A stretch of 64,000 bases of DNA, from the NCBI GenBank assembly GCA_017559845.1, contig JAFYQQ010000014.1, positions 62,001 to 126,000 of the forward strand, in the 5' to 3' direction. Within the stretch, counting starts at the first letter, position 1, and every line of letters starts with the position of its first letter. The DNA comes from Bacteroidaceae bacterium (lineage in GTDB: Bacteria; Bacteroidota; Bacteroidia; Bacteroidales; Bacteroidaceae). The translations under genes were made by a program, and so were the position numbers. The notes under the pieces were generated by a model, which worked only from the letters and a program-made list of their open reading frames with translations, made no database searches and was not told the DNA's origin. Shown piece by piece: positions 1 to 64,000 of the stretch.

Positions 1-991
1 AGTCGTCGTACTTGATTACCTCGGCACGGATGAATCCCTTCTCAAAGTCGGTGTGGATTACTCCAGCGCATTGGGGTGCCTTCCATCCGCGGCGGAAGGT
101 CCATGCCTTCACTTCCATCTCGCCGGCGGTGATGAAGGTCTGCAGGGTGAGCAGGTGGTAGATGGCCTTGATAAGGCGGTTGCATCCGCTCTCGCTCAGG
201 CCCATGTCCTCCAGGAACATCTGCTTTTCTTCGTAGGTCTCCAGCTCGGCAATGTCGGCCTCGGTCTGTGCGCTGATGATGAGCATCTCGGCGTTCTCGC
301 CCTTGATGGCCTCGGCCACGGCCTGAGTGAAGGCGTTGCCCTCGGCGGCGCTGGTGTCGTCCACATTGCAGACATAGAGCACGGGCTTGGTGGTGAGCAG
401 GAACTGGTTCTTGGCGGCCTCTTCTTCCTCGTCGTTGTCAAAGGTTACGGTGCGGGCGCTTTGTCCCTGATTGAGGGCCTCGCGGAACTTCAGCAGCACT
501 TCATACTCGGTCTTGGCGGCCTTGTCACCGCCCACCTTGGCCTGCTTTTCCACCTTCTTGATGCGGTTTTCCACCGTTTCAAGGTCCTTGAGCTGCAACT
601 CGGCGTCGATAATCTCCTTGTCGCGAACGGGGTCCACACTGCCGTCAACGTGGACGATGTTGGGATCGTCAAAGCAACGGAGCACGTGGATGATGGCATC
701 GCACTCGCGAATGTTGGCCAGGAACTGGTTACCCAATCCTTCGCCCTGGCTTGCACCCTTTACCAGTCCGGCAATGTCAACAATGTCGCACACGGCGGGG
801 ACGATGCGTCCGGGGTGGACGATTTCCGCCAGTCGGGTAAGGCGTTCGTCGGGAACGCTCACTTGGCCCATCTGGGCGTCGATGGTGCAAAAGGGGAAAT
901 TGGCTGCCTGTGCCTTTGCGCTGCTCAGACAGTTGAAAAGGGTGGATTTACCCACGTTGGGCAGTCCTACGATTCCAGCTTTCAGTGCCAT
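1..991 (-). CDS. ychF: Ribosome-binding ATPase YchF (C-terminal end beyond the window)
   Basis: Member of the Obg/YchF group of TRAFAC GTPases, a cytosolic P-loop ATPase that binds ribosomes. About 330 residues are present, starting MALKAGIVGLPNVGKST with the G1 loop at residues 8-16; the family is about 365 residues long, so the missing part is the end of the TGS domain beyond base 1. Switch II is DIAGLV. The G4 position reads NVDD instead of the NKxD of true GTPases, the family's known hallmark for ATP preference. A helical insertion rich in Lys and Glu occupies roughly residues 130-180. The gene is read leftward and polA follows on the same strand from further right, with a 150-base gap. 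Identification is firm; only the 3' end is unseen. Confidence 0.95.
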   Translation of the reverse strand, partial: MALKAGIVGLPNVGKSTLFNCLSSAKAQAANFPFCTIDAQMGQVSVPDERLTRLAEIVHPGRIVPAVCDIVDIAGLVKGASQGEGLGNQFLANIRECDAIIHVLRCFDDPNIVHVDGSVDPVRDKEIIDAELQLKDLETVENRIKKVEKQAKVGGDKAAKTEYEVLLKFREALNQGQSARTVTFDNDEEEEAAKNQFLLTTKPVLYVCNVDDTSAAEGNAFTQAVAEAIKGENAEMLIISAQTEADIAELETYEEKQMFLEDMGLSESGCNRLIKAIYHLLTLQTFITAGEMEVKAWTFRRGWKAPQCAGVIHTDFEKGFIRAEVIKYDD

Positions 992-1045
992 ATATATTCT
1001 TTGTTTTTGCTAAGTTAGGATTATTGATGTTTATTATATTGGGTG

Positions 1046-1053
1046 CAAAATTA
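1046..1053 (-). promoter_or_regulatory. Putative -7 box upstream of ychF
   Basis: The minus strand reads TAATTTTG, matching the Bacteroidetes -7 consensus TAnnTTTG, and is followed by C as usual. It lies 55 bases upstream of the ychF start codon. No good TTTG box is seen 19-21 bases further upstream, so the call rests on the -7 element only. Confidence 0.4.
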
Positions 1054-1142
1054 GTCAAAAAAAACGAGATTCGGGGTGGAGTGGGGGTATAAATCGGCAT
1101 TTTACCGCTGTAAACCACTCTTTTCGGTTGTGTCCGCTCCCG

Positions 1143-3926
1143 TCAATGCGCCTCCAGCCAGTTTTCGCCCCATCCACAGTCGGCAATCAAGGGGACGCGC
1201 AGTTGGGCGGCAGCCTGCATCTCTTCAATCACTATGCGTTGGATGGTTTCCTTCTCGTGGGGCGGCACGCTGAAGTTGAGTTCGTCATGTACTTGCAGTA
1301 TCATTCGGCTCTGTACGCCCTCGGCCTGCATGCGCTTGTGGATGCGCACCATGGCCACCTTTATGATGTCGGCGGCGGTTCCCTGGATGGGGGCGTTTAT
1401 GGCGTTGCGTTCGGCATAACCGCGCACGGTGGCGTTGTGGCTGTTGATGTCGGGCAGATAGCAGCGGCGTTGCCAAAGGGTGGTGGTGAAACCTTCTTCG
1501 CGTGCCATGGCAATGCTGCGGTCCATATAGGCCTTCACTCCGGGATAGGTGATGAAGTACTCGTCAATGAGCTGCTTGGCCTCGGTGCGGCTCACGCCCA
1601 TGCGCTCGGCCAGTCCGAAGGCGCTGATGCCATAGATGATGCCGAAGTTGGCGGTCTTGGCCTTTCGGCGTTCGTCGGCCGTCACTTCTGACAGTTCCTT
1701 CTTGAAGATTTTTGCCGCGGTGGCGGTGTGGATGTCATGTCCCTGCATGAAGGCGTCAATCAAGTTGGCGTCCTGGCTCAGATGGGCCATGATGCGCAGT
1801 TCAATCTGACTGTAGTCGGCGCTGAAGAACAGTTCGCCGGGACAGGAGACAAACGCCTTGCGCACTTCCTTTCCCATGGCGTCGCGTACGGGAATGTTCT
1901 GCAGGTTGGGATTGCTGCTCGAAAGGCGGCCGGTGGTGGTGATGGTCTGGTTGAAGTTGGTGTGGATGTGTCCGGTGCGCGGGTTGATAAGTAGGGGTAG
2001 TGCATCGACGTATGTGCCCAGCAGCTTCTTAACGCCGCGGTGCTCCAGAATCTTTTCCACAATGGGGTGTTTGCTGCGCAGGCTCTCCAGCACGTCCTCG
2101 CTGGTGACGTATTGTCCGGTCTTAGTCTTCTTGGGCTTAGAGGTGATTTGCAGACGGTCGAAAAGCACTTCGCCCACCTGTTTGGGCGAGGCAATGTTGA
2201 ATTCCATTCCGGCCAGCGCGTGGATTTCCTTTTCCAGTTCTTCCATCAGACGGGTGAACTTTCCTGAGGTCTCGTGCAGGGCGGCGGTGTCCAGGCATAC
2301 GCCGTTGCGCTCCATTTCCGCCAGTACGGCAACGAGCGGCATTTCCAAGTCTTCAAAGAGAGGAAGCAGGTTCTGTTCCTTCAGCTGTGGAAGGAAGAGG
2401 TGGTGGAGCCGCAGCGTAATGTCGGCGTCTTCGCAGGCATAGACACGGATTTCTTCCGGAGAGAGGTCGGCCATGGACTTCTGTTGCTTTCCGGAACCGA
2501 TGAGTTCCGTGATGGGGATGGTGCGGTAGCGCAGATAGGCTTCGGCCAGATAGTCCATTCCGTGGCGCATTTCGGGGTGCAGCAGGTAGTGGGCAATCAT
2601 GGTGTCGGCCATGGGGCCGGCCAGACGGATGCCATAGTTGCGCAGCACTTGCAGGTCGTACTTTATGTTTTGTCCCACTTTCAGAATGTCGGGACATTCG
2701 TAGAAGGGGCGGAACTCCTCCACAATGCTTTCGTCCTGTACCACGGGAACGTACCAGGCTTCTCCCTCCTCCACGGCAAAACTCATGCCAACCAACCGCG
2801 CGTCCAGCGCTTCGGTGCCGGTGGTTTCGGTGTCCATGCTCACGGCTTTTGCCTGCATCAGAACCTGCATCAGCGCCTGCCGTTCCTCCGGCGTGTCGGC
2901 CATTCTATAGGCAGTCTTTTCCGCATCGTAGCAGAGCAGAGTTTCCGCTTCCGGCTCTTCCTCGGTGGGGAGTTCAACGGCGGTTGTGCTTTCCGTGCCG
3001 AACCCTTCGAAAAGGTCGCCCTGGATGGGCATGCTGTTCTTTTTTGTGGCGGCAGGCTGGGGAGCGAACATCTTTTGCGTCAATGCCCGGAACTCCAGGT
3101 CCTCAAAGAGAGCTTTCAGACGTTCCTTGTCCGGTTCTTGGATGGCCAGCGCTTCCATGTCCAGCGTTACGGGCACTTCCGTGCTGATGGTGGCGAGCCA
3201 TTTGCTCAGGCGTATCTGCTCGGTGTTCTCCGTCACCTTCTTCTGTAGGGCACCTTTTAGCTGGTCGGTCTGCGCCAGCAGGTTTTCCACGCTGCCGAAG
3301 TCCTGTATCAGTTTCATCGCTGTCTTTTCTCCCACACCGGGGCAGCCCGGAATGTTGTCCGAGGCGTCGCCCATCAGTCCCAGCATGTCAATGACCTGCG
3401 AGGGGTGGGAGAGTCCCCATTTGGCCATTACCTGTTCCGGTCCCATGATTTCCGCACCGTTCTTGCCGATGGAAGGACGGTAGATGCAGACATTTTCCGT
3501 CACCAACTGGCCATAATCCTTGTCGGGCGTCATCAGGTAGGTTCTGATCTGCTTTGCGTCGGCTTGGCTGGCCAGGGTGCCGATGACATCGTCGGCCTCA
3601 AATCCCGCAACCTCCAGCACCGGGATGTGATAGGCCGCCAGAATCTCCTTGATATGGGGCACGGCAAAGCGGATGCTCTCGGGTGTGGCCTCGCGCTGGG
3701 CCTTGTATTCGGGATAGGCTTCGTGGCGGAAGGTGCCGCCAGCGGGGTCAAAGGCCACACCGATGTGGGTGGGCTGCTCCTTGGCAAGCACCTCTTCAAG
3801 GGTGTTCACAAAACCCAGTATGGCCGATGTGTTCTCGCCCTTGGAGTTGATGCGCGGATTCTTGATAAAGGCATAATAGGCCCTGAAGATAAGGGCGTAT
3901 GCATCGAGAAGAAAGAGTTTGTCCAT
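1143..3926 (-). CDS. polA: DNA polymerase I
   Basis: Family A DNA polymerase of 927 residues, the normal full length, used in Okazaki-fragment processing and repair. The N-terminal 5'-3' exonuclease (about residues 1-290) starts with FLLDAYALIFRAYYAF and contains VAFDPAGGTFRHEAYPEYKA and a helix-hairpin-helix around SDNIPGCPGVGEKTA. A linker follows, then the 3'-5' exonuclease (about 345-520) with the metal-binding DTETTG motif intact, so proofreading is probably active, unlike in many Gram-positive PolA enzymes. The polymerase domain has motif A (FSADYSQIELRIMAHLS), motif B (RRKAKTANFGIIYGIS) and motif C (QVHDELNF). It is transcribed away from the divergent polyprenyl synthase, whose promoter lies about 40 bases to the right. 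Nothing is unusual apart from the short shared upstream region. Confidence 0.97.
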   Translation of the reverse strand: MDKLFLLDAYALIFRAYYAFIKNPRINSKGENTSAILGFVNTLEEVLAKEQPTHIGVAFDPAGGTFRHEAYPEYKAQREATPESIRFAVPHIKEILAAYHIPVLEVAGFEADDVIGTLASQADAKQIRTYLMTPDKDYGQLVTENVCIYRPSIGKNGAEIMGPEQVMAKWGLSHPSQVIDMLGLMGDASDNIPGCPGVGEKTAMKLIQDFGSVENLLAQTDQLKGALQKKVTENTEQIRLSKWLATISTEVPVTLDMEALAIQEPDKERLKALFEDLEFRALTQKMFAPQPAATKKNSMPIQGDLFEGFGTESTTAVELPTEEEPEAETLLCYDAEKTAYRMADTPEERQALMQVLMQAKAVSMDTETTGTEALDARLVGMSFAVEEGEAWYVPVVQDESIVEEFRPFYECPDILKVGQNIKYDLQVLRNYGIRLAGPMADTMIAHYLLHPEMRHGMDYLAEAYLRYRTIPITELIGSGKQQKSMADLSPEEIRVYACEDADITLRLHHLFLPQLKEQNLLPLFEDLEMPLVAVLAEMERNGVCLDTAALHETSGKFTRLMEELEKEIHALAGMEFNIASPKQVGEVLFDRLQITSKPKKTKTGQYVTSEDVLESLRSKHPIVEKILEHRGVKKLLGTYVDALPLLINPRTGHIHTNFNQTITTTGRLSSSNPNLQNIPVRDAMGKEVRKAFVSCPGELFFSADYSQIELRIMAHLSQDANLIDAFMQGHDIHTATAAKIFKKELSEVTADERRKAKTANFGIIYGISAFGLAERMGVSRTEAKQLIDEYFITYPGVKAYMDRSIAMAREEGFTTTLWQRRCYLPDINSHNATVRGYAERNAINAPIQGTAADIIKVAMVRIHKRMQAEGVQSRMILQVHDELNFSVPPHEKETIQRIVIEEMQAAAQLRVPLIADCGWGENWLEAH

Positions 3927-3988
3927 GTATTTCTGATATTTTTGTGGTAAATTTAGTCAAAAAATATGAATTGGTTGTCTTTTTTGTG

Positions 3989-3996
3989 TAAATTTG
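3989..3996 (+). promoter_or_regulatory. -7 promoter box for the polyprenyl synthase gene
   Basis: The plus strand reads TAAATTTG followed by C, an exact match to the Bacteroidetes TAnnTTTG box. Transcription would begin near position 4003. That places the first in-frame ATG (3966) upstream of the transcript and favours the GTG at 4017 as the start of the next gene. A convincing -33 TTTG at the right spacing is not present. Confidence 0.5.
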
Positions 3997-4016
3997 CATC
4001 TCAAACACTGAATATT

Positions 4017-4991
4017 GTGAACCATTTGGAAAGTATACAGGCTCCCGTCAAAGGGGAATTGAAACAGTTTGCCGAAATGTTCTCGGCAGCGCTCAGCCAC
4101 GAGAATCCGTTGCTGAACCTGGCCTTGCAGCATCTGAAGAACCGCACCGGTAAGCAGATGCGGCCGCTCATGGTGTTGCTCTGCGCCCGTTTGGCTGGCC
4201 AGGTGAACGAGGCTGTCCTGCATGCCGCTGTGGCGCTGGAATTGTTGCACACGGCCAGTCTTGTGCATGACGATGTGGTGGACGAGAGCGACTGCCGCCG
4301 CGGACAGCTTTCTGTCAATGCGCTCACAAACAACAAGGTGGCCGTGCTGGTGGGCGACTATCTGCTCAGCGTGGCGCTGATGCATGCCGCACAGACCGGC
4401 AACACCGCGGTGGTGAGTGTGGTGGCACAGCTTGGACAGACGCTTGCCGACGGTGAGTTGCTGCAGCTGGCCAACACAAAGTCTGAGGATTTCAACGAAA
4501 AGACCTATTACGAGGTCATCCGCAAGAAGACGGCCTCGCTCTTTTCCGCCTGCGCCCAGGTGGGTACCATTCTGGCCGGTGGAAACGAGGACGAGGTGGA
4601 GCGTATGCGCAGGTTCGGACAGCTCACGGGAACGTGTTTCCAGCTTCGCGACGACATCTTTGACTTCGATGACAAGGCCGAGACCGGAAAGCCCGCAGGA
4701 AACGACATGAAGGAAGGTAAGCTGACGCTGCCCGTCATTCATGCCCTCAATAAGGCCGCCACGCCCGAGATGACAGCCCTTGCTCTTGCCGTACGCCGCG
4801 GAGAAGCCACGGCCGAACAGATTGCCGAACTCGTATCTTTCACCCGTCAACAGGAAGGCATCGCCTATGCCGAATGGGCCATGGACGAGTTCCGTTACAT
4901 GGCTTCGGGACTCATCCCCGACAATGCCGACAAGGATGTGGCTGACGCCCTCCGCCTCTATGTGGACTATGTGGCGCAGCGTAACAAATAA
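4017..4991 (+). CDS. Polyprenyl diphosphate synthase (trans-isoprenyl, octaprenyl-type)
   Basis: Condenses isopentenyl diphosphate onto an allylic primer to make the long all-trans chain, probably the menaquinone side chain, which fits the menaquinol-linked fumarate reductase at 27 kb. The first Asp-rich motif is LVHDDVVDESDCRRG and the second is LRDDIFDFDD; GKQMRP near the N terminus and ETGKPAGNDMKEGKLTLP follow the family pattern. Length is 324 residues from the GTG at 4017, typical for the family. An in-frame ATG at 3966 would add 17 residues, but it lies upstream of the likely transcription start. Chain length cannot be read reliably from sequence, so ispB-like is an inference. A strong hairpin terminator follows 28 bases after the stop codon. 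Confidence 0.9.
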   Translation: MNHLESIQAPVKGELKQFAEMFSAALSHENPLLNLALQHLKNRTGKQMRPLMVLLCARLAGQVNEAVLHAAVALELLHTASLVHDDVVDESDCRRGQLSVNALTNNKVAVLVGDYLLSVALMHAAQTGNTAVVSVVAQLGQTLADGELLQLANTKSEDFNEKTYYEVIRKKTASLFSACAQVGTILAGGNEDEVERMRRFGQLTGTCFQLRDDIFDFDDKAETGKPAGNDMKEGKLTLPVIHALNKAATPEMTALALAVRRGEATAEQIAELVSFTRQQEGIAYAEWAMDEFRYMASGLIPDNADKDVADALRLYVDYVAQRNK

Positions 4992-5018
4992 TTTGCCGCT
5001 CTCGCCTAAAAATACAAA

Positions 5019-5065
5019 ACAGACGCATTGACCTTCAATTTCTGGTCAATGCGTCTGTGTTTTTA
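5019..5065 (+). terminator. Intrinsic terminator after the polyprenyl synthase gene
   Basis: A perfect 15-bp stem (5019-5033 with 5044-5058) encloses a 10-base loop. The right arm ends in TGT and runs into a short T tract at 5060-5064. It lies directly downstream of the plus-strand gene. Confidence 0.85.
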
Positions 5066-5140
5066 ACACAACCAAAACGATCTTTTTGACTCGTCCGAGG
5101 GGGCAGGAACCATCAAAACCGTGGTTTTAGAGTCACAAAG

Positions 5141-5175
5141 CTCATAACTCATAGCTCACCGCTCACCGCTCACCG
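5141..5175. repeat. Heptamer array CTCAYNG (TGAGCGG on the minus strand), five copies
   Basis: Five consecutive 7-base units (CTCATAA, CTCATAG, then three CTCACCG) end 3 bases from the stop codon of the minus-strand beta-helix gene. Read on the minus strand, each unit contains TGA. Because 7 is not a multiple of 3, the array places stops in all three frames. Related arrays occur at 46336-46370 and 46961-47001. Confidence 0.8.
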
Positions 5176-5178
5176 CCT

Positions 5179-7335
5179 CTACCAATCGGTAATCTTCTCC
5201 TTTTCGTAGTCGTTCACCAGTTTGGCGAAGGCTGCTTTCAACTCGTCCTTCAACTGGGCCTTCTTGCGCCACTTCTTGGACCCATAGACACCGGCCTTGT
5301 TGGGGTCGAACGGCTCAAAGCCAATCTTCTTGAGCATGGCCTTGTTCTTTGGGGTGAAGTCGCCAGCCGCAATGTCGGCAAACTCAGGGTCGGCAATCAC
5401 AGAATTAACGTCCTGACCCTTTTTCTGCCACTCGCTGAACGAGGTGCCTTGGAACTCAATCTTCTGTTCGCCCTCGGTGCAGAAATAGCAGTTGTAGTCC
5501 GATTTGTGCCCCACCTTGGCCCAGTTGATGCCGCACAACGCTCCGCTGCTGTAGTGGATGATGTTGTGCGAGAAGTCGAACGAGAGATGCTGCTCCACGC
5601 GAGACGCTTCCAGCTGTGTGCGTATCTGTCCGGCAAAGATGTTGTTGCGTACAAGATTCTCCTTGCCGTAGTGCTGGTGGAAACCGCCGCTCTTGCAGTT
5701 GTAGACAAGGTTGTTCTCTATGCGGATGCCCGATGAGCCTTCGTCCGTGTAGAGTCCCCAACCGCCGTAGTAGAGCGAGTAGATGTCGTGCAGTACGTTG
5801 TGGCTTACCGATGTGCCTTCGGACATTCCCAGTGTATAGACACCGCCCATGTCCGAGAGCTGTGCCCAACCCAGATGGTGGATGTGGTTGTATTCAATGA
5901 TGTTCCGCTTGGCCGGACTGTAGCCGTAGCCCCAGTTCCAACCCACAGACACGCCCGTATAGCGGAAGTCGGCAATGTCGTTGTGCGTAATCTGGTTGTC
6001 AGCCGAGTGGAAGATGGTTACGCCCACGGCGCAGGGGAAGACGTATCCGCCGTGCTGGATGATGTTGTTGTCAATGCGGATGTGGTGGGTAATCTCGTCA
6101 CGGTTCTCCCGGATAGCGGTCTCGCCAATCTTCACTCCGCTTGCGCCCAGGTCGTATATGTGGCACCGTTCTAACGAGCAGTCGGAGCAGCCGCGCTTGA
6201 ACCATACACCGCCCAGTCCGGTATGTGCAATGGTGCAGTCGGCAAAGCGGACGTTACGGGCGAAGTTGGCCTCCACAACCGTGCCTATGCCTGCCGCCGC
6301 CTGCATCTGTGCGTTGCCCTCGTCTGGGGTAAGATAGGCGGCATACATGAAGTCGATGTGGCTGAACTTTACTCCGTCTATCTGTAGCCCCATGTCCTTG
6401 CCGTTGATGCTTACAAACTGCTTGGCCACGGGGATGTGGCATACGGTATTTTCCACGGTCTCTCCCTTGCAGGGGATGTAGTACAGCCATCCGTCGGCCG
6501 AGAGCATCCATTCGCCCTCGGCATCCAGGAAGTTGAAGTCGTTCTCGGCATAGAAACGCGAACGGGCATCAATCTTGTTCCAGGGATAAACGCCACGGCC
6601 GGCAATGGTCATCACACCGCTGGAGTCAACGTGCAGGAGTGGTCGGCGGGTGGTGTCCCATTTGTGGAATGCGGTAATCAGCGGCCGTCCCAAAGCCTCT
6701 TTTCCCTTGCTGTCGGCAGCACCCTCACCTATGTAGGATGTGCGGCACTTGTCGCCGAAGGGAATGGGCTGGTTGGGGGTGATGTTCAATACCTCCCAAC
6801 CGTATATGTCGCGCCCCAGATTTGTGGAGTCGATGGGGATCTGCCTGACTTGTCTGATGCCTGCAAACTCGCCGCGGTTGGGACTTTGTGCGCGGAAACG
6901 GCGTTCGCCATTGATGTAAATCTGCTCGAAACGCAGCCCGTAACGCGTCACTTCGGGAATGCGCACCCGCCAGAGGCCTTCCTCAATGGCAGTGAACCTT
7001 GCGGCTTGCATGCCACCCGAAATGGTGGTGCGCTTGTCCGAATCTGATCCGTGGAACTCAATGGGTTTGCGCAGCGTGGCGTCTATTTCGAGTGTCTCGT
7101 ACTGGGTGTGGAGTCCTGCCGAGAGATTGACCACAAAGCCCTCTATCGAAGTGTCTCCCTGAAGCGCTATGGCACGCGCAACGGCTCCCTGCAACGACTG
7201 GAGGGGCTTGGATGCGGTGCCGTCGTTGGCATCGCTGCCCGATGGCGACACATACAGTTTGTGTACGGTACCAGTGGCAATGACGCTCTGCCAAAGCGTC
7301 ATCGCCAGCGTTAAAACAATCAGTCTTGTTCTCAT
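5179..7335 (-). CDS. Secreted right-handed beta-helix protein, GH141-like
   Basis: A 718-residue exported protein. An N-terminal signal peptide (about residues 1-20, MRTRLIVLTLAMTLWQSVIA) is followed by the module KLYVSPSGSDANDGTASKPL seen at the front of many parallel beta-helix carbohydrate-active proteins. The middle (about residues 300-600) has rung-like repeats rich in N-x-I/V and G, such as NNIIQHGGY, NQITHNDIADF and IENNLVYNCKSGGF, typical of a right-handed beta-helix. The overall plan and the C-terminal ADPEF...DF segment resemble glycoside hydrolase family 141 (fucosidase/xylanase), but I cannot assign substrate. It lies 25 bases downstream of the secreted phosphodiesterase gene and is probably cotranscribed with it. 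The stop codon is followed almost at once by a TGAGCGG heptamer array. Confidence 0.7.
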   Translation of the reverse strand: MRTRLIVLTLAMTLWQSVIATGTVHKLYVSPSGSDANDGTASKPLQSLQGAVARAIALQGDTSIEGFVVNLSAGLHTQYETLEIDATLRKPIEFHGSDSDKRTTISGGMQAARFTAIEEGLWRVRIPEVTRYGLRFEQIYINGERRFRAQSPNRGEFAGIRQVRQIPIDSTNLGRDIYGWEVLNITPNQPIPFGDKCRTSYIGEGAADSKGKEALGRPLITAFHKWDTTRRPLLHVDSSGVMTIAGRGVYPWNKIDARSRFYAENDFNFLDAEGEWMLSADGWLYYIPCKGETVENTVCHIPVAKQFVSINGKDMGLQIDGVKFSHIDFMYAAYLTPDEGNAQMQAAAGIGTVVEANFARNVRFADCTIAHTGLGGVWFKRGCSDCSLERCHIYDLGASGVKIGETAIRENRDEITHHIRIDNNIIQHGGYVFPCAVGVTIFHSADNQITHNDIADFRYTGVSVGWNWGYGYSPAKRNIIEYNHIHHLGWAQLSDMGGVYTLGMSEGTSVSHNVLHDIYSLYYGGWGLYTDEGSSGIRIENNLVYNCKSGGFHQHYGKENLVRNNIFAGQIRTQLEASRVEQHLSFDFSHNIIHYSSGALCGINWAKVGHKSDYNCYFCTEGEQKIEFQGTSFSEWQKKGQDVNSVIADPEFADIAAGDFTPKNKAMLKKIGFEPFDPNKAGVYGSKKWRKKAQLKDELKAAFAKLVNDYEKEKITDW

Positions 7336-7360
7336 CGATTTTCCATTTTCTTCTTCTTTG

Positions 7361-9463
7361 TTACTTCAGCACCTTTTTTCCCTTGACAATATAGATGTCC
7401 TTGCTTTTCTGGGGTTGCCCCACCTTCTGGCCTTTCGGATTGTAGGTGCCGGCGAGCGCAGGGGCCGCCTTGTCTTGGGCAACGCCGTTGATGGCGTCCT
7501 CGCCGTTGTAATAGGTGCCGTTCTCGTTCTTGTAGACGGTTTTGTGGCTGGAGAACAGTACGGGATAGCTGTCTTCGCCCAGTGTCTGGAACCAAGCGAT
7601 GCTGTCTGTGTGGCCCAGGTTGAGTTGGTAGGCCACCTCTCCGCTTGCAAGCTGTGCGGTGTTCACGCTCATGGCCTGTTCTTTGGCTCCTGTGCCGCCA
7701 ATTCCCTGTGTGGCGCTGCCGGTGAGGAAATAGTTGTTCTCAATCTCGTTCTCGGCGTTGCATTTTGTCAGGTGGCCGATGAGGGCGTTGGTGTAGAGCG
7801 GATTGGCAGCCGTATTGCTGACGGAACCCACGTTCAGGTTGTTGCTGAACTTGTAGAAGTCCTTGCTGCTGATGCCGCCGATGATACCGCCCAACTTACA
7901 TTTGGCCAGTCCGGTGCAGGTGAGTGTGCCGTAGTTGGCACAGTTGCTGATACGGCCGCTGTTGGTCCATCCCACCACGCCGCCGAAACCGTCATAGCTG
8001 TTGCCCGCAACGGTAAGCGTTCCGCCAAACGAGCAGCAGTCGATGGTTGCACCTGCACCCAGACTACCGATGACGCCGCCGGTGTCGTTGGAGGTTTCCT
8101 GTGTGGCGTCCACTTCGATATAGGAGTGCACGTTGCATACGAGGCTTGGGGTGTCGGCATAGCCCACCACGCCGTTTCTTGCTCCTGCGGCCACAATCTT
8201 TCCGTATATCTTCAGGTTCTTGAGCGTACCGCCCAGACCGCCAATGAACGATGCGCCGGTAAAGCCTTGTGCGGGAGCGTCGCACAGGAAGTTGGTGATG
8301 CTGTATCCCTGGCCGTCAAACGTGCCCTTGAAGGGGTTGGTGGCGTTGCGTTCGCGGATGGGTGTCCATGCATGTCCTTCCAGGTCGATATCGGCCGTCA
8401 TTACGGCGTTGATGTCCGTGAAACCGAAGTTCACGCGGCGTTCAAACCAGATGAGGTTTCCAGCATTGGCAAGCTGGTAGCTGCCGTTCTCCAATTGGGG
8501 TTCCTGATAGGGGTTTTCGCATCCCTCGTCCGTGCAGATGCCGTTTACATAGCGGTGCGTCTCTGCGCTTCCGTCGCTGAATACGTTGGCCGCCTTTCCG
8601 CGCCAGCAGTCCGGCTCTTTCAGTCCGAGTACCCGGGCAATGGTGGGCGCCACGTCATACTGGACCATCGGTTCGGTAATCTGGCGTCCCTTGTAGATGC
8701 CCTTTCCGCAGATGATGAACGGTGTTCTCAGTTCCTCCATGCTGATGCCGCCGTGTCCCTTTCCGGTGCCGCCGTGGTCGGAAGCAACGACAAAGACCGT
8801 CTCGTCCCAGATACCGGCATCTACAACAGCCTGTACCAGTAGGCCCACCTGCTTGTCCACGATGGGCAGCGAGGCATAGTAGGACGGTGTGTCGTGTCCG
8901 TCGCTGTGGCCCACGTGATCAATCTGGTCCAACTGGATGAAGAACAGGTTGGGCTTCTTCTCGCGGATGTATCTTGCCGCAGCTTCGGCACAGGCCTGGT
9001 CGCCCGTCTTGGAGTAGGATACATATTGTGTCTTGCTGAATGCCTTCTGGTCAATGAGGGCTCGGATGCCGTCCCATTCCATGAAGCAGCCCATTTCCCC
9101 GTTGGGGTATTTCTTTCGGAACTGCGAGAAGACCGTGGGGAAAATGCCGTTCTCGTTGGTAAACGTGGGCTGATAGGAAACCGATCCGGAATTGCTGTAG
9201 AAACCATGCGATTCCGCTCCCACGCCCATGAACATGGAGGCCCAGTTGGGTGCGCTCATCGAGGGGATTATTACGCGCTTTTCCAGCGTATAGCAACCGT
9301 CTGCCATCAGGCGGCGCACGTTGGGCATGTCTGCCTTGTCCATGGCATAGCTGCCCAGACCGTCAAGGCCGATGAAGATGACGTGTTTGGCCTTGGCGTT
9401 TTCTGCATGGACGTTGCCCATGAACAGAAGTGCGAATAACGCAAAAAGTAGAGACCTTTTCAT
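7361..9463 (-). CDS. Secreted type I phosphodiesterase/alkaline phosphatase-superfamily protein with C-terminal GLUG-like module and sorting-like tail
   Basis: A 700-residue exported protein with a signal peptide cut near residue 20. The catalytic domain (about 25-300) is of the nucleotide pyrophosphatase/phosphodiesterase class: metal-binding Asp34 in IGLDGLGS, nucleophile region IPSMSAPNWASMF (Ser where many members have Thr), LDQIDHVGHSDG, and the second metal site ASDHGGTGKGHGG. After a C-x-DEGC linker, residues about 320-610 form a beta-rich GLUG-like module with repeats such as GGVIGSLGAGATIDCCSFGG and GGVVGWTNSGRISNCANYG. The last residues, GTYNPKGQK then IYIVKGKKVLK, match the Bacteroidetes C-terminal tail also seen at 9556 and 45780. 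The module is closely similar to one in the neighbouring 1558-residue protein. Substrate is unknown; a polymer-attached phosphodiester is an inference. Confidence 0.8.
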   Translation of the reverse strand: MKRSLLFALFALLFMGNVHAENAKAKHVIFIGLDGLGSYAMDKADMPNVRRLMADGCYTLEKRVIIPSMSAPNWASMFMGVGAESHGFYSNSGSVSYQPTFTNENGIFPTVFSQFRKKYPNGEMGCFMEWDGIRALIDQKAFSKTQYVSYSKTGDQACAEAAARYIREKKPNLFFIQLDQIDHVGHSDGHDTPSYYASLPIVDKQVGLLVQAVVDAGIWDETVFVVASDHGGTGKGHGGISMEELRTPFIICGKGIYKGRQITEPMVQYDVAPTIARVLGLKEPDCWRGKAANVFSDGSAETHRYVNGICTDEGCENPYQEPQLENGSYQLANAGNLIWFERRVNFGFTDINAVMTADIDLEGHAWTPIRERNATNPFKGTFDGQGYSITNFLCDAPAQGFTGASFIGGLGGTLKNLKIYGKIVAAGARNGVVGYADTPSLVCNVHSYIEVDATQETSNDTGGVIGSLGAGATIDCCSFGGTLTVAGNSYDGFGGVVGWTNSGRISNCANYGTLTCTGLAKCKLGGIIGGISSKDFYKFSNNLNVGSVSNTAANPLYTNALIGHLTKCNAENEIENNYFLTGSATQGIGGTGAKEQAMSVNTAQLASGEVAYQLNLGHTDSIAWFQTLGEDSYPVLFSSHKTVYKNENGTYYNGEDAINGVAQDKAAPALAGTYNPKGQKVGQPQKSKDIYIVKGKKVLK

Positions 9464-9483
9464 TGTGATATCTTTAAAAAGAA

Positions 9484-9534
9484 TCCGGGCTCCTCCATTT
9501 GCTTCCAGGGAGGAATGGGATGGGGGAGCCCGGA
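9484..9534 (-). terminator. Hairpin between two secreted-protein genes
   Basis: Two 13-base arms (9484-9496 and 9522-9534) pair with a single mismatch or wobble. On the minus strand the hairpin is followed by TTCTTTTT. It may terminate or attenuate transcription between the 1558-residue protein gene and the phosphodiesterase gene. Confidence 0.55.
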
Positions 9535-9555
9535 GTGTGTTGGGGAATCAGGTTT

Positions 9556-12500
9556 TTACTTCACGATTGTCTTCTTGCCATTGATGATGTACAGACCCTT
9601 GGCGGGCTTCTTCACCTTCTGGCCCATCAGGTTGTAGATACCTGACAGCTTGTTGCCTGTCTGTGTTCCTTCGGCAGCCACGCTTTCGATGCCGGTTGTC
9701 ATGTGTTCCTTGTAGTTGGCATAGTGGTGGCTCACTTCCTCGTTGGTGAGACCACGGTTCCAGTAAGCGAACTGGGTAACGTCGATGTCGGCCACTTCGC
9801 CGTCGTTGTCACAGAAGAGCATGCACTTGCCGCCGTTCAGCGTGTAGGCATTGTGTGCCTTGAGTCCGGAAGCAACTCTTACACCGTCAAGGTAAGCACA
9901 GGCCACACCGTTTCTTACCACCAGCATGATGTGGTGCCAGGTGTCCAGAGAAACGCTTCCGCCATAGCCGAAGATGGTTCCGCGGCCGATAGCGCTGTTG
10001 GAATTGATGAACATCTGTGAATCGTCTGCGTTCTGGTTGTCGGTCTGCAGGAGTCCGCGGAAGCTTGAGAAGTCGGGGATGCGTACGTTCCACATCATGG
10101 TGTAGTCATTCACTTCTTCCTCGCTGCCAAGGTTGAATTGCAGCACCTCACCGCCATGGATGCGAACCGCACCGTCCTCTTCGTCCATTCCAGAAATGGT
10201 TTCCAGTTCAAAGTCTTCCAGACCAAATATGTTCTCGGTCAGTTTGCCGGTCTGCATGGTCTGTTCGCTGCCCTTGCTGTTCTTCAGCACGTCTGCTGCG
10301 TTGAAGTCAAACTGTGCCATGGGTTCGGGGTATACGGTGTTGTCGTTGATGTTCTGCTGGTAGTCGGCAAAGTATTTCTCGATTTCCACGTCAACCAATG
10401 TGCGGTTCCAGTATGCGATTTCAGAAACTTCCATTTCGTTGTATTCGCCATCGTTGTCGCAGAAAATCAGGCATCGTCCTTCGTGCAGATAGAAGAAGTC
10501 GCATTGGTTACCGGTCTTCAGGAACTTGCCGTCCATGTAAGAAGTGGGTACGCCATTGTCCACGGTAACCACGATTCTGTGCCATTCGCTGGGAGTGATG
10601 CTGGTAGTTGAATAGAAGTTGGCACCTCCTACGGCACGGCCAATCTGTCCGTTCTTGTTGATGAAGATGGTGGCGTCGTCCTCATTGTTGGCATAGGTCT
10701 GCAACAGACAGTAGTAGTTGCCTACAACGGGAATGCGTATGTTCCACATCAAGGTGTAGCTGCCCTTGTCTTCTGTGTTGTCGAGGTTCAGCTGCAGGAT
10801 GTCGCCCTTGTGTATGGTAACGGCACCTTCGTCGCCGTATCCGGGACCTGCGGTGGCAGAGATGGTATTCTCGCCCAGGGTGTAGCTGTTGCTGCCGGCA
10901 GTTCCGGGTTCGATTGAGAAGGGAGAGTCTGCCACGGCGTTGGCCATGAAGTTGCTTGCGTCCTCAAAGGTCCAGCGTGCGTCGGGAGCGGGGTTTTTAA
11001 CCTGGGGTTTCAGGCTTTCCAATATGGTGGGAATGTCTTCCGCAGCAATGTCGCCGCTTTCGTATTGCATGAAGAGGCCTGTGATGGTGTTGATGATCTG
11101 GTTGTATTCATCTTCGGTGATGATACCCAGAGTGTACAGGTCATTGTAGGTATCGGTGTATGTATTACACTGTGTCAACATTTCGATGTATCCCTTTTGG
11201 CAGTCCTGAATCTGTGCAAACAGGGCAGAGAACTTTTCGGTCAGTTCGTATGCAGCCTGGGCGTCACTTGCGCTTGCGGCGGCAGAAACGGTTGCCTGCA
11301 ACTCTTCGCGCAGTGCCTTGCTGAAGTTGGGATAGCGGCCATAGTCCTCGCCTGAACTGATTTCGGCGGTAAGCAGGATTTCTGCGCGTTCCACCTGCTG
11401 GCTCAGGGTGTTGGTGATAGCTTCTTCTGCCTCGGCAATCTCGCCCTGGTAATACAGACGTACGTTGTTGAAGGCTGTCCAGTCATATCCTGTGTTGTTG
11501 GTACCTTCGCCACGGATACCGATGGTCAGTTTGCCGTCGGTTACGTTCACGATGACGCGGTTCTCGTAACGTCCGGCCTTGAATGCGATGGCGGCACCAT
11601 CAAGGCTGTTGGGGTAATAGTACTTTTCGTTCAGGATGAAGTCATAGGGATAGGTTCCGGCTTCGGTAATGTAGCAGTTTACGCCGTCCTCTGCCTCGTC
11701 CATGCTGATGGGATCCTCCTGGGTGTTCATGATGGGAGTGATGTTGCCGTTGGCATAGATGTATGAGGTGTAGAAGCGGCTGTTGTCGTCCTCTGCCGCA
11801 CGATAGAGGGCGTTCATCTTCACTTCGTACACACCGTTCTTCAGGTCGGTAAAGGTTTGGCTCAGGTCAAATGTGGTGCCCCAGGCCTGAACGATGGGGA
11901 GTGAAGTGTTGTATTCGCATCCTGTACCGGTCCATCCTTCGCGACCCTGTCTGAAAGTGGGGTTGGTAACCAACGATGTAATGTCAGAACCGGCCACATA
12001 ACCGCCGTTTACAGCCTGGTTGAGCAGGATGTCGATATATTCGGTTTCCTTCTTGATTTCCTCGGTGCTGAGGGTGTGCTGCTCCATGATGTAGCTATAG
12101 CTTCCGTTGGGGAAGGTTCCAGGCTCTACGGCTTCATTGAGATATTCCTCAACCAGTTGGCGGTAGGTGCCTTCGATGTCCTGGTGTTCTTCCAGGAAGA
12201 GGATTGCCTCCTGTGCCTTTGCGGCGTAGTCTGCATAGGCCTGTACAGATTCTGCATAGGCCTTCTTGTTGCTCATGTATTCGTCAAAGATGGCGCGGAA
12301 GTCTTCCAGTGTGCCGGTCTGTGCAATCTGGTCGGCCATCTGGTTCATGGCGTCGATAAGGCTCTGTGTTGCGGTCTTCTGCTCGCAGTTCTGGCGGATA
12401 TCCTCAACCAGCAGGTCGCGGTAAGCAACGTAGCTTGCCTCGTCATTGATTGAACCGCTGTTTTCGCCAACGGTGTAGGGCAGGCCGTGGGTGTTGTCCA

Positions 12501-14232
12501 ATACGGGATACTGGTCTTCTTCGGCGTTCTGGTACCAGACGGGAGCGAACGAGAATTCAGAACCGTTCAGCTTGTATGCCACGGCTCCGCTTGCCAACTG
12601 GCTAGCGTCAACGGCGGTGGCTAGTGCGTCGTCCATGTTGCCTTCGCAGCCGGGAGTGCTGCCTTCCAGATAATAGTTGTTAACAATCTGAGAGGGGTTG
12701 CTGCATTCATACTTGCCCACAATGGCATTCATATAGAGAGGATTGGGTGCTACGGTGCTGATCTGGCCCACGCTCAAACAGTTGTAGAGACGGTAGAAGC
12801 CAGACTTTGCACGGCCCACGATGCCGGCCAACTCGCATTTGTCCCATTCGGTCTTGCAGACCAGCTCGCCATAGTTGGCACAGTTTGAGATGATACCGTT
12901 GTTGCTGTATCCGGCCACGGCGCCATAGCTGTCGCCCGAGTTGCAGTTTACGGTGATGGTGCCGTAGAAGGCGCAGTTGTCCACCCAGGCGTCAGTACGC
13001 AAGCTGCCGATTACACCACCGCACTCGTTTGAACCTTCGGCACGGATGTCGATGTCCAGGTAAGAGTGAATGTTGTACATCTTACTGTCTGTGTCGGCAT
13101 AGGCAACCACACCGCCTCGGCCGCCGTTGGTCACGATCTGTCCCTTGATGGTCAGGTTCTGCAGTACGGCGCCCACGCCCAATCCGGCAATGAAGGCATC
13201 ACCGGTAACGGTGCTTGTACCCTGTGCGGGACCGTCGCAAAGGAAGTTACTGATGGTGAATCCCTTACCGTCAAACGTTCCCTTGTAGGGCTTTGAGTCA
13301 TTACACTCGCGGATGGGAGTCCAGGGACGGTTTTCCATGTCAATGTCGGCAGTCAGCGCTGCGTTCAGATTGGCGAAACCAGAGTTTACGCGCTGGGCAA
13401 ACCAGAAGAGGTTACCGGCGTTGGCAATCTGGTACACGTCGTCCACCAGTTCTGGGACCTCATAGGGCAACTGGCAACCTTCGTCCTTGCAGAAGCCGTT
13501 CTCATAATTGTGGTCGCCGGTATCGGCAACGGGGGGGAACAGCTCGTCGAATGTCAACGCACGGCTCCAATAGGCCAGCTGCGACACTTCCATGGTGTTG
13601 TATTCGCCGCTCTCGTCGCAGAAAATTAGACCGTAGCCGTTCTGCAAATTGTAAAAGCTGGGCAAATAGGAGCCTTCCACCAGAATCTTTCCGTCCATAT
13701 ACGTGGTGGGGCAACCGTCCTTAACGGTGAGGACGATGGTGTGCCACTCGTTCAGCGTAACATAACCGCCGTATCCGAAACCGCCGATGCGGAGTCCCAC
13801 CTGGCCATCCTTGTTGATGAACAAGTCACCGTCGGTCTGGTTGTCGGGGTTGGTCTGCAGCAAGGCGTGATAGTAAGAGTGTGTGTTGATGCGCACGTTC
13901 CACATCAGGGTGTAGTTGCTGACCTCCTCTGTTGTGCCCACGTTCATCTTGAAGATGTCGCCCGGCTGAACGGTGATGGCGCGGTCTTCGGCCGAAGGTC
14001 CTTCGCTCTGCACCATTCCGTTTTCGCCGATGGTGAAGGTGTTTTCTCCGGCAAGGCCCTTCTCAATGTTGATTACAGAACCGGCAATGGTATTTGCCGT
14101 CAGGTCTTCCGCATTCTCAAAGTCCCATTGGCCGTCGGCCTTTGGTCTCAAACTGGGGTCGTACTGCGCAAAAAGGGCAGCACTGGTACCGGCCAGAAAA
14201 GCCAGCGTTGAAAGTAGTCGTTTTGTTTTCAT
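9556..14232 (-). CDS. Giant secreted LamG/GLUG multidomain protein with sorting-like C-terminal tail
   Basis: A 1558-residue exported protein. I chose the ATG at 14232 because it directly precedes the signal peptide MKTKRLLSTLAFLAGTSAAL; an in-frame ATG 17 codons upstream lies too close to the promoter. Domains in order: LamG-like lectin fold (about 25-235), a C-x-DEGC linker, a GLUG-like module (about 260-560) closely resembling that of the neighbouring phosphodiesterase, a helical FIVAR-like stretch (about 600-735), a beta-sandwich-like region (about 740-900), a second helical stretch, then two further LamG-like domains (about 1100-1290 and 1300-1500) sharing YTLMWN/YTMMWN and TYMDGK/SYMDGK signatures. 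The tail is IYNLMGQKVKKP then LYIINGKKTIVK. No catalytic motif is visible, so it is more likely a surface adhesin or glycan-binding protein than an enzyme. Confidence 0.75.
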   Translation of the reverse strand: MKTKRLLSTLAFLAGTSAALFAQYDPSLRPKADGQWDFENAEDLTANTIAGSVINIEKGLAGENTFTIGENGMVQSEGPSAEDRAITVQPGDIFKMNVGTTEEVSNYTLMWNVRINTHSYYHALLQTNPDNQTDGDLFINKDGQVGLRIGGFGYGGYVTLNEWHTIVLTVKDGCPTTYMDGKILVEGSYLPSFYNLQNGYGLIFCDESGEYNTMEVSQLAYWSRALTFDELFPPVADTGDHNYENGFCKDEGCQLPYEVPELVDDVYQIANAGNLFWFAQRVNSGFANLNAALTADIDMENRPWTPIRECNDSKPYKGTFDGKGFTISNFLCDGPAQGTSTVTGDAFIAGLGVGAVLQNLTIKGQIVTNGGRGGVVAYADTDSKMYNIHSYLDIDIRAEGSNECGGVIGSLRTDAWVDNCAFYGTITVNCNSGDSYGAVAGYSNNGIISNCANYGELVCKTEWDKCELAGIVGRAKSGFYRLYNCLSVGQISTVAPNPLYMNAIVGKYECSNPSQIVNNYYLEGSTPGCEGNMDDALATAVDASQLASGAVAYKLNGSEFSFAPVWYQNAEEDQYPVLDNTHGLPYTVGENSGSINDEASYVAYRDLLVEDIRQNCEQKTATQSLIDAMNQMADQIAQTGTLEDFRAIFDEYMSNKKAYAESVQAYADYAAKAQEAILFLEEHQDIEGTYRQLVEEYLNEAVEPGTFPNGSYSYIMEQHTLSTEEIKKETEYIDILLNQAVNGGYVAGSDITSLVTNPTFRQGREGWTGTGCEYNTSLPIVQAWGTTFDLSQTFTDLKNGVYEVKMNALYRAAEDDNSRFYTSYIYANGNITPIMNTQEDPISMDEAEDGVNCYITEAGTYPYDFILNEKYYYPNSLDGAAIAFKAGRYENRVIVNVTDGKLTIGIRGEGTNNTGYDWTAFNNVRLYYQGEIAEAEEAITNTLSQQVERAEILLTAEISSGEDYGRYPNFSKALREELQATVSAAASASDAQAAYELTEKFSALFAQIQDCQKGYIEMLTQCNTYTDTYNDLYTLGIITEDEYNQIINTITGLFMQYESGDIAAEDIPTILESLKPQVKNPAPDARWTFEDASNFMANAVADSPFSIEPGTAGSNSYTLGENTISATAGPGYGDEGAVTIHKGDILQLNLDNTEDKGSYTLMWNIRIPVVGNYYCLLQTYANNEDDATIFINKNGQIGRAVGGANFYSTTSITPSEWHRIVVTVDNGVPTSYMDGKFLKTGNQCDFFYLHEGRCLIFCDNDGEYNEMEVSEIAYWNRTLVDVEIEKYFADYQQNINDNTVYPEPMAQFDFNAADVLKNSKGSEQTMQTGKLTENIFGLEDFELETISGMDEEDGAVRIHGGEVLQFNLGSEEEVNDYTMMWNVRIPDFSSFRGLLQTDNQNADDSQMFINSNSAIGRGTIFGYGGSVSLDTWHHIMLVVRNGVACAYLDGVRVASGLKAHNAYTLNGGKCMLFCDNDGEVADIDVTQFAYWNRGLTNEEVSHHYANYKEHMTTGIESVAAEGTQTGNKLSGIYNLMGQKVKKPAKGLYIINGKKTIVK

Positions 14233-14252
14233 AAATGTATTTTTTAGAATAA

Positions 14253-14300
14253 ATATTTGCACGCTAAATGGCAGATTTTCCACTATTACCGTGCAAATAT
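14253..14300. repeat. 11-bp inverted repeat in the leader of the 1558-residue protein gene
   Basis: ATATTTGCACG at 14253-14263 is repeated exactly as its reverse complement at 14290-14300, with a 26-base spacer. The right arm overlaps the -7 promoter box, and the left arm lies 21 bases before the start codon. It could be an operator or an mRNA leader hairpin. Confidence 0.6.
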
Positions 14301-14325
14301 AACCCTTTTTGAATTTTTTAGCAAA
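14294..14325 (-). promoter_or_regulatory. Promoter of the 1558-residue protein gene
   Basis: On the minus strand a TTTG box (14322-14325) is followed after exactly 20 bases by TATATTTG (14294-14301) and then C, a full match to the Bacteroidetes -33/-7 promoter. Transcription should start near 14287, leaving a leader of about 55 bases. Confidence 0.75.
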
Positions 14326-14385
14326 GAAAAGGAAGTGATTTTGACCTTAAAACCTTAATTCATTCATTTTAATCTTTTTGGAATA

Positions 14386-14426
14386 CAAAAATGAAGTGGC
14401 TGAATCTCTTGGAAACAGCCTCTTCA
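14386..14426 (-). terminator. Likely terminator of the TonB-domain gene
   Basis: Arms 14392-14402 and 14416-14426 pair over 11 positions, with one mismatch region, around a 13-base loop. On the minus strand the stem is followed by five T residues. It lies 34 bases after the stop codon. Confidence 0.5.
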
Positions 14427-14459
14427 TGCGCATATACATATTTATGTTTGCTCAGAGTG

Positions 14460-14948
14460 TCATAACCTGAATCTGACTGGCAGATTCAACTTGCTTCGCA
14501 CAGCCCTTCCACCCACTTTCCCGGGTGTCCACTTGGGCATCTTCTCCACTGTGCGTACAGCGGCTTCCGCCAGATCGGGGTGTGGCGAGCGGATGGCTTT
14601 CACATTGGATACCTTTCCGTTTTTCTCCACCACAAACTGTACGATTACGAAGCCCTCAATCTTCTCCTTCTTGCATTTTGGGGGATATTTCAGCTTTTTT
14701 GCCACCCAGTTTGCGCAAGCCTGGTCGCCTCCGGGGAATACGGGGAGTTCGTCCATAACACCGTAAATTGAGTCGTTTTCTGCCGACTCCTTTTTGTCGG
14801 TAAATACAGCCTCCGCATTCTTATTCCCTGGAATCGTTACCGAACTGACTTTCTTTGGCAAGGCTGAGGCGTTGAGCGCCAACGCAGCCAACGGAATGAA
14901 ACAGAGCGTCTTGCTCCGCATCCATGAAATTGAATTGATCTTCATCAT
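14460..14948 (-). CDS. Small exported protein with TonB C-terminal domain
   Basis: A 162-residue protein whose second half (about 75-162) is a TonB C-terminal fold: GGDQACANWVAKKLKYPPKC, GFVIVQFVVEKNGKVSNVKA, MPKWTPGKVGGRAVRSKLNL and a final PVRFRL. Such domains normally contact TonB-dependent outer membrane receptors, but many Bacteroidetes carry free-standing versions. The N terminus (MMKINSISW then SKTLCFIPLAALALNASAL) looks like a signal peptide or membrane anchor. It lacks the Pro-rich periplasmic spacer of true TonB, so a classical energy transducer is unlikely. Its first 128 bases overlap, in another frame, the end of the Sel1 gene, which is unusual. Two adjacent ATGs (14948, 14945) are possible starts. 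Confidence 0.8.
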   Translation of the reverse strand: MMKINSISWMRSKTLCFIPLAALALNASALPKKVSSVTIPGNKNAEAVFTDKKESAENDSIYGVMDELPVFPGGDQACANWVAKKLKYPPKCKKEKIEGFVIVQFVVEKNGKVSNVKAIRSPHPDLAEAAVRTVEKMPKWTPGKVGGRAVRSKLNLPVRFRL

Positions 14949-15681
14949 GACGTGTGAGATTAATTAGGGGTTTTATATTCTTTTTTTCTGATATTTTCGC
15001 AAGAAACTCTTTTGCTTTCTGATGACCTTGTTCGGCAGCCAGTTTCCACCATTTTGCGGCCTCTGTCATGGATTGCTCCACACCCAGTCCTTTTGCATAG
15101 CATACGCCCAGGTTACATTGTGCATTGGCATGTCCTTGTACGGCTGCTTTGCGAAGCCATTTTGCTGCCTCTGCATAGGATTGCTCCACACCTTGACCAT
15201 TTACGTAGCATATACCCAGTTCGTTTTGAGCATAGATGTGTCCTTGCTCAGCGGCTTTATGAAACCATTTTACAGCATCCACATAGGAATGATTTATGCC
15301 AAAACCGTATTTGTAGCATTTTGCCAGTTCATATTGCGCTTCGGCATGTCCTTGGTTGGCAGCTTCGGTGTACCACTTTACAGCCTCGTTTGGAAGCCTT
15401 GACACGCCGGTGCCTTTATTGTAGCATTCTGCCAGTTTGTATTGTGCTTCGGCATTGCCACGTAAGGCCGCCTTTTTATACAGTGCAACAGAGCGCTGAA
15501 GGTATTTTTCTGATTTGAGGGAGGAACGTTCCACGCCTTTCCCTTCCTTGTAATTCATTCCTTTTTCATAGAATGCATCCGCTCTTGTTACTCTATGAGA
15601 GCATGCGCTCAATAAGGCAGTTGCCAAACACAGAAGAAGTGCCGGCATTAAAGAGTTTGCTGTAAATCTTGTTCCTTTCAT
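14821..15681 (-). CDS. Sel1-repeat lipoprotein
   Basis: A 286-residue protein with a lipoprotein signal (LLLCLATALLSACSH, Cys near residue 27) and a solenoid of Sel1-like repeats from about residue 60 to 220. Successive units read AEAQYKLAECYNKGTGV, AEAQYELAKCYKYGFGI, IYAQNELGICYVNGQGV and ANAQCNLGVCYAKGLGV, each about 36 residues with the A-x-x-x-L-x-x-x-Y/C pattern. Sel1 repeats mediate protein-protein contacts; the partner is unknown. After the last repeat about 60 residues show no repeat character, and the final 42 codons overlap the TonB-domain gene in a different frame. That tail may be a read-through product of a lost stop codon or a frameshift. Confidence 0.8.
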   Translation of the reverse strand: MKGTRFTANSLMPALLLCLATALLSACSHRVTRADAFYEKGMNYKEGKGVERSSLKSEKYLQRSVALYKKAALRGNAEAQYKLAECYNKGTGVSRLPNEAVKWYTEAANQGHAEAQYELAKCYKYGFGINHSYVDAVKWFHKAAEQGHIYAQNELGICYVNGQGVEQSYAEAAKWLRKAAVQGHANAQCNLGVCYAKGLGVEQSMTEAAKWWKLAAEQGHQKAKEFLAKISEKKNIKPLINLTRHDEDQFNFMDAEQDALFHSVGCVGAQRLSLAKESQFGNDSRE

Positions 15682-15715
15682 GAGATATAGATGTACGAGT
15701 TAATCCATCTGCTCG

Positions 15716-15747
15716 CAAAATTACAAATTGTGCACGAAATAGCCAAG
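15716..15747 (-). promoter_or_regulatory. Promoter of the Sel1 lipoprotein gene
   Basis: On the minus strand, TTGG (15743-15746) precedes TAATTTTG (15716-15723) by about 20 bases. The -7 box is a full consensus match and the -33 box is partial. It lies 35 bases upstream of the start codon. Confidence 0.55.
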
Positions 15748-15772
15748 CCAATCATTATACATTTTCTTTTAC

Positions 15773-15892
15773 AAACTGAAATATCATGAAAACCCAGTTA
15801 AAAAGCCGGAAAAGCCCAGTTGCGAAAATATTATTTCTCAACTGGAAAAAAATATTTTCGCAACTAGGAAATAATTTTTTTCCAGTTGGGCG
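15773..15892. repeat. 22-bp phased array with alternating CAGTTG / CAACTG cores
   Basis: The word CAGTTG or its reverse complement CAACTG, or a one-base variant, begins at 15795, 15817, 15839, 15861 and 15883, exactly 22 bases apart; a degenerate AAACTG sits one step earlier at 15773. The spacers are A/T runs that differ between units, and the word changes strand. This is not an ordinary tandem duplication. The same word and phase recur at 46476-46570. The rest of the 328-base gap (15682-16009) holds the Sel1 promoter and otherwise nothing I recognise. Confidence 0.85.
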
Positions 15893-16009
15893 GTTTAAAA
15901 CCTCATTTTATTGGGTGTTTTTTGCCCTTTTGGCCTTAAAAGCATAAGGAGTAAGCGAGTAAAAATGTTTTACATTATACCCGCGGCAACAGAACTAAAC
16001 GAGAGATGC

Positions 16010-16696
16010 TTACTTTTTTACGGAAACGGCGAGCAGCACGCCCAATACTATGCCGAGAAGGGCGGCAAAGAGTACGCGCTGTTCGGCGGGGAGCAGGAAG
16101 GTAATGGTATGGGCCGGATACCAGAAGAAGGGGATGGTCTTGCGGAATACAAAGCCCCATTGTGCCTGCCAGTTGAGTGTGGCCAGTCGTTCTGCCATGG
16201 GTATGGGGGTAACAAGGGCTTTCAACGAACCGCCGTGGGCTGCAATGTGGGCATCTGTAACCTTATGAAAGGTCATGAAGACCGGTGCAAAAATGGTGTT
16301 CATGGCCACAGAAACGGCAAGCGCCACCCACAGTTTGTCCATGGAGAAGCCGTCGGCAGTAAATGCCTCCACGGCATTGGTCATGCCCATGTACTGCATG
16401 AACATGGGTGTGCCCTTGGAGAAGATGATCATGGCCATGTTGATGCCCATGCCCAGGAAACCCCACACTACCATGCGTGGCAGCACGCCGAAGGTGGGCG
16501 TAACGTACTTGCCTGTGGAAATGCGGCAGCCGAGCATCTCGCCCAGGGTGGAAAGTATGCCGAACTTGAGGAAACTCATTACCATGCCGTGAGAGGCATT
16601 GAACGCGCTGTACCATTCATACAGCGGTGCGGAAAGGAAGAAGGGTAAAAAGATGGCGGCAATTGCCACTATGAAATATAAGTCTGTACGTTTCAT
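16010..16696 (-). CDS. Multi-spanning membrane protein, possibly Mpv17/PMP22-like
   Basis: A 228-residue integral membrane protein with about five hydrophobic segments (residues about 5-25, 35-55, 70-95, 120-140, 195-225). The C-terminal part, WGFVFRKTIPFFWYPAHTI then FLLPAEQRVLFAALLGIVLG, resembles the W-x-x-WP-x-x-Q-x-x-NF-x-x-VP-x-x-x-R pattern of the Mpv17/PMP22 family. The family is best known from eukaryotic organelles and has scattered bacterial members. Function in bacteria is not established. I start at the ATG at 16696; a TTG two codons upstream is less likely. A good promoter lies 35 bases upstream and the gene stands alone. Confidence 0.6.
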   Translation of the reverse strand: MKRTDLYFIVAIAAIFLPFFLSAPLYEWYSAFNASHGMVMSFLKFGILSTLGEMLGCRISTGKYVTPTFGVLPRMVVWGFLGMGINMAMIIFSKGTPMFMQYMGMTNAVEAFTADGFSMDKLWVALAVSVAMNTIFAPVFMTFHKVTDAHIAAHGGSLKALVTPIPMAERLATLNWQAQWGFVFRKTIPFFWYPAHTITFLLPAEQRVLFAALLGIVLGVLLAVSVKK

Positions 16697-16730
16697 AAAC
16701 AAAATCTGCTTTATAGGGTTAAATTTGCTG

Positions 16731-16763
16731 CAAAATTAGGCTTTTTCCACGAAGTATTCAAAT
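16731..16763 (-). promoter_or_regulatory. Promoter of the Mpv17-like gene
   Basis: On the minus strand TTTG (16760-16763) and TAATTTTG (16731-16738) are separated by 21 bases and match the Bacteroidetes promoter. Confidence 0.65.
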
Positions 16764-16772
16764 GATGAGGCT

Positions 16773-16898
16773 GAAAACTGTCTACTGAAATTCAGGAAAA
16801 GACAGAATGTGTAAACAGCTCCAGTATGGAAAGGAAAAAGGCGTAAACCCGTTCAGTTAATGAAGCAAAAAACGGTCTACTGCAATCTGGCAAAGACA
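16773..16898 (+). repeat. Two imperfect copies of a ~30-base sequence
   Basis: Copies at about 16773-16804 and 16869-16898 share AAAAC, GTCTACTG and AAAGACA in the same order with a few changes between. They are separated by about 65 bases without obvious features. They lie in the 410-base gap (16697-17106) that also holds the TTTACAT array. Confidence 0.6.
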
Positions 16899-16917
16899 CG
16901 TTCGAATTCCCTGGATT

Positions 16918-17036
16918 TTTACATCACTATGTAAATGGATTTACACAACTATGTAAATGCGTTTACATAACTATGTAAAACCATTTACATTTAAGGGTAA
17001 ATACGTTTACATTTCAATAAAACCGAAATGTAAACG
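16918..17036. repeat. 22-bp phased array of TTTACAT...ATGTAAA units
   Basis: Four units of exactly 22 bases start at 16918, 16940, 16962 and 16984. A fifth, longer unit runs 17006-17036. Each contains TTTACA and TGTAAA or TAAA arranged as a near-palindrome. The unit length equals that of the CAGTTG and CTTAAG arrays elsewhere in the window, but the word is different. Confidence 0.85.
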
Positions 17037-17106
17037 TAAATACTTATTTGTTAGTCTGTTATGATGTTCTTGGCACGGCAAGGTTTACTCGCCGCTTGTG
17101 GCTCAT

Positions 17107-19032
17107 TTATTCAATGGCCAACCAGCCGGCATGCCATCCCATGAGCAGGGGGATGGTGACAATCATTTCGCCGTCTTTCCAGCTGGTGGGCAACTTTAGG
17201 TCTTTATTATCGGCCGTTTTCCAGGTAACTTTGGTATGCTCTCCGTTTGGGCAATTGCGCAGGCGGAGCACAATGTCCTCTTCTTTGGAAATGCTGCAGT
17301 TGAGCAGGGTTACGGAGCGCAGCTTGCCGGCGGTGTCTATGCGAGGAACGATAGTCATTTGGTCGGCATGCTGGGCAAAGACGGTCATCTGGCCAAAGGA
17401 TAGCCAGTCCAGAATAGAGAGCAGGTTGAGGCGTTGGCGGGTATTGATGTCTGTGGTATATGTGGGGATTACGGCCAATCGTTTTCCGCTCTTGCCGTTG
17501 AAACACTGCACGTTTTGTAGCGGGGAGGGTGTTTCCAATGGGGTCAGTTGCAGGTCTAACCCTCTTACGGTAAGGGTGTTCCATGCATGCTGGTCGAGCA
17601 GCAGGTTGCGTGTTTTCAGCAGGTTGAGCATTTCCTCGTCCGGTGTGCCGCTGATGGCCTCGGCGTCCATTAGGGTGGCGGTGGTGAGGCGGCTTTCGGG
17701 TGCAAAGGGTATGCCCAACGTGGCCAACTGGTTGATGATGTCGTTGGCGCCGGTTTTTGTCCATGCAAAGGGGGCTTCACCTGGGCGTATGTTTCGGCAG
17801 ACGTGATTGGGGCTGATGTAGGCATCGATGCCTGTTGGTTCGGAGCCTTGGTTGAAGGCGGCAAATTCCTTGAATGTTCGGTTGTGGTTGTGAAGGGCCT
17901 TGAAGTAATGGCTGGCATACCAGTCCATGCTTTCCTGGGCGCTACAGATAATGGCATAGGACATTTGCGTGCCGCCCAATGCCAAGTAGAACAGCGTTTC
18001 GCTACAGATGCCCAGTGGCGACTTGCCGGTGGACTTGTGCAGATAGCCTTCAATCTCGGGCGAAATGTCTGTGATGCCTTCTTTCAGGCGGCGTATTTGG
18101 CGTGCGATGTCATAGCCCTTGCCAATCATTCCGCGCGGTTCATGGTCGTTATAGAAGCCGTGTCCAGGGCGTGAGGCGGGTTCAATGCCTGTTTCGTCCT
18201 TCATGGCTTGGAAAATCTTGTTCCAGTCCCACCCTTCCACCAGTTCGCGATGGAAACCAGTGTGTTGCAATCCCATTTGCGTGTGTGGGGACACCTTGTG
18301 TACTTGGTGCGAAATGGCGCGTGCAACGCCAGCCAATCCTTCCTGCGAGAAGGCAATCCATTGCTGGCGAAGTAGTCCATTTCTGCTGTTTCCAATCAGG
18401 GCTTCTGTAAGGCTTTCGCGAGTGTAGGCGGTTTGGTGTTTCTGGTTGAAGAGGTTGAGGCAATGTTCGCAAAAACAGATAAATGGGGCAGGGGAGTGAG
18501 CGACCAAGCGCAGGTCGTCGTCGAGCAGTAATGTACTTGGGGCAACCGCTTCGGCATAGAGGGCGCAAATCTCGCTTATGCGTTGTAAAAATGCCGTGTC
18601 GCGCGGACAGCTTTGCAGAGGGTCGGTTGCGCCGTTGTATCCGGCCATGGTGTTCCATTTCAGTGGTTCCATGTGAAAGTCGCCGGGAATGCCCGGATGT
18701 CCGATGGTGACTGCCTGAATGGAGGTTTCTATGCCCAGGGAGCGTATCTTTTCGGCGGCGTTTCTCATGTATTCTGCTTCTTGCCTGTGTTTTTTCAGGT
18801 CAAAATGTGTGTAAGTGATGCAGAACCATACTTCATCGCAGGCAGAGGGGTATTTCTTGAAGGCTTCTGTCAGGTTGTTTGTCAGCGTTGTGTCCAAATG
18901 GTGTTCTGGCCACAGCCGGATAATGGACTTGAAGTTGTTCTGTTCTGTCTTGTGTTCGTCAGCTTGATGCTGCTGGCATCCGGAAACGGAAAAAAGCAGA
19001 AGGGAAAGGATGAGAAGGATGTGTTTTTTCAT
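17107..19032 (-). CDS. Lipoprotein with glycoside hydrolase-like TIM-barrel features
   Basis: A 641-residue lipoprotein; I start at the ATG at 19032, which gives the signal MKKHILLILSLLLFSVSGC with the lipid-anchor Cys at residue 19. The central region looks like a TIM-barrel carbohydrate enzyme of the GH42-like type: EVWFCITYTHFDL, STLLLDDDLRLVAH, FCEHCLNLFNQ (a CxxC pair as in GH42-related enzymes), MGLQHTG, and DISPEIEGYLHKSTG with possible acidic catalytic residues. The last about 150 residues are beta-rich. I do not recognise a numbered family and the substrate is unknown. It is flanked by the TTTACAT array downstream and lies next to an OmpA lipoprotein gene on the same strand. Confidence 0.55.
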   Translation of the reverse strand: MKKHILLILSLLLFSVSGCQQHQADEHKTEQNNFKSIIRLWPEHHLDTTLTNNLTEAFKKYPSACDEVWFCITYTHFDLKKHRQEAEYMRNAAEKIRSLGIETSIQAVTIGHPGIPGDFHMEPLKWNTMAGYNGATDPLQSCPRDTAFLQRISEICALYAEAVAPSTLLLDDDLRLVAHSPAPFICFCEHCLNLFNQKHQTAYTRESLTEALIGNSRNGLLRQQWIAFSQEGLAGVARAISHQVHKVSPHTQMGLQHTGFHRELVEGWDWNKIFQAMKDETGIEPASRPGHGFYNDHEPRGMIGKGYDIARQIRRLKEGITDISPEIEGYLHKSTGKSPLGICSETLFYLALGGTQMSYAIICSAQESMDWYASHYFKALHNHNRTFKEFAAFNQGSEPTGIDAYISPNHVCRNIRPGEAPFAWTKTGANDIINQLATLGIPFAPESRLTTATLMDAEAISGTPDEEMLNLLKTRNLLLDQHAWNTLTVRGLDLQLTPLETPSPLQNVQCFNGKSGKRLAVIPTYTTDINTRQRLNLLSILDWLSFGQMTVFAQHADQMTIVPRIDTAGKLRSVTLLNCSISKEEDIVLRLRNCPNGEHTKVTWKTADNKDLKLPTSWKDGEMIVTIPLLMGWHAGWLAIE

Positions 19033-19110
19033 ATTTTTTTGGGGATTAAGGGGAAAAGTCACCCCCTTTTGTCTGGTATTTGGGGGTGACTAAGGAATGT
19101 TTTTTATGCC

Positions 19111-19932
19111 TTACTCCTGTAACATTTGGAACAGTTTGTCCAGTTTGGGCGCCATGATGATTTCGGTACGGCGGTTGCGTGCGCGGCCTTCGGCGGTGTT
19201 GTTGTCGTCTATGGGCTTGAATTCTCCGCGTCCGCAGGGTTGTATCTGCATGGGGCTTACGCCGTAGACCTCGGTCAGTATGCGTACCACACTGGTGGCG
19301 CGGATTACGCTTAGGTCCCAATTGTCTTTATAGACGGCGGTCTTGATGGGCTTGCTGTCCGTGTGTCCTTCAATGTAGACGTCTATGTCTGTCTGTCGGT
19401 TCAGCACCTCTGCCAGTTTGCCAAGGGCGTTTCTGCCCAGTTCGTTCACCACAGCCTTGCCCGATTCGAAGAGCAGTTTGTCGCTCATGGCCACATATAC
19501 CTTTCCGCCTTCCTCTCTGACGGTAAGGTCCTCGCTGCTGAAACCGAGCAGGGCGTCCTTGACGCTGCCCAGCAGGTTTTTCACCTTTTGGTTCTGCTCA
19601 TTGATGATGCTTTCCAACTGGCGGATGGTTTTCTCGCGTTCGCTGAGCGAGGCGTTCAGCTTTTGGTTTTCCGAGAGGTTGGTGTTGAGCATGGCCTGAT
19701 ACTGGCGTATGGCATCGCGCAGGTTTGTGGTGTCCTGCAACATGGCCTCCAAGTGGGCGCTGAGGTTGGCCACGTCAATGCGCGAGCCTTCCAACAGATC
19801 AGCAAGGCTGTCTCGACTGTAAAGTGCGCCGTAGCGACCGGCTTCGGCAATCTCGTACTTTTTTCGGCTCACCAGGCATGAACTCAGTGCCAAACTGGCT
19901 GCAATGATGAGCGGGAGTGCTGGTTTTCGCAT
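19111..19932 (-). CDS. OmpA-family lipoprotein with coiled coil
   Basis: A 273-residue outer-membrane lipoprotein. The start at 19932 gives the signal MRKPALPLIIAASLALSSC with the lipobox Cys at residue 19. Residues about 30-125 form a predicted coiled coil (heptads in the LSENQKLNASLSEREKTIRQ region). Residues about 140-265 are an OmpA C-terminal peptidoglycan-binding domain with VYIEGHTDSKPI, NWDLSVIRATSVVRIL and AEGRARNRRTEII, including the Asp and Arg that bind diaminopimelate. The likely role is tethering the outer membrane to peptidoglycan. The 150 bases upstream show no recognisable promoter. Confidence 0.9.
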   Translation of the reverse strand: MRKPALPLIIAASLALSSCLVSRKKYEIAEAGRYGALYSRDSLADLLEGSRIDVANLSAHLEAMLQDTTNLRDAIRQYQAMLNTNLSENQKLNASLSEREKTIRQLESIINEQNQKVKNLLGSVKDALLGFSSEDLTVREEGGKVYVAMSDKLLFESGKAVVNELGRNALGKLAEVLNRQTDIDVYIEGHTDSKPIKTAVYKDNWDLSVIRATSVVRILTEVYGVSPMQIQPCGRGEFKPIDDNNTAEGRARNRRTEIIMAPKLDKLFQMLQE

Positions 19933-20080
19933 ATTTTTTCTAGATTGATGGTTCTTGATGCATTTATTTTTCGGCCTTAAATGTCCGAATCCCAGTGTGT
20001 AAAGCATATTTCAGACGCGCTGAGAATCTCGTATTTTTCCTCGTTCCTTACAAAGGGCGGGAATTCCGCACGCAAAAGTC

Positions 20081-20977
20081 TCAGAAATATCGGGTCTCTG
20101 TGCCCAGGATGTCGCTCAGCAGCAAATTGCAGAGACGGCTTGTGCCCAGACGGAACAGTTGGTTGTTGAGCCACTCTGTGCCCAGCACTTCCTTCACAAT
20201 GGTATAGTAGACCAGTGCGTCGAACACGGTGTTGAGTCCGCCTGCGGGTTTGAAACCGATGCGGATGCCGGTCTTGTCATAATATTCCTTTATGGCTTGG
20301 CACATGACATAGGCTGCCTGTGGTGTGGCGGCGGGCGATTCCTTTCCGGTGCTGGTCTTTATGTAGTCGGCTCCGGAATACATGGCCAGGATGCTGGCTT
20401 TCTTGATGGCAGAGGCAGAGGGGAGCAGTCCGGTTTCCAGAATGACCTTCAGGGCGTGTTCGCCACACACGGCCTTTATCTCGCTGATCTCATCGCATAC
20501 GCTTTCATAGTCGCCGTTGAGGAATTTGCCCACGCTCATGACCATGTCAATCTCTGTGGCACCGTCTTTAATGGCCAGCGCTGTCTCTATGGTCTTTACC
20601 TCCAGCAAGGCTTGCGAAGAAGGGAAATTGCCGCTTACACAAGCCACTTCAACACCTTCTACCTCCAGGCTTTGGCTTACGATGCTGGCGTAGCATGGAT
20701 AGACGCAGATGGTGGCTACATGGGGCAGGGCAGGGTAGTCCTCGTCAAACTGGTTTACGCATTCGGTGAGGCGGAGTATGCTTTCTTCGCTGTCCGTTGT
20801 TTTCAGTGAGGTCAGTTCCACACAGCTCAGGAGGAATTTCTTTACCTCGGGTGTGTTGTTTTCAGCCACTTTATCGCGGATAATTTGTTCCACTTTGGCT
20901 GAGATTGCCTCGTCATTCAGGCTGGTGTTGTAGAGTGACAACGCCTGTTCATACTTGTTCTGTTCGTTTTCTATCAT
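20081..20977 (-). CDS. deoC: Deoxyribose-phosphate aldolase
   Basis: Cytosolic class I aldolase splitting 2-deoxyribose 5-phosphate into acetaldehyde and glyceraldehyde 3-phosphate. The Schiff-base lysine is in GADYIKTSTGK. EIDMVMSVGKFLNGDYE, LKVILETGLLP and RIGFKPAGGLNT are family motifs. At 298 residues it has an N-terminal extension of about 60 residues compared with the E. coli enzyme, as in the longer class of bacterial DeoC. It overlaps mazG by 4 bases, indicating translational coupling at the end of the mnmG-to-deoC run. Confidence 0.95.
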   Translation of the reverse strand: MIENEQNKYEQALSLYNTSLNDEAISAKVEQIIRDKVAENNTPEVKKFLLSCVELTSLKTTDSEESILRLTECVNQFDEDYPALPHVATICVYPCYASIVSQSLEVEGVEVACVSGNFPSSQALLEVKTIETALAIKDGATEIDMVMSVGKFLNGDYESVCDEISEIKAVCGEHALKVILETGLLPSASAIKKASILAMYSGADYIKTSTGKESPAATPQAAYVMCQAIKEYYDKTGIRIGFKPAGGLNTVFDALVYYTIVKEVLGTEWLNNQLFRLGTSRLCNLLLSDILGTETRYF

Positions 20978-21297
20978 GCTAATTTCGGATTGTTTTTGTG
21001 TCTGTCTTTGTCTCGCCCGGTCTTCTTTTCAAAAGACTTTTCAAGGGCTTCTGTCAGGTTTGTGCCGGTCTGGTTGGCAATGCAGAGCAGCACCCAAAGC
21101 ACGTCGGCCATCTCTTCTCCAAGGTCGGCCTTTTCACCTTCCTTGAAACTCTGTTCGCCATATTTGCGCGCCATTATGCGCGCCAGTTCGCCCACTTCTT
21201 CGGTAAGGATGGCCATGTTGGTAAGTTCGTTGAAATACCTTACGCCGTACTGCTTTATCCACGCATCCACGCGCTCCTGTGCTTCCTGTATTGTCAT
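20974..21297 (-). CDS. MazG-like nucleotide pyrophosphohydrolase
   Basis: A 107-residue all-alpha NTP pyrophosphohydrolase with the metal-binding pattern EEVGELAR then GEEMADVLWVLLCIAN (E-x-x-E and E-x-x-D helices). It is a single-domain member and probably hydrolyses abnormal or (d)NTPs; the precise substrate is not readable. It overlaps deoC by ATGA and lies 12 bases after the 93-residue membrane gene. Confidence 0.9.
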   Translation of the reverse strand: MTIQEAQERVDAWIKQYGVRYFNELTNMAILTEEVGELARIMARKYGEQSFKEGEKADLGEEMADVLWVLLCIANQTGTNLTEALEKSFEKKTGRDKDRHKNNPKLA

Positions 21298-21309
21298 GGA
21301 GATGTCTGT

Positions 21310-21591
21310 TTAAAACAGCTGAAAATGTGTGTTAAGCAACTCTATTCCCCATACCACAATAACAATAATGAACACTCCTGATGCTAAAAGGTAGGCCGCC
21401 AGGCGTAGCGTGTTCTCTTTCTTGTCTGTGCGGTTCCGGTAGAGACGATAGCTTTCTCCGGCCAGAACGATGGCTATTAGTAGACAAAGCGGAAAGGTGA
21501 TTTCGCCCCATAAAACAGGTAAAAAAGCGATTCCGGCAATCAAACAGAACCAGCTCCATAAGCTTTCTCCTTTGCTCTTTTTGTTTTCCAT
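21310..21591 (-). CDS. Small membrane protein, paralogue of the adjacent 148-residue protein
   Basis: A 93-residue protein with three hydrophobic segments (about 13-30, 32-45 and 66-88) and a charged loop YRLYRNRTDKKEN. The first nine residues, MENKKSKGE, are identical to those of the gene just upstream. Both end in HFQLF or YFQLF, so they descend from one gene. No function is recognised. Both sit between dtd and mazG, which I would expect to be neighbours in related genomes. Confidence 0.65.
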   Translation of the reverse strand: MENKKSKGESLWSWFCLIAGIAFLPVLWGEITFPLCLLIAIVLAGESYRLYRNRTDKKENTLRLAAYLLASGVFIIVIVVWGIELLNTHFQLF

Positions 21592-21636
21592 AATGCTTTG
21601 TTTTTTTATCCGTATGAAGAATGTAAGGATGCCTGT

Positions 21637-22083
21637 TTAAAATAACTGAAAGTATCTGATTATTAAAACTATCGATAAGATAATGACATACATTGCATAC
21701 ATCCGTAATTTGTCTGATTTTCTGCGTGAATGATAAAAACGATAGGCTTCTCCTGTCAGAACCATGGCAAATCCAGTACCGATCACAAGGGGGGCGCTGA
21801 CTAAAACACCAATACAAACGATGATTGGACCTAATTCAAAGAGGTAGGTTGAAATGATTTCTCCTTTAATATTTTTTTTACCCAAAATCGCCCCCATCGC
21901 CAGCAGCACGCGTACCTTTTTGTGGAAATGATAAAAACGGTAGGCTCCTACTGTCAGAATCATGACTACTCCAGTAAGAAACACTGGTCTTATAAGACAG
22001 AAACCACCGACAAGCATGGTGATTAGGCCTAATCTTATGAGGTTGTCAGAAATGATTTCTCCTTTGCTCTTTTTGTTTTCCAT
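21637..22083 (-). CDS. Membrane protein made of two fused copies of the 93-residue type
   Basis: A 148-residue protein. Residues 1-66 start MENKKSKGEII and contain YRFYHFHKK. Residues 68-148 start GKKNIKGEII and contain YRFYHSRRK, then a further hydrophobic stretch ending RYFQLF. The first half lacks the third membrane segment, and the second half lacks an ATG at its homologous start. A deletion between two tandem genes, producing a single fused frame, explains both. Function is unknown. Confidence 0.65.
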   Translation of the reverse strand: MENKKSKGEIISDNLIRLGLITMLVGGFCLIRPVFLTGVVMILTVGAYRFYHFHKKVRVLLAMGAILGKKNIKGEIISTYLFELGPIIVCIGVLVSAPLVIGTGFAMVLTGEAYRFYHSRRKSDKLRMYAMYVIILSIVLIIRYFQLF

Positions 22084-22100
22084 AATCTTTTGTTTTGTGG

Positions 22101-22553
22101 TTATTCTTTATTCTTTGTGTCCATACAGATGGTTACGGGGCCATCGTTCAACAGTTCCACTTTCATGTCTGCACCGAATTCTCCAGTCCCAACGGGGCGT
22201 CCCATGGCTGTGGAAAGGGTGGAGACGAAGGATTCGTAAAGAGGGACGGCAGTTTCGTGTCCGGCAGCTCTGATCCAGCTGGGGCGGTTGCCTTTCTTGT
22301 AGCTTGCCATCAGGGTAAACTGGCTGACAACGATTATATTTCCGTTGGCATCCAGTATGTTACGGTTCATTACGCCGTTTTCGTCATCAAAAATGCGGAG
22401 GTTCACTATCTTGTGTACCAGCCAGTCAATGTCTTCCTGGCTGTCTTCGTTGCAGATGCCGAGAAGAATCAGGTAACCTTTCTCAATGCTGCTTTTTACC
22501 GAACCTTCAATGGTTACGCTGGCGTGGGATACGCGTTGAATGACTGCTTTCAT
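22101..22553 (-). CDS. dtd: D-aminoacyl-tRNA deacylase
   Basis: Removes D-amino acids mischarged on tRNA. At 150 residues it has normal length. Family motifs are MKAVIQRVSHASV at the N terminus, VVSQFTLMASYKKGNRPS in the middle (the SQFTL active-site segment) and the substrate-discriminating VELLNDGPVTI loop near the C terminus. The start ATG is unambiguous. It lies 90 bases downstream of uvrC and probably belongs to the same transcription run. Confidence 0.96.
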   Translation of the reverse strand: MKAVIQRVSHASVTIEGSVKSSIEKGYLILLGICNEDSQEDIDWLVHKIVNLRIFDDENGVMNRNILDANGNIIVVSQFTLMASYKKGNRPSWIRAAGHETAVPLYESFVSTLSTAMGRPVGTGEFGADMKVELLNDGPVTICMDTKNKE

Positions 22554-22574
22554 TGTCTTGTGCTAACTTTTGCA

Positions 22575-22582
22575 CAAAGTTA
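22575..22582 (-). promoter_or_regulatory. Possible -7 box before dtd
   Basis: The minus strand reads TAACTTTG, an exact TAnnTTTG match 22 bases upstream of the dtd start. There is no clear -33 element, so dtd may have its own weak promoter in addition to read-through from uvrC. Confidence 0.35.
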
Positions 22583-22643
22583 CATTATTTATTTTATATA
22601 ACACATGTCCGAGGCTGTTTTTTATGCCCCTTTTTAAGCTTTT

Positions 22644-24527
22644 TTATGGCTCTTCTGTCCTTAATAGTGCATTGGCGCTGCCTGTGTCCGTTGGAGCATG
22701 GAAATGGCTGTATATAATGGCGGCTTTGGACTTACCTATGCGCTCTTCCAATGCGGAAAGTTCTGCTTCGGCAATGCGCTTTACGCTCTTAAACTCCTTC
22801 AGCAAGGTGGCTTTTGTCTTAGGTCCGATACCGTTTATGGTGTCCAGCTCGCTTGCAATTTGGTGCTTGCTTCTCTTCTCCCGATGGAAAGTGATGGCAT
22901 AGCGGTGTACCTCTTCCTGTATGCTTACAAGTAGTCTGAAAAGGGTACTGTCTGGCTTAGTTCCGATGGTTCTGGGAGGGAATCCGAAGAGCAGTTCGTG
23001 GGTGCGGTGTTTGTCGTCTTTTGCCAGTCCGGCAATGGGGATATCCAAGCCTAATTCGTCTTCAACCACTTGTCTTACGCACTCCATTTGTCCCTTTCCA
23101 CCGTCCGTGATGATGAGGTCGGGTAGGGGAGATTCCTCGCTTATGGCGCGACTGTATCTGCGTCGTACCACCTCCTGCATGCTTGCGTAATCGTCCGCTC
23201 CTTCCACGGTTTTGATGATGTATCGCCGATAATCTGCCTTGCTGGGCTTGCATTTCTTGAATACGATACAGCCGGCTACAGCGTCAGTTCCACTTATGTT
23301 ACTGTTGTCGAAACATTCAATTTGCATGGGCAAACGGTCCAGTTGAAGCGCTTCTTGAAGCTCTTTCATCAGTCTTACGCTCTTTTGTTCTGGGTTGAGC
23401 TTGTCCATCTGGTTCTGCTTGTCTTTCTTGTATTGCAGCACGTTCAGTCTGCTTAGTTCCAAAAGCTTCTTCTTGTCTCCCTTAATGGGGATGGTTTGTG
23501 TTACACCCTCTAATTGAAGTTCCACGGGGAACGGAACGATAATTTCCTTAGAATCACTGCCGTAACGGCTTCTTATTTCACCTATTCCTATAATAAGGAG
23601 TTCTTCGGCAGTTTCGTCCAGACGTTTGGTCAGTTCAAAGGTAAATGCCTGGTTAATGCATCCGTTTGTAACGTGCAGATAGTTGATATATGCAGTCTGC
23701 TTGTTTTCTTCGATGTTGAATACATCCACCGATTTCAGCGTATTGCTAACTACCTCGCTCTTGCTTCTGTATTTTTCCAGAAGCATGTATTTTTTCTTTA
23801 TGATTTCAGCTTCTTCAAACCGCATTTCCTGTGCCAGTTCGCTCATTTCGTCCATTAGTTTCCGTTGCAGCCAAGCGGTGTTTCCTTTCAGGATCTCTTT
23901 TGCTTCACTGATGTACCCCATATATGTTTCTCTGCTTTCCCATCCTCGGCACGGGGCTTTACAGTTTTTTATATGGTATTCCAGGCATTCCTTGTGCTTT
24001 CCGCAAGCAATGCTTTCTGCGGTTATTACATCGCGGCACGAACGTAACGGATAAAGGTTTTTTAGCAGTTCCAGAATGTTGTTCAGGGTGGGGATGTGGC
24101 TGTACGGGCCAAAATATGTGCCCATTCTACGGTCAATCTTGCGTGTTTGGAATATCCTGGGCAAGTATTCGTTGGTAATACAGATGCTGGGATATGTTTT
24201 TCCGTCTTTAAGTAAAATATTGTATCTGGGATTCCATTTCTTTATCAAGTTGTTCTCAAGCAAAAGAGCGTCTTCTTCCGTTTTGACCACAATATACTTG
24301 ATGTCTCTGATTTTGCTCACAAGAATCGCGGTTTTCCTGCTTTGGTGTTCTTTGCTGAAATAAGAATACACCCTACGCTTCAGGTTTTTGGCTTTTCCCA
24401 CATAGATAATAGTGCCGGTTTCATCAAGATATTGATAACAGCCTGGGCATTCTGGAAGGTTAAGCACAATGTTCTTAAGTTGCGCTTCAATCTTTTCTTT
24501 CTCATTTCTTGCTTCTTCTTTCTCCAT
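22644..24527 (-). CDS. uvrC: Excinuclease ABC subunit C
   Basis: Makes the dual incisions in nucleotide excision repair with UvrA and UvrB. 627 residues, full length. The GIY-YIG domain is near residues 25-100 (CPGCYQYLDETGTIIYVGKA, with the Arg and Glu helix after it). A Cys-containing linker, a UVR-like helix pair (about 215-245), the RNase H-like C-terminal nuclease (IECFDNSNISGTDAVAG, LIITDGGKGQ) and terminal helix-hairpin-helix motifs (INGIGPKTKATLL) follow in the standard order. The apt terminator lies just upstream, so uvrC may start its own transcript. Confidence 0.97.
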   Translation of the reverse strand: MEKEEARNEKEKIEAQLKNIVLNLPECPGCYQYLDETGTIIYVGKAKNLKRRVYSYFSKEHQSRKTAILVSKIRDIKYIVVKTEEDALLLENNLIKKWNPRYNILLKDGKTYPSICITNEYLPRIFQTRKIDRRMGTYFGPYSHIPTLNNILELLKNLYPLRSCRDVITAESIACGKHKECLEYHIKNCKAPCRGWESRETYMGYISEAKEILKGNTAWLQRKLMDEMSELAQEMRFEEAEIIKKKYMLLEKYRSKSEVVSNTLKSVDVFNIEENKQTAYINYLHVTNGCINQAFTFELTKRLDETAEELLIIGIGEIRSRYGSDSKEIIVPFPVELQLEGVTQTIPIKGDKKKLLELSRLNVLQYKKDKQNQMDKLNPEQKSVRLMKELQEALQLDRLPMQIECFDNSNISGTDAVAGCIVFKKCKPSKADYRRYIIKTVEGADDYASMQEVVRRRYSRAISEESPLPDLIITDGGKGQMECVRQVVEDELGLDIPIAGLAKDDKHRTHELLFGFPPRTIGTKPDSTLFRLLVSIQEEVHRYAITFHREKRSKHQIASELDTINGIGPKTKATLLKEFKSVKRIAEAELSALEERIGKSKAAIIYSHFHAPTDTGSANALLRTEEP

Positions 24528-24552
24528 ATTTTAACGAATAAACTGTGGCAAA

Positions 24553-24583
24553 ATAAAAAAAAATCCGCAAAGAGCGGATTTTA
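24553..24583 (-). terminator. Intrinsic terminator at the end of apt
   Basis: On the minus strand AATCCGC, TCTTT, GCGGATT form a 7-8 bp stem followed by eight T residues. The hairpin overlaps the apt stop codon and separates apt from uvrC. Confidence 0.8.
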
Positions 24584-25111
24584 AATTCGTATCAATGTTT
24601 CAATCTCAACACCATCGTCAAACTGGTCTCTTCCATGCAGACCTTTAATTCTTAGTTCTATGATGAAACCAATATATACTTTCTTCGGATTGAATTGTCT
24701 TACCAGATTATAGGCGGCCTTCATGCTTCCACCTGTAGCCAAGAGGTCGTCATGAATAAGAACCGTGTCATCGTAAGAAATGGCATCCGTATGGATTTCT
24801 ATCGTGTCTTCGCCGTATTCCTTCATGTATGATTCTTTCTTTGTTTCCGCTGGTAGCTTCCCTGGCTTTCTGCACATGACGAATCCTGCATTTAGTTTTA
24901 TGGCTAATGCAGCGCCAACAACGAAGCCACGACTTTCAATACCTACTACTTTAGTGATTCCTTTGTCTTTGTATTTCTCATACAGCTCGTTGACCATAAT
25001 CTGGAGGCATTCTGCATCCTTATATAGTGTGCTCACGTCCTTAAACTGAATCCCTGGAATGGGGAAGTCTGGTACGTTTCTCAAGTTTTTAAGAAGTGTT
25101 TCGTTGTTCAT
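24581..25111 (-). CDS. apt: Adenine phosphoribosyltransferase
   Basis: Purine salvage enzyme converting adenine and PRPP to AMP. 176 residues from the ATG at 25111, which gives the typical start MNNETLLKNLRNVPDFP; a longer frame would run into the parS site and mnmG stop. PRPP-binding loop VLIHDDLLATGGSM, GIESRGFVVGAALA and the flexible loop KKESYMKEYG are as expected. A hairpin terminator coincides with the stop codon. Confidence 0.96.
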   Translation of the reverse strand: MNNETLLKNLRNVPDFPIPGIQFKDVSTLYKDAECLQIMVNELYEKYKDKGITKVVGIESRGFVVGAALAIKLNAGFVMCRKPGKLPAETKKESYMKEYGEDTIEIHTDAISYDDTVLIHDDLLATGGSMKAAYNLVRQFNPKKVYIGFIIELRIKGLHGRDQFDDGVEIETLIRI

Positions 25112-25144
25112 TCTCAGTGTTTTATATTTAAAGTGTTTAAGACT

Positions 25145-25160
25145 TGTTTCACGTGAAACC
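25145..25160. promoter_or_regulatory. parS centromere-like site
   Basis: TGTTTCACGTGAAACC matches the widely conserved ParB-binding consensus TGTTNCACGTGAAACA at all but the last base. It is located between mnmG and apt, one base from the mnmG stop codon. ParB-parS sites cluster near replication origins, and mnmG (gidA) is often origin-proximal, so the context supports a functional site. Confidence 0.8.
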
Positions 25161-27032
25161 TTAGCGGCCCAACAGGACAAGCAGTACGTTTATGTCGCTG
25201 GGAGAGACTCCTGGGATGCGCGAGGCTTGTGCCAAAGTTTCAGGGTTGATCTCGGTGAGCTTCTGTCTGCATTCGGTTGACAAAGATTGCAGTTTGTTGT
25301 ATTCAAATTTACCTCTAATGCGAATGTTTTCCAAACGCTCCATCTTTTCAGCCTGCTCACGTTCGCGGATAATATAACCGTTGTATTTAAGTTTAATTTC
25401 CGCGGCTTCTACGATTTCTTCTTTTCTTTCTCCAATAGATTCTATCTTTTCCCTCAGTGCAGGAATGTGCTTTGCTATTTCCATAATCGTAACCTGGGGA
25501 CGTACAATCAGATCTGCCAACTTGCATCCTTTTGTCAGCGCGGCTGTCCCCATTTCTTCTAATGCGCTGTTTATATAAGCAGCCTTTACACTATAGGATT
25601 TGCAAAATTCTTCGATAGATTCAATCGCTTTTTCTTTTCTCTTCCATGTGTTATAACGATCCTCTGTTGCCAACCCCATGTTGTAGCTCTTTTCTGTAAG
25701 ACGGGCGTCAGCATCATCCTGACGTAACAGAATACGGTATTCTGCCCTGCTGGTAAACATTCTGTATGGTTCGTTCACTCCCTTTGTTACAAGGTCATCA
25801 ATCAGTACGCCGATATACGACTCATTTCTCTTCATGACAAAAGGTTCGCTTCCACCGCATTTTCTTGCAGCGCTTATTCCGGCTACGATTCCTTGTCCTG
25901 CAGCCTCTTCATACCCGGTGGTTCCGTTAACCTGACCTGCCAAGTATAGTCCGTCTATTATCTTTGACTCCAATGAATGATAAAGTTGGGTGGGGTCGAA
26001 GAAATCATACTCAATGGCATATCCAGGACGGTAAACTTTTAAGTCGCGGAATGCAGGAATACAACGTAGTGCTTCCAACTGGATGTCAATGGGTAGACTG
26101 CTGCTGAATCCGTTCAAGTAATATTCTTGTGTGTTTGTTCCTTCCGGTTCCAGGAATAGCTGATGCTGGTCTTTGTCGGAAAAGGTTACGATTTTTGTTT
26201 CGATGCTTGGGCAGTATCGTGGGCCAATGCTCTTGATCTGTCCGTTGTACAGTGGTGAGTGGGGCAGACCTTCTTTCAGAATTTCATGAACTTTCGGGTT
26301 GGTGAATGTAATCCAACAAGGCAGTTGCGGCAAAGAACGGGTTGTGCCCATAAAAGAGAAGTGCTGGATGCATTCGTCTCCGGGCTGCATCTGCATTTCG
26401 TCGAAGTGTACACTTCTGCCATCAATTCTAACAGGAGTGCCTGTTTTCATTCTGTCCGCACGGATACCCCATCTTGTGATGCTCTCTGTCAGGTGGAGGC
26501 TTGCAGGTTCTGCGCATCGACCGCCAGGAATCTGTGTGCTTCCGATGTGCATCAGCCCGTTCAAGAATGTGCCGGCGGTGATGATTACACATCGGGCATG
26601 AAAAATGACATCCATGTATGTCTTCACACCGGTTGCCTTGCCGTCTTTTACCAGCAGTTCCTTTACCTGGTCCTGCCAGATGTCCAGATTGGGCTGGTTT
26701 TCCAGAATCTCTCTCCATGCCCAAATGAATTTTCCGCGGTCACATTGTGCTCTCGGACTCCACATTGCGGGACCCTTGCTTCGGTTAAGCATGCGGAACT
26801 GTATGGCGGTCTGGTCTGTCACCAGTCCCATCTGTCCGCCTAAAGCGTCAATTTCGCGCACAATCTGTCCTTTGGCAATGCCGCCCACGGCCGGGTTGCA
26901 ACTCATCTGTGCAATCTTGTTCATGTCCATGGTCAGCAGGCACGTTTTGGCGCTTAATCTCGCACTGGCTGCTGCGGCCTCGCAACCTGCGTGTCCGGCT
27001 CCTACAACAACCACATCGTATTTGAATTTCAT
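25161..27032 (-). CDS. mnmG: tRNA uridine-5-carboxymethylaminomethyl modification enzyme
   Basis: FAD-dependent partner of MnmE that modifies the wobble uridine of several tRNAs. 623 residues, full length. N-terminal dinucleotide fold VVVGAGHAGCEAA; MSCNPAVGGIAKGQIVREID; RMLNRSKGPAMWSPRAQCDR; and PGYAIEYDFFDP are family signatures. The C-terminal helical domain ends in RIPGVSPSDINVLLVLLGR. The parS site touches its stop codon. It diverges from frdCAB, with both promoters in the 185-base gap. Confidence 0.97.
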   Translation of the reverse strand: MKFKYDVVVVGAGHAGCEAAAASARLSAKTCLLTMDMNKIAQMSCNPAVGGIAKGQIVREIDALGGQMGLVTDQTAIQFRMLNRSKGPAMWSPRAQCDRGKFIWAWREILENQPNLDIWQDQVKELLVKDGKATGVKTYMDVIFHARCVIITAGTFLNGLMHIGSTQIPGGRCAEPASLHLTESITRWGIRADRMKTGTPVRIDGRSVHFDEMQMQPGDECIQHFSFMGTTRSLPQLPCWITFTNPKVHEILKEGLPHSPLYNGQIKSIGPRYCPSIETKIVTFSDKDQHQLFLEPEGTNTQEYYLNGFSSSLPIDIQLEALRCIPAFRDLKVYRPGYAIEYDFFDPTQLYHSLESKIIDGLYLAGQVNGTTGYEEAAGQGIVAGISAARKCGGSEPFVMKRNESYIGVLIDDLVTKGVNEPYRMFTSRAEYRILLRQDDADARLTEKSYNMGLATEDRYNTWKRKEKAIESIEEFCKSYSVKAAYINSALEEMGTAALTKGCKLADLIVRPQVTIMEIAKHIPALREKIESIGERKEEIVEAAEIKLKYNGYIIREREQAEKMERLENIRIRGKFEYNKLQSLSTECRQKLTEINPETLAQASRIPGVSPSDINVLLVLLGR

Positions 27033-27073
27033 TTCTCTAATGTGTATTCTTTAAATAATAGTAAATTATGATG

Positions 27074-27081
27074 CAAAAGTA
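27074..27081 (-). promoter_or_regulatory. -7 box for mnmG
   Basis: The minus strand reads TACTTTTG followed by C, a full match to TAnnTTTG, 41 bases upstream of the mnmG start. The -33 element is not clear. Confidence 0.5.
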
Positions 27082-27112
27082 ATGGTTTTATTCGAACATT
27101 TGGCGCTTTTTC

Positions 27113-27143
27113 TTGTTCAAATCACTTTTTTGCGTTACTTTTG
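27113..27143 (+). promoter_or_regulatory. Promoter of the frdCAB operon
   Basis: TTG at 27113-27115 and TACTTTTG at 27136-27143 are separated by 20 bases, matching the Bacteroidetes promoter. The transcript would begin near 27150, leaving a leader of nearly 70 bases with a direct repeat before the start codon. Confidence 0.65.
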
Positions 27144-27183
27144 CAATACAATTATACCTATTTAATAATAATAAAACATAATT

Positions 27184-27214
27184 TTAATTCAAATCAATAA
27201 TTTAATTCAAATCA
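27184..27214 (+). repeat. 13-base direct repeat in the frdC leader
   Basis: TTAATTCAAATCA occurs at 27184-27196 and again at 27202-27214, 18 bases apart, ending four bases before the frdC start codon. It could be a regulatory-protein site or affect translation initiation, since no Shine-Dalgarno is present. Confidence 0.5.
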
Positions 27215-27217
27215 TTT

Positions 27218-27931
27218 ATGTGGTTAATCAATTCATCAATTGGTAGGAAAGTGGTTATGTCTGTAACGGGCATAGCGCTGGTCCTGTTCTTGACCTTTCA
27301 TGCGTCAATGAACGTTGTGGCTCTCATCAGTGCCGAGGGTTACAACATGATCTGTGAGTTCCTGGGCGCCAACTGGTATGCAGTTGTGGCGACTTTAGGA
27401 TTGGCTGCCCTTGTGGCATTGCATTTTATCTATGCCATCTGGCTTACGTTGCAGAACCGCAAGGCTCGCGGTAACAACCGCTATGCTGTAACGGACAAGC
27501 CCGCAATGGTTGAGTGGTCCAGCCAGAACATGCTGGTGCTCGGAATCATTGTAATTCTGGGTATGGGCCTCCACCTGTACAATTTCTGGTACAACATGAT
27601 GTATGCCGAGCTGGTACATGACCCCGAGATGATTGCCATGGCAACAAACGGTGTTTATCACATTGCCAAGACATTCTCTTGCCCCGTGTACACCGCCATT
27701 TACATGGTATGGCTGGCAGCTTTGTGGTTCCACCTGAACCACGGTATCTGGAGCTCTATGCAGACAATGGGTTGGAGCGGTCACATCTGGTTCTGCCGTT
27801 GGAAGGTGATTGGTACCATCTACACCACCGTCATCATCCTGATGTTTGCTGCCGTAGCTCTTGCTTTTGCCTTCGGTTACGTTCCTTGCGACATGCAGGC
27901 TCCTGCATGCGGAGGCTGTTTGTTGGGCTAA
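27218..27931 (+). CDS. frdC: Fumarate reductase/succinate dehydrogenase cytochrome b subunit
   Basis: Membrane anchor of 237 residues with five transmembrane helices (about residues 10-35, 50-75, 100-125, 155-180, 200-230), the single-subunit diheme type found with Bacteroides and Wolinella enzymes. His residues suited to heme binding are in LFLTFHASMN, VALHFIYAI, GMGLHLYNF, GVYHIAKTF and WFHLNHGIW. It passes electrons from menaquinol to fumarate in anaerobic metabolism. It is the first gene of the operon, 35 bases before the flavoprotein gene. Confidence 0.93.
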   Translation: MWLINSSIGRKVVMSVTGIALVLFLTFHASMNVVALISAEGYNMICEFLGANWYAVVATLGLAALVALHFIYAIWLTLQNRKARGNNRYAVTDKPAMVEWSSQNMLVLGIIVILGMGLHLYNFWYNMMYAELVHDPEMIAMATNGVYHIAKTFSCPVYTAIYMVWLAALWFHLNHGIWSSMQTMGWSGHIWFCRWKVIGTIYTTVIILMFAAVALAFAFGYVPCDMQAPACGGCLLG

Positions 27932-27966
27932 TTATTTAAGTGAAAACGGATAAATGAAATAATATT

Positions 27967-29913
27967 ATGTCAAAGACTATAGATTCAAGAATTCCTGAAG
28001 GACCAGTAGCAGAGAAATGGACCAATTATAAGGCTCACCAGAAACTGGTTAATCCTAAGAACAAGCGTAAACTGGACATCATTGTTGTGGGTACAGGTCT
28101 GGCCGGTGCCAGTGCCGCCGCCTCTTTGGGCGAGATGGGTTTCCATGTGCTGAACTTCTGTATCCAGGACTCTCCCCGTCGTGCTCACTCAATCGCCGCA
28201 CAGGGTGGTATCAACGCAGCCAAGAACTATCAGAACGACGGCGACTCTGTTTACCGTCTGTTCTATGATACCGTAAAGGGTGGTGACTACCGTGCCCGCG
28301 AAGCCAACGTTTACCGTCTGGCAGAGGTTTCAAACAGCATTATCGACCAGTGTGTGGCACAGGGCGTACCCTTCGCACGCGAATACGGCGGCATGCTTGC
28401 CAACCGTTCTTTTGGTGGCGCACAGGTAAGCCGTACTTTCTATGCCAAGGGACAGACCGGACAGCAGCTCCTTTTGGGTGCCTATAGCGCACTGAGCTGT
28501 CAGGTTAACGCCGGCACCGTGAAACTGTATACCCGTTACGAAATGCTCGATGTGGTACTGATTGACGGACGTGCCCGTGGTATCATTGCCCGCAACCTCA
28601 TTACCGGTGAGATTGAGCGCTTTGCCGCCCATGCTGTAGTTATCGGTACCGGTGGTTACGGAAACGCTTATTTCCTCTCTACCAACGCCATGGGCTGTAA
28701 CTGTTCTGCAGCTATCGCCTGCTACCGTAAGGGTGCATACTTTGCCAACCCCTCTTACGTTCAGATTCACCCCACCTGTATTCCCGTTCACGGCGACAAG
28801 CAGTCCAAGTTGACCCTGATGTCAGAGTCTCTGCGTAACGACGGCCGTATCTGGGTTCCCAAGAAACTTGAGGATGCCAAGGCACTGCAGGCTGGAACCA
28901 AGAAGGGTTCTCAGATTCCCGAGGAAGACCGCGACTACTATCTGGAGCGCCGCTATCCCGCATTCGGTAACCTGGTTCCTCGCGACGTGGCTTCACGCGC
29001 TGCCAAGGAGCGTTGCGACAAGGGCTTCGGTGTGAACAATACCGGTCTGGCTGTATTCCTGGACTTCAGCGAGGCTATCCGCGACTTCGGCAAGGACACC
29101 ATCGCCGCACGTTATGGCAACCTCTTTGATATGTACGAAGAGATTACCGACGTATCTCCCTACAACGAACCCATGATGATCTATCCTGCCATCCACTATA
29201 CCATGGGTGGTGTTTGGGTTGACTACGAACTGCAGACCAGCGTAAAGGGTCTGTTCGCCATTGGTGAGTGTAACTTCTCTGATCATGGAGCCAACCGTCT
29301 GGGTGCCAGTGCATTGATGCAGGGTCTTGCCGACGGTTACTTCGTTCTTCCCTATACTATCCAGAACTATCTGGCCGACCAGATTACCGTTCCCCGCTTC
29401 AGCACCTCACTGCCCGAGTTCGACCAGGCAGAGAAGGATGTCAAGGACCGCATTGCACGCCTTATGAACATCAAGGGAAAGAGCTCTGTAGACTCAATCC
29501 ACAAGAAGCTGGGCCGCATCATGTGGGACTATGTGGGAATGGGCCGTACAGCAGAAGGTCTGCAGAAGGGTATCCAGATGATCAAGGAACTGCGCAAGGA
29601 GTTCTATACCGACCTCTTCATTCCCCAGCTGGACGGTGTAAACACCGAGTTGGAAAAGGCTCTCCGTCTGGAAGACTTCTTCCTGATGGGATTGCTCGTC
29701 GCTCACGATGCACTCACCCGTAACGAATCCTGCGGTGGTCACTTCCGCGAGGAATACCAGACCGAGGAAGGCGAGGCCAAGCGCGATGACGAGAACTATT
29801 TCTACGTAGGCTGCTGGGAATACCAGGGCGACGACGAGAAGGATCCCGTACTCTACAAGGAGCCTCTCGTATATGAAGCAATCAAAGTACAAACCCGTAA
29901 TTACAAGAGCTAA
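27967..29913 (+). CDS. frdA: Fumarate reductase/succinate dehydrogenase flavoprotein subunit
   Basis: 648-residue FAD-containing catalytic subunit. The nucleotide fold is [19 protein letters not shown], followed by the [19 protein letters not shown] segment typical for covalent FAD attachment (His), [23 protein letters not shown] and [17 protein letters not shown] with active-site residues. The C terminus ends near KVQTRNYKS. Length and gene order (C-A-B) fit the Bacteroidetes fumarate reductase that makes succinate. The reaction direction in vivo is an inference from family and lifestyle. The iron-sulfur gene begins 2 bases after its stop. Confidence 0.96.
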
Positions 29914-29915
29914 TC

Positions 29916-30671
29916 ATGGCAAATATCAGTTTTACAATAAAGTATTGGAAGCAGAATGGCCCCAAGGACAAGGGTCACTTTGATACACACGAGATGAAGA
30001 ACATCCCCGATGACACCTCATTCCTGGAGATGTTGGATATTCTCAACGAAGAACTCATCAGCGCCGGAAAAGAACCTTTCGTGTTCGACCACGACTGTCG
30101 CGAGGGTATCTGTGGTATGTGTTCATTGTACATCAACGGAACACCCCACGGAAAGACCGAGCGTGGAGCCACCACTTGCCAGCTTTACATGCGTAAGTTC
30201 AAGGATGGCGACACCATCACCGTAGAGCCTTGGCGCAGCGCCGGATTCCCCGTAATCAAGGACTGTATGGTGGATCGTACCGCATTCGATAAGATTATCC
30301 AGGCCGGCGGTTACACCACCGTGCGTACCGGACAGCCCCAGGACGCCAATGCCATCCTCATCCCCAAGGCAGACGCTGACGAGGCAATGGACTGCGCCAG
30401 CTGTATCGGTTGCGGAGCCTGTGTGGCCGCTTGTAAGAACGGTTCTGCAATGCTCTTCGTAAGCTCCAAAGTAAGCCAGCTCGCCCTGCTTCCCCAGGGC
30501 AAGGTAGAGGCAGCCCGCCGTGCCAAGAACATGATTGCCAAGATGGACGAACTGGGCTTTGGTAACTGTACCAACACTCGCGCCTGCGAGGCTGTATGTC
30601 CCAAGTGCGAGACCATCAGCAACATCGCCCGCCTGAACCGCGAGTTCATCAAGGCCAAGTTGGCAGACTAA
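29916..30671 (+). CDS. frdB: Fumarate reductase/succinate dehydrogenase iron-sulfur subunit
   Basis: 251-residue electron-transfer subunit. The [2Fe-2S] ligands are in [19 protein letters not shown] and TTCQL. The cysteine clusters for [4Fe-4S] and [3Fe-4S] are [14 protein letters not shown], the Cys in [18 protein letters not shown]. It bridges the flavin in FrdA and hemes in FrdC. It is followed 28 bases later by a strong terminator, which closes the operon. Confidence 0.96.
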
Positions 30672-30698
30672 TCCCCGTTAGATTATAACACCATTGAA

Positions 30699-30731
30699 GC
30701 GGTCGCAACTCTCCAGTTGCGGCCGTTTTTT
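30699..30731 (+). terminator. Intrinsic terminator of frdCAB
   Basis: Arms 30700-30710 and 30715-30725 pair over 11 positions with one G-U wobble around a 4-base loop, followed by six T residues. Confidence 0.9.
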
Positions 30732-30781
30732 GGTTATTTCTTTGTGTTTTCCGTTGCTGTTCTGCAACAATGTTGAAACAT

Positions 30782-30975
30782 AGTGCTTAAATTGTTGTAG
30801 CACAGTGCTATAAAAGTTTTTTCTCTGTGGTAAAAGTTTTGTTCCAGCTGATGAAACGTACATTCCAGCTGATGAAACGTACATTCCAACTGATGAAACA
30901 TACGTTCCAACCGATGAAACGTACGTTTCAGCCGTTGAAACAAACTTTTCACTGTTAACAAAAAACTTTTTCAGT
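30782..30975. repeat. Extended phased array (AGTGCT at 22 bp, then six 21-bp units)
   Basis: AGTGCT occurs at 30782 and 30804, 22 bases apart. AAAAGTTTT-type words follow at 30812 and 30832. Six units of exactly 21 bases then start at 30842, 30863, 30884, 30905, 30926 and 30947, the first three nearly identical (TTCCAGCTGATGAAACGTA), the later ones decaying. AAACTTTT at 30942 and 30963 keeps the phase. It lies downstream of the frdCAB terminator in the 829-base gap 30672-31500, which also holds the candidate RNA. Confidence 0.85.
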
Positions 30976-31050
30976 TAGCTCAAAAAACAAATTCAGTAGT
31001 GTCGGAAAACATTTTTAATACAATTGTTCTTCAATTCCGAAAATAATTCC

Positions 31051-31058
31051 TAACTTTG
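31051..31058 (+). promoter_or_regulatory. -7 box upstream of the candidate RNA
   Basis: TAACTTTG matches TAnnTTTG exactly. A transcript starting about 7 bases downstream would begin at the first hairpin of the structured region. No well-spaced -33 box is evident. Confidence 0.45.
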
Positions 31059-31059
31059 T

Positions 31060-31417
31060 CTTTGACAAAGCTGGCCCAACGGGGCGGGCAGGTCAAAAAA
31101 CTTTATTGGAATATGCTTCCGCTGCCATAATAGAGGTCGTGCACCTCAATCGGGTAAGGAGCATGAAAGGACGTTTTCAAACGTTATCTTCTGTCGTCAA
31201 ACTTCGCAACTTTGAATATGTACAAGAAGGTATCGCAACGAAGCGTCCGCGCAGGGTGTATTATACCCGTATGCATGCAAGTCCAAAACACTCGCTGCAT
31301 ACATTTATATAATACCCAACGGCGTGGGCTGGCTGAGTTGCTTATCTATGTGCATAGGCAATGCGAAGGCCTGACGACTGGGGTAAGCGACGGAAAGTTT
31401 CTCCCACGTCTTTTTTG
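31060..31417 (+). ncRNA. Candidate structured RNA of about 350 nt
   Basis: The segment has no convincing gene but many nested hairpins: GCCC-AACG-GGGC near 31073, GAGGT-CGTGC-ACCTC near 31133, ACGTTT-TC-AAACGT near 31171, and a long stem in which GTATTATA and GTATGCA (31258-31275) pair with TGCATAC and TATAATAC (31296-31315). A last domain is closed by CGTGGG (about 31323) with CCCACG (about 31403), followed by T and six T residues, like an intrinsic terminator. A -7 promoter box precedes it. Its size recalls tmRNA or RNase P RNA, but none of their diagnostic sequences are present. G+C is higher than in the flanks. Identity is unknown. Confidence 0.4.
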
Positions 31418-31500
31418 TTTCCGTAACCGAATTTATTATTAACTGCTGAAGTAGGGGGAAGTGGTAGGCACAGGAAATATTAACATAATAACAGTGAATT

Positions 31501-31896
31501 ATGACAACACGTATTAAGTCTTGCCTATATTATGTAGGTGGTATCATTACTGGCATCGTTCTGTCTTTTGCATTTTTGTTTGTTTTTGCTAATAAAGAAT
31601 CGAATGATGGTTTAGTCATGTATGATTCTCCGCAACAAGAGATCGATGCTAATTATTTTAATGTCTTTCAAGTAATCTCTGGTGGGTCTGCTGCTTTGGC
31701 AACAGTACCGTTTCCCTATGAAAACAATGGAATGGTTGTACTATTCCCAAAGCAACAGGGCTTTCCTTCATTTTATGATGATCAAAATATAAAGATTCCA
31801 GAGAATAAAAAAGTAATGCAAGTTGGCACATATACATATAAAACGCGTAGTGAATTACAAAAGACAGTCCCTGTAGTTAGAATTTATGACAAATAA
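31501..31896 (+). CDS. Membrane-anchored protein of unknown function
   Basis: A 131-residue protein with one N-terminal membrane segment (about residues 10-30) and a soluble domain of about 95 residues (DSPQQEIDANYFNVFQVISG, PFPYENNGMVVLFPKQQ, VMQVGTYTYKT). I recognise no family. Base composition is clearly more A+T-rich than the operons on either side, as for the following NERD gene 12 bases downstream. The pair is likely cotranscribed and may have been acquired together. Confidence 0.6.
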   Translation: MTTRIKSCLYYVGGIITGIVLSFAFLFVFANKESNDGLVMYDSPQQEIDANYFNVFQVISGGSAALATVPFPYENNGMVVLFPKQQGFPSFYDDQNIKIPENKKVMQVGTYTYKTRSELQKTVPVVRIYDK

Positions 31897-31908
31897 AAGT
31901 TTTAAGTA

Positions 31909-32652
31909 ATGGGGTTAGTCGTTATCATACTCCTTGTAGTATTATTAATCTATATTTACCAGAAGATTCCTGTATGGAAAGGTAAGTATGCAGAAATACT
32001 CGTTGATAAAATACTATCACGTTTACCCGAGGACTATATAACATTCAATGATTTGCTTTTTAAGAGCAATGGCTATACTGTTCAAATAGACCACATAACC
32101 GTTTCTCCTTATGGAGTTTTTGTCATAGAGACAAAGGGCTATCAAGGTTGGATAACTGGTGGTGAAAACTCTGAATATTGGACGCAAACCATTTTTAAGA
32201 GTAAACACAAATTTTACAACCCTATTAGACAAAACGATGGGCATGTACGATTCCTACGTTATTTATTGAAATGCTCCGTTGATATACCTTTCATACCAAT
32301 AGTCGTTTTCAATAATGATGCAGACTTAATGGTACATGTTTGGAATCACTGTGTTATTAACCGATCTTATTTAATGTCTGCTATTACACGATATAAAACT
32401 CCTGTGTTGAACAAAAATACGATAGAATGGATAGTCAAAACAATTAAAAACAATACAATTGTAACTACAAAAAAAGATTTCAAACAACACAAGCAAAATA
32501 CACAGTATCGGCAATATCGGAGCCAGAGTCTTATAAATCAAGGAACCTGTCCTCGGTGTGGTGGACAACTTATTTTGCGTCAAGCAAAATATGGGTATTT
32601 TTATGGGTGTACCAACTACCCTAAATGTAAGTTTACTTTGAATTGTAATTAG
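31909..32652 (+). CDS. NERD-domain protein with topoisomerase-type zinc ribbon
   Basis: A 247-residue protein: N-terminal membrane segment (residues 2-17), NERD nuclease-related domain (about 25-130) with the restriction-type triad QIDHITVSPYGVFVIETKG (Asp, then E-x-K), and at the C terminus a zinc ribbon, CPRCGG then YGCTNYPKCKF, as in topoisomerase I zinc fingers. NERD proteins are predicted nucleases often found on accessory DNA; cleavage is not proven. The A+T-rich composition and orphan setting suggest horizontal acquisition. It is unlikely to be a conventional restriction enzyme because no methylase is nearby. Confidence 0.85.
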   Translation: MGLVVIILLVVLLIYIYQKIPVWKGKYAEILVDKILSRLPEDYITFNDLLFKSNGYTVQIDHITVSPYGVFVIETKGYQGWITGGENSEYWTQTIFKSKHKFYNPIRQNDGHVRFLRYLLKCSVDIPFIPIVVFNNDADLMVHVWNHCVINRSYLMSAITRYKTPVLNKNTIEWIVKTIKNNTIVTTKKDFKQHKQNTQYRQYRSQSLINQGTCPRCGGQLILRQAKYGYFYGCTNYPKCKFTLNCN

Positions 32653-32760
32653 TAAAATCCGTTAATTGCTGGAAATTCCCATCACAATTCGTGTAGAGTG
32701 TCACGATAGATTTCGAATGCATTTAAGAAAACGGTATTTTAACTCAAAATAACTACAGAT

Positions 32761-33084
32761 ATGGCAATGAAGACTTATACACTTGATGAAATGAAGGATG
32801 AGTTCATTGGAAAAATAGGAACTCCAGAACGAGATAAATTTGAGCAAGACCTGAAGGAGGAATTGCAGGCCTACCACATCGGTGAGGCAATCAAGCAGGC
32901 ACGTCTTGCCAAGAATCTTACTCAGGAACAATTGGGTGAGAAAATCGGTGTGCAGAAATCGCAAATATCCAGGTTGGAGAAGGGTAAGAGCATAACCCTG
33001 TCTTCTCTGATGCGTCTGTTCTCGGCAATGGAGATTCCTCTTACGCTGGACATGGGCGGAATTGGTAAAATTTCTCTTTGCTAA
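32761..33084 (+). CDS. XRE-family transcriptional regulator, HigA-like antitoxin without adjacent toxin
   Basis: A 107-residue protein with a helix-turn-helix at about 45-95 (IKQARLAKNLTQEQLGEKIG then VQKSQISRLEKGKSITLSSL) after an N-terminal segment DEFIGKIGTPERDKFEQDL resembling HigA-type antitoxins of Bacteroidetes. Such genes normally follow a RelE/HigB toxin. The 108 bases upstream are too short for one and show no remnant I can recognise. It may act as a solitary repressor. A bidirectional hairpin lies beyond its stop. Confidence 0.85.
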   Translation: MAMKTYTLDEMKDEFIGKIGTPERDKFEQDLKEELQAYHIGEAIKQARLAKNLTQEQLGEKIGVQKSQISRLEKGKSITLSSLMRLFSAMEIPLTLDMGGIGKISLC

Positions 33085-33130
33085 AAGATTGCGATAGAAA
33101 AATGAGGGCATGTGCCCAATTTTGATTGTT

Positions 33131-33173
33131 ATAGCGGGCGGAAACCGAGTAGTGATAGGTTTCCGCCCGCTAT
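33131..33173. terminator. Bidirectional hairpin between the XRE gene and dprA
   Basis: A perfect 16-bp inverted repeat (33131-33146 with 33158-33173) encloses an 11-base loop. The flanking genes converge on it. On the plus strand it is followed by a T-rich stretch. Confidence 0.8.
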
Positions 33174-33184
33174 ATTTGTCTTTC

Positions 33185-34309
33185 TTACAGCAGCCGATAC
33201 ATTCCGCCATTCATCATTTTTACCACGCCTTTCATCTCCATGGTGAAGAGCAGGCTGCTGAGCATACCTATGGGAATGCCGGTGTCTATGGCAATGAGGT
33301 TTATTTGTTTGCTGTCTGCTTTCTGCAGGGACTGTACCACTTTCTGTTCGTCTTCGGTCAGATTGGGGAAGAGTTGTTGCTGTATGCCGTTCTGGAGATT
33401 CTTTTTCAGATGTTGTTCCTGAATCCATCCCATCGTTTCCAGCATGTCTTCTGCACAAGTGATGAGCTGTGCCCTGTGGCTGCGGATGAGTTCGTTGCAT
33501 CCGGCTGAGTATTCGTCACGGACACGTCCGGGAAAGGTGAACACGTCGCGGTGGTAGCTTTCGGCAATCTCTGCAGTGATGAGCGAGCCTCCCTTGCGTG
33601 CGCTCTCAACCACCACCACGGCATCGCTCAGACCGGCCACAATGCGGTTACGCTGGACAAAGTTGCGCTTGTCGGCATTGGTTTGGCTCATGAACTCGGT
33701 GAGCAATCCGCCTTGCGCCACCATTTGGGCTGCGGTGTGCTTGTGCATCCGGGGATAAATCTGATCCAATCCGTGTGCCAGCACACCAACGGTGGGTAAT
33801 CCGCTGCTGAGGGCGGCTCGGTGGGCATGGATGTCCACTCCATAAGCCAGACCGCTTACCACCACCGCATTTGGACACATTTGGCCAAGCTCCTGTACGA
33901 ATTGCCGGCACAGGTCCTTGCCGTATTCCGTTATGTGGCGTGTGCCCACCACACTGACCACTTGCATGGCGTTCAGGTCAGATTGCCCCAGATAGTAGAG
34001 CAGGAGCGGGGCGTCGGGACATTCGCGCAGACGGGTCGGATAGTCCTGGTCGGCTATGCCCAGGCATCTGATGTGGCTTTCCTGTGCAAAGGCAAGTTCC
34101 TCTTCGGCGCGGGGCAGCAGGGCGTCCATTCCTTTCAGTGCCTCGGCCAATGCGGGATGGGCTTCGGGCAGAGCGTCAAGTATGTGGTGGCGGTGTTCAA
34201 ACACGGCTGTGGCGCTGCCCAAGGCATTGACCAGAAGACGCTGGTTGATGAGATTGATGCGGGGCGTACGGGTGAGGGCTATGGTATGGATGATTTCCTG
34301 TTCGGTCAT
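33185..34309 (-). CDS. dprA: DNA-processing protein DprA
   Basis: Single-stranded DNA-binding protein that loads RecA in natural transformation and related uptake. 374 residues: an N-terminal helical region (about 1-75), then a Rossmann-like DprA fold with VVSVVGTRHITEYG, VVVSGLAYGVDIHAH, GVLAHGLDQIYPRMH, GGLLTEFMSQT, RNFVQRNRIVAGLSDAVVVV and GRVRDEYSAGCNELI. A winged-helix-like C-terminal domain (about 310-374) is present. It overlaps the thioesterase gene by 4 bases and ends a three-gene operon with DUF2851. Confidence 0.95.
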   Translation of the reverse strand: MTEQEIIHTIALTRTPRINLINQRLLVNALGSATAVFEHRHHILDALPEAHPALAEALKGMDALLPRAEEELAFAQESHIRCLGIADQDYPTRLRECPDAPLLLYYLGQSDLNAMQVVSVVGTRHITEYGKDLCRQFVQELGQMCPNAVVVSGLAYGVDIHAHRAALSSGLPTVGVLAHGLDQIYPRMHKHTAAQMVAQGGLLTEFMSQTNADKRNFVQRNRIVAGLSDAVVVVESARKGGSLITAEIAESYHRDVFTFPGRVRDEYSAGCNELIRSHRAQLITCAEDMLETMGWIQEQHLKKNLQNGIQQQLFPNLTEDEQKVVQSLQKADSKQINLIAIDTGIPIGMLSSLLFTMEMKGVVKMMNGGMYRLL

Positions 34310-34716
34310 TCTTCCTTCATGAAATAGGGTTCAAGCAGATGGTCAAGCGGAGTGGTGGCCTGCAGTTTTCCGTTGGTGATGCAGACGGTATCCACCTGGG
34401 CGCGGACACAAAGTTTTTCGTCGGGCAGACGGAAAATGTCCTGTAGGAAGACATATTTTATGCCATCCTTCTTGATGTTCAGACGGCAGACATATTCGTC
34501 TTGGCTCGTGAGCGGAGTCTTGAACTGCATGTTGAGCCTTGCCACCACAGCGTCGGTGCCTTCTTGGTGGAGTTGTGCAAAACTGATGCCGGCCTGCAGC
34601 AGAAATTCGTGGCGGGCATGTTCCAGATAATGTTGGTAGTTGGCGTTGTTTACAATACCTTGCAGGTCGCATTCGTAGTCGCGCACCTTCAATTTGAGTT
34701 CGTGTACGTATTTCAT
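34306..34716 (-). CDS. Hotdog-fold acyl-CoA thioesterase (4HBT family)
   Basis: A 136-residue 4-hydroxybenzoyl-CoA thioesterase-like protein with VRDYECDLQGIVNNANYQHY, the family's active-site segment where D-x-x-G-I-V-x-N-x-x-Y is typical, and EHARHEFL after it. The substrate is not predictable; short or medium acyl-CoA is likely. It overlaps the neighbouring genes by 4 bases at both ends, which implies translational coupling. Confidence 0.88.
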   Translation of the reverse strand: MKYVHELKLKVRDYECDLQGIVNNANYQHYLEHARHEFLLQAGISFAQLHQEGTDAVVARLNMQFKTPLTSQDEYVCRLNIKKDGIKYVFLQDIFRLPDEKLCVRAQVDTVCITNGKLQATTPLDHLLEPYFMKEE

Positions 34717-35924
34717 TGCTTTAAGTATTCATATCCGAAGCGGCAGCGCAGGCAATCCGCGCGGTCGCAGTATTCGCGTTTCAATTGTATGAGCGCCTGG
34801 CTGTCTGCCGCAGACCTGACGGATAGTCCGCATCCCTTCCATTGCCGTATGATGAAGTTGTTCTCTGGCGGCAGTTGGGCAAGCAGGTCGGTGGCCTTGT
34901 CCTTCAGACCCTGGTCTTGCAGGTGTATTCCATAGGCATAGAGCAGGGGAATGACGGTGTTGATGATGATGAGGTTGCGGCTTGCAGCTGACAGGCTGCC
35001 TTCGTGCAGGCAGTTGTGCAGTTCCTTGATGTCGGACACTTCCAGCAGATTGTGCAGTCCGGCCTTCCCGGAGACATAGATGCGGGCCAGTTGTAGGATG
35101 CGCAAGTGGGGGAAGTTGGAGGGGCGGGTACGCATGAATTTCCACAGTTCGCGCGGAACGGGTTCGGCCAACTGGAACTTATGCGCCAGAAAAGCATATT
35201 CTCTCTGCGCCTTCTCTGCATTCCAGCCTTCGGCCTGCAGTGCTGGGTCAATCAGGTTGGCCATTCCCATGAAAAGGCTTTGTATCTGAAACAGATTGTC
35301 ACGGTGTTTGGCGGCGGCTTGCAGAGGTATCTTTTGTGCCCACATCTCGTAGATGTCTCCGTTGAGACCGAAACCAAAGTTGCGGCTCAGCGTAACGAAC
35401 GCGGCCTTTTCCCAGTCGCCGTTCATCCGCCTTGCCCGCTCCGCCACCTTGCCCGCTCTGGCTTCCATCCGTTCCACCAGCAGTGCATCCATCCAGCCGT
35501 TTGTCTTGATGGACGGTATGCTGGAAACAATGCGGTGGCATCGGGGGTAATCGTCGTTGGTGCAAAGTTCGCGGTAGTGCAGGAGCAGTTCCTTGGGCAT
35601 GTCCACTTGTATGGTCACGGGTTTGTGCCCGTCCTGTGTCTCTGCTTCCTTGTCGGCATCCAGCACCACATGCAGGATGGTGTTGTTATAGGCCGCATCC
35701 AGATGGTGGCCGTGATGATACCAGTCTGAGGCTTTCAGGTGGATTTCCACATTGCCTGCCCAAAGGATGCCATTGAGCTTGACCTTGGCGTTGAAAAAGT
35801 CGGGACCCTGATGTGTATTGTGGGTACCGGGGTCAATGACTTCAACCATGCGCTTGTCAAGCGTAAGCAGGGTCTTGAATGGCAAAATCCTGTGTTTCCA
35901 CACATAGTGTAGCAGTTTTTCCAT
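34713..35924 (-). CDS. DUF2851 family protein
   Basis: A 403-residue protein typical of Bacteroidetes DUF2851, beginning MEKLLHYVWKHRILP at the ATG at 35924; an upstream extension in frame has no homologous look and would overlap the dapB promoter. HQGPDFFNAKVKLNG and GNVEIHLKASDWYHHGHH have a D/E-rich arrangement that recalls PD-(D/E)XK nuclease folds, but this is inference. The C terminus has a Cys cluster, CDRADCLRCRFGYEYL. It is the first gene of an operon with thioesterase and dprA. Confidence 0.85.
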   Translation of the reverse strand: MEKLLHYVWKHRILPFKTLLTLDKRMVEVIDPGTHNTHQGPDFFNAKVKLNGILWAGNVEIHLKASDWYHHGHHLDAAYNNTILHVVLDADKEAETQDGHKPVTIQVDMPKELLLHYRELCTNDDYPRCHRIVSSIPSIKTNGWMDALLVERMEARAGKVAERARRMNGDWEKAAFVTLSRNFGFGLNGDIYEMWAQKIPLQAAAKHRDNLFQIQSLFMGMANLIDPALQAEGWNAEKAQREYAFLAHKFQLAEPVPRELWKFMRTRPSNFPHLRILQLARIYVSGKAGLHNLLEVSDIKELHNCLHEGSLSAASRNLIIINTVIPLLYAYGIHLQDQGLKDKATDLLAQLPPENNFIIRQWKGCGLSVRSAADSQALIQLKREYCDRADCLRCRFGYEYLKQ

Positions 35925-35988
35925 ACCTTTTGATTGCCTGTTAACGTAAATTTTGAAACAAATGTAGTGAATTTCAAGGTAAAAGCAG

Positions 35989-35996
35989 TACTTTTG
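35989..35996 (+). promoter_or_regulatory. -7 box for dapB
   Basis: TACTTTTG followed by C matches TAnnTTTG, 22 bases upstream of the dapB ATG. No TTTG is at ideal -33 spacing. Confidence 0.5.
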
Positions 35997-36018
35997 CATC
36001 AGAAAAAATACGAAACAA

Positions 36019-36774
36019 ATGAAAATAGCACTGATAGGATATGGCAAGATGGGGCGCATGATTGAAGAGATAGCCCTGAGCCGCGGTCATGAAATCGTTT
36101 CCATAATAGATATTGACAACCAGGCCGACTTTGACAGCCCAGCATTCAAAAGTGCCGATGTGGCGATAGAATTCACCGCGCCTCACGTGGCGTATGAGAA
36201 TTACCTGAAAGCCTTCCGCCATCATGTGAAGGTAGTAAGCGGCTCTACCGGTTGGATGGACAAGCACGGCGAAGACGTGCGGAGAATGTGTGCCGAGGAA
36301 GGACAGACGCTTTTCTGGAGTTCCAACTTCAGCCTGGGTGTGGCTGTCTTTAGGGCTGTCAGCCGCCATTTGGCCCAAATCATGAACCGTTATGATGACT
36401 ATAAGCCTGTGATGGAAGAGGTGCACCATGTCCATAAGTTGGACCACCCCAGCGGAACAGCCATTACGCTTGCCGAGGAACTGGTGGCTCAGGTGGACCG
36501 TCTGCAAGGATGGGCTGTGGGACAACTTACCCAGCCGGACGGAACGGTGGAAGGAACTTCACAAACGGCGGAGGACAAACTGCGCATTGACAGCATACGC
36601 CGTGGCGAAGTGCCCGGAATCCACAGTATATCATGGGACAGCGATTTTGACAGCATCACCATTACGCATGATGCGCACAGCCGCAGAGGATTCGCTTTGG
36701 GAGCAGTGATGGCGGCCGAATATACAGCCAGCCACCAAGGGTTGCTCTGCATGGACGATATGCTGAAATTTTAA
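36019..36774 (+). CDS. dapB: 4-hydroxy-tetrahydrodipicolinate reductase
   Basis: Reduces hydroxytetrahydrodipicolinate in the diaminopimelate/lysine pathway. 251 residues: NAD(P)-binding GYGKMGRMIEE, EFTAPHVAYENY, VVSGSTGWMD, NFSLGVAVF and the catalytic EVHHVHKLDHPSGTA with its His and Lys. The C-terminal H-D-A-x-S-R-x-G-F-A motif is near the end. It is the first gene of an operon running to the PHP phosphatase. Confidence 0.96.
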   Translation: MKIALIGYGKMGRMIEEIALSRGHEIVSIIDIDNQADFDSPAFKSADVAIEFTAPHVAYENYLKAFRHHVKVVSGSTGWMDKHGEDVRRMCAEEGQTLFWSSNFSLGVAVFRAVSRHLAQIMNRYDDYKPVMEEVHHVHKLDHPSGTAITLAEELVAQVDRLQGWAVGQLTQPDGTVEGTSQTAEDKLRIDSIRRGEVPGIHSISWDSDFDSITITHDAHSRRGFALGAVMAAEYTASHQGLLCMDDMLKF

Positions 36775-36817
36775 AGAATCGGATAATAAAAACAGAAAAA
36801 CATAACGAAACAGACTG

Positions 36818-38260
36818 ATGAAGAAAGAGAAAATAAAAGCTTCGGCGCTGGACTGGACCAAAGCCATCGTTGCCATCCTGCTTTATCTGGTATTCCTTTG
36901 GTGGGTTGGCAGTTGGTGGGGAGTTATTGTAATACCCTTTATCTTTGATGCGTATGTGACCCGCTTCATCCCTTGGACGTGGTGGAAGGATGCCGAAAAT
37001 CCTTTGGTGCGTACCGTAATGAGTTGGGTGGATGCCATTGTCTTTGCGCTGGTGGCCGTCTATTTTGTGAACATCTATTTCTTCCAGAACTATACCATTC
37101 CAACCAGTTCACTGGAGAAGAGTCTGCTTGTGGGCGACTATCTGTTCGTAAGCAAGATGAGTTATGGACCCCGTGTGCCCCAGACCCCTCTGCACATGCC
37201 CTTGTGCCAGCATACGCTTCCTTGGGGTGGAAAGAGCTATATCGAATGGCCTGCTTGGGAATACAAGCGTGTATCACCAAAGCCCGTACAGCTCAATGAT
37301 ATTGTGGTGTTCAACTATCCGGCTGGAGATACCATCGTGACAAACCCTGCTTACCAGGCTGCAGATTATTATATGATGTGTTATGCCTTCGGACACCAAC
37401 TTTATGAACAGGAAGTGGGAGAACAGTTGGAAATGGACAGTTTGTCCGCTTTGGAGCGTTACCGCCTTTATCAGGAATTCTACAATCGCGGAAGACGATA
37501 CATATCTCTTGCTCCCCAGGAATTCGGTGTAATAGACCACAGACCAGTGGACCGCAGAGAAAATTATGTAAAGCGCTGTGTGGGCCTTCCCGGCCAGACT
37601 TTGGAAATCAAGGACCGTATCATCTATCTTGACGGAAAGGCCAACAAGGAACCGGACCAGGTGCAATATAATTATTATGTAGAGATTCTGGCTCCCATTC
37701 CCGAAGATTTCGCACACGAAATCGGCTTGAGCGGAGAAGACCTGATGAGTTTGTCACATAGCGGAATCTGTCCGCTTACCGCTTCCATGAAACAGACGCT
37801 GGAGGCTCGTACAGACTTGGTGGGCAGTATCACTTTGGTGCAGAGCCAGCAGAATGACAATCTGTATCCTCTGAACGGTTATATGGGATGGACGCAGGAC
37901 AATTACGGACCAGTCTGGATTCCCAAGAAGGGCGAGAAGGTTCAGCTCACACTGGAAAATCTGCCAGTATACGAACGCCCCATCAAGGTATACGAGGGCA
38001 ATGACCTGCAGGTTACTGCTGATGGAAAGATTCTGATTAACGGAGAAGAAACAAATGAATACACGTTCCGCATGGATTACTACTGGATGCAGGGCGACAA
38101 CCGCCATAACAGTGCCGATTCGCGCTACTGGGGTTTTGTTCCCGAAGATCATGTGGTGGGCAAGCCCATTATGGTGTGGCTCAGCACGGACAAGGATCGT
38201 TCCGGAATCAATTTTATCCGTTGGAACCGTCTGTTCAGTCTTGTGGACCGTATAAAATAA
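36818..38260 (+). CDS. lepB: Signal peptidase I, long form
   Basis: Membrane-bound leader peptidase cutting signal peptides of exported proteins. 480 residues, much longer than the E. coli enzyme, because of large periplasmic insertions. Two N-terminal membrane segments (about 15-45 and 70-88) precede the catalytic serine in YTIPTSSLEKS (near Ser98). The general-base lysine is in ENYVKRCVGLPGQTLEI (about Lys252). Box E is QGDNRHNSADSRYWGFVPED, then VVGKPIMVW. The insertions between Ser and Lys and between Lys and box E are a Bacteroidetes trait. It is followed after 9 bases by a degenerate paralogue. Confidence 0.95.
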   Translation: MKKEKIKASALDWTKAIVAILLYLVFLWWVGSWWGVIVIPFIFDAYVTRFIPWTWWKDAENPLVRTVMSWVDAIVFALVAVYFVNIYFFQNYTIPTSSLEKSLLVGDYLFVSKMSYGPRVPQTPLHMPLCQHTLPWGGKSYIEWPAWEYKRVSPKPVQLNDIVVFNYPAGDTIVTNPAYQAADYYMMCYAFGHQLYEQEVGEQLEMDSLSALERYRLYQEFYNRGRRYISLAPQEFGVIDHRPVDRRENYVKRCVGLPGQTLEIKDRIIYLDGKANKEPDQVQYNYYVEILAPIPEDFAHEIGLSGEDLMSLSHSGICPLTASMKQTLEARTDLVGSITLVQSQQNDNLYPLNGYMGWTQDNYGPVWIPKKGEKVQLTLENLPVYERPIKVYEGNDLQVTADGKILINGEETNEYTFRMDYYWMQGDNRHNSADSRYWGFVPEDHVVGKPIMVWLSTDKDRSGINFIRWNRLFSLVDRIK

Positions 38261-38269
38261 TATAATGTA

Positions 38270-39004
38270 GTGTTGAGGCGGTTTGTCAGTTTGTTAGGCG
38301 TATGTTGTGGTGCGGTAATGATTGCATTTTTTTTCCGCACATTCCTTTTTACGCTCTTTACCGTACCACAGACAGACAAACAGCCTGTTTTTTTGCAAGG
38401 CGACCGCGTTTTGGTAGACCGTTGGGCCTATGGTTTCCGCTTTCCCAATACGAGCCTGTTTGGTTATCACCGATGGGGGAAGGGAATTCCCCGGAACGGA
38501 GACTGGGCTGTGTTTAACAGCCCGTTGGTAGAGCATGGCGCGCTTCCTGACACCAGTGCGCTTTGCATGGGAATGGTAATGGCTTGCCCTGGCGATACGG
38601 TATGGATGGGGCGTGATGGAAAGGTAGGCCGCTTCCGCGACTATGCTTGTGGCCGCATTTGGCCCATTGCCGTGCCGGCCCGCGGTGCGTATGTGCAGGT
38701 GGCTCCCTGGGCAGCCCGCATTTATCAGCAGACACTTGATCTTCATGAAATGGATTCGGCCAATCTGCTCCCGGCAACCAGTTTTGAATCCATCCAAAAC
38801 GGCAACCCGATTCGTGTTCGTTTTTCCCGCAATTACTATTGGATTTCCTCCGGTAGTGAGGATAACTTGTTTGACTCCCGCACATTCGGGTTTGTTCCGG
38901 AAGAGTTTTTCCTTGGAAAGGTGCGGAATGTGTTCTATTCCATCCAGCCAAATGCCGCTTGGCAGAAGGCTTGGCGTTCCGACCGATTCCTGTTACCGAT
39001 ATAA
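38270..39004 (+). CDS. Degenerate signal peptidase I paralogue, probably inactive
   Basis: A 244-residue protein starting at a GTG, with one N-terminal membrane segment (about 10-30) and clear similarity to signal peptidase I: TVPQTDKQPVFLQGDRVLVD corresponds to the serine box and FDSRTFGFVPEEFFLGKV to box E. The nucleophile position reads Asp (P-Q-T-D where LepB has P-T-S-S). The lysine position reads Gly (GMVMACPG aligned with KRCVGLPG). Both catalytic residues are therefore missing, while substrate-pocket and structural motifs remain. It may regulate or bind the active LepB encoded next door. The frame is intact, so it is not an obvious pseudogene. Confidence 0.8.
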   Translation: MLRRFVSLLGVCCGAVMIAFFFRTFLFTLFTVPQTDKQPVFLQGDRVLVDRWAYGFRFPNTSLFGYHRWGKGIPRNGDWAVFNSPLVEHGALPDTSALCMGMVMACPGDTVWMGRDGKVGRFRDYACGRIWPIAVPARGAYVQVAPWAARIYQQTLDLHEMDSANLLPATSFESIQNGNPIRVRFSRNYYWISSGSEDNLFDSRTFGFVPEEFFLGKVRNVFYSIQPNAAWQKAWRSDRFLLPI

Positions 39005-39009
39005 ATATA

Positions 39010-39582
39010 ATGATGAATACGGTTCTTCTGCCCACGGCATATCTGGCTCCTGTTTCCTATTATTCGGCTCTTTACAGGGCTGATGAGGCTTACATAGAAA
39101 TATGGGAACATTATGTAAAGCAGACCATACGCAACCGTTGCCAGATTGCCGGACCAGACGGGATGATTCCTTTGTCCATTCCCGTCGTTAAGGCAACCAA
39201 ACCGGGACAGCCCATTTGCGAGACCCGTATCAGTGACCATGGAAATTGGCGGCATCTGCATTGGCGGGCTTTGCAGAGTGCGTATGGCAACAGTCCTTTT
39301 TTTGAATATTACGAAGATGACTTCCGGCGTTTCTACCAACCCGATTGGGAATTTTTGACGGACTACAACCGCGACCTTATGACGCTTGTCTGCGAATTGC
39401 TGGACATCACTCCCAGGATAAATAATACCGAGAAGTTCCAGGCTGTGCCTTCAATGGATTTTCATGGCGTTGCGCCCCGACCATATTATCAGGTCTTTTC
39501 GACACGGCACGGCTTTATTCCCGATTTGAGCATTGTGGATCTGTTGTTCAATATGGGGCCAGAATCAGTATTGTATTTATGA
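39010..39582 (+). CDS. WbqC family protein
   Basis: A 190-residue WbqC-like protein, starting at the ATG at 39010 with MMNTVLLPTAYLAPVSYYS. The family occurs in O-antigen and other gene settings and is of uncertain biochemistry. Here it is embedded in the dapB-lepB operon, 5 bases after the preceding gene and overlapping the next by 4. YVKQTIRNRCQIAGPDG and LSIPVVKATKPGQPI are family-typical. Conserved His residues (HGNWRHLHWRAL) are present. Confidence 0.85.
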   Translation: MMNTVLLPTAYLAPVSYYSALYRADEAYIEIWEHYVKQTIRNRCQIAGPDGMIPLSIPVVKATKPGQPICETRISDHGNWRHLHWRALQSAYGNSPFFEYYEDDFRRFYQPDWEFLTDYNRDLMTLVCELLDITPRINNTEKFQAVPSMDFHGVAPRPYYQVFSTRHGFIPDLSIVDLLFNMGPESVLYL

Positions 39583-41189
39583 TGTTCCATCCCCTTCCAG
39601 ATGCCGTAAGCGAGATTCCCTCTCCGGCTTGTTTCACCTACCCGTTTTGTTACACTCCGCATAAGCTTTGTGTGGTGGCGGCGGACGAGGTGAGGTCGTA
39701 TTTGCAGACAAGGCCGGTGTGGCGTGCAGAATTGTCTCAGGGCAAGATGCTGGGGGTATTGGTTGTTCAGCGAGGAGGCGAGCGTGGTTTTCTGGCTGCG
39801 TTTTCCGGAACTCTGGACGGTGCGACTCGTCACGATTACTTTGTACCTCCGGTGTATGACTGTATGGAGCCTGGCGGTCATTTCCAGACGGAACAGGCTT
39901 GCATTTCAGCATTGAACCGATGCATTGAGGAGGATGAACGCCGTATAACCGTTCCCCTGGAACACGAACAGGCCCGTTTGGCTCTGGAGCAAGCCAAGTC
40001 AGAGATGCAAAAGGCCCGACAGCGCCGTAATCATTTGCGCACGACGCTTTCGGCGAAGGAACTGGCTGAAGTGGAACCGGAACTGATTCGCGAAAGCCAG
40101 TTTTTGAAAGCCGAGTTTAAACGGTTGCAAAGAATGTGGCAGCAACGCATAAGTGAGGCGGAAGAGCCCAATGTGGAGTTGCGAAAGAAGATTGCGCAGA
40201 TGGAACAAGAACGCAAGAGACGCAGCATGGCATTGCAGGAATGGCTCTTCAAGCAATATTCTTTTCTGAATGCACAAGGCGAACGCCGTAATCTGTTGGA
40301 TATCTTTTCTCCGTCTTATCCGCCTGGAGGTGCGGGAGATTGTTGTGCCCCCAAGTTGTTGCAGGCGGCTTATGAAGCGTCATACACCCCCTTGTGTATG
40401 GCTGAATTCTGGGTGGGAAATTCGCCTGCGGATGAACTGCGTGCCGAGGGAAATTTTTATCCCTCGTGTCGTAGTAAATGTCTGCCCATTTTGGGGCACA
40501 TGCTGAAAGGTCTTTCCGTGGAGACCAATCCTTTGGCTGAAGTCCATGAGGATTTGCTTAAACGGATAAGGGTGTTGCATCAGGAAGATGATTTTCTGGT
40601 CATGTCCAAACCTTCTGGCCTGCTTTCTGTTCCGGGAAAGGAATACGTCCCTTCTGTTCTGGATTTTGTGCGCGGACATTATCCCCTGGCCACGGGACCT
40701 TTGATTGTCCACCGACTTGACATGGACACCAGCGGGCTGATGGTGGTGGTGCTGAATGAGGCGGCTTATCATCGTCTGCAAGGTCTGTTTTTGCAACGTA
40801 AGGTATTGAAAACCTATCTGGCGCTTTTGGAGAAGCCGATGAGTCCGGACAGTTCTGGAGAAATAACCTTGCCGTTGGCTCCCGATATACAGGATCGCCC
40901 CCGGCAAAAGGTGGATTATACGTACGGAAAGGAGTCGCATACAACCTATCGCGTTCTGGACAATGTGGACGGCCACGCCCTGGTGGCACTCACGCCCCAT
41001 ACCGGCAGGACACATCAGCTGCGGGTACATTGCGCCCACCCCTCTGGCCTGGACAATCCCATTGTGGGCGACCGGCTCTACGGAAAGGCTGCCGACCGGC
41101 TGATGCTGCATGCGGCCAAGCTTGCGTTCGGCAATTATGAATTTACAGATTTAACAGGATTAGGCAATTATAATTTATCATCTTTATGA
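39579..41189 (+). CDS. RluA-family pseudouridine synthase with long N-terminal extension
   Basis: 536 residues. The C-terminal half (about 320-525) is an RluA-type rRNA/tRNA pseudouridine synthase with the catalytic Asp in VHRLDMDTSGLMV, LKTYLALLEKP, and HTGRTHQLRVHCAHP. The N-terminal about 300 residues include a coiled coil (about 125-235) and a segment GAGDCCAPKLLQAAYEASYT that recurs in Bacteroidetes members. The target uridine is not predictable. Four-base overlaps on both sides show translational coupling in the operon. Confidence 0.92.
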   Translation: MMFHPLPDAVSEIPSPACFTYPFCYTPHKLCVVAADEVRSYLQTRPVWRAELSQGKMLGVLVVQRGGERGFLAAFSGTLDGATRHDYFVPPVYDCMEPGGHFQTEQACISALNRCIEEDERRITVPLEHEQARLALEQAKSEMQKARQRRNHLRTTLSAKELAEVEPELIRESQFLKAEFKRLQRMWQQRISEAEEPNVELRKKIAQMEQERKRRSMALQEWLFKQYSFLNAQGERRNLLDIFSPSYPPGGAGDCCAPKLLQAAYEASYTPLCMAEFWVGNSPADELRAEGNFYPSCRSKCLPILGHMLKGLSVETNPLAEVHEDLLKRIRVLHQEDDFLVMSKPSGLLSVPGKEYVPSVLDFVRGHYPLATGPLIVHRLDMDTSGLMVVVLNEAAYHRLQGLFLQRKVLKTYLALLEKPMSPDSSGEITLPLAPDIQDRPRQKVDYTYGKESHTTYRVLDNVDGHALVALTPHTGRTHQLRVHCAHPSGLDNPIVGDRLYGKAADRLMLHAAKLAFGNYEFTDLTGLGNYNLSSL

Positions 41190-41899
41190 CACCATTATTA
41201 GACGTACACACCCATTCCATTGTTTCCGGCCATGCCTATAGTAGCATTCAGGAAATGGCTGTTGCTGCCTCGGAAAAAGGCCTTAAGATATTAGGTATCA
41301 CCGAGCATGCCCCGGAACTGCCCGGTGCTTGCGACCCCATTTATTTCCGCAATCTTCATGTTGTGCCCCGAGAAATGTACGGAGTGCGTCTGCTCCTTGG
41401 CGCAGAACTGAATATTCTTGATACGAAGGGTACGTTGGACCTGGATGAAGACTATTATCGCATTCTGGACCTCCGCATTGCTGGCATTCATAGCCTTTGT
41501 TGGAAGGGCGGAACCCGCGAGGAAAACACCCATGCCATGCTTCAGGCCATACGTAATCCCTGGACACAGATTATCAGTCATCCTGGAGACGGAACAGCGT
41601 TGCTCGATTTTGAACCGATAGTCTTGGCGGCAAAGGAAACCCGTACACTTTTGGAAATAAACAGTTCCAGCATGGAACCGGTGCGACACAAGGAAGAGGC
41701 CCGTGAAAATAATCTGGAGATTCTCCGCTTGTGCCGTCATTACGAGGTTCCCATCATCCTGGGCAGCGATGCGCACATCAGTTTCTCCGTGGCCGATTAC
41801 CGTTATGCCTTGCCCTTGCTTGCCGAAACGGACTTCCCTGAAGCGTTGGTCATCAACGACAAGCCGGAATGGTTCTTGGAATACACTGGAATAGAATAA
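41186..41899 (+). CDS. PHP-domain phosphatase (YcdX-like)
   Basis: 237-residue PHP-family metal-dependent phosphatase. Metal ligands are in DVHTHSIVSGHAYS, GITEHAPELPG, AGIHS, ISHPGDG, and the Asp/His of LGSDAHISF. Resembles YcdX-type putative hydrolases rather than a dedicated histidinol phosphatase, so the substrate is left open. It ends the dapB operon and is followed by a hairpin terminator. Confidence 0.88.
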   Translation: MTPLLDVHTHSIVSGHAYSSIQEMAVAASEKGLKILGITEHAPELPGACDPIYFRNLHVVPREMYGVRLLLGAELNILDTKGTLDLDEDYYRILDLRIAGIHSLCWKGGTREENTHAMLQAIRNPWTQIISHPGDGTALLDFEPIVLAAKETRTLLEINSSSMEPVRHKEEARENNLEILRLCRHYEVPIILGSDAHISFSVADYRYALPLLAETDFPEALVINDKPEWFLEYTGIE

Positions 41900-41917
41900 G
41901 AATCTGTTTTGACTTCT

Positions 41918-41957
41918 CTTGTCCGGACAAGTGGCGACTTCCGGACAAGTTTTTTTA
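41918..41957 (+). terminator. Intrinsic terminator after the PHP gene
   Basis: CTTGTCCGGA (41918-41927) pairs with TCCGGACAAG (41940-41949) over 10 bp with a 12-base loop, followed by eight T residues. The left arm is itself part of a 14-base palindrome. Confidence 0.85.
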
Positions 41958-42058
41958 TTTAAGCCGTTGTTGAGTTGTAAACTACAAAGCTAAAAGAATG
42001 TTTTTCAACGATTTTGGTTGAAAAATGTCCTGGAAAGGAGGAAAAAATCGGCATTTTT

Positions 42059-42089
42059 TTTGCGTGTTTCTTCAAATTGCCTATATTTA
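42059..42089 (+). promoter_or_regulatory. Promoter of the 1213-residue secreted protein gene
   Basis: TTTG (42059-42062) and TATATTTA (42082-42089), one base off the -7 consensus, are separated by 19 bases. Transcription from about 42096 supports the downstream ATG at 42139 as the start. Confidence 0.45.
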
Positions 42090-42138
42090 CACGGAAAATG
42101 CGAAAATTATATTGTTTTTAACTTTAAAAAAAGTGCTT

Positions 42139-45100
42139 ATGAAAAAAATTACATCTCTTCTGTTTGCATTGATTTGTCTTTGCAATACAGCGGTTTGGGC
42201 ACAACCAACTGATTTTGGTGAACCCCTTATTCTTGACGCAGCTCAGTTGAGCAGCCCGTTTAGCGACTCTGCCGAGGGTACAGACATTGGTGCCCTTTGC
42301 GATTTTGATTTCGGAACGTTCTGGCATTCAGACTGGCACGGCGAAGTTGCCGGCGATTACCATTGGCTTCAGATTGAATTGCCCGAGGCAATGGATGGTA
42401 AGATGGTGTTGTGGATCAAGCGCCGTACTACTGATAATGACCACCCCAGCGTGGCTGTGATTACCGGTTCTCTTACCGCCGATTTCGGCATGGAAATTCC
42501 CATTGACACACTGGAACTGGGCAACGCCTCTTCCGGTCAGGAATTCACCACCGGTACATGGGTGATTCCTGAGAAGGTCAAATATCTCCGTTTCACCCCC
42601 ATAAATTGTAGCCCTGAGTTCCGCACATTCTGGCACGCTGCAGAAATCAACCTTTATCAGCCCGGCGAGTTCGAACTGTATCAGAAGCTGATGTCGGATT
42701 TGCTGAACCAGTATGACGCTTATCTGTGGGGCGAAGATTTCAACATCGGTACCTTGCCCGGACAATATACAAATCAGGAAGCCGCAGACGCTTTCCTTGC
42801 CAACTTGAAGTATATCGAGCAGATTTTGGCCGAAGAAGTTGATCGTCCCAGCAACGAAGAAATCGAAGCGCTGATTCAGCAGACTCAGGACTATTGGAAC
42901 GCTTACCAGGCTTCTAAAGTAGAATATACCCTTCCTGCCGACGGTTACTACCGCATCATTGCCAACCTGGATTACTACAAGACCGTGGATACCGGTGAAG
43001 TGGACGAGTTCGGTGAACCCATTACCGAGCGTATCGACGGCATCAAGAAGTCAATGTATGCCAAGATGGACAGTCTGGCTGCATGGCACACCCTGGATAT
43101 GGAAGACTGCCGCGACGTATGGTATATTACCCGCAACGAGGACAATACCGTCAATATGATTAACGCTGCCACAGAAATGGGATTCTATCAAATGGGAAGC
43201 CCCATCAGAATGCACATTGCCGACAGCGCAAAGGTGATGAAGATTGACTGGGCAGGTAAGGAAGAAGTTACCTTCAATGGCGAAACCAAGGAGCGCGACA
43301 TTCTTTACATCCGTAAGGACGGCGATCCCACCAACGGATACTACATCCACCAGTTGAGCCATAGCCGCGGTGCCGGTGAAGGCGATAACCTGTGTGTATG
43401 GAATGCCACATTTACCTACGGCGCACCCTATGACAGCGACAAGGGTACCTCTGAATGGTTCCTGGAGCCCGTGAGCGATGAAGAGGCTCAGGCACTGATT
43501 GAGGCTTACGCCCCCATCAAGAACCACGATGTGCTGGTAATGCAGTATAAGGAAGTGCTGGGCAAGGCTCAGGCTGCCATGAGTGTTGCCAACGAGGCTT
43601 ATACCCAGGCATACATCACCAAGAACGAGCAGTTTAGTTCTCACGTGACCGAACCTAACGAAGGTTCTCTCTCTAACTTGTTGGACGGCAATTCTGACAC
43701 CTTCTGGCACAGCGCATGGAGTAGCGGTTCACGTCCCATGGGAACTCACTTTATTGACATTACATTTGACGAGCCTATCGAAGGCGACATCCACGCATGG
43801 ATTCAGCGCCGCGGCTCCAACAGCAACGATGACAACCCCACCACCTGGAACATTTACGGTTCTAACGAAGAGACCGCTCTGGAAAGCCAGGCCGACTTTG
43901 ACAATGCAGCCGAAGAAGAATGGGCCGGACAGGTAACCGCTGGATGGGAACTGATTAAGGATTCTGTTTCCACTCCCTGGTCAAGCAGCGCACCCACGGT
44001 GGTGACTCCCGACTTCAACGTACCCACTCCTTATAAATATATGCGTTTCGTCTGCATTGGAACTTCTGGTCCCAACTTCCCCGACTATAACAACCGTGGT
44101 TACTTTCACTTGGGCGGATTCCAGATTTACAAGACCCTTGGTAAACCTCAGATTGCGACCATGGGCGAGATTGGCGCTACCATGCTGGCAGAACTTGAAA
44201 AGGCAGCCGGACTGGCCGACGAGGATATTACTATTGACGACCTGAACAGCCTGACTGCTGCTTACGAGGCATTTTATGCCATCCTGAAGGATCCCACTGA
44301 AATGCGCAATACCGTTGCCAAGTATGCCAACTATCCCAACATGTTGGTTATTGGCGAAGAACCCGGTACATGGGATGGCGATGCCGAAGCCAACGCGTTG
44401 GCAGAAATCCTGACCGCTGCCAACGAGTATGACAAGGGTGGCGCTTACGATCAGGCTAAGCTGGACGAGTATGTAACCCTGATAGAGGTCGCAGCCGAGG
44501 CCTTCATGAAGGCCGCAAAGGGTGTCAGCACAGACAAGTGGTACCGTTTCCGCTTCCCCACCGAAGAAACCTATACCAAGAATGGATGGAGCAGCGGAAA
44601 CATCATCCAGAATGAAGGTTACAACATTGGTAATTTGTGGGGACAGTATGTGGCAGTGGCCAGCTTCCTGGAAACTGGTGAATACGAAGGCAATCCCGAC
44701 ATCCTGGTTAAGGAAAACGAGGAAATGCGAGAAGGTAATGCTCTGTTCTTTACCGAAATGGATGACATAAGCAACGAGGATGCTTCTCTGTTTCGTTTCA
44801 TTGCCATCGGCGATACTGCCTATATAATCCAGAATAAGGGTACAGGTCTGTATTTGAACTGTAAGAGCACCAATGACAACGATGTTTCATTGAGTCTGAA
44901 TCCAACAACCTTCCAGATAACTCCCACCGGATACGGTTCAATCCTGTTTGCTGGTAAGTCTCTGGCTGGCGAGAACAAGACTAACCTGCACGCGCAGCGC
45001 TGGAACCACCGTTTGGTAACTTGGGAAGCTACTGATCCCGGCTCTAACTCTGGTTTGTGGTTAGAGACTGTGGCCGACGTGGCTGACGATGTTGCCAAGG

Positions 45101-45780
45101 TCTTCACACGCGACTATGTGGCCGGTCAGATTTATCCCATTTGTAATTCCACTGGTGTGAAGGTGGCTGAGGGCGACGTGGCACTGTACACTGTGGCAGG
45201 CACCTACACCGAGGGTGAAGAGAACTTCCTGGCACTGAACACCATCACAGAGACTCAACCTGGTGTTCCCTACTTTGCTATCGTAGGTACCCCTGATGAT
45301 TACGTAGAAAGCGAAGAGGTTCTGGCAGATGCCTACATCTTCGAGCAGACAGGTACCGGATTTGCGGCAAAGGCTGACAGCATCAACGGTTTGATTGGTA
45401 CATACGAAGCCATGACCGTAGCCAAGGGTGTAGTGGTATTTGATAAGAATACTGCCGCTACAGCAGAAGACAAGGTTGTGGAGAACGAAGACGGTTCATT
45501 TAGCTCTGTAACCAACCGTTCAGTAGGCCGCAATAGTGCTTATCTGAAGTTTGGTTACACTCAGGCTGATCCCGCTGGCACCTACGACTTGGTAATCAAG
45601 ATTGATGGTACTCCCACTATTATGGACGGCATCCAGAATGCACTGGAAAACGTGGCCAAGAGTGGTACCGTATATGACCTGAGCGGACGTCAGGTGAAGA
45701 AGAACGCAACCCTGAACGACCTGAAGGGCCTGGGCCGCGGCATCTACATTCTGAATGGTGTGAAGGTTATGGTTAAGTAA
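42139..45780 (+). CDS. Large secreted protein with discoidin-like domains and sorting-like C-terminal tail
   Basis: A 1213-residue exported protein. The ATG at 42139 gives the signal peptide MKKITSLLFALICLCNTAVW, cut after AQ; an upstream in-frame ATG lies before the promoter. It has two F5/8 type C (discoidin)-like regions, about residues 25-190 and 500-690. Both contain DTFWHS or GTFWHS, and WIKRR or WIQRR followed by N and D residues. Helical FIVAR-like stretches sit between and after, and beta-rich regions lie at about 790-1150. The end is YDLSGRQVKK then IYILNGVKVMVK, the same class of tail as the two secreted proteins at 7-14 kb. Probably cell-surface glycan binding; no catalytic site was recognised. 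Confidence 0.75.
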   Translation: MKKITSLLFALICLCNTAVWAQPTDFGEPLILDAAQLSSPFSDSAEGTDIGALCDFDFGTFWHSDWHGEVAGDYHWLQIELPEAMDGKMVLWIKRRTTDNDHPSVAVITGSLTADFGMEIPIDTLELGNASSGQEFTTGTWVIPEKVKYLRFTPINCSPEFRTFWHAAEINLYQPGEFELYQKLMSDLLNQYDAYLWGEDFNIGTLPGQYTNQEAADAFLANLKYIEQILAEEVDRPSNEEIEALIQQTQDYWNAYQASKVEYTLPADGYYRIIANLDYYKTVDTGEVDEFGEPITERIDGIKKSMYAKMDSLAAWHTLDMEDCRDVWYITRNEDNTVNMINAATEMGFYQMGSPIRMHIADSAKVMKIDWAGKEEVTFNGETKERDILYIRKDGDPTNGYYIHQLSHSRGAGEGDNLCVWNATFTYGAPYDSDKGTSEWFLEPVSDEEAQALIEAYAPIKNHDVLVMQYKEVLGKAQAAMSVANEAYTQAYITKNEQFSSHVTEPNEGSLSNLLDGNSDTFWHSAWSSGSRPMGTHFIDITFDEPIEGDIHAWIQRRGSNSNDDNPTTWNIYGSNEETALESQADFDNAAEEEWAGQVTAGWELIKDSVSTPWSSSAPTVVTPDFNVPTPYKYMRFVCIGTSGPNFPDYNNRGYFHLGGFQIYKTLGKPQIATMGEIGATMLAELEKAAGLADEDITIDDLNSLTAAYEAFYAILKDPTEMRNTVAKYANYPNMLVIGEEPGTWDGDAEANALAEILTAANEYDKGGAYDQAKLDEYVTLIEVAAEAFMKAAKGVSTDKWYRFRFPTEETYTKNGWSSGNIIQNEGYNIGNLWGQYVAVASFLETGEYEGNPDILVKENEEMREGNALFFTEMDDISNEDASLFRFIAIGDTAYIIQNKGTGLYLNCKSTNDNDVSLSLNPTTFQITPTGYGSILFAGKSLAGENKTNLHAQRWNHRLVTWEATDPGSNSGLWLETVADVADDVAKVFTRDYVAGQIYPICNSTGVKVAEGDVALYTVAGTYTEGEENFLALNTITETQPGVPYFAIVGTPDDYVESEEVLADAYIFEQTGTGFAAKADSINGLIGTYEAMTVAKGVVVFDKNTAATAEDKVVENEDGSFSSVTNRSVGRNSAYLKFGYTQADPAGTYDLVIKIDGTPTIMDGIQNALENVAKSGTVYDLSGRQVKKNATLNDLKGLGRGIYILNGVKVMVK

Positions 45781-45804
45781 TCTGATAGTTGCTTACTTTC
45801 AATA

Positions 45805-45840
45805 GAGAAGGCTCTCCGGTAAGGAGGGCCTTCTCCTTTT
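45805..45840 (+). terminator. Intrinsic terminator after the 1213-residue protein gene
   Basis: A 13-bp stem with one wobble (45805-45817 with 45823-45835) and a short loop is followed by CTTTT. It lies 25 bases after the stop codon. Confidence 0.88.
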
Positions 45841-45886
45841 GAGAGAACATAAAAAAACTTTACACAAAAAATAGCAAAAAGTAACA

Positions 45887-45958
45887 CTTAAGTGTTTCTG
45901 CAAAATCACTTAAGTGTTACTTCGGAAAGACTTAAGAAAAACTCAAGAAACACTTAAG
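45887..45958. repeat. 22-bp phased CTTAAG array
   Basis: The palindrome CTTAAG begins at 45887, 45909, 45931 and 45953, exactly 22 bases apart. A one-base variant (CTCAAG) sits at the half-step, 45942. Flanking bases often extend the palindrome to ACTTAAGT, but the spacers differ in sequence. This is the first repeat in the 1215-base gap 45781-46995. Confidence 0.88.
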
Positions 45959-46169
45959 TCTTTTTTTGCGTATTTTCTAGGGAAATTTTACAAGATTGTA
46001 TCCTCTTGATTATAAGAAGATTGAAAGTTTTCTTCATTTCTTCCCTTGCACCAAAATCTCCTTTTTTTGTTTTTTGACAAATCGAAGGTAATGGCACGCC
46101 GATGACCGAAGAATTTTGAGCAGTGAGTTTTTGGATTAGACAGAAGAACATAAGAACATGTTTTTCGTT

Positions 46170-46222
46170 CCATCGGATATGCCATCCGATGGTGTAGAGG
46201 TGGGGATTTGCAATCCCCGCCT
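46170..46222. repeat. Pair of REP-like palindromes
   Basis: CCATCGGAT (46170-46178) pairs with ATCCGATGG (46184-46192). Next to it AGGTGGGGATT (46198-46208) pairs with AATCCCCGCCT (46212-46222). Short paired GC-rich palindromes of this form resemble REP elements mobilised by REP-associated transposases in Bacteroidetes. No such transposase is in the window. Confidence 0.6.
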
Positions 46223-46335
46223 ATGCTCTCGGATCATAGACCCTTATACCCAGAAACAGCGAATGACATCTTCGCCGTGACAAATTATAACCCAATGTAC
46301 TCTCTTCGGACGCTGCACGCAGACGTCCCTACTCC

Positions 46336-46370
46336 CTCATTGCTCATTACTCAATGCTCATCGCTCACTG
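46336..46370. repeat. Heptamer array CTCATNG, five copies
   Basis: Five consecutive 7-base units (CTCATTG, CTCATTA, CTCAATG, CTCATCG, CTCACTG), the same family as at 5141 and 46961, here without an adjoining gene end. Confidence 0.75.
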
Positions 46371-46475
46371 TCAAACATTTTTACCTTTGCCCTTCCTGCA
46401 TACATAGGTACCAAAATGAACAAAAATCATTTAAAACAGTTCAAAAAGGCACATAAATGAATGGCTAAAATAGCC

Positions 46476-46569
46476 CAACTGGAAAAAAATAATTTCTCAG
46501 TTGAAAAAAAATATTTTTCCAGTTGGGAAGTTATTTTTTCGCAACTGGGCGTTTCCAACTTCCTAACTG
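46476..46569. repeat. Second 22-bp phased CAGTTG / CAACTG array
   Basis: CAACTG at 46476, CAGTTG at 46498 and 46520, CAACTG at 46542 and TAACTG at 46564 are each exactly 22 bases apart. Core word, phase and A/T-rich spacers match the array at 15773-15892, 30 kb away. The order of orientations differs. Confidence 0.88.
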
Positions 46570-46676
46570 GAATTCCCAAATTCCTCCCGTTTGTAAAAAG
46601 TTTTTTATCCAATGGAAGGAACAAGGCGTGGCGGGCGTTGTAGGCCGTGGGAGAGTGGTTGCCTTGGATCATAAAG

Positions 46677-46946
46677 ATGTCTGGAAGACGTGGTTTTGGG
46701 GCCTTGGGTGTTTAATGGGTATAAAAGAATGGCGTCTGGAGGACGCGAATCGGTGGTGTGGGGTTGCCGTTCCTCGTCTTCCAGACGCCAGTTTGTGTTC
46801 TTGTCATATTTCCACGGGCTTGAAAGCCCGCGGCTATTCGTTTTCCCGTCTTCCAGACGGCTTTTCGCTCACGGCTCATCATAACGACAGCGAGCCTTTG
46901 CTTGTACCTGTCCTCGGTGAGATCCTGAAACGAGTTCAGGATGACG
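46677..46946. repeat. Cluster of short palindromes (GTCTNNNAGAC, CCACGGGCTT hairpin, ATCCTGAA hairpin)
   Basis: GTCTGGAAGACG or its complement or close variants occur near 46680, 46733, 46777 and 46847, the last as the perfect palindrome CCGTCTTCCAGACGG. CCACGGGCTT (46812-46821) pairs with AAGCCCGCGG (46824-46833). ATCCTGAA (46922-46929) pairs with TTCAGGAT (46935-46942). The elements are probably REP/BIME-like; no coding frame fits. Confidence 0.6.
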
Positions 46947-46960
46947 ATTGGAGGATTCGA

Positions 46961-47001
46961 TCATCGCTCACCGCTCATCGCTCACAACTCATAGCTCAAA
47001 G
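46961..47001. repeat. Heptamer array containing the S46 peptidase stop codon
   Basis: Six units of 7 bases (TCATCG then CTCACCG, CTCATCG, CTCACAA, CTCATAG, CTCAAAG). On the minus strand the first unit supplies the TGA stop codon of the peptidase gene and every later unit gives another TGA in a rotating frame. Confidence 0.78.
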
Positions 47002-49137
47002 TCCCATTTCGCGGATAAGGTGGGGTGCGTGTCCCCATTTCTCTATGAGGAACAGAACAAAGCGGATATCCACGCCGATACAGCGCTGCAGGTCGCTGTT
47101 GAAGCTGATGTCGCCGCTCATGGCTTCCCAGTTTCCGTCGAAGGCCAGTCCAATGAGCTCGCCGCGTCCGTTGAACATGGGGCTGCCGGAGTTTCCACCG
47201 GTGATGTCGTTGTTGCTGATGAAGCAGAGCTGCATCTCTCCGGTATGCTTGTCGGCATATCGTCCCCATTCGCCCTTTTGCATCAGCGCCACGATGTCGT
47301 CTTCCAACTTGTAGTCCTCAATTTCCTTCTGCTTGGCGGCCTTGTCCAGCAGGCTCTGTGCGTTGGTGAAGTAGTCGAACTTCTTGCCGCCTGCAGTGTA
47401 GTCCTGGATGAAACCGTAGCTCAGACGCATGGTGAAGTTGGCGTCGCTGTAGTGCGGGTTTTCCTGATCCATCTCCAGCAGCGCCTGGGTGAGCAGATGC
47501 TCGTTGAAGGTGATGATACGTCCCTCCTCGCGCATGCTCTGCTGTATCTGCATGAGCTTGTTGGGGATAATCTTGCACAATTTGAAGGCGGGGTCTGTCT
47601 CGCGCAGGCTGCTGTCTGCCAGCAGTCGGTCCAGACAGTCGGCCTCCTTGCAGATGGTCTTCTCAAAGAGGTGGCGTGTGTAGGCTTTGCAGTCACCGCC
47701 GAATTCTTTGTCAATGATGTTGTAGCACTCGGGCAGGAACTTGGCAGCAACCTGCTGGCGGTAGTTCTCTAGCAGCACACCCATGGTCTCCTGGTCCAGA
47801 CGTGCGTCATAGTCTTTAAAGAAGCGCTGTATGGACTCGCGGGTGGATTCAATCTGTTCCTTTCCAGCATCCTGTGATATGCGGCTCAGCATGCTGGCTA
47901 TGCGGTAGATCTCTATGCCGCGCATGAAGGTCTCGTTGTAATAACCGCTGGCGTGTACAGCCTCGCGGCGGTTGGCATAAGCCTGTTCCAGTTGTGTGAA
48001 CATCTCACCGAAACGGCGTGTCAGCTCCTTGTCGCCCTTGAACCATTGTGCCAAACGTTTTTCAAGTGCTTGCTTCTGGCCGATGACGTTGAGGTCGGCA
48101 ATGGCCTTGTTCATGCCGATGGAGTTTTTCCAGTAGTTGCTGCTGCTGGCGTATTTGCTGGCATACTTGATTCCGGTGGCTCGGTCTGCGTCCATCCATT
48201 TCTTCCAGACTTCTTGTTTCTTTCCACGTACTTGTATGGTGGATATGTTGCGGTCGTTTACGCGTTCGCTGATTCCCCACGAGCTGAGATAGCGGCTGGT
48301 GCTGCCGGGATAGCCCACGGTCATGCAGTAGTCGCCGGGACGGTATCCGTCAATGCTCACTTTGGCATATCGCTTGGGCTTCAGTGGCACGTTGTCCTTG
48401 CTGTATTCTGCGGGCTCGCCGTTCTTGTCTGCATAGATGCGGAACATGCTGAAGTCGCAGGTTTGGCGGGGCCACATCCAGTTGTCCGTGTCGCCGCCGA
48501 ACTTACCCAGCGTCTGTGTGGCGGTGAAGACCAGGCGCACGTCGCGATAGGTCTTGTACTTCGATACATAGAATGCGTTACCGCCGTAGTAGCTTCTTAC
48601 CATGCAGTCCATGCCCGGATTGGCACGACTGTATTCGCGCTCCACAGCGCTGCAGATGGAGTCGGTTTTGGTGTTGTTGATTTCCCTTGCGGGGATGGTG
48701 GGGTTGGCACGGTAGATGCTGTCCAGGGCGGTCATGATGCGCGAGGTGCATTCCTCGGTGCTTTGCAGAAAACGCACGAACAGACCCTCGGCGGGGCGTT
48801 CCTCTTCCATATTCTTTGCCACGAATCCGTTGGCCAGAATGTCATCTTCAGGGGTAGAAAGTGCCTGGATGGCACCGAAACCGCAGTGGTGGTTGGTGAA
48901 CACCAGTCCGTTGGGGCTGACAACAACGCCGGAACAGAAGTCGCCGAAGTCGACTACGGCATCTTTGAGGCTTACGCCGTCGGGGTTGTACAGTTCTGAG
49001 GGTGTCAGGGTCAGACCCAGCCCTTTCATGATGTCGGCTGTTTTCTGGTCTATACGGTTCAGCATCCACATGCCTTCGTCGGCGTGCAGATGCAAACAGC
49101 CAGCCGCCAGCAGGGCGGCGGCAAGGATTTTCTTCAT
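46996..49137 (-). CDS. S46 family dipeptidyl peptidase, DPP7-like
   Basis: 713-residue periplasmic exopeptidase that releases N-terminal dipeptides, important for peptide feeding in asaccharolytic and gut Bacteroidetes. The ATG at 49137 gives the signal MKKILAAALLAAGCLHLHAD. The chymotrypsin-like fold has the catalytic His in VFTNHHCGFGAIQ, Asp likely in GGDTDNWMWPRQTCDF, and Ser in DITGGNSGSPMFNGRGE. The P1-pocket segment reads AFDGNWEAMSGD. Gly after FD is as in DPP7 (hydrophobic P1) rather than the Arg of DPP11 (acidic P1); this assignment is inference. The gene begins 34 bases after deaD on the same strand. Confidence 0.9.
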   Translation of the reverse strand: MKKILAAALLAAGCLHLHADEGMWMLNRIDQKTADIMKGLGLTLTPSELYNPDGVSLKDAVVDFGDFCSGVVVSPNGLVFTNHHCGFGAIQALSTPEDDILANGFVAKNMEEERPAEGLFVRFLQSTEECTSRIMTALDSIYRANPTIPAREINNTKTDSICSAVEREYSRANPGMDCMVRSYYGGNAFYVSKYKTYRDVRLVFTATQTLGKFGGDTDNWMWPRQTCDFSMFRIYADKNGEPAEYSKDNVPLKPKRYAKVSIDGYRPGDYCMTVGYPGSTSRYLSSWGISERVNDRNISTIQVRGKKQEVWKKWMDADRATGIKYASKYASSSNYWKNSIGMNKAIADLNVIGQKQALEKRLAQWFKGDKELTRRFGEMFTQLEQAYANRREAVHASGYYNETFMRGIEIYRIASMLSRISQDAGKEQIESTRESIQRFFKDYDARLDQETMGVLLENYRQQVAAKFLPECYNIIDKEFGGDCKAYTRHLFEKTICKEADCLDRLLADSSLRETDPAFKLCKIIPNKLMQIQQSMREEGRIITFNEHLLTQALLEMDQENPHYSDANFTMRLSYGFIQDYTAGGKKFDYFTNAQSLLDKAAKQKEIEDYKLEDDIVALMQKGEWGRYADKHTGEMQLCFISNNDITGGNSGSPMFNGRGELIGLAFDGNWEAMSGDISFNSDLQRCIGVDIRFVLFLIEKWGHAPHLIREMGL

Positions 49138-49171
49138 TTGCATAAGATGTAGTGTGTTGTTTTTATTGGGT

Positions 49172-51064
49172 TTATTTCTTCTTGGGCTTTCTTCTTGCCC
49201 ATCCTTCTTCATCGCCGCCCTTGTTTTTCTTCATGTCGGGGTTGAGGAACGCCAGCCAGTCTTCCTTGGCATATTTTTTTCCGCGCGGACTGGTGTATCC
49301 TCTTTCCTCGCGACTGGGCTTTTTCTTTGAGGATTTTTCCTGTGCGGGTTTCTCGGCTCTGTCCTTCTTGCGTGCCTTGGTGGCTGAGGGAGCGTTGCCC
49401 TTCTCACCGCGGTCGGCATAGTCGGCCACCACGCTGCGTCCCTTCACCGTTACGCCGTGCTTCAGACCCTTGACTACGCGGTCGGCATCCGCTTCGGCCA
49501 CTTCCACAAAGGAGAAGTTCTTCATCAAGTCTATGCGGCCAATCTCCACCTTGTTGCCCTTCACGTTGTTGTTGATGAGGCCAATGATCTCACGGGCGAA
49601 CTGTCCGTCAATCTTACCCACGTTGAGGAACAGCCTTACATATCCTTCTTCCGCGGTGCGGTCTCCGCGTTTGCGTCCGCCCTCGGCCTTTCCTCCCTTC
49701 TTGCCGTCTTTACCCTTTGCCTGGGTCACGTTCTCTATTTCGGGTGCGTTGGCATAGTATTGCAGGAAGCGTCCGAACTCGCGGCTCAGTACGCGCTTGA
49801 TGAGGTCTTCCTTGTCCAACCACTCCCATCGCTTTGCCACTTCGGGCAGGAAGGGGGCAATTTCTTCCTCGTCGATCTCCACGCGTTCAATCTCGTCAAT
49901 GACATGATAGAGTTGCTTGGCGCAGATGTCTTTGGGCTCGGGCAGGACACCTTTGACAAACTCTTTCTGAATGATGCGCTCCACCTGCTTTATCTTGTTC
50001 TTCTCCTTTACGTGCACAATGCAGATGCTGGTTCCCTTTTTTCCGGCGCGTCCTGTACGTCCGCTGCGGTGGGTATAGCTTTCCGTGTCGTCGGGCATGC
50101 CATAGTTGATGACGTGGGTCAGGTCGTTCACGTCCAGGCCGCGTGCTGCCACATCGGTGGCAATGAGCAGTTGGGTGCGGTGTTTGCGGAACTTCTGCAT
50201 GGTGAGGTCACGCTGTTGCTGGCTCAGTTCGCCATGCAGGGCATCGGCGTTGTATCCGTCGCGTATCAGATTGTCCGCCACCTCCTGTGTCTCCATTCGG
50301 GTACGGCAGAAGATGATGGCGTAGATGCGGGGATAGAAGTCCACAATGCGCTTCAATGCCAGGTATTTGTCTTTGGCGTGAACCATATAATAGATGTGGT
50401 TTACGCTTTCGGCTCCTTCGTTTCTGCTTCCCACTTGTATGGTGTGCGGGCTGTGCAGGTAGTTTTTGGCAATGCGTTCGATTTCCTTGCTCATGGTGGC
50501 GCTGAAAAGCAATGTGCTACGCTCCTGGGGAACGCCCTCAAGGATTGCGTCCAGATCCTCCTGGAATCCCATGCTGAGCATTTCGTCCGCCTCGTCCAAG
50601 ACCACATGACTGATGTTGGAAAGCTGTGCCACGCCACGTTTCATAAGGTCAAGCAGTCGGCCCGGTGTGGCTACAATGATGTCCACTCCTGCCTTCAAAG
50701 CACGAATCTGCGGTTCAATGTTGGCACCGCCATAGACAGCCAGAATGCGCAGCGAGGGCATGTGCTTGGAGAAACCCTCAAGATCATCGGCAATCTGCAG
50801 GCAAAGCTCACGGGTAGGACTGAGAATAAGCGCCTTTGGTCCGCGGGCTTCCACCGAGCGCAGTTTTTCCAGCACAGGAAGTCCGTATGCTGCGGTCTTT
50901 CCGGTTCCGGTTTGTGCCAATGCAATCAAATCAACGTTGGGGGTGTCTTGGGATAGTAACCAGGGAATCACCTCTTCCTGAACAGGCATGGGGTGTTCGT
51001 ACCCCTGCTCTTCAATGGCTTGCAACAATTCTTCGCACAAGCCTAATTCTGCAAAAGTCTTCAT
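49172..51064 (-). CDS. deaD: DEAD-box ATP-dependent RNA helicase with DbpA-type RNA-binding domain
   Basis: 630-residue cytosolic RNA helicase from the ATG at 51064, beginning MKTFAELGLCEELLQAIEEQ, the Q-motif region. Walker A is AQTGTGKTAAYG; the DEAD box is VVLDEADEML; SAT is LFSATMS; the C-terminal RecA domain has TDVAARGLDV and HRSGRTGRAGKKG. At about 480-560 an RRM-like DbpA/CsdA domain (RLFLNVGKIDGQFAREI, NFSFVEVAEADADRVVKGLK) is followed by a Lys/Arg-rich tail. It is probably involved in ribosome assembly or cold adaptation. It diverges from the patatin gene; both promoters lie in the 87-base gap. Confidence 0.94.
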   Translation of the reverse strand: MKTFAELGLCEELLQAIEEQGYEHPMPVQEEVIPWLLSQDTPNVDLIALAQTGTGKTAAYGLPVLEKLRSVEARGPKALILSPTRELCLQIADDLEGFSKHMPSLRILAVYGGANIEPQIRALKAGVDIIVATPGRLLDLMKRGVAQLSNISHVVLDEADEMLSMGFQEDLDAILEGVPQERSTLLFSATMSKEIERIAKNYLHSPHTIQVGSRNEGAESVNHIYYMVHAKDKYLALKRIVDFYPRIYAIIFCRTRMETQEVADNLIRDGYNADALHGELSQQQRDLTMQKFRKHRTQLLIATDVAARGLDVNDLTHVINYGMPDDTESYTHRSGRTGRAGKKGTSICIVHVKEKNKIKQVERIIQKEFVKGVLPEPKDICAKQLYHVIDEIERVEIDEEEIAPFLPEVAKRWEWLDKEDLIKRVLSREFGRFLQYYANAPEIENVTQAKGKDGKKGGKAEGGRKRGDRTAEEGYVRLFLNVGKIDGQFAREIIGLINNNVKGNKVEIGRIDLMKNFSFVEVAEADADRVVKGLKHGVTVKGRSVVADYADRGEKGNAPSATKARKKDRAEKPAQEKSSKKKPSREERGYTSPRGKKYAKEDWLAFLNPDMKKNKGGDEEGWARRKPKKK

Positions 51065-51072
51065 ATTGGGTG

Positions 51073-51080
51073 CAAAGGTA
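51073..51080 (-). promoter_or_regulatory. -7 box for deaD
   Basis: The minus strand reads TACCTTTG, followed by C, matching TAnnTTTG, 9 bases upstream of the start codon. The leader would be very short. Confidence 0.45.
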
Positions 51081-51124
51081 GTTATTTTTTCGCATTTCTC
51101 CCTGATTCTTAACTGAAAAAAGCC

Positions 51125-51132
51125 TATCTTTG
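51125..51132 (+). promoter_or_regulatory. -7 box for the patatin-pfkB pair
   Basis: TATCTTTG followed by C matches TAnnTTTG, 19 bases upstream of the patatin start codon. Confidence 0.5.
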
Positions 51133-51151
51133 CACGCAAAATAAAAAAGAT

Positions 51152-52021
51152 ATGACGAAGAACGGACTGATTTTGGAGGGCGGCGGTATGCGTGCGTTGT
51201 TTACGGCGGGAATACTGGACGTTATGATGGAAGAAGGTGTAACCTTTGACGGAATGGTTGGCGTGTCTGCTGGAGCCACTTTCGGCTGCAATTTCAAATC
51301 GCGCCAGCCGGGACGTTCCCTGCGCTACAATCTGCGCTTCATCGGCGACTCCCGTTACATGGGATGGCGCACTTTGTTGAAGGACGGAAATCTGGTGAGT
51401 GCGGAATTCAGTTACCACATCATGCCCACCCAGTTGGATGTGTTTGATGCAGAAACGTTTGCGGCGAACCCAATGGAGTTCTATATCGTCTGTACCGATG
51501 TGTTTACGGGAAAACCCGTGTACAAACTTTTAGACAAGGCCGATTACAATGGAATGGAATGGCTTAGAGCGTCTGCCTCGATGCCCATTGTCTCCACACC
51601 GGTTCAGGTGGACGGTCGGACATTGTTGGATGGCGGAATCGCTGACTCCATCCCTTTACGCTTCTTGCAAGAAAAGGGTTACGGACGTAACATCGTCATC
51701 CTTACACAGCCCAAGGGCTTCAAGAAAAAGCGCACCAAGCTGATGCCGGCGTTCCATCTTTTTACCCGCCGTTATCCGGCCATTGTGCGTGCCATGTCCC
51801 GCCGGCATATCATGTATAACGAGCAGTTGGATTATCTTGAACAGCAGGAGCGCGAGGGGAATATCCTGCTTATTTATCCGCCCGAACCTTTGCCCATTGG
51901 CCGTACGGAACAGAACGAGAAGAAAATGAGGCATATCTATGCCTTGGGACGCGAAATGGGTGTCAGACGTCTGGAGGAGATAAAGGCTTTCTTGACGGAA
52001 GCAAAAAACGAGAACAAATGA
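51152..52021 (+). CDS. Patatin-like phospholipase
   Basis: 289-residue cytosolic or membrane-associated lipid acyl hydrolase. The oxyanion Gly-rich loop is LEGGGMRALFTAGIL, the Ser nucleophile is in VGVSAGATFG, and the catalytic Asp is in LLDGGIADSIP. There is no signal peptide or barrel. The substrate is likely phospholipid or another ester. It overlaps the PfkB kinase gene by 4 bases. Confidence 0.92.
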   Translation: MTKNGLILEGGGMRALFTAGILDVMMEEGVTFDGMVGVSAGATFGCNFKSRQPGRSLRYNLRFIGDSRYMGWRTLLKDGNLVSAEFSYHIMPTQLDVFDAETFAANPMEFYIVCTDVFTGKPVYKLLDKADYNGMEWLRASASMPIVSTPVQVDGRTLLDGGIADSIPLRFLQEKGYGRNIVILTQPKGFKKKRTKLMPAFHLFTRRYPAIVRAMSRRHIMYNEQLDYLEQQEREGNILLIYPPEPLPIGRTEQNEKKMRHIYALGREMGVRRLEEIKAFLTEAKNENK

Positions 52022-52947
52022 AAAAGGACTCAAATATGCGCAAAGTCATTGGGATGGGGGAGACCATCCTTGACATACTTTTCAAGAACCGGCAGCCCGT
52101 TGCGGCCGTGCCAGGAGGTAGCAGTTTTAATGCCATCATCAGCACGGGAAGAGTGGGCGTACCCTGCCATTTCATCGGCAGTACTGGAGCCGACGAGGTG
52201 GGGCAGATGATTGTGGATTTCATGCATGCCAACGGTGTCAGCACGCAGTATTTCGAGCAGACAGAGGAGAAGAGCGCCGTCAGCCTGGCGTTTCTTGATG
52301 AGGCTGGCGATGCCCATTATTCTTTCTACAAGCCCTCGGTCAAGTGCCCTGGCGAAAAGAGCCATCCCGCATTCGCTCAAGACGATGTGTTGCTCTTTGG
52401 CTCTTATTATGCCTGCTGTCAGCCCATGCACCCTTTTGTGGAAGCGGTGATGGATGAGGCGGTGCGGTCTGGAGCCATCCTTTATTATGACTTGAATTTC
52501 CGTCGTGGCCATGCCCATGAACTGCCAGTCCTGCTGCCCGTCATTGAGCAGAATATGAAGCAGAGTACCATTGTGCGCGGCAGTGCCGATGATTTTGAGG
52601 TGATGTATGGAATGCGCAATGCTGAGGAAATCTACAGAAACCATGTATCGCAGCATTGCCAACTGTTCATTTGTACCTCTGGCGCAGAGGATATAACAGT
52701 ATGTACTCCCGGCGGTATCTACAAATATCCGGTAGCACCCATTCATGACGTGGTAAGTACGGTGGGAGCCGGTGACAATTTCAATGCCGGAATGGCCTGT
52801 GCAATGATATGGCAGGGTGTTTTGCGCGAGCAGTTACCCGCGCTTGGAAAGGACGGATGGTTGCGTCTGTTGGATACAGCCACAGCCTTTTCTTCCGCTG
52901 CCTGCCGTAGTACGGAAAATTATGTCCCGACGGATTTCAGATTGTAA
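52018..52947 (+). CDS. PfkB-family carbohydrate kinase, fructokinase-like
   Basis: 309-residue sugar kinase. N-terminal GETILDILFKNRQPVAAVPGG with the substrate-binding G-G, C-terminal VSTVGAGDNFNAGMACAM with the catalytic Asp and anion hole. The sugar substrate is not determined; fructose or another furanose is usual for this group. It overlaps the patatin gene and ends 89 bases before the Rid-like gene. Confidence 0.9.
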   Translation: MKKDSNMRKVIGMGETILDILFKNRQPVAAVPGGSSFNAIISTGRVGVPCHFIGSTGADEVGQMIVDFMHANGVSTQYFEQTEEKSAVSLAFLDEAGDAHYSFYKPSVKCPGEKSHPAFAQDDVLLFGSYYACCQPMHPFVEAVMDEAVRSGAILYYDLNFRRGHAHELPVLLPVIEQNMKQSTIVRGSADDFEVMYGMRNAEEIYRNHVSQHCQLFICTSGAEDITVCTPGGIYKYPVAPIHDVVSTVGAGDNFNAGMACAMIWQGVLREQLPALGKDGWLRLLDTATAFSSAACRSTENYVPTDFRL

Positions 52948-53007
52948 CGTCAGCAGACAAAACAGCAAAAAAGCTTGGGCTGCACAAGAATGTTGGATAA
53001 AAAATAG

Positions 53008-53015
53008 TATCTTTG
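53008..53015 (+). promoter_or_regulatory. -7 box for the Rid-like gene
   Basis: TATCTTTG followed by C matches TAnnTTTG. The transcript would start near 53022, downstream of an in-frame ATG at 53013. This favours 53037 as the translation start. Confidence 0.5.
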
Positions 53016-53036
53016 CAGCCAAATGACAAAAAAATA

Positions 53037-54176
53037 ATGATTAGATACGACAAAAAGATATTTCAGGAAATAGAGGTAACGGCTCAGATTTCGTCCTTTT
53101 GCGGTGAAGGCAATGTGGAGGAATGGCATGTGATGTTGCATGTGCAGGCCGGTGGCTTTTTTTCTGAGCAGATGGAGCGTCTGCACCAAGCCGAGTCCCT
53201 GTTGATGGGAATGCAGGGATGGAAGGGCGTCAAGTGTGTGGCACGCCGGTACTTCCTTTCTGACAGTGCCAATCAGTACCGGGAAATGTCTTTAAAGCAG
53301 ACCGATGCCGTAAGCGTTATCCAGCAACCGCCGCTTGACGGAAGTAAGGTGGCGCTCTGGCTTTATCTGACACGAGGAATGGAAGTCGTTCAAGAACATG
53401 GAACGACAGTCTGTCAAAGCAACGGCTATACCCACTTGTGGCGCATGGGAATGCAGCATCCGGAAGGCGACAGTGCCGTGCAGACCACCGCATTGCTGGA
53501 CGGTTATGAGGAATCGCTTTCGCAGTTTGGTGCGAATGTGACGGACAATTGCATCCGTACTTGGTTTTTTGTGCGCGATGTGGACACCCATTATGCCGGA
53601 TTGGTACAAGCAAGAAAGGAGTGGTTCACTCGTCATGGACTGACGGAAAACACCCATTATATCGCCAGTACGGGCATTGGTGGCGGACCTGCAGACACAA
53701 AAGCATTGGTACAATTGGGCGCCTATGCCCTCCAAGGATTCGAGCCTGCTCAAGTTCGTTATCTGCATGCGCCCAAATGGCTCAATGCGACCCACGAATA
53801 TGGTGTGACCTTTGAGCGCGGAACAGCGGTGGAGTACGGAGACCGTGCCCATATCATCATTTCGGGAACCGCAAGCATAGACCATTTGGGCCAGGTGGTA
53901 TATCCGGGAGACATAGTGGGTCAGACCAAGCGGATGTGGGCCAATGTGGAGGCTTTGCTTGGCGAGGCATCTGCATCTATGGACGACATGATGCACATCA
54001 TCGTTTATCTGCGCGATATGGCAGACTATGAAGTGGTTCGTTCTCTTTTTGCCGAGCGTTTCCCTCAAATTCCCACCGTCATCACGTTGGCTCCCGTGTG
54101 CCGTCCGGCATGGCTCATCGAGATGGAGTGTGTTGCAGTGGTTCCCCGAAAGAACGCCTCTTTCCGGAATTTCTGA
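53037..54176 (+). CDS. Two-domain Rid/YjgF-family protein, chorismatase-like layout
   Basis: 379 residues starting MIRYDKKIFQEIEVTA. The C-terminal about 140 residues are a Rid/YjgF/UK114 fold: IISGTASIDHLGQVVYPGDI, then GQTKRMWANVEALLGEASAS, MMHIIVYLRD, and CRPAWLIEMECVAVVP with the conserved Arg and Glu of the Rid active pocket. The larger N-terminal part is a second, diverged domain, an arrangement known in chorismatase-type enzymes (FkbO/Hyg5). Whether it binds chorismate or an imine is not readable. It lies 22 bases before CcsBA, so the two may be cotranscribed. Confidence 0.8.
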   Translation: MIRYDKKIFQEIEVTAQISSFCGEGNVEEWHVMLHVQAGGFFSEQMERLHQAESLLMGMQGWKGVKCVARRYFLSDSANQYREMSLKQTDAVSVIQQPPLDGSKVALWLYLTRGMEVVQEHGTTVCQSNGYTHLWRMGMQHPEGDSAVQTTALLDGYEESLSQFGANVTDNCIRTWFFVRDVDTHYAGLVQARKEWFTRHGLTENTHYIASTGIGGGPADTKALVQLGAYALQGFEPAQVRYLHAPKWLNATHEYGVTFERGTAVEYGDRAHIIISGTASIDHLGQVVYPGDIVGQTKRMWANVEALLGEASASMDDMMHIIVYLRDMADYEVVRSLFAERFPQIPTVITLAPVCRPAWLIEMECVAVVPRKNASFRNF

Positions 54177-54198
54177 TACAATCAAGTCAAATTAAACA

Positions 54199-56070
54199 AT
54201 GAAGAAATCGGCAATTTGGTCCTGGGGACTTGTTTTGGCTCTTGTCCTGGCAATGGCGTTGGCTACCGTAGTCGAGGCCAATTTAGGAATGGGCTATGGC
54301 CGTGCCTGGGTGTATGGGACATGGTGGTTCCGCTTGCTGTGGCTTGCTTTGGCAGCAACGGGCTTGTTGCACATCATCCGATGCCGCCTGTGGCATCGTT
54401 TTGTGCTTGCCGCCCTGCATGTTGCCTTACTGATGATTCTGGCTGGAGCGGCCCTGACAGCCATCACTTCCCATCGGGGTTATCTTCATTTGCGTGAGGG
54501 GGATACTTCTGACATTTATGCCGATGATAACAGTAGGGTGAGACATTTGCCCTTTGAAGCCCGGCTCGATAGTTTCAGAATCCAATATTATCCCGGCACG
54601 CAAACACCGCGGGACTATATCAGCAACGTAGAAATGGGTGGAACGAAGTACCGCATCTCCATGAACCGTATTGCACGCATTGAAGGATATAGGTTTTACC
54701 AGTCCAGTTATGACCGAGACGGGCATGGTACCATTTTGCGGGTCAACTACGATCCTTGGGGCACCGGGGTAACGTATGCCGGCTATCTTTTGTTGGGAAT
54801 TTCCATGGTGGTTTATCTGATAATGGGAAGTTCTTTGCTGAAGCGTGGAAAGGCGGCCCGTAGCGCTGCTGTTTTGCTCCCCCTCTTCCTTTTCTCCTCC
54901 TCATTGCAGGCGGCAGATTCCTCTTTTGTGGTTCCCCTTGAACAGGCACAGCAGAAGGTCTATGAACAAGTGCTGTGGCAAGGAAGGCCCGCTCCATTGG
55001 GTACATTGGCAAAGGATTTCCTGCAAAAACTTTACGGAAAGCGTACCTATAAGGACTTGACTGCAACACAGGTTCTTTTGTCTTGGCAACAGCACCCCGA
55101 GCATTGGGCGGACGAACCCATCATCGCACAGAAGGACAGCGGATATGCTTGTCTCAACGATTTTATGGACTATTCGGTGATGCCTCCCCGCTTGAAGGGC
55201 GTGGAACACGACCCGTATCTGGCCGAGAAAGTCAGCCTGGCTCTGATGCTTGTGCAGGAACGTCTTGTACTGCCCCTTCCTGCTGAAGTGCGGCCCCGCG
55301 GAAAGGCAAGCATTGCGGCCGAGCTGTTTTATAACCGCCTGGACTGGACTTTGTGGGGAATGATTGGTTGCTGGTTGCTGGTTGTGGGGTGTCTGCTTCG
55401 TTCTTATGTATTGCAGAACCGTCATTCAAGGAACCGTGCCATTTTGGGCATGGCGATAAATGCGGGAAGATTGTGCCTTCTGCTTTTTATGGGAGTGGCC
55501 TTCTTCTTAAGATGGAATGCGGCAGGAAGAATCCCCTTGAGCAATGGATACGAGACCTTGCATTTTGCCGTATTGTGCGTTTTGGCTTTGGGGACCGTTT
55601 CTTCACGCCTTCGCCAAGAGACGGCGGCTTTCTTGCCGGCGGCTTTCTTGCTTTTGGTTGCCCATTTGGGCGAGAAGGATCCCGGCATTACACCCCTGAT
55701 GCCAGTGCTTCATTCTCCCTGGCTCAGCGCCCATGTCAGCGTGATAATGCTCAGTTATGCCATGCTGATGCTGTCCATTGTAGACCGAAGAATGCTGCGT
55801 GCCGCCGTCTGCCTGCTGGCCGCGGGAATCTTTCTTGGGGCGGTATGGGCCAATGTCTCATGGGGTTCTTACTGGAGTTGGGATCCCAAGGAAACCTGGG
55901 CGCTGATTACTTTGCTGGTGTATAGTGCCCCTTTGCACGCACAAAGTTTGCCGTGGTTCCGCTCGCAGCGCAATTACCGCATTTATTCGTTGGTGGCGTT
56001 GGCCTGCCTTGCCATGACATATTGGGGCGTGAATTATCTTTTGGGCGGAATGCACAGCTATGCCTCTTAA
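54199..56070 (+). CDS. Cytochrome c biogenesis fusion protein CcsBA (ResB-CcsA)
   Basis: 623-residue System II heme-handling and cytochrome c synthase. The N-terminal ResB/CcsB-like part has membrane segments at about 8-25, 40-55 and 70-90, a periplasmic loop, and a segment at about 195-215. A large periplasmic region (about 240-385) follows, then the C-terminal CcsA part with five or more membrane segments and the tryptophan-rich WGSYWSWDPKETWALI signature that presents heme. His in the membrane segments (LHFAV, AHVSVI, GGMHSY) fit heme ligation. It implies the organism matures c-type cytochromes such as nitrite reductase, although none is encoded here. Confidence 0.93.
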   Translation: MKKSAIWSWGLVLALVLAMALATVVEANLGMGYGRAWVYGTWWFRLLWLALAATGLLHIIRCRLWHRFVLAALHVALLMILAGAALTAITSHRGYLHLREGDTSDIYADDNSRVRHLPFEARLDSFRIQYYPGTQTPRDYISNVEMGGTKYRISMNRIARIEGYRFYQSSYDRDGHGTILRVNYDPWGTGVTYAGYLLLGISMVVYLIMGSSLLKRGKAARSAAVLLPLFLFSSSLQAADSSFVVPLEQAQQKVYEQVLWQGRPAPLGTLAKDFLQKLYGKRTYKDLTATQVLLSWQQHPEHWADEPIIAQKDSGYACLNDFMDYSVMPPRLKGVEHDPYLAEKVSLALMLVQERLVLPLPAEVRPRGKASIAAELFYNRLDWTLWGMIGCWLLVVGCLLRSYVLQNRHSRNRAILGMAINAGRLCLLLFMGVAFFLRWNAAGRIPLSNGYETLHFAVLCVLALGTVSSRLRQETAAFLPAAFLLLVAHLGEKDPGITPLMPVLHSPWLSAHVSVIMLSYAMLMLSIVDRRMLRAAVCLLAAGIFLGAVWANVSWGSYWSWDPKETWALITLLVYSAPLHAQSLPWFRSQRNYRIYSLVALACLAMTYWGVNYLLGGMHSYAS

Positions 56071-56101
56071 GGTAATGTTTTTTTAAATGGATTAGGAATC
56101 A

Positions 56102-57505
56102 GTGATAGATAACAGAAAATATAGGAAGACAGGGAAAAAGAAAAAACGTCGTTTGAAAAAGAGTGTACGACGCGGTTGTGTCGTATTCTTCTGGATGTTG
56201 GTTCTGAGTTTGGGTAGTCTGGTGTGGAATGCCGTTTCCACTTCTATCGGCGATTCTATAGAAGAGGACACCGTGGCGGTGGAGGAGGAACCGTACATTG
56301 CTCCCGAAGACACGGCCGATGTGGATCCCGCTCTTACGGAACGGCTTGCACATTATGTAGAAACCGCTCCGCGTATTGAAAAATCGCGTTTGGGAGTCTA
56401 TGTTTACGATATCACTGCACGGGAGGATGTTTACGGCCATCGTGATACAGTTCCTATGATACCGGCTTCCTGTACCAAATTGCTTACGGCAGCGGTGGCG
56501 TTGCATCATTTGGGCCCTAATCATGCCTATGACAGCAGCCTGCTGATGTATGGCTCGGTAAGCAAAGGGACCTTGTATGGCTCGTTGATAGTGTCCATGG
56601 ACGACGATCCATTCTTCCCTTCTTTTGATGAATTTGTCCAAAGTTTGTGCCGGAAAGGCATAAACCACATAGAAGGAAGCATCGTGTTCGATCTGGCCCG
56701 TACCGACACATTGCGCCAGCATCATACTGCATCACCGTGGGACATATCCTATAACAAGGTACCCTTGCTCATGAAGGGCGCACCCCGTATCCGTCGGGAG
56801 TTTATGAATGCTCTTTCCGCTCAGGGTATAACTTACCATTCCAATCCGCTTTTGGCACACCCCTGGCTTCAAGGATTAAGCAAGGATAAGGATCCGGCCG
56901 AGTATCGTCTGGCGCTTTCGCTGGCTCGTTCTCAAAGCGAAATTTTGGCCAGAACCACCCATTCGCTCCGTTCTGTATTGTTCCCAGTTCTTATGTATAG
57001 CGACAATATTTTGGCCGAAGCGGTGCATTATCACATAGGCCATGCATATGACCGTTGGACTGGTGCCGGATGGTCTACTCATGAGCTGACGGAAAAATTC
57101 CTACGCGAGGAATTACAAATTCCCTCGGGAGAGAAAAAAAACCTGAGCGTATACGACGGTAGTGGACTGGCACCGGCAAATCGCTTTACTTCGCGTTTTT
57201 TGGTACAACTTCTGACTTATGCTTACGACCATCCCGTCATGCAGAAAGTTTTCATTGAGGAATTGCTTCCATCTCCTCTTCCCAATCGAAGGGGAACCCT
57301 GAGCGGCAGAATGAAAAGCGAAAAGGTGCATGGTCGCGTTTTTGCCAAGACCGGTACGCTCGCTGCCAAAGGTGTCTCTTCACTCAGCGGTTATTGTCTG
57401 GGCCGGAACGGGCACTGGTATGCGTTTGCCATTTTGCATGAGGATATGGCCATTTATGAGGCGCGGATTTTCCAGGATCGCTTGTGCGAATTACTGGTTA
57501 AATAG
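56102..57505 (+). CDS. dacB: D-alanyl-D-alanine carboxypeptidase/endopeptidase, PBP4 (S13) family
   Basis: 467-residue low-molecular-weight penicillin-binding protein, exported with an N-terminal membrane segment (about residues 28-48). Active-site motifs are SxxK in IPASCTKLLTAAVAL, SxN in MYSDNILAE, and KTG in FAKTGTLAAKGVSSLSG. It is shorter than E. coli PBP4 because the large inserted domain is reduced. I start at the GTG at 56102 because no upstream alternative exists; a downstream start is possible. It lies 31 bases after ccsBA and ends before the 41-bp repeat array. Confidence 0.9.
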   Translation: MIDNRKYRKTGKKKKRRLKKSVRRGCVVFFWMLVLSLGSLVWNAVSTSIGDSIEEDTVAVEEEPYIAPEDTADVDPALTERLAHYVETAPRIEKSRLGVYVYDITAREDVYGHRDTVPMIPASCTKLLTAAVALHHLGPNHAYDSSLLMYGSVSKGTLYGSLIVSMDDDPFFPSFDEFVQSLCRKGINHIEGSIVFDLARTDTLRQHHTASPWDISYNKVPLLMKGAPRIRREFMNALSAQGITYHSNPLLAHPWLQGLSKDKDPAEYRLALSLARSQSEILARTTHSLRSVLFPVLMYSDNILAEAVHYHIGHAYDRWTGAGWSTHELTEKFLREELQIPSGEKKNLSVYDGSGLAPANRFTSRFLVQLLTYAYDHPVMQKVFIEELLPSPLPNRRGTLSGRMKSEKVHGRVFAKTGTLAAKGVSSLSGYCLGRNGHWYAFAILHEDMAIYEARIFQDRLCELLVK

Positions 57506-57565
57506 ACTTTTTGCAGAAGCTGATAATAAAGACCTTTGACATCTGAAAACCTCTTTTTCGGAGCG

Positions 57566-57811
57566 TCGGAAGTGTTCTCCCAAGTTGGGAGCGGCTTCCG
57601 ACACGTAAAAAATGCTCTCCCGGGTTGGGAAACGATTTCCTGAACTCAAAAAATGCTCTCCCGGGTTGGGAAACGATTTTCTGAACTCAAAAAATGCTTT
57701 CCCGGATTGGGAAACGATTTTCTGAACCTAAAAAATGCTATCCCGGGTTGGGAAACCATTTTCGGAACGTCGGAAATGCTCTCCCGAGTTGGGAGCGGAC
57801 TTCCGACGCGT
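57566..57811. repeat. Six-unit 41-bp tandem array
   Basis: Six units of exactly 41 bases start at 57566, 57607, 57648, 57689, 57730 and 57771. Each has CTCCC...TTGGGA at the same place; the first and last units instead form a wider palindrome with GTCGGAA and TTCCGAC. 41 is not a multiple of 3, so any frame through it rotates and no protein is encoded. It fills most of the 319-base gap 57506-57824 between convergent genes. Confidence 0.93.
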
Positions 57812-57824
57812 CTGATCGTAAGGA

Positions 57825-59084
57825 TTATTTCCCCCAATGGAACCTGAGCCCCATGGTGAGATTGAAGTTCAGAGGCTGTTTGGTATAGTGGTTTTCGAGT
57901 CCGCTGCCATTTTTGAAATAATAATGGACACTGGGTTCTGCATACAGACTGACTGTGTGTCCAAGATGGTATTCTGCGCCAATGGATGCCAGGGCAGAGA
58001 ACGTGAGGTGCTTGTCGCTGACGCTTTTGGTGTACGAATGCCAGTATTCGTTATTTTGCCAGCAAAGGGTTGTCGCTTTTCCGCTGACTAACTTTTCGGC
58101 CTGGCCGCCCAAGGCAATGTAGCCGTTGAAGCGTTTCTTTTTCCATACTTGGTAGCCAATTTGTAACGGAATACCAATATAGTGCAGTTTCTGCTTGGTG
58201 TGTTCGCTTTGGTTTACGTATTCTTCATAAAACTCAGATACCAGATAACAGTAAGTAAGTCCGCTCTGAATGTTCCATCTGCGATTCAGGTTGTATCGGA
58301 AGGATATGCCGAACTTGATGGGCTGGTAATGCTTTTCCGTTTTCTTCTTGGGCCTAAGGTTGGGGTGTGTGCTTATTTTGGGGTTTGTATTTGACGTGGA
58401 ATCCGAAACATCGGGTTGTGTTTCTCCGTAGCCGGGGGAACCGTCAAGAACTGCTTTTTCTCCATTTGAGGGGCTCAATTGTGCAATTCCCCCTGAGATA
58501 TGAGTACCCATGGCGAACGAAGGCGTTTTCTTTCGGGAAGAGGGAATGTCCCGTTCTTGTTTGCGGGAGGCCGAAATATCAGGAGTTTTGTTCTTTGGCT
58601 TTCTTTGCTCGGTAATCTGTGACGGCTCTTTTTCTTCTGTTGTTTGTTCAGGTTTCTCTTTTGAAACCATAGCCTCTTGTCCTGTTGTCGGCAAAATGTC
58701 CGATGCCAAAACGCTCAATTTGGCGATTTGGGCAACCGGTTTGGTTGTAACGGGCGCAATGAGCCCTACTGTAGATATTCTTGGCTCAGAAAGCGCCATT
58801 GGCTGGATACTTTCCAGTTCGGAAGGGTGATGGGCGTCCTTGACAAAGGTGGGGGACGATTTGTTCCAGCGGTAACCGATGAACGAAACGATGAGAAGGA
58901 TCGCGGCCACCGAGACGGCACGAAGAATATGCCTTGGACGAATGAAAGGACTGCCGCCTGCGGGAACAGGAGAAAGGCCCCGGCGATGCATTTCCGACTT
59001 TATGTCGTCAAGCAAACCTTCGGGCGCTTTCTCCTGAAAGTCTTTCAGTCGGTCGTGTATGTCTTTATTCCATTGCTTGCTCAT
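57825..59084 (-). CDS. Anti-sigma-like inner-membrane segment fused to outer-membrane beta-barrel domain
   Basis: A 419-residue protein: a cytoplasmic N-terminal about 50 residues (MSKQWNKDIHDRLKDFQEKA), one membrane helix (about 53-70, VSVAAILLIVSFIGYRW), a low-complexity periplasmic region (about 75-255) rich in Ser, Thr, Lys and Pro, and a C-terminal outer-membrane beta-barrel-like domain (about 260-419) ending in LTMGLRFHWGK with the aromatic-rich strands of PorT-like proteins. The location directly after an ECF sigma factor (4-base overlap) and the single inner helix suggest an anti-sigma role. No zinc-finger motif is seen. Spanning both membranes is an inference and is unproven. Confidence 0.7.
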   Translation of the reverse strand: MSKQWNKDIHDRLKDFQEKAPEGLLDDIKSEMHRRGLSPVPAGGSPFIRPRHILRAVSVAAILLIVSFIGYRWNKSSPTFVKDAHHPSELESIQPMALSEPRISTVGLIAPVTTKPVAQIAKLSVLASDILPTTGQEAMVSKEKPEQTTEEKEPSQITEQRKPKNKTPDISASRKQERDIPSSRKKTPSFAMGTHISGGIAQLSPSNGEKAVLDGSPGYGETQPDVSDSTSNTNPKISTHPNLRPKKKTEKHYQPIKFGISFRYNLNRRWNIQSGLTYCYLVSEFYEEYVNQSEHTKQKLHYIGIPLQIGYQVWKKKRFNGYIALGGQAEKLVSGKATTLCWQNNEYWHSYTKSVSDKHLTFSALASIGAEYHLGHTVSLYAEPSVHYYFKNGSGLENHYTKQPLNFNLTMGLRFHWGK

Positions 59085-59647
59085 CTTTTCCCTGTTTTAT
59101 GGTGATGTGCTTTAATCATTTTCGTCAGCATTTGTTTTGCCCTGCTCAGTTGGGATGCCGAAGTTGCAGGCTGGATATGAAGTATATCTGCAATTTCTTT
59201 GTGTGTTTTCTCCTCAATGACAAAAAGGTTGAAAACCGCTCGGTATCCGGGCGGTAGTTGGCGTACAAACGAAACCAGTGTTTGTGTATCAATACTTTCG
59301 GTGTCCGGTTCCGTTTCCGGTATGTCGGCCACAGCCGATTCTTGAAGTGGAATAAGGAAGGTCCTGTCTTTTCTTAGCTCCATCAAGGCTTCGTTTATCA
59401 CAATTCTGGTGAGCCAAGCCTTTAGGGAACCTTTACCGCGGTACTCGAATGTATGGATTTGTGTGAATATTTTGATAAAACTTTCCTGTAAAACATCTTT
59501 CAGGGTGTCTTCGTCGGAAATGTATAGGGCACAAACGCCGGCCATGTGGTCGGCGTATTCCTGATAAAGCTTGTCCATGGCATACTTGTCGCCTTTCTTG
59601 AACAAGTCCAGAATTTGTTGCTCTCTGTCTTTCCGAAAAAGTATCAC
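59081..59647 (-). CDS. ECF RNA polymerase sigma factor
   Basis: 188-residue extracytoplasmic-function sigma-70 factor: region 2 (DKLYQEYADHMAGVCALYI, then LKDVLQESFIKIF, FEYRGKGSLKAWLTRIVINE) and region 4 (QLPPGYRAVFNLFVIEEKTH then KEIADILHIQPATSASQLSR). It starts at GTG, 10 bases after the preceding lipoprotein gene, and overlaps the downstream membrane gene by 4. The set therefore forms a signalling operon with the lipoprotein first. The regulon is unknown. Confidence 0.94.
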   Translation of the reverse strand: MILFRKDREQQILDLFKKGDKYAMDKLYQEYADHMAGVCALYISDEDTLKDVLQESFIKIFTQIHTFEYRGKGSLKAWLTRIVINEALMELRKDRTFLIPLQESAVADIPETEPDTESIDTQTLVSFVRQLPPGYRAVFNLFVIEEKTHKEIADILHIQPATSASQLSRAKQMLTKMIKAHHHKTGKR

Positions 59648-59656
59648 GTCAGCAGG

Positions 59657-60202
59657 CTATTTCCGGATGTCAATGGTTGGGTGGGAGGTATCCTTGGCGA
59701 CTTCTTTCCCGTTCAGCTTATACGAGCTGATGTTTTTAGGGGTATCTCCTTTCCATTTTATGCGTGACGAGAAAGTGATGACGTCCTGTGTGCCGTTTCC
59801 CCAGTCTATGGTCAGTTTCTCGTCATTGTAGATCATGGCTTGATCCAGTTCTCCGAACACCAGAGCATAACGGCCGTCATTCCGTAGAAATGTACGGATG
59901 CCATACATTGTTGGCATGTAGAAGCGGGTTTTCTGCATGTCGTCTTCCTTGAATTCGTCCTTGACATAGGTCTTGTCCCGGAAGGTGGCTGTGGTGGCCA
60001 GAGCGGCATAGCTGCCCGGAGTTTCCGGGTTGAGCAGATCCGCACCGTTCTCACCGGTCAGGGTAAGGTAAATCTCGATCGGATAGAAATCCCATTCTTT
60101 AGTAATACCGGGGGCTGGATCATCTTGTTCGCAAGAGGAAAAACAGAACGAAGCGATGCTGCATGCCAAAAGGCAGAAAATCTTTTTAAAGGTGGTTCTC
60201 AT
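59657..60202 (-). CDS. Lipoprotein of unknown function, upstream of the ECF sigma factor
   Basis: 181 residues from the ATG at 60202; lipobox ASFCFSSC with Cys near residue 24. The mature part has several beta-strand-like stretches (EWDFYPIEIYLTL, RYALVFGELDQ, EKLTIDWGNGTQDVITF). No family is recognised. It may be a surface sensor for the sigma/anti-sigma pair, by position only. It is preceded by a 126-base gap with no clear promoter. Confidence 0.65.
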   Translation of the reverse strand: MRTTFKKIFCLLACSIASFCFSSCEQDDPAPGITKEWDFYPIEIYLTLTGENGADLLNPETPGSYAALATTATFRDKTYVKDEFKEDDMQKTRFYMPTMYGIRTFLRNDGRYALVFGELDQAMIYNDEKLTIDWGNGTQDVITFSSRIKWKGDTPKNISSYKLNGKEVAKDTSHPTIDIRK

Positions 60203-60328
60203 AAGTCTTGTCACAATTTTATTGTTAATGCAAATGTCGGATTTTGTCTAATAAATGCAAAACTTGTGAAAACATTGCATGGGAAAAATGTTTTTTTTAA
60301 TAAACAGGTTATTTTTTTTGAAGGTCAT

Positions 60329-60472
60329 TTAACGTTTCGGATGGTGTGGGCAGTTGTATTGCCCACAGCCGGCACACCCCTTACCGCCTTGACAGTTGCG
60401 TAACCAAAAGCGGAGGGCAACGGCGGCCACAACCAGTATGACGGCCAGAAGAAGGATACTTTGCAAGTTCAT
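60329..60472 (-). CDS. FeoB-associated Cys-rich membrane protein
   Basis: A 47-residue protein: one membrane helix (about 5-23, ILLLAVILVVAAVALRFWL) then CQGGKGCAGCGQYNCPHHP with four Cys and two His, probably metal-binding. I start at the ATG at 60472, 19 bases after the feoB stop. Small proteins of this type recur after feoB in Bacteroidetes and Firmicutes. Confidence 0.85.
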   Translation of the reverse strand: MNLQSILLLAVILVVAAVALRFWLRNCQGGKGCAGCGQYNCPHHPKR

Positions 60473-60491
60473 ACGGGGGAGGAGTTTGGGG

Positions 60492-62864
60492 TTAATGGAA
60501 GAATAACGCAACCAATGCGGCACAGCACCAGGCGATGAGGCATTGGGCAATGACGATGATAATGGCCCATGAAGTGCCCAGTTCACGGCGGATGGTGCTT
60601 ATGGTGGCCACACAGGGCGTGTAGAGCAGACAAAAGACCATCAGGGCGAAGGCCGAGGGGGCAGTGAGAATGGTGGCGAGCGAGGTGCCTGCCATGAGGC
60701 TGCCCAGGGTGCTGACCACAACTTCCTTGGCAAGGAATCCGCTGACCAGGGCGGTGGTAATGCGCCAGTCGCCGAATCCCATCGGATCGAAGATGGGAGA
60801 AACGAAACCGGCCAGCTGTGCCAGCATGCTGAGTTCGGAATGTTCGCCCACCATTTGCAGGCGGAAGTCGAAGGTCTGCATGAACCAGATGACCATTGAA
60901 GCCAGGAAGATGACCGTGAAGGCGCGTTGCAGAAAGTCGCGTGCCTTGTCCCAGAGCAGACGCATCACGTTGGATACGGCGGGCAGGCGATAGTTGGGCA
61001 GTTCCATGACGAAAGGTACGGGTTTTCCCTTGAAAAGGGTGTGATGGAGCACCATGGCGGTGAGTATGCCCACCACAATGCCGATGAGGTACATGCCCAT
61101 CATGACCACGGCGGCTTGTCCCGGGAAGAAGGTGCCGGCAAAGAGGGCATAGACGGGAATCTTGGCTGTGCAGGACATGAAGGGGATGAGCATGATGGTG
61201 AGTCGGCGGTCGCGCTCGCTTGGCAGAATACGGCTGGCCATTACGCTGGGCACGGAGCATCCGAAGCCGATGAGCAGCGGCACGATGCTACGGCCCGAAA
61301 GTCCCACCTTGCGCAGCAGCTTGTCCATGACAAAGGCAATGCGGGCCATGTAGCCGCTGTCCTCCAGCATGCTGAGGAAGAAGAACAGGGTGATGATCAT
61401 GGGCAGGAACACCAGTACGGTGCCCACACCGCCGAAGATGCCGTCTATGATGAGTGAACGTACCACAGGAGCGATGTTCCACGCTTCCAGGGTAGCTGCC
61501 GTGGCAGCGGTCAGTGCGTCAATGCCCTGCTGGCAGAGATCCTGCAGCCAGGCACCCAGTCCGTTGAAGGTGATGTAGAACACGCCAGCCATAATGATGA
61601 GAAAGGCGGGAAGCGCGGTCCATTTTCCGGTCAGCACGCTGTCAATGCGTCTGCTGCGGCGGTATTCCTTGCTCTCGCGCGGCTTTACAATGGTGTGTTG
61701 GCAAAGGCGGCCTATGTAGTTGTAACGCATGTCGGCAAGTGCGGCGCTGCAGTCCAGTCCGCGCTCTTCCTCCATCTGGCGTACAATGTGTGCCACGGTC
61801 TTCTGTTCGTTGGTGTCGAGTCGGAGTGCCTGGCTCACCATGGCGTCGCCTTCTGCCAGTTTGCTGGCGGCAAAACGCAGGGGGATGCTGGCATGGGCGG
61901 CATGGTCTTCAATAAGGTGCATGATGGCATGCAGGCATCGGTGCACGGCTCCTCCGTGGTGTTCGGCGTGGCAGAAGTCCTGTCGCATGGGCTTTTCCTG
62001 ATAGCGTGCAATGTGCAGGGCGTGCTTTACCAGCTCGTCAATGCCCTCGCCCTTGATGGCGGAGATGGGGATGACGGGGATGCCCAGCATACGTTCCATC
62101 TCGTTGATGCGGACGGTTCCGCCGTTGCTCTCAATCTCGTCCATCATGTTTAGCGCCAACACCATGGGAATGTCCAGTTCCATGAGCTGCATGGTCAGGT
62201 ATAGGTTGCGTTCAATGTTGGTGGCGTCCACGATGTTGATGAGCGCGTCGGGATGGCTTTCCAGAATGTGCCGGCGGCTGATGATCTCTTCATTGGTGTA
62301 GGGCGAGAGCGAGTATATGCCGGGCAAGTCTGTTACGGTGGCCTCGGGATGGTTCCTTATGGTGCCGTCCTTGCGCTCAACGGTAACTCCGGGAAAGTTT
62401 CCCACGTGTTGCCGTGCGCCGGTAAGTTGGTTGAAGAGTGTGGTCTTGCCGCAGTTTTGGTTTCCCACCAGTGCAAAGGAGAGCTGTTTCTTTGGCATCT
62501 TCTTGCCTCCCTTTTCCTGGGCGGTCTGCTTTTCGTGGTAACGGCCTTCCTCGCCCAGTCCCGGGTGTTCAATCTCGTGCGTGCCGATTTCGGCCTGCAT
62601 GTCTTGTTTCTCTGTAGAGGCTGTGCATGGAGAGGGTTGGCGCAGGGGAGAGACGATGATTTTTTGTGCGTCTTCGCTGCGCATGGCCAGTGCGAACCCG
62701 TGTAGACGGAGTTCTATGGGGTCGCCCATGGGGGCACGCTTTTCCACCATCACTTCCACGCCGGGAATCATTCCCATGTCCAGGAAGTGTTGTCGCAAGG
62801 CACCGTTTCCTCCCACTTCAACCACGGTGGCCCGTTCTTTCTGCTTAAGTTCGCTCAGTGTCAT
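60492..62864 (-). CDS. feoB: Ferrous iron transporter, FeoA-FeoB fusion
   Basis: 790-residue inner-membrane Fe2+ uptake protein. Residues about 1-75 are a FeoA (SH3-like) domain (MTLSELKQKERATVVEV, MGMIPGVEVMVEKRAPMGD). A charged linker is followed by the FeoB GTPase: G1 GNQNCGKTTL, G3 DLPGIYSL, G4 NMMDE. The helical GDI-like region and the two Gate membrane domains (FLPMIITLFFFLSMLEDSGY, CSVPSVMASRI) complete the protein. Fusion of FeoA to FeoB is known in Bacteroidetes. I start at the ATG at 62864 because the promoter lies at 62890-62921. It is followed by the Cys-rich partner gene. Confidence 0.95.
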   Translation of the reverse strand: MTLSELKQKERATVVEVGGNGALRQHFLDMGMIPGVEVMVEKRAPMGDPIELRLHGFALAMRSEDAQKIIVSPLRQPSPCTASTEKQDMQAEIGTHEIEHPGLGEEGRYHEKQTAQEKGGKKMPKKQLSFALVGNQNCGKTTLFNQLTGARQHVGNFPGVTVERKDGTIRNHPEATVTDLPGIYSLSPYTNEEIISRRHILESHPDALINIVDATNIERNLYLTMQLMELDIPMVLALNMMDEIESNGGTVRINEMERMLGIPVIPISAIKGEGIDELVKHALHIARYQEKPMRQDFCHAEHHGGAVHRCLHAIMHLIEDHAAHASIPLRFAASKLAEGDAMVSQALRLDTNEQKTVAHIVRQMEEERGLDCSAALADMRYNYIGRLCQHTIVKPRESKEYRRSRRIDSVLTGKWTALPAFLIIMAGVFYITFNGLGAWLQDLCQQGIDALTAATAATLEAWNIAPVVRSLIIDGIFGGVGTVLVFLPMIITLFFFLSMLEDSGYMARIAFVMDKLLRKVGLSGRSIVPLLIGFGCSVPSVMASRILPSERDRRLTIMLIPFMSCTAKIPVYALFAGTFFPGQAAVVMMGMYLIGIVVGILTAMVLHHTLFKGKPVPFVMELPNYRLPAVSNVMRLLWDKARDFLQRAFTVIFLASMVIWFMQTFDFRLQMVGEHSELSMLAQLAGFVSPIFDPMGFGDWRITTALVSGFLAKEVVVSTLGSLMAGTSLATILTAPSAFALMVFCLLYTPCVATISTIRRELGTSWAIIIVIAQCLIAWCCAALVALFFH

Positions 62865-62889
62865 CTGGATGAATGTTTTTGTTTGTGTA

Positions 62890-62921
62890 CAAAGATACAA
62901 AAAACTGGCTTAATGGCCAAA
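62890..62921 (-). promoter_or_regulatory. Promoter of the feoAB operon
   Basis: On the minus strand TTTG (62918-62921), 20 bases, TATCTTTG (62890-62897): an exact Bacteroidetes -33/-7 pair. The start near 62883 leaves a leader of about 20 bases. No Fur-box-like palindrome was recognised. Confidence 0.78.
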
Positions 62922-62922
62922 T

Positions 62923-64000
62923 TTATTTATATATGAGCATTGTCAGTTCCTCGGGCACGAACATCTCCCGCGCCGTTTGCCAGAGGTCTTCTGCCGTAAG
63001 GGCGTCTATGCGTGTGCTGATTTCCTCGCGGGTCTGCACCTTGTTGTAGTGCAGAAAGCGCTTGCCCATGCCAATGGCCACGTTCTCGAAGTTGTCATAC
63101 GAGATGCCTATCTGTCCCTTTATCTGTTTCTTTACGGCCAAGAGGGCAGAGGGCGATAGCGGTGCCTGTGCAAGCCTTGCCAGTTCCTTGAGCACCAGTT
63201 TGCGGCAGCGTTCCACCTTGTTGGGGTCGCAGCCGAAGTAGACAGCCCACACCCCGGTGTCCGTATAGGTGGTGAGGGTGCTCTCAACCGTGTAGACCAG
63301 TCCGTTCTTCTCGCGCAGCGATTGCGAGAGCCTGCTGTTCATGCCCGGTCCGCCCAGAATGTGGTTCAGCACGAACATGGCCAGGTGGTTACGGTGCGAT
63401 GCGCCGTAGGCACGCCGTCCCATCATGACGTGTGCCTGATGGGTGTCCATCTGTTTGGTATCTGTCTGCGCCTGGTATTCGGGAAGTGCGGTGCGTTCCA
63501 GCGGAAGGACAGGGACGGCGTTGTCCGTGGGCAGGTTGCGCAGGGCTTTTTCCGCCAGCCTTACCACTTGTTTTGGGTCGGCCTGTCCGTAGACAAAGAG
63601 CACCATGTTGGCTGGTACATACTGTCGGCGCACGTATTGCACAATGTCTTCGGTGGTGTACTCGCGCAGGCGTTCGGCATTGCCCAGGATGCTTCTGCCC
63701 AGGGGATGGCCGTTGAAGATCAGATTCTCGAATTCGTCGTATATCAGCTCGCCCGGCGAGTCGTTGTAGCTCTCAATCTCGCTTGCCACCACTTCCACTT
63801 CCTTGTCCATCTCGTGTTGTGGATAGGTGCTGTTCAGCACAATGTCCGCAAGGATGTCGATGGCGCGGGACAGATGCTGTTTCAGGCAGGTGCAGTAGTA
63901 CACGGTCTCTTCCTTGCCCGTAAAGGCGTTCAGGTCTCCGCCTACGGATTCCATGCGGTTGATGATGTGCCATGCTTTGCGGCGATGGGTTCCCTTGAAG
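62923..64000 (-). CDS. M16 family zinc metallopeptidase (N terminus beyond the window)
   Basis: About 359 residues of an M16 (insulinase/processing-peptidase-like) protein; the first visible residues FKGTHRRK follow the usual H-x-x-E-H site, which lies just past the right edge. The third zinc ligand Glu is expected in EVVASEIESYNDSPGE. C-terminal domain motifs include GGPGMNSRLSQSLREKNGLVY. Normal members have about 410 residues, so only about 50 are missing. The gene ends 2 bases from the feoAB promoter and is read in the same direction. Confidence 0.9.
   Translation of the reverse strand, partial: FKGTHRRKAWHIINRMESVGGDLNAFTGKEETVYYCTCLKQHLSRAIDILADIVLNSTYPQHEMDKEVEVVASEIESYNDSPGELIYDEFENLIFNGHPLGRSILGNAERLREYTTEDIVQYVRRQYVPANMVLFVYGQADPKQVVRLAEKALRNLPTDNAVPVLPLERTALPEYQAQTDTKQMDTHQAHVMMGRRAYGASHRNHLAMFVLNHILGGPGMNSRLSQSLREKNGLVYTVESTLTTYTDTGVWAVYFGCDPNKVERCRKLVLKELARLAQAPLSPSALLAVKKQIKGQIGISYDNFENVAIGMGKRFLHYNKVQTREEISTRIDALTAEDLWQTAREMFVPEELTMLIYK

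Follow-up and report, generated by a model that had tools for sequence, protein, structure and literature searches.

Small mobile elements that carry internal tandem arrays have been described in P. gingivalis. In the accessible part of the published account, the BrickBuilt MITE is presented as dispersed and intergenic, with 19 copies and a tandem array placed between a leader and a tail; its 23-nt direct repeats follow one another without spacers and its terminal inverted repeats are IS5-like (PMC4596501). Unit numbers differ at orthologous loci, stem-loops are predicted, and the gene upstream of BrickBuilt_5 has its own terminator ahead of the element (PMC4596501). The same portion of the text attributes to MITEPgRS/MITE464 internal 41-nt tandem repeats and ends nearly identical to those of BrickBuilt around unrelated interiors, and it mentions 22-nt tandem direct repeats in strain W83, their locations not being given there (PMC4596501).

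The literature that we searched, most subscription papers being outside its coverage, yielded BrickBuilt and no genus-wide 22-bp rule. Iterons of plasmid origins are binding sites set near a 22-bp pitch on one face of the helix; they are direct, stand beside the rep gene and are not dispersed. REP/BIME sequences are palindromic and intergenic and contain inverted words.

Here we analysed a stretch of 64,000 nucleotides from a Bacteroidaceae genome (the window), in which an initial annotation had singled out five short words at regular steps. These words form the internal array of a non-coding, dispersed intergenic element of about 212 bp, which belongs to a class of arrays with a 22-bp pitch.

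A dispersed intergenic element

The element, a copy of our family A, occupies positions 15761-15972 on the + strand and runs from the left end ATTTTCTTTTACAAACTG through the word array to the right end GTAAAAATGTTTTA; its extent was taken from alignments of the dispersed copies, and the + orientation is that with the CTTTACA-type end at the left. Five CCARYTGG-like words (15794-15890) start at 15795 (CAGTTA), 15817 (CAGTTG), 15839 (CAACTG), 15861 (CAACTA) and 15883 (CAGTTG), and re-reading the window bore out the five positions and the exact 22-bp steps of the initial annotation. Three of the words are exactly CAGTTG or CAACTG, as it had them, and two are one letter off; their orientations, which it described as alternating, run + + - - +. 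It had also held that the spacers are not copies of one another. Positions 15815-15836 are in fact 91% complementary to 15847-15868, and 15839-15859 are 90% complementary to 15868-15888, so that the spacers of this copy are inverted copies of one another. Spacers copied together with words, a pattern named in that annotation as contrary to its reading, are thus what family A displays. The annotation did not suspect a dispersed repeat at this site, and its picture of conserved words, unrelated spacers and fixed pitch fits better at other arrays in the window, among them those at 16918-17034, 30842-30930 and 45886-45958.

The assembly that contains the window, G000, has 84 contigs totalling 3.06 Mb and is 93% complete; in it, positions 15773-15920 returned 45 matches, which collapsed to 26 places, and three further arrays surfaced in later scans (L088, L099 and L209). 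The copies can be aligned across about 220 bp; their ends are conserved, and the step from word to word is strictly 22 bp. A second copy, recognised by the dispersed-copy search and alignment, lies in the window at 46371-46607 on the - strand. With its 26 places, family A is short, non-coding, multi-copy and intergenic, as expected of a MITE. The genome of a sister species (G032) holds an orthologous copy of the 15761-15972 element with 96% identity. Among 61 genomes, each with at most 14 candidates scored, family A was found in G000, in G032 and, by one weak match of about 35 bp, in G013. A pattern scan of named genomes covered exact matches only, viral contigs contained no exact match to one family A pattern, and Rfam returned only chance microRNA matches below the cut-off.

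Each family A word is an instance of CCA-RY-TGG, frequently with one letter altered. Read on the strand opposite to that of the window, the central pair in 80 words from 16 copies is AC in 63, GT in 13 and GC in 4. Because CAACTG and CAGTTG differ solely in this pair, the flip between them requires no DNA inversion. Words flip between orthologs too, for example from CCAGTTGG to CCAACTGG at L024/L047.

One spacing for many unrelated words

Three further families are represented in the window. The family B array (16918-17034) consists of TTTACAT N4 ATGTAAA N4 units at a 22-bp pitch, with TTTACA starting at 16918, 16940, 16962, 16984 and 17006; G000 has 10 matches at 7 places. The family C element (45851-46082, + strand) runs from the left end AAAAAAACTTTACACAAAA through four ACTTAAG(T) words, spaced by 22 bp at 45886, 45908, 45930 and 45952, and CTTTTTTT to the right end TTTTTTGACAAAT, and the family (ACTTAAGT) amounts to 33 matches at 18 places. 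Family E, of GGAACGTACGTTCC type, has a pitch of 21 bp; its element in the window (30774-30997, + strand) carries TTCCA at 30842, 30863, 30884 and 30905, and 21 matches correspond to 14 places. An array of 4.6 copies at a 41-bp pitch (57607-57794), with 7 matches at 5 places in the genome, recalls the 41-nt repeats of MITEPgRS. Simple 7-bp repeats of CTCATCG type occur at 5148-5176, 46336-46367 and 46957-46998, and also adjoin several family A copies.

When 6-mers repeated three times at one lag were scanned, the window gave lag 22 twice and lags 21 and 41 once each. The same scan returned lag 22 twelve times in a 400-kb sample of G000, where every other lag came up at most four times, and fourteen times in a 344-kb sample drawn from 18 congeners; it did not return lag 22 at all from 262 kb of sequence belonging to other families of the order. 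A scan based on matching density detected lag-22 arrays 23 times across 464 kb of G000, 19 times in the genus sample, once in the order sample and never in Markov shuffles. The comparison with shuffled sequence proposed in the initial annotation did not refute its reading, lag 22 being dominant in real DNA and absent from shuffles. Chains of family A-like words were also sought in 40 sequences simulated from the window with a first-order Markov model: with one edge mismatch allowed and one fixed lag of 15-60, the best chain was 2 in 36 and 3 in 4, and never 5.

Arrays were then clustered by unit sequence, with simple repeats removed beforehand since those of CTCATCG type explain part of the signal at lags 14, 21, 28, 35 and 42. 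At the thresholds used, on which the counts depend (window 66, at least 38 matches, unit identity 0.68), lag 22 comprised 8 unrelated unit sequences (21 arrays) in 464 kb of G000, other lags having at most 3. A 570-kb genus pool, which includes two G032 stretches, one of them with family C, gave 18 families at lag 22 (29 arrays), and next came lags 15 and 21 with 5 families apiece; none was present at lag 22 in the 262-kb pool of the order's other families. Dyad symmetry reached p < 0.05 in a shuffled-letter test for 4 of 8 lag-22 families in G000 and 10 of 18 in the genus, and several families have no symmetry at all. At a strict threshold, each of the 12 arrays with a lag of 21 or 22 had a coding overlap of 0.0, with genes called by a home-made codon model that was trained on G000 and applied to the congeners as well.

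One gene neighbourhood, that of pckA, illustrates the replacement of words at a common spacing. Downstream of pckA, over at most 800 bp where available and at lags 15-40 (window 50), arrays at lag 22 built on several different words are present in 8 of the 30 congeneric loci returned from 52 genomes with a match: family C is common to G000 and G032, and the remaining six carry words different from those of family C. Lags 23, 16, 32 and 37 were met once each. In the surroundings of kdtA, also at 30 loci, lag-22 arrays occur in G000 and G032 (family A, with family C as well in G032) and in three others. The 22-bp pitch of arrays of unrelated words points to a shared spacing rule.

Constraint on the arrays

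In pairwise comparisons, which are not independent and in which aligners put fewer gaps in periodic sequence, 16 A-I copies showed 2477 differences and no indel in the array, against 5981 differences and 216 indel events in the remainder of the element. For 13 family C copies the figures are 826 differences and no indel in the array, and 4461 differences and 103 indel events in the remainder. Word-to-word spacing in family A copies equals 22 in 95 of 99 intervals, and one family B copy has a 1-nt gap. Family E reverses the pattern: its array accounts for all 16 indel events counted, which trace by eye to a single copy that lacks exactly one 21-bp unit; one family C copy (L129), excluded from the 13-copy count, lacks exactly 22 nt. 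On the basis of these two copies, arrays would gain or lose whole units.

Differences per site are fewer in words than in spacers for family C (0.040 vs 0.195) and family B (0.094 vs 0.397), and in family E most word columns range from 0 to 0.18 vs 0.35-0.76 for the variable columns. Family A copies stand at 0.208 for words vs 0.218 for spacers, and ten orthologous loci of G000 and G032 have 20/375 differences in words, 18/518 in spacers and 140/2287 in flanks. A slower evolution of family A words, tested among copies and orthologs, was not seen; together with the absence of indels, these values support a fixed pitch in family A and not a special protection of its words.

From the absence of indels, and from the fixed loop lengths of family C reported below, we infer that selection may keep the pitch at the level of DNA. 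That these elements form a class of fixed-pitch arrays maintained in this way, with dyad sites on one helix face, is a tentative reading that we place just short of probable. Each word would be a dyad-symmetric site, which in family A takes the form CCA-RY-TGG with a central AC/GT step free to flip, giving the appearance of strand flipping. Successive sites would be two helical turns apart and hence on the same face, where several of them together could be engaged by a protein dimer or by a supercoiled tract prone to cruciform formation. Of the proposals made in the initial annotation, protein sites on one face agree with the fixed pitch, the free substitution and the lack of indels, but family A words are no better kept than spacers, among copies or orthologs, and no DNA-binding protein or transposase was linked to the elements; its cruciform or hairpin proposal is compatible with the folding data. 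Against selection at the DNA level also stand the weak dyad test of family A (p 0.054, a weak pass, for the clustered unit and 0.783 for the copy at 15761), the 21 bp that make two turns of B-DNA where most families have exactly 22, and the many different proteins that a sequence-specific reader would demand for unrelated words.

The best-surviving rival considers the arrays as neutral or selfish minisatellites in MITE-like elements, as in BrickBuilt, with no host function. The 22-bp unit would be a fixed 22-nt copying product, and homogenisation between copies would keep the register. Dispersed non-coding copies and whole-unit indels agree with this reading, as do the family A words that evolve no slower between orthologs and flip there, and the restriction of family A to two of the 61 genomes, with a weak match in a third. 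Neutral drift should nevertheless leave indels of 1-2 nt, and none other than whole units was counted at 13-21% divergence within the arrays of families C and A; moreover, the words of families B, C and E are strongly conserved relative to spacers at fixed spacing. We hold minisatellites to be a possible but somewhat unlikely explanation, and a constraint on one face of the DNA is favoured, not proven, over both minisatellites and RNA hairpins.

More speculative, and unlikely in our judgement, is a genus-wide ruler of 22 bp that is blind to sequence. Some factor would make, copy or recognise the arrays through the symmetry of their self-complementary words and the spacing of these, not through sequence, the words themselves being replaced between species and loci and the pitch retained.

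Gene context and RNA folding

The arrays could also act at the RNA level, as terminators or paired hairpins that are located at the 3' ends of genes and read in the transcript. Gene context is partly in line with this: among the sampled G000 arrays, the 20 for which a neighbour was called on either side comprise 13 tandem, 7 convergent and no divergent cases, vs 25 divergent among 108 gaps over 150 bp, a small background. The gene upstream is directed towards the array in 12/16 family C cases (12/13 in a short-flank count), none of the 12 with both neighbours being divergent, and in 13/23 family A cases, comprising 6/6 for A-II but 7/17 for A-I, whose orientation is not set by the upstream gene. 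Divergent contexts do exist elsewhere, with four in congener arrays, two in G032 and 2/12 in family E.

Folding gives a similarly divided picture. The array of the element at 15761 folds with a z of -4.5 on the + strand, but with -4.0 on the - strand the two fold about equally, and alifold, used to look for RNA covariation, finds pairs on both strands for families A, B, C and E. Family C folds into two hairpins with a U-run after the second, and a hairpin followed by a T-run after the gene end is present in its sequence and not in that of A-I. On the gene strand of family C, G-U cells number 17 vs 1 for A-C, a count that depends on a structure which had itself been selected by folding energy from that strand. 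Loop length is constant across the 13 counted C copies though loop sequence varies, and in both G000 and G032 pckA already has its own GC-rich terminator ahead of the C element. Taken with these observations, a role in the transcript appears doubtful.

Element ends and possible mobility

Families A and C enclose unrelated arrays between similar ends, ATCTTTACA...TTTGACA, which are in direct orientation; the common pattern, in the same orientation in both, may also be written AAAAATCTTTACA...TTTGACA. The array consequently looks like an exchangeable cassette in a non-autonomous mobile element. By inspection, the flanks of family E are inverted. The copy at 15761-15972 is flanked by an exact 8-bp direct repeat, CATTATAC, at 15753-15760 and 15973-15980 on the + strand, a possible target-site duplication of which the G032 ortholog retains one side only. 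The other family A copies inspected by eye showed no consistent target-site duplication, the 8-bp case being that of this copy alone.

Genome-wide, the left-end pattern occurs at 11 sites (reversed control 0), ten of them at C copies and the eleventh 233 bp from one. End-motif searches for a parent IS in the 93%-complete assembly gave mostly C copies with no transposase between, and no autonomous partner was established at two more left-end sites and four right-end matches outside the listed C copies. At L083 there is a DDE transposase neighbourhood in which no second end matches, and at L239 a family C copy is cut by another repeat.

Several observations were made on neighbouring sequences. 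A different repeat with the inverted ends AGGGACGTTCTAAAAATT / AATTTTTAGAACATCCCT lies at about 190-520 of L239, where it appears to interrupt the C array at a TTAAG-like site, and at 1997-2191 of L035. IS200-like (Y1) transposase genes with their own REP-like hairpin repeats are located at 200-1801 of L018 and 1309-1957 of L035. In G032, about 2 kb with a large ORF (L041, 2977-4999) directly adjoins the family A copy and is absent from the window, by comparison with 15765; the breakpoint of this extra stretch is the end of the family A element. At 7020-7150 of L089, a stretch rich in hairpins lies between two direct AATCTTTACATA-like motifs and may represent another family with ends of A/C type.

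It is very improbable that the elements are REP/BIME-type sequences mobilised by the IS200-like (RAYT) transposases of the genome. One of three Y1_Tnp matches in G000 does have a family A copy at a distance of about 480 bp, but the RAYT genes at C23 and C60 carry their own, different flanking hairpin repeats, and family A words do not flank RAYT genes symmetrically. With no cognate RAYT flanked by the same repeat, such an origin is largely refuted. A CRISPR array is ruled out by 8-bp words and related 14-bp spacers, vs the near-identical repeats and unique spacers of about 30 nt of that system. A chance series of short words in A/T-rich DNA has a negligible likelihood, being refuted by the chain simulations, lag scans, shuffles and family counts.

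Relation to known systems

Tandem arrays in small mobile elements were already known, but the exact pitch that many unrelated words share in one genus suggests a common reader or maker. Were there one, the 22-, 23- and 41-nt repeats of P. gingivalis would turn from a curiosity into a testable rule for the intergenic DNA of Bacteroidales, and would open a route to a DNA-binding, nucleoid or transposition factor.

Iterons resemble these arrays in pitch, but they are direct rather than dyad words and are not dispersed. REP/BIME sequences resemble them as palindromic, intergenic, inverted words, but the RAYTs found here are flanked by other repeats. The 22-nt repeats of P. gingivalis W83, of which the accessible text makes a mention, are alike in unit length.

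On the partial account available for MITEPgRS, the likeness lies in common ends around unrelated interiors, as in families A and C, and in the 41-bp array of the window; its pitch of 41 differs, and the likeness is one of description rather than of compared sequence. BrickBuilt proper, with its 23-nt direct repeat unit, is ruled out by the pitch of 22 and the diverged spacers. As far as its description can be followed, the arrays reported here further differ from it by the pitch of 22 (21 in family E), by many dyad words with diverging spacers, by A and C ends that are alike in direct orientation, and by the many unrelated families at one pitch. Both are nonetheless dispersed intergenic elements with an internal array whose number of whole units differs, and the terminator of pckA ahead of the C element parallels that of BrickBuilt_5. 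BrickBuilt and MITEPgRS of P. gingivalis are the nearest described elements.

Follow-up and report, generated by a model that had tools for sequence, protein, structure and literature searches.

A dispersed CTTAAG element with a 22-bp step in Bacteroidaceae, and arrays of similar step in other Bacteroidales

Known repeat systems and the CTTAAG element

The known systems that come closest are two repeats of Porphyromonas gingivalis, BrickBuilt and MITE464, which are built on 23- and 41-nt arrays, 22-nt arrays also being mentioned for strain W83 (PMC4596501). Like the CTTAAG element described here, BrickBuilt and MITE464/PgRS are intergenic repeats of Bacteroidales present in 10-20 copies, with a leader and a tail flanking a tandem array and with predicted long stem loops (PMC4596501). 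REP and BIME sequences resemble it in being dispersed palindromes, mostly 3′ of genes, hairpin-capable and variable between species (PMC3733652). What it shares with intrinsic terminators is a hairpin with T7 behind it, read on the same strand as the upstream gene. Iterons and multi-operator arrays consist of direct repeats near two helical turns, whose pitch is kept and whose word differs between replicons; the CTTAAG array likewise has direct repeats about two turns apart, with constant pitch and, between families, a changing word.

The element departs from each of these. Unlike BrickBuilt/MITE464, it has no IS5-like terminal inverted repeats that we could find, it is built of short dyad words with an additional half step, its array is under purifying selection, and its pitch is common to many unrelated families across the order. 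Where REP/BIME have one or two palindromes of 20-40 bp, it has four phased words at 22 bp, and the REP tag GTAG or CGTC is absent from its aligned consensus. Unlike intrinsic terminators it has an A+T-rich stem, a conserved loop of 14-16 nt, a further hairpin and conserved flanking DNA on either side, and unlike iterons it occurs in tens of chromosomal copies, with no adjoining initiator or regulator gene at the locus studied here. The layout of the element is thus akin to that of known repeats; what is new is the order-wide pitch rule.

The locus lies in a 64,000-nucleotide stretch of the genome of a gut Bacteroidaceae bacterium (the window; positions below are those of the window). A sequence-only reading had placed CTTAAG at four positions exactly 22 bp apart, a variant at the half step, and a CAGTTG array in the same gap, all of which is borne out. 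The four words occupy 45887-45892, 45909-45914, 45931-45936 and 45953-45958 by pattern match, and the half-step word, CTCAAG here, lies 11 bp past the start of word 3 at 45942-45947; sequence and copy comparison give CTCNAG in most copies, and it is between words 3 and 4 that half-step words are best kept in this form. Independently, Tandem Repeats Finder reports period 22 at 45883-45959 and period 11 at 45925-45958. The CAGTTG words start at 46476, 46498, 46520 and 46542, again 22 apart, and a degenerate fifth at 46564 completes an array of five CCARYTGG words (46476-46569) that belongs to a second dispersed family.

The whole CTTAAG element is ~232 bp long (45851-46082, forward strand), its limits being those of the conserved block among 18 aligned copies of the window's genome (G000) and among 35 copies from two species (G000 and its sister species G032). 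Alignment delimits an A-rich leader with a conserved CTTTACACAAAAA (45851-45880). If transcribed, words 1-2 are predicted by RNA folding to form a hairpin with a 15-bp stem (45880-45921), and RNA folding with arm complementarity predicts a second, terminator-like hairpin formed by words 3-4 with T7 behind it (45924-45967). Comparison of copies and orthologs then shows a spacer of ~85 nt, near-constant in length and free in sequence (45968-46052; 88-90 nt in most copies by the measure used there), and column conservation marks a right box in which AAAATCTCC and a T-rich stretch precede the terminal TTTTTTGACAAAT (46053-46082).

The element starts 70 bp past the stop codon (45780) of a forward-strand gene (42025-45780) for a protein of 1251 aa that matches F5/8 type C (discoidin) weakly and has a sorting-like tail at its C terminus; this gene has its own GC-rich terminator at ~45807-45840. 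On the other side of the gap is a convergent S46 peptidase gene (46996-49212, reverse strand; Pfam PF10459, E 1.6e-226). No sigma-70 promoters were found in the gap. As in REP sequences, a position 3′ of genes is the rule: in a hand count over both genomes after merging orthologs, with simple ORFs as gene calls, the upstream gene was on the strand of the element at 16 of 19 unambiguous loci (p 0.004), and its stop codon often falls 0-25 bp before the leader.

Copies and constraint

A search of the window's genome finds 24 matches to CTTAAG-N16-CTTAAG and none to the reversed control pattern. When the gap was left free between 4 and 34 bases, the pitch was exactly 22 bp in 24/25 CTTAAG pairs of that genome and in 33/34 of the sister genome; the pooled 57/59 close pairs give a binomial p of ~1e-82 against an expectation of 1 in 31. 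The array is not due to chance, and the whole-helical-turn spacing of phased operator arrays is found in it.

CTTAAG forms a dispersed intergenic family of ~18 loci in the window's genome, with ~20 copies of the element per genome in G000 and in G032, two assemblies of many contigs and about 92% completeness, and none in the 35 other genomes of the same genus and 24 genomes of other families that were searched. In some cases a contig ends directly past a CTTAAG element. That CTTAAG might be a widespread word was rejected, CTTAAG-N16-CTTAAG being found 0 or 1 time in 147 sampled Bacteroidota genomes, as rarely as controls. The CAGTTG family (word CCARYTGG, centre AC or GT, pitch 22; ~45 loci) has the same species range, bar one weak match. 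Its centre is nearly always AC or GT and flips from unit to unit, the self-complementary GC and AT being rare (5/93); adjacent words have the same orientation in 38 cases and the opposite in 24 (p 0.10). At many loci a CTTAAG element is followed ~400-1200 bp downstream by a CAGTTG array (G000 contigs C7, C69, C26, C35, C58 and C50; G032 contigs C79, C83, C12, C52, C53 and C69), seemingly above chance.

Orthologous copies in the two species show how the parts of the element evolve. Over 11 ortholog pairs, minus one with a unit loss, the array differs at 10/780 sites (1.3%); over all 11, divergence is 2.9% in the leader, 4.6% in the 200 bp upstream and 14.5% in the spacer, or 52/595 (8.7%) for the spacer in the seven gapless pairs (Fisher p 2e-11 for array versus gapless spacer). 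In the neighbouring S46 gene 91/700 third codon positions (13%), 11 first and 2 second positions differ. Since 1.3% lies well below both 8.7% and 13%, the array, whose conservation exceeds that of the adjacent spacer and third codon positions ~7- to 10-fold, evolves well below the neutral level and is under strong purifying selection, although gene conversion among copies could contribute to its conservation. At the window locus the sister has kept the CTTAAG and CAGTTG words at 100% identity.

Register is kept as well. The array at G000:C35:6132 lacks exactly one of the 22-bp units of its ortholog at G032:C12:112642 and remains in register; likewise, the two predicted hairpins stay 22 bp apart and the spacer keeps its length up to the right box while the sequence changes. 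The spacer had looked replaced or hypermutated, but a hypervariable cassette was rejected for most pairs because the 8.7% of the seven gapless pairs, mostly transitions, is not above the neutral level of 13% at third positions; the ~85-nt segment is mostly unconstrained spacer of fixed length. Three pairs stand out with ~28-38% divergence. In three ortholog pairs (G000:C61:17872/G032:C7:69410, G000:C7:107941/G032:C15:650 and G000:C1:14029/G032:C27:10519) the spacer is ~55-61% identical between far more similar flanks and arrays, and no donor of the replaced sequence was found for these three. Across the gap at 45780-46996, the whole 1.2 kb is ~99% identical to sister locus L205 (G032:C15) except in the ~85-nt spacer, in contrast to the 13% third-position difference in the adjoining S46 gene.

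The 22-base step across Bacteroidales

The sequence-only reading had predicted a genome-wide autocorrelation peak near 22 bp. We scored, per intergenic region and lag, the presence or absence of a strong ungapped self-match in 464 kb of the window's genome (the window and 400 kb of stretches; 149 intergenic regions). The peak was found: lag 22 occurs in 17/149 regions, lag 21 in 5 (partly heptamer repeats, which were removed ahead of the dyad test below) and lag 23 in 2, counts that are biased towards constant pitch since the scan detects gapless arrays alone and misses those with indels. Lags 19, 20 and 24-27 occur in none, shuffled sequences give ~0.06 per lag, and the total for lags 21-23 is 24 against 1 for the six lags 17-19 and 25-27. 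Eighty loci of other named Bacteroidales gave 10, 28 and 14 regions at lags 21, 22 and 23 with many different words, 52 against 10 for the same six lags; harmonics appear at 44 and 46. Array density, counted per 10 kb of intergenic DNA, is 5.6 in the window's genome, 4.3 in named Bacteroidales, ~2 in other families and orders and 1 in other classes, the last all from one genome; none was seen at lags 21-23 in 24 kb of E. coli K-12, the non-Bacteroidales controls being small.

The CTTAAG family is therefore one of many families in Bacteroidales with different words at a step of ~22 bases, and the earlier proposal that the pitch of the class is fixed and its word varies stands in part. Unrelated words do share the pitch; the word, however, varies by family or lineage rather than by locus, as the CTTAAG, CAGTTG and Bacteroides families are each dispersed. 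The last of these, represented by an array of the TTTACCTCGTAGTGTAA family at locus L140, has ~15 copies in its genome, and a Parabacteroides array (L088) has two. The peak does stand at 22, but the pitch ranges over 21-23 and some arrays have 41 bp. Nor is a palindromic core general: CTTAAG is a dyad, but among 73 arrays (mean z 1.6) 27% are clearly palindromic at p<=0.05. In arrays of other Bacteroidales the words are kept while spacers vary. Together these results suggest that the step length, and not the word, is the shared rule. We found no description of an order-wide fixed-pitch class in the open-access papers searched.

Word swapping between sisters at the same gap, suggested as a check, was seen once and at another locus, where it is confounded by an extra gene. 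The gap after an OmpA-like gene in G032 holds a CTTAAG element as a ~250-bp block, and the matching gap in the window's genome (16768-19109) is occupied by a 651-aa gene together with a TTTACAT array of 22-bp pitch, which fits array turnover between sisters and not a clean swap. A TTTACATnnCTATGTAAA array of pitch 22 lies at 16918-17014, with a second copy at 15975 of locus L186; the sister gap has a CTTAAG element. The same comparison by way of the S46 gene of named relatives was dropped, as synteny is lost beyond that gene and the gap is not comparable; in one of them (L065) a CAACGTGTTG array of pitch 22 lies directly past the S46 gene.

Other repeats of the window have related or different periods. 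An array with TTCCAGCTGATGAAACGTACA at pitch 21 (30812-30970; second copy at 12899 of locus L202) has dyads alternating about every 10.5 bp. A 41-bp array around CCCGGG (57587-57815), with dyads ~20.5 bp apart by eye, would follow the same rule with two alternating words. Heptamer repeats of CTCATTG/CTCACCG type, found at 5148 and 46336, at 46957 and in many intergenic regions, differ between the sister species by 7 or 14 bases.

Proposed phased protein sites and rival explanations

Our leading explanation, which we hold tentatively and at somewhat less than even confidence, is that the arrays of CTTAAG, a dispersed, lineage-specific element kept by selection, are phased dyad sites for a candidate DNA-binding protein at the 3′ ends of genes. 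The arrays would act as double-stranded DNA. A putative dimeric protein, probably a different one for each word family, would bind dyads 22 bp apart, with weaker half sites at 11 bp, and all bound copies would thereby lie on one face of the helix: 22 bp makes two turns and 11 bp one because bacterial DNA has ~11 bp per turn in vivo, as reported (PMC8501960). A cooperative complex 3′ of a gene would act as an insulator between this gene and the next or halt polymerase. In the CTTAAG family alone, transcribed words 3-4 with T7 would also form a hairpin like that of an intrinsic terminator, and transcribed words 1-2 a protective one.

A less probable account, although a serious one, takes the copies simply as transcribed 3′ ends: words 1-2 would stabilise the transcript as a hairpin, words 3-4 and T7 would act as an intrinsic terminator, matched by a weaker one that reads in reverse from the opposite strand, and the step of 22 nt would reflect no more than the length of stem plus loop. 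The array folds with z -6.9 over its whole length, and across 25 distinct copies the outer arm of word 3 complements that of word 4 in 84-100%, whereas past the first base pair the arms of word 3 itself pair together in just 0-8%. Between the orthologs G000:C61:17872 and G032:C7:69410 a compensatory change turns AAGTG/CACTT into AAGAG/CTCTT. T7 is conserved, the same-strand position after a gene is shared by 16/19 loci, and the predicted fold supplies the stem-loop and T run of an intrinsic terminator on the transcribed strand; the stem, however, is A+T-rich where such terminators are G+C-rich. Left unexplained by this account are the pitch of 21-23 that unrelated families have in common, the conservation of the loop word and of the right box beyond T7, and the orientation flips of CAGTTG. 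Moreover, the gene at the window locus already has a GC-rich terminator upstream of the element, a terminator scan did not flag the array, and Rfam covariance models matched it only far below gathering scores; a guide RNA or known RNA family was rejected, as Rfam support is absent.

For the class as a whole we favour phased protein sites; for the CTTAAG family, where DNA and RNA roles may coexist, we favour them together with a terminator role. The DNA reading is preferred because unrelated words share the pitch (lags 21-23), because register is preserved between the hairpins and after the loss of one unit, because CTCNAG is conserved despite lying in the would-be RNA loop, and because CCARYTGG flips show no preference for RNA pairing. 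Against it, part of the class has no measurable palindromy, and the orientation bias and T7 run are better explained by transcription.

That the element is a minisatellite-bearing, non-autonomous transposon of the MITE type, as BrickBuilt is, its array a passenger repeat spread by transposase, we consider improbable. Its ~20 dispersed intergenic copies, each a tandem 22-bp repeat with leader and tail, do combine the dispersal and internal repeats of a MITE; P. gingivalis has MITEs with 22-, 23- and 41-nt repeats (PMC4596501), and at the one locus differing between sisters, after the OmpA-like gene, the ~250-bp block between flanks homologous in the window's genome is nearly exactly the element. 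That locus, however, has the extra gene in the other species and is therefore not a clean empty site. Terminal inverted repeats do not exceed those of shuffled ends (mean 7.3 versus 6.4, 95th percentile 9), and target duplication is not consistent, a shared 6-mer standing outside both ends in 7/30 copies, with flanks of A+T-rich DNA. Most copies are orthologous between the species with far-diverged spacers and are therefore old, and the array is constrained, not neutral. A mere mutational habit of Bacteroidales of duplicating ~22-bp stretches into functionless arrays would explain the many unrelated words and the non-palindromic arrays, but it is very improbable, and for CTTAAG already disfavoured, against the ~7- to 10-fold conservation of the array, words kept while spacers vary, and multi-copy dispersed families with biased orientation relative to genes.

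Beyond the CTTAAG family, the preferred reading of phased DNA sites extends to a broader proposal, possible but rather unlikely: an order-wide, undescribed class in which fast-changing words always stand two helical turns apart and are read by a candidate family of DNA-binding proteins, themselves evolving fast, whose role would be to organise or insulate the ends of genes. A half-turn change of spacing would be a direct test of the pitch rule. If the pitch is what is conserved, the class escapes ordinary sequence-similarity searches because every lineage uses other words. Were the proposal true, repeats described species by species, among them those of 22, 23 and 41 nt in P. gingivalis, would belong to a single system, and screening genomes by spacing could chart the class across this dominant gut order.
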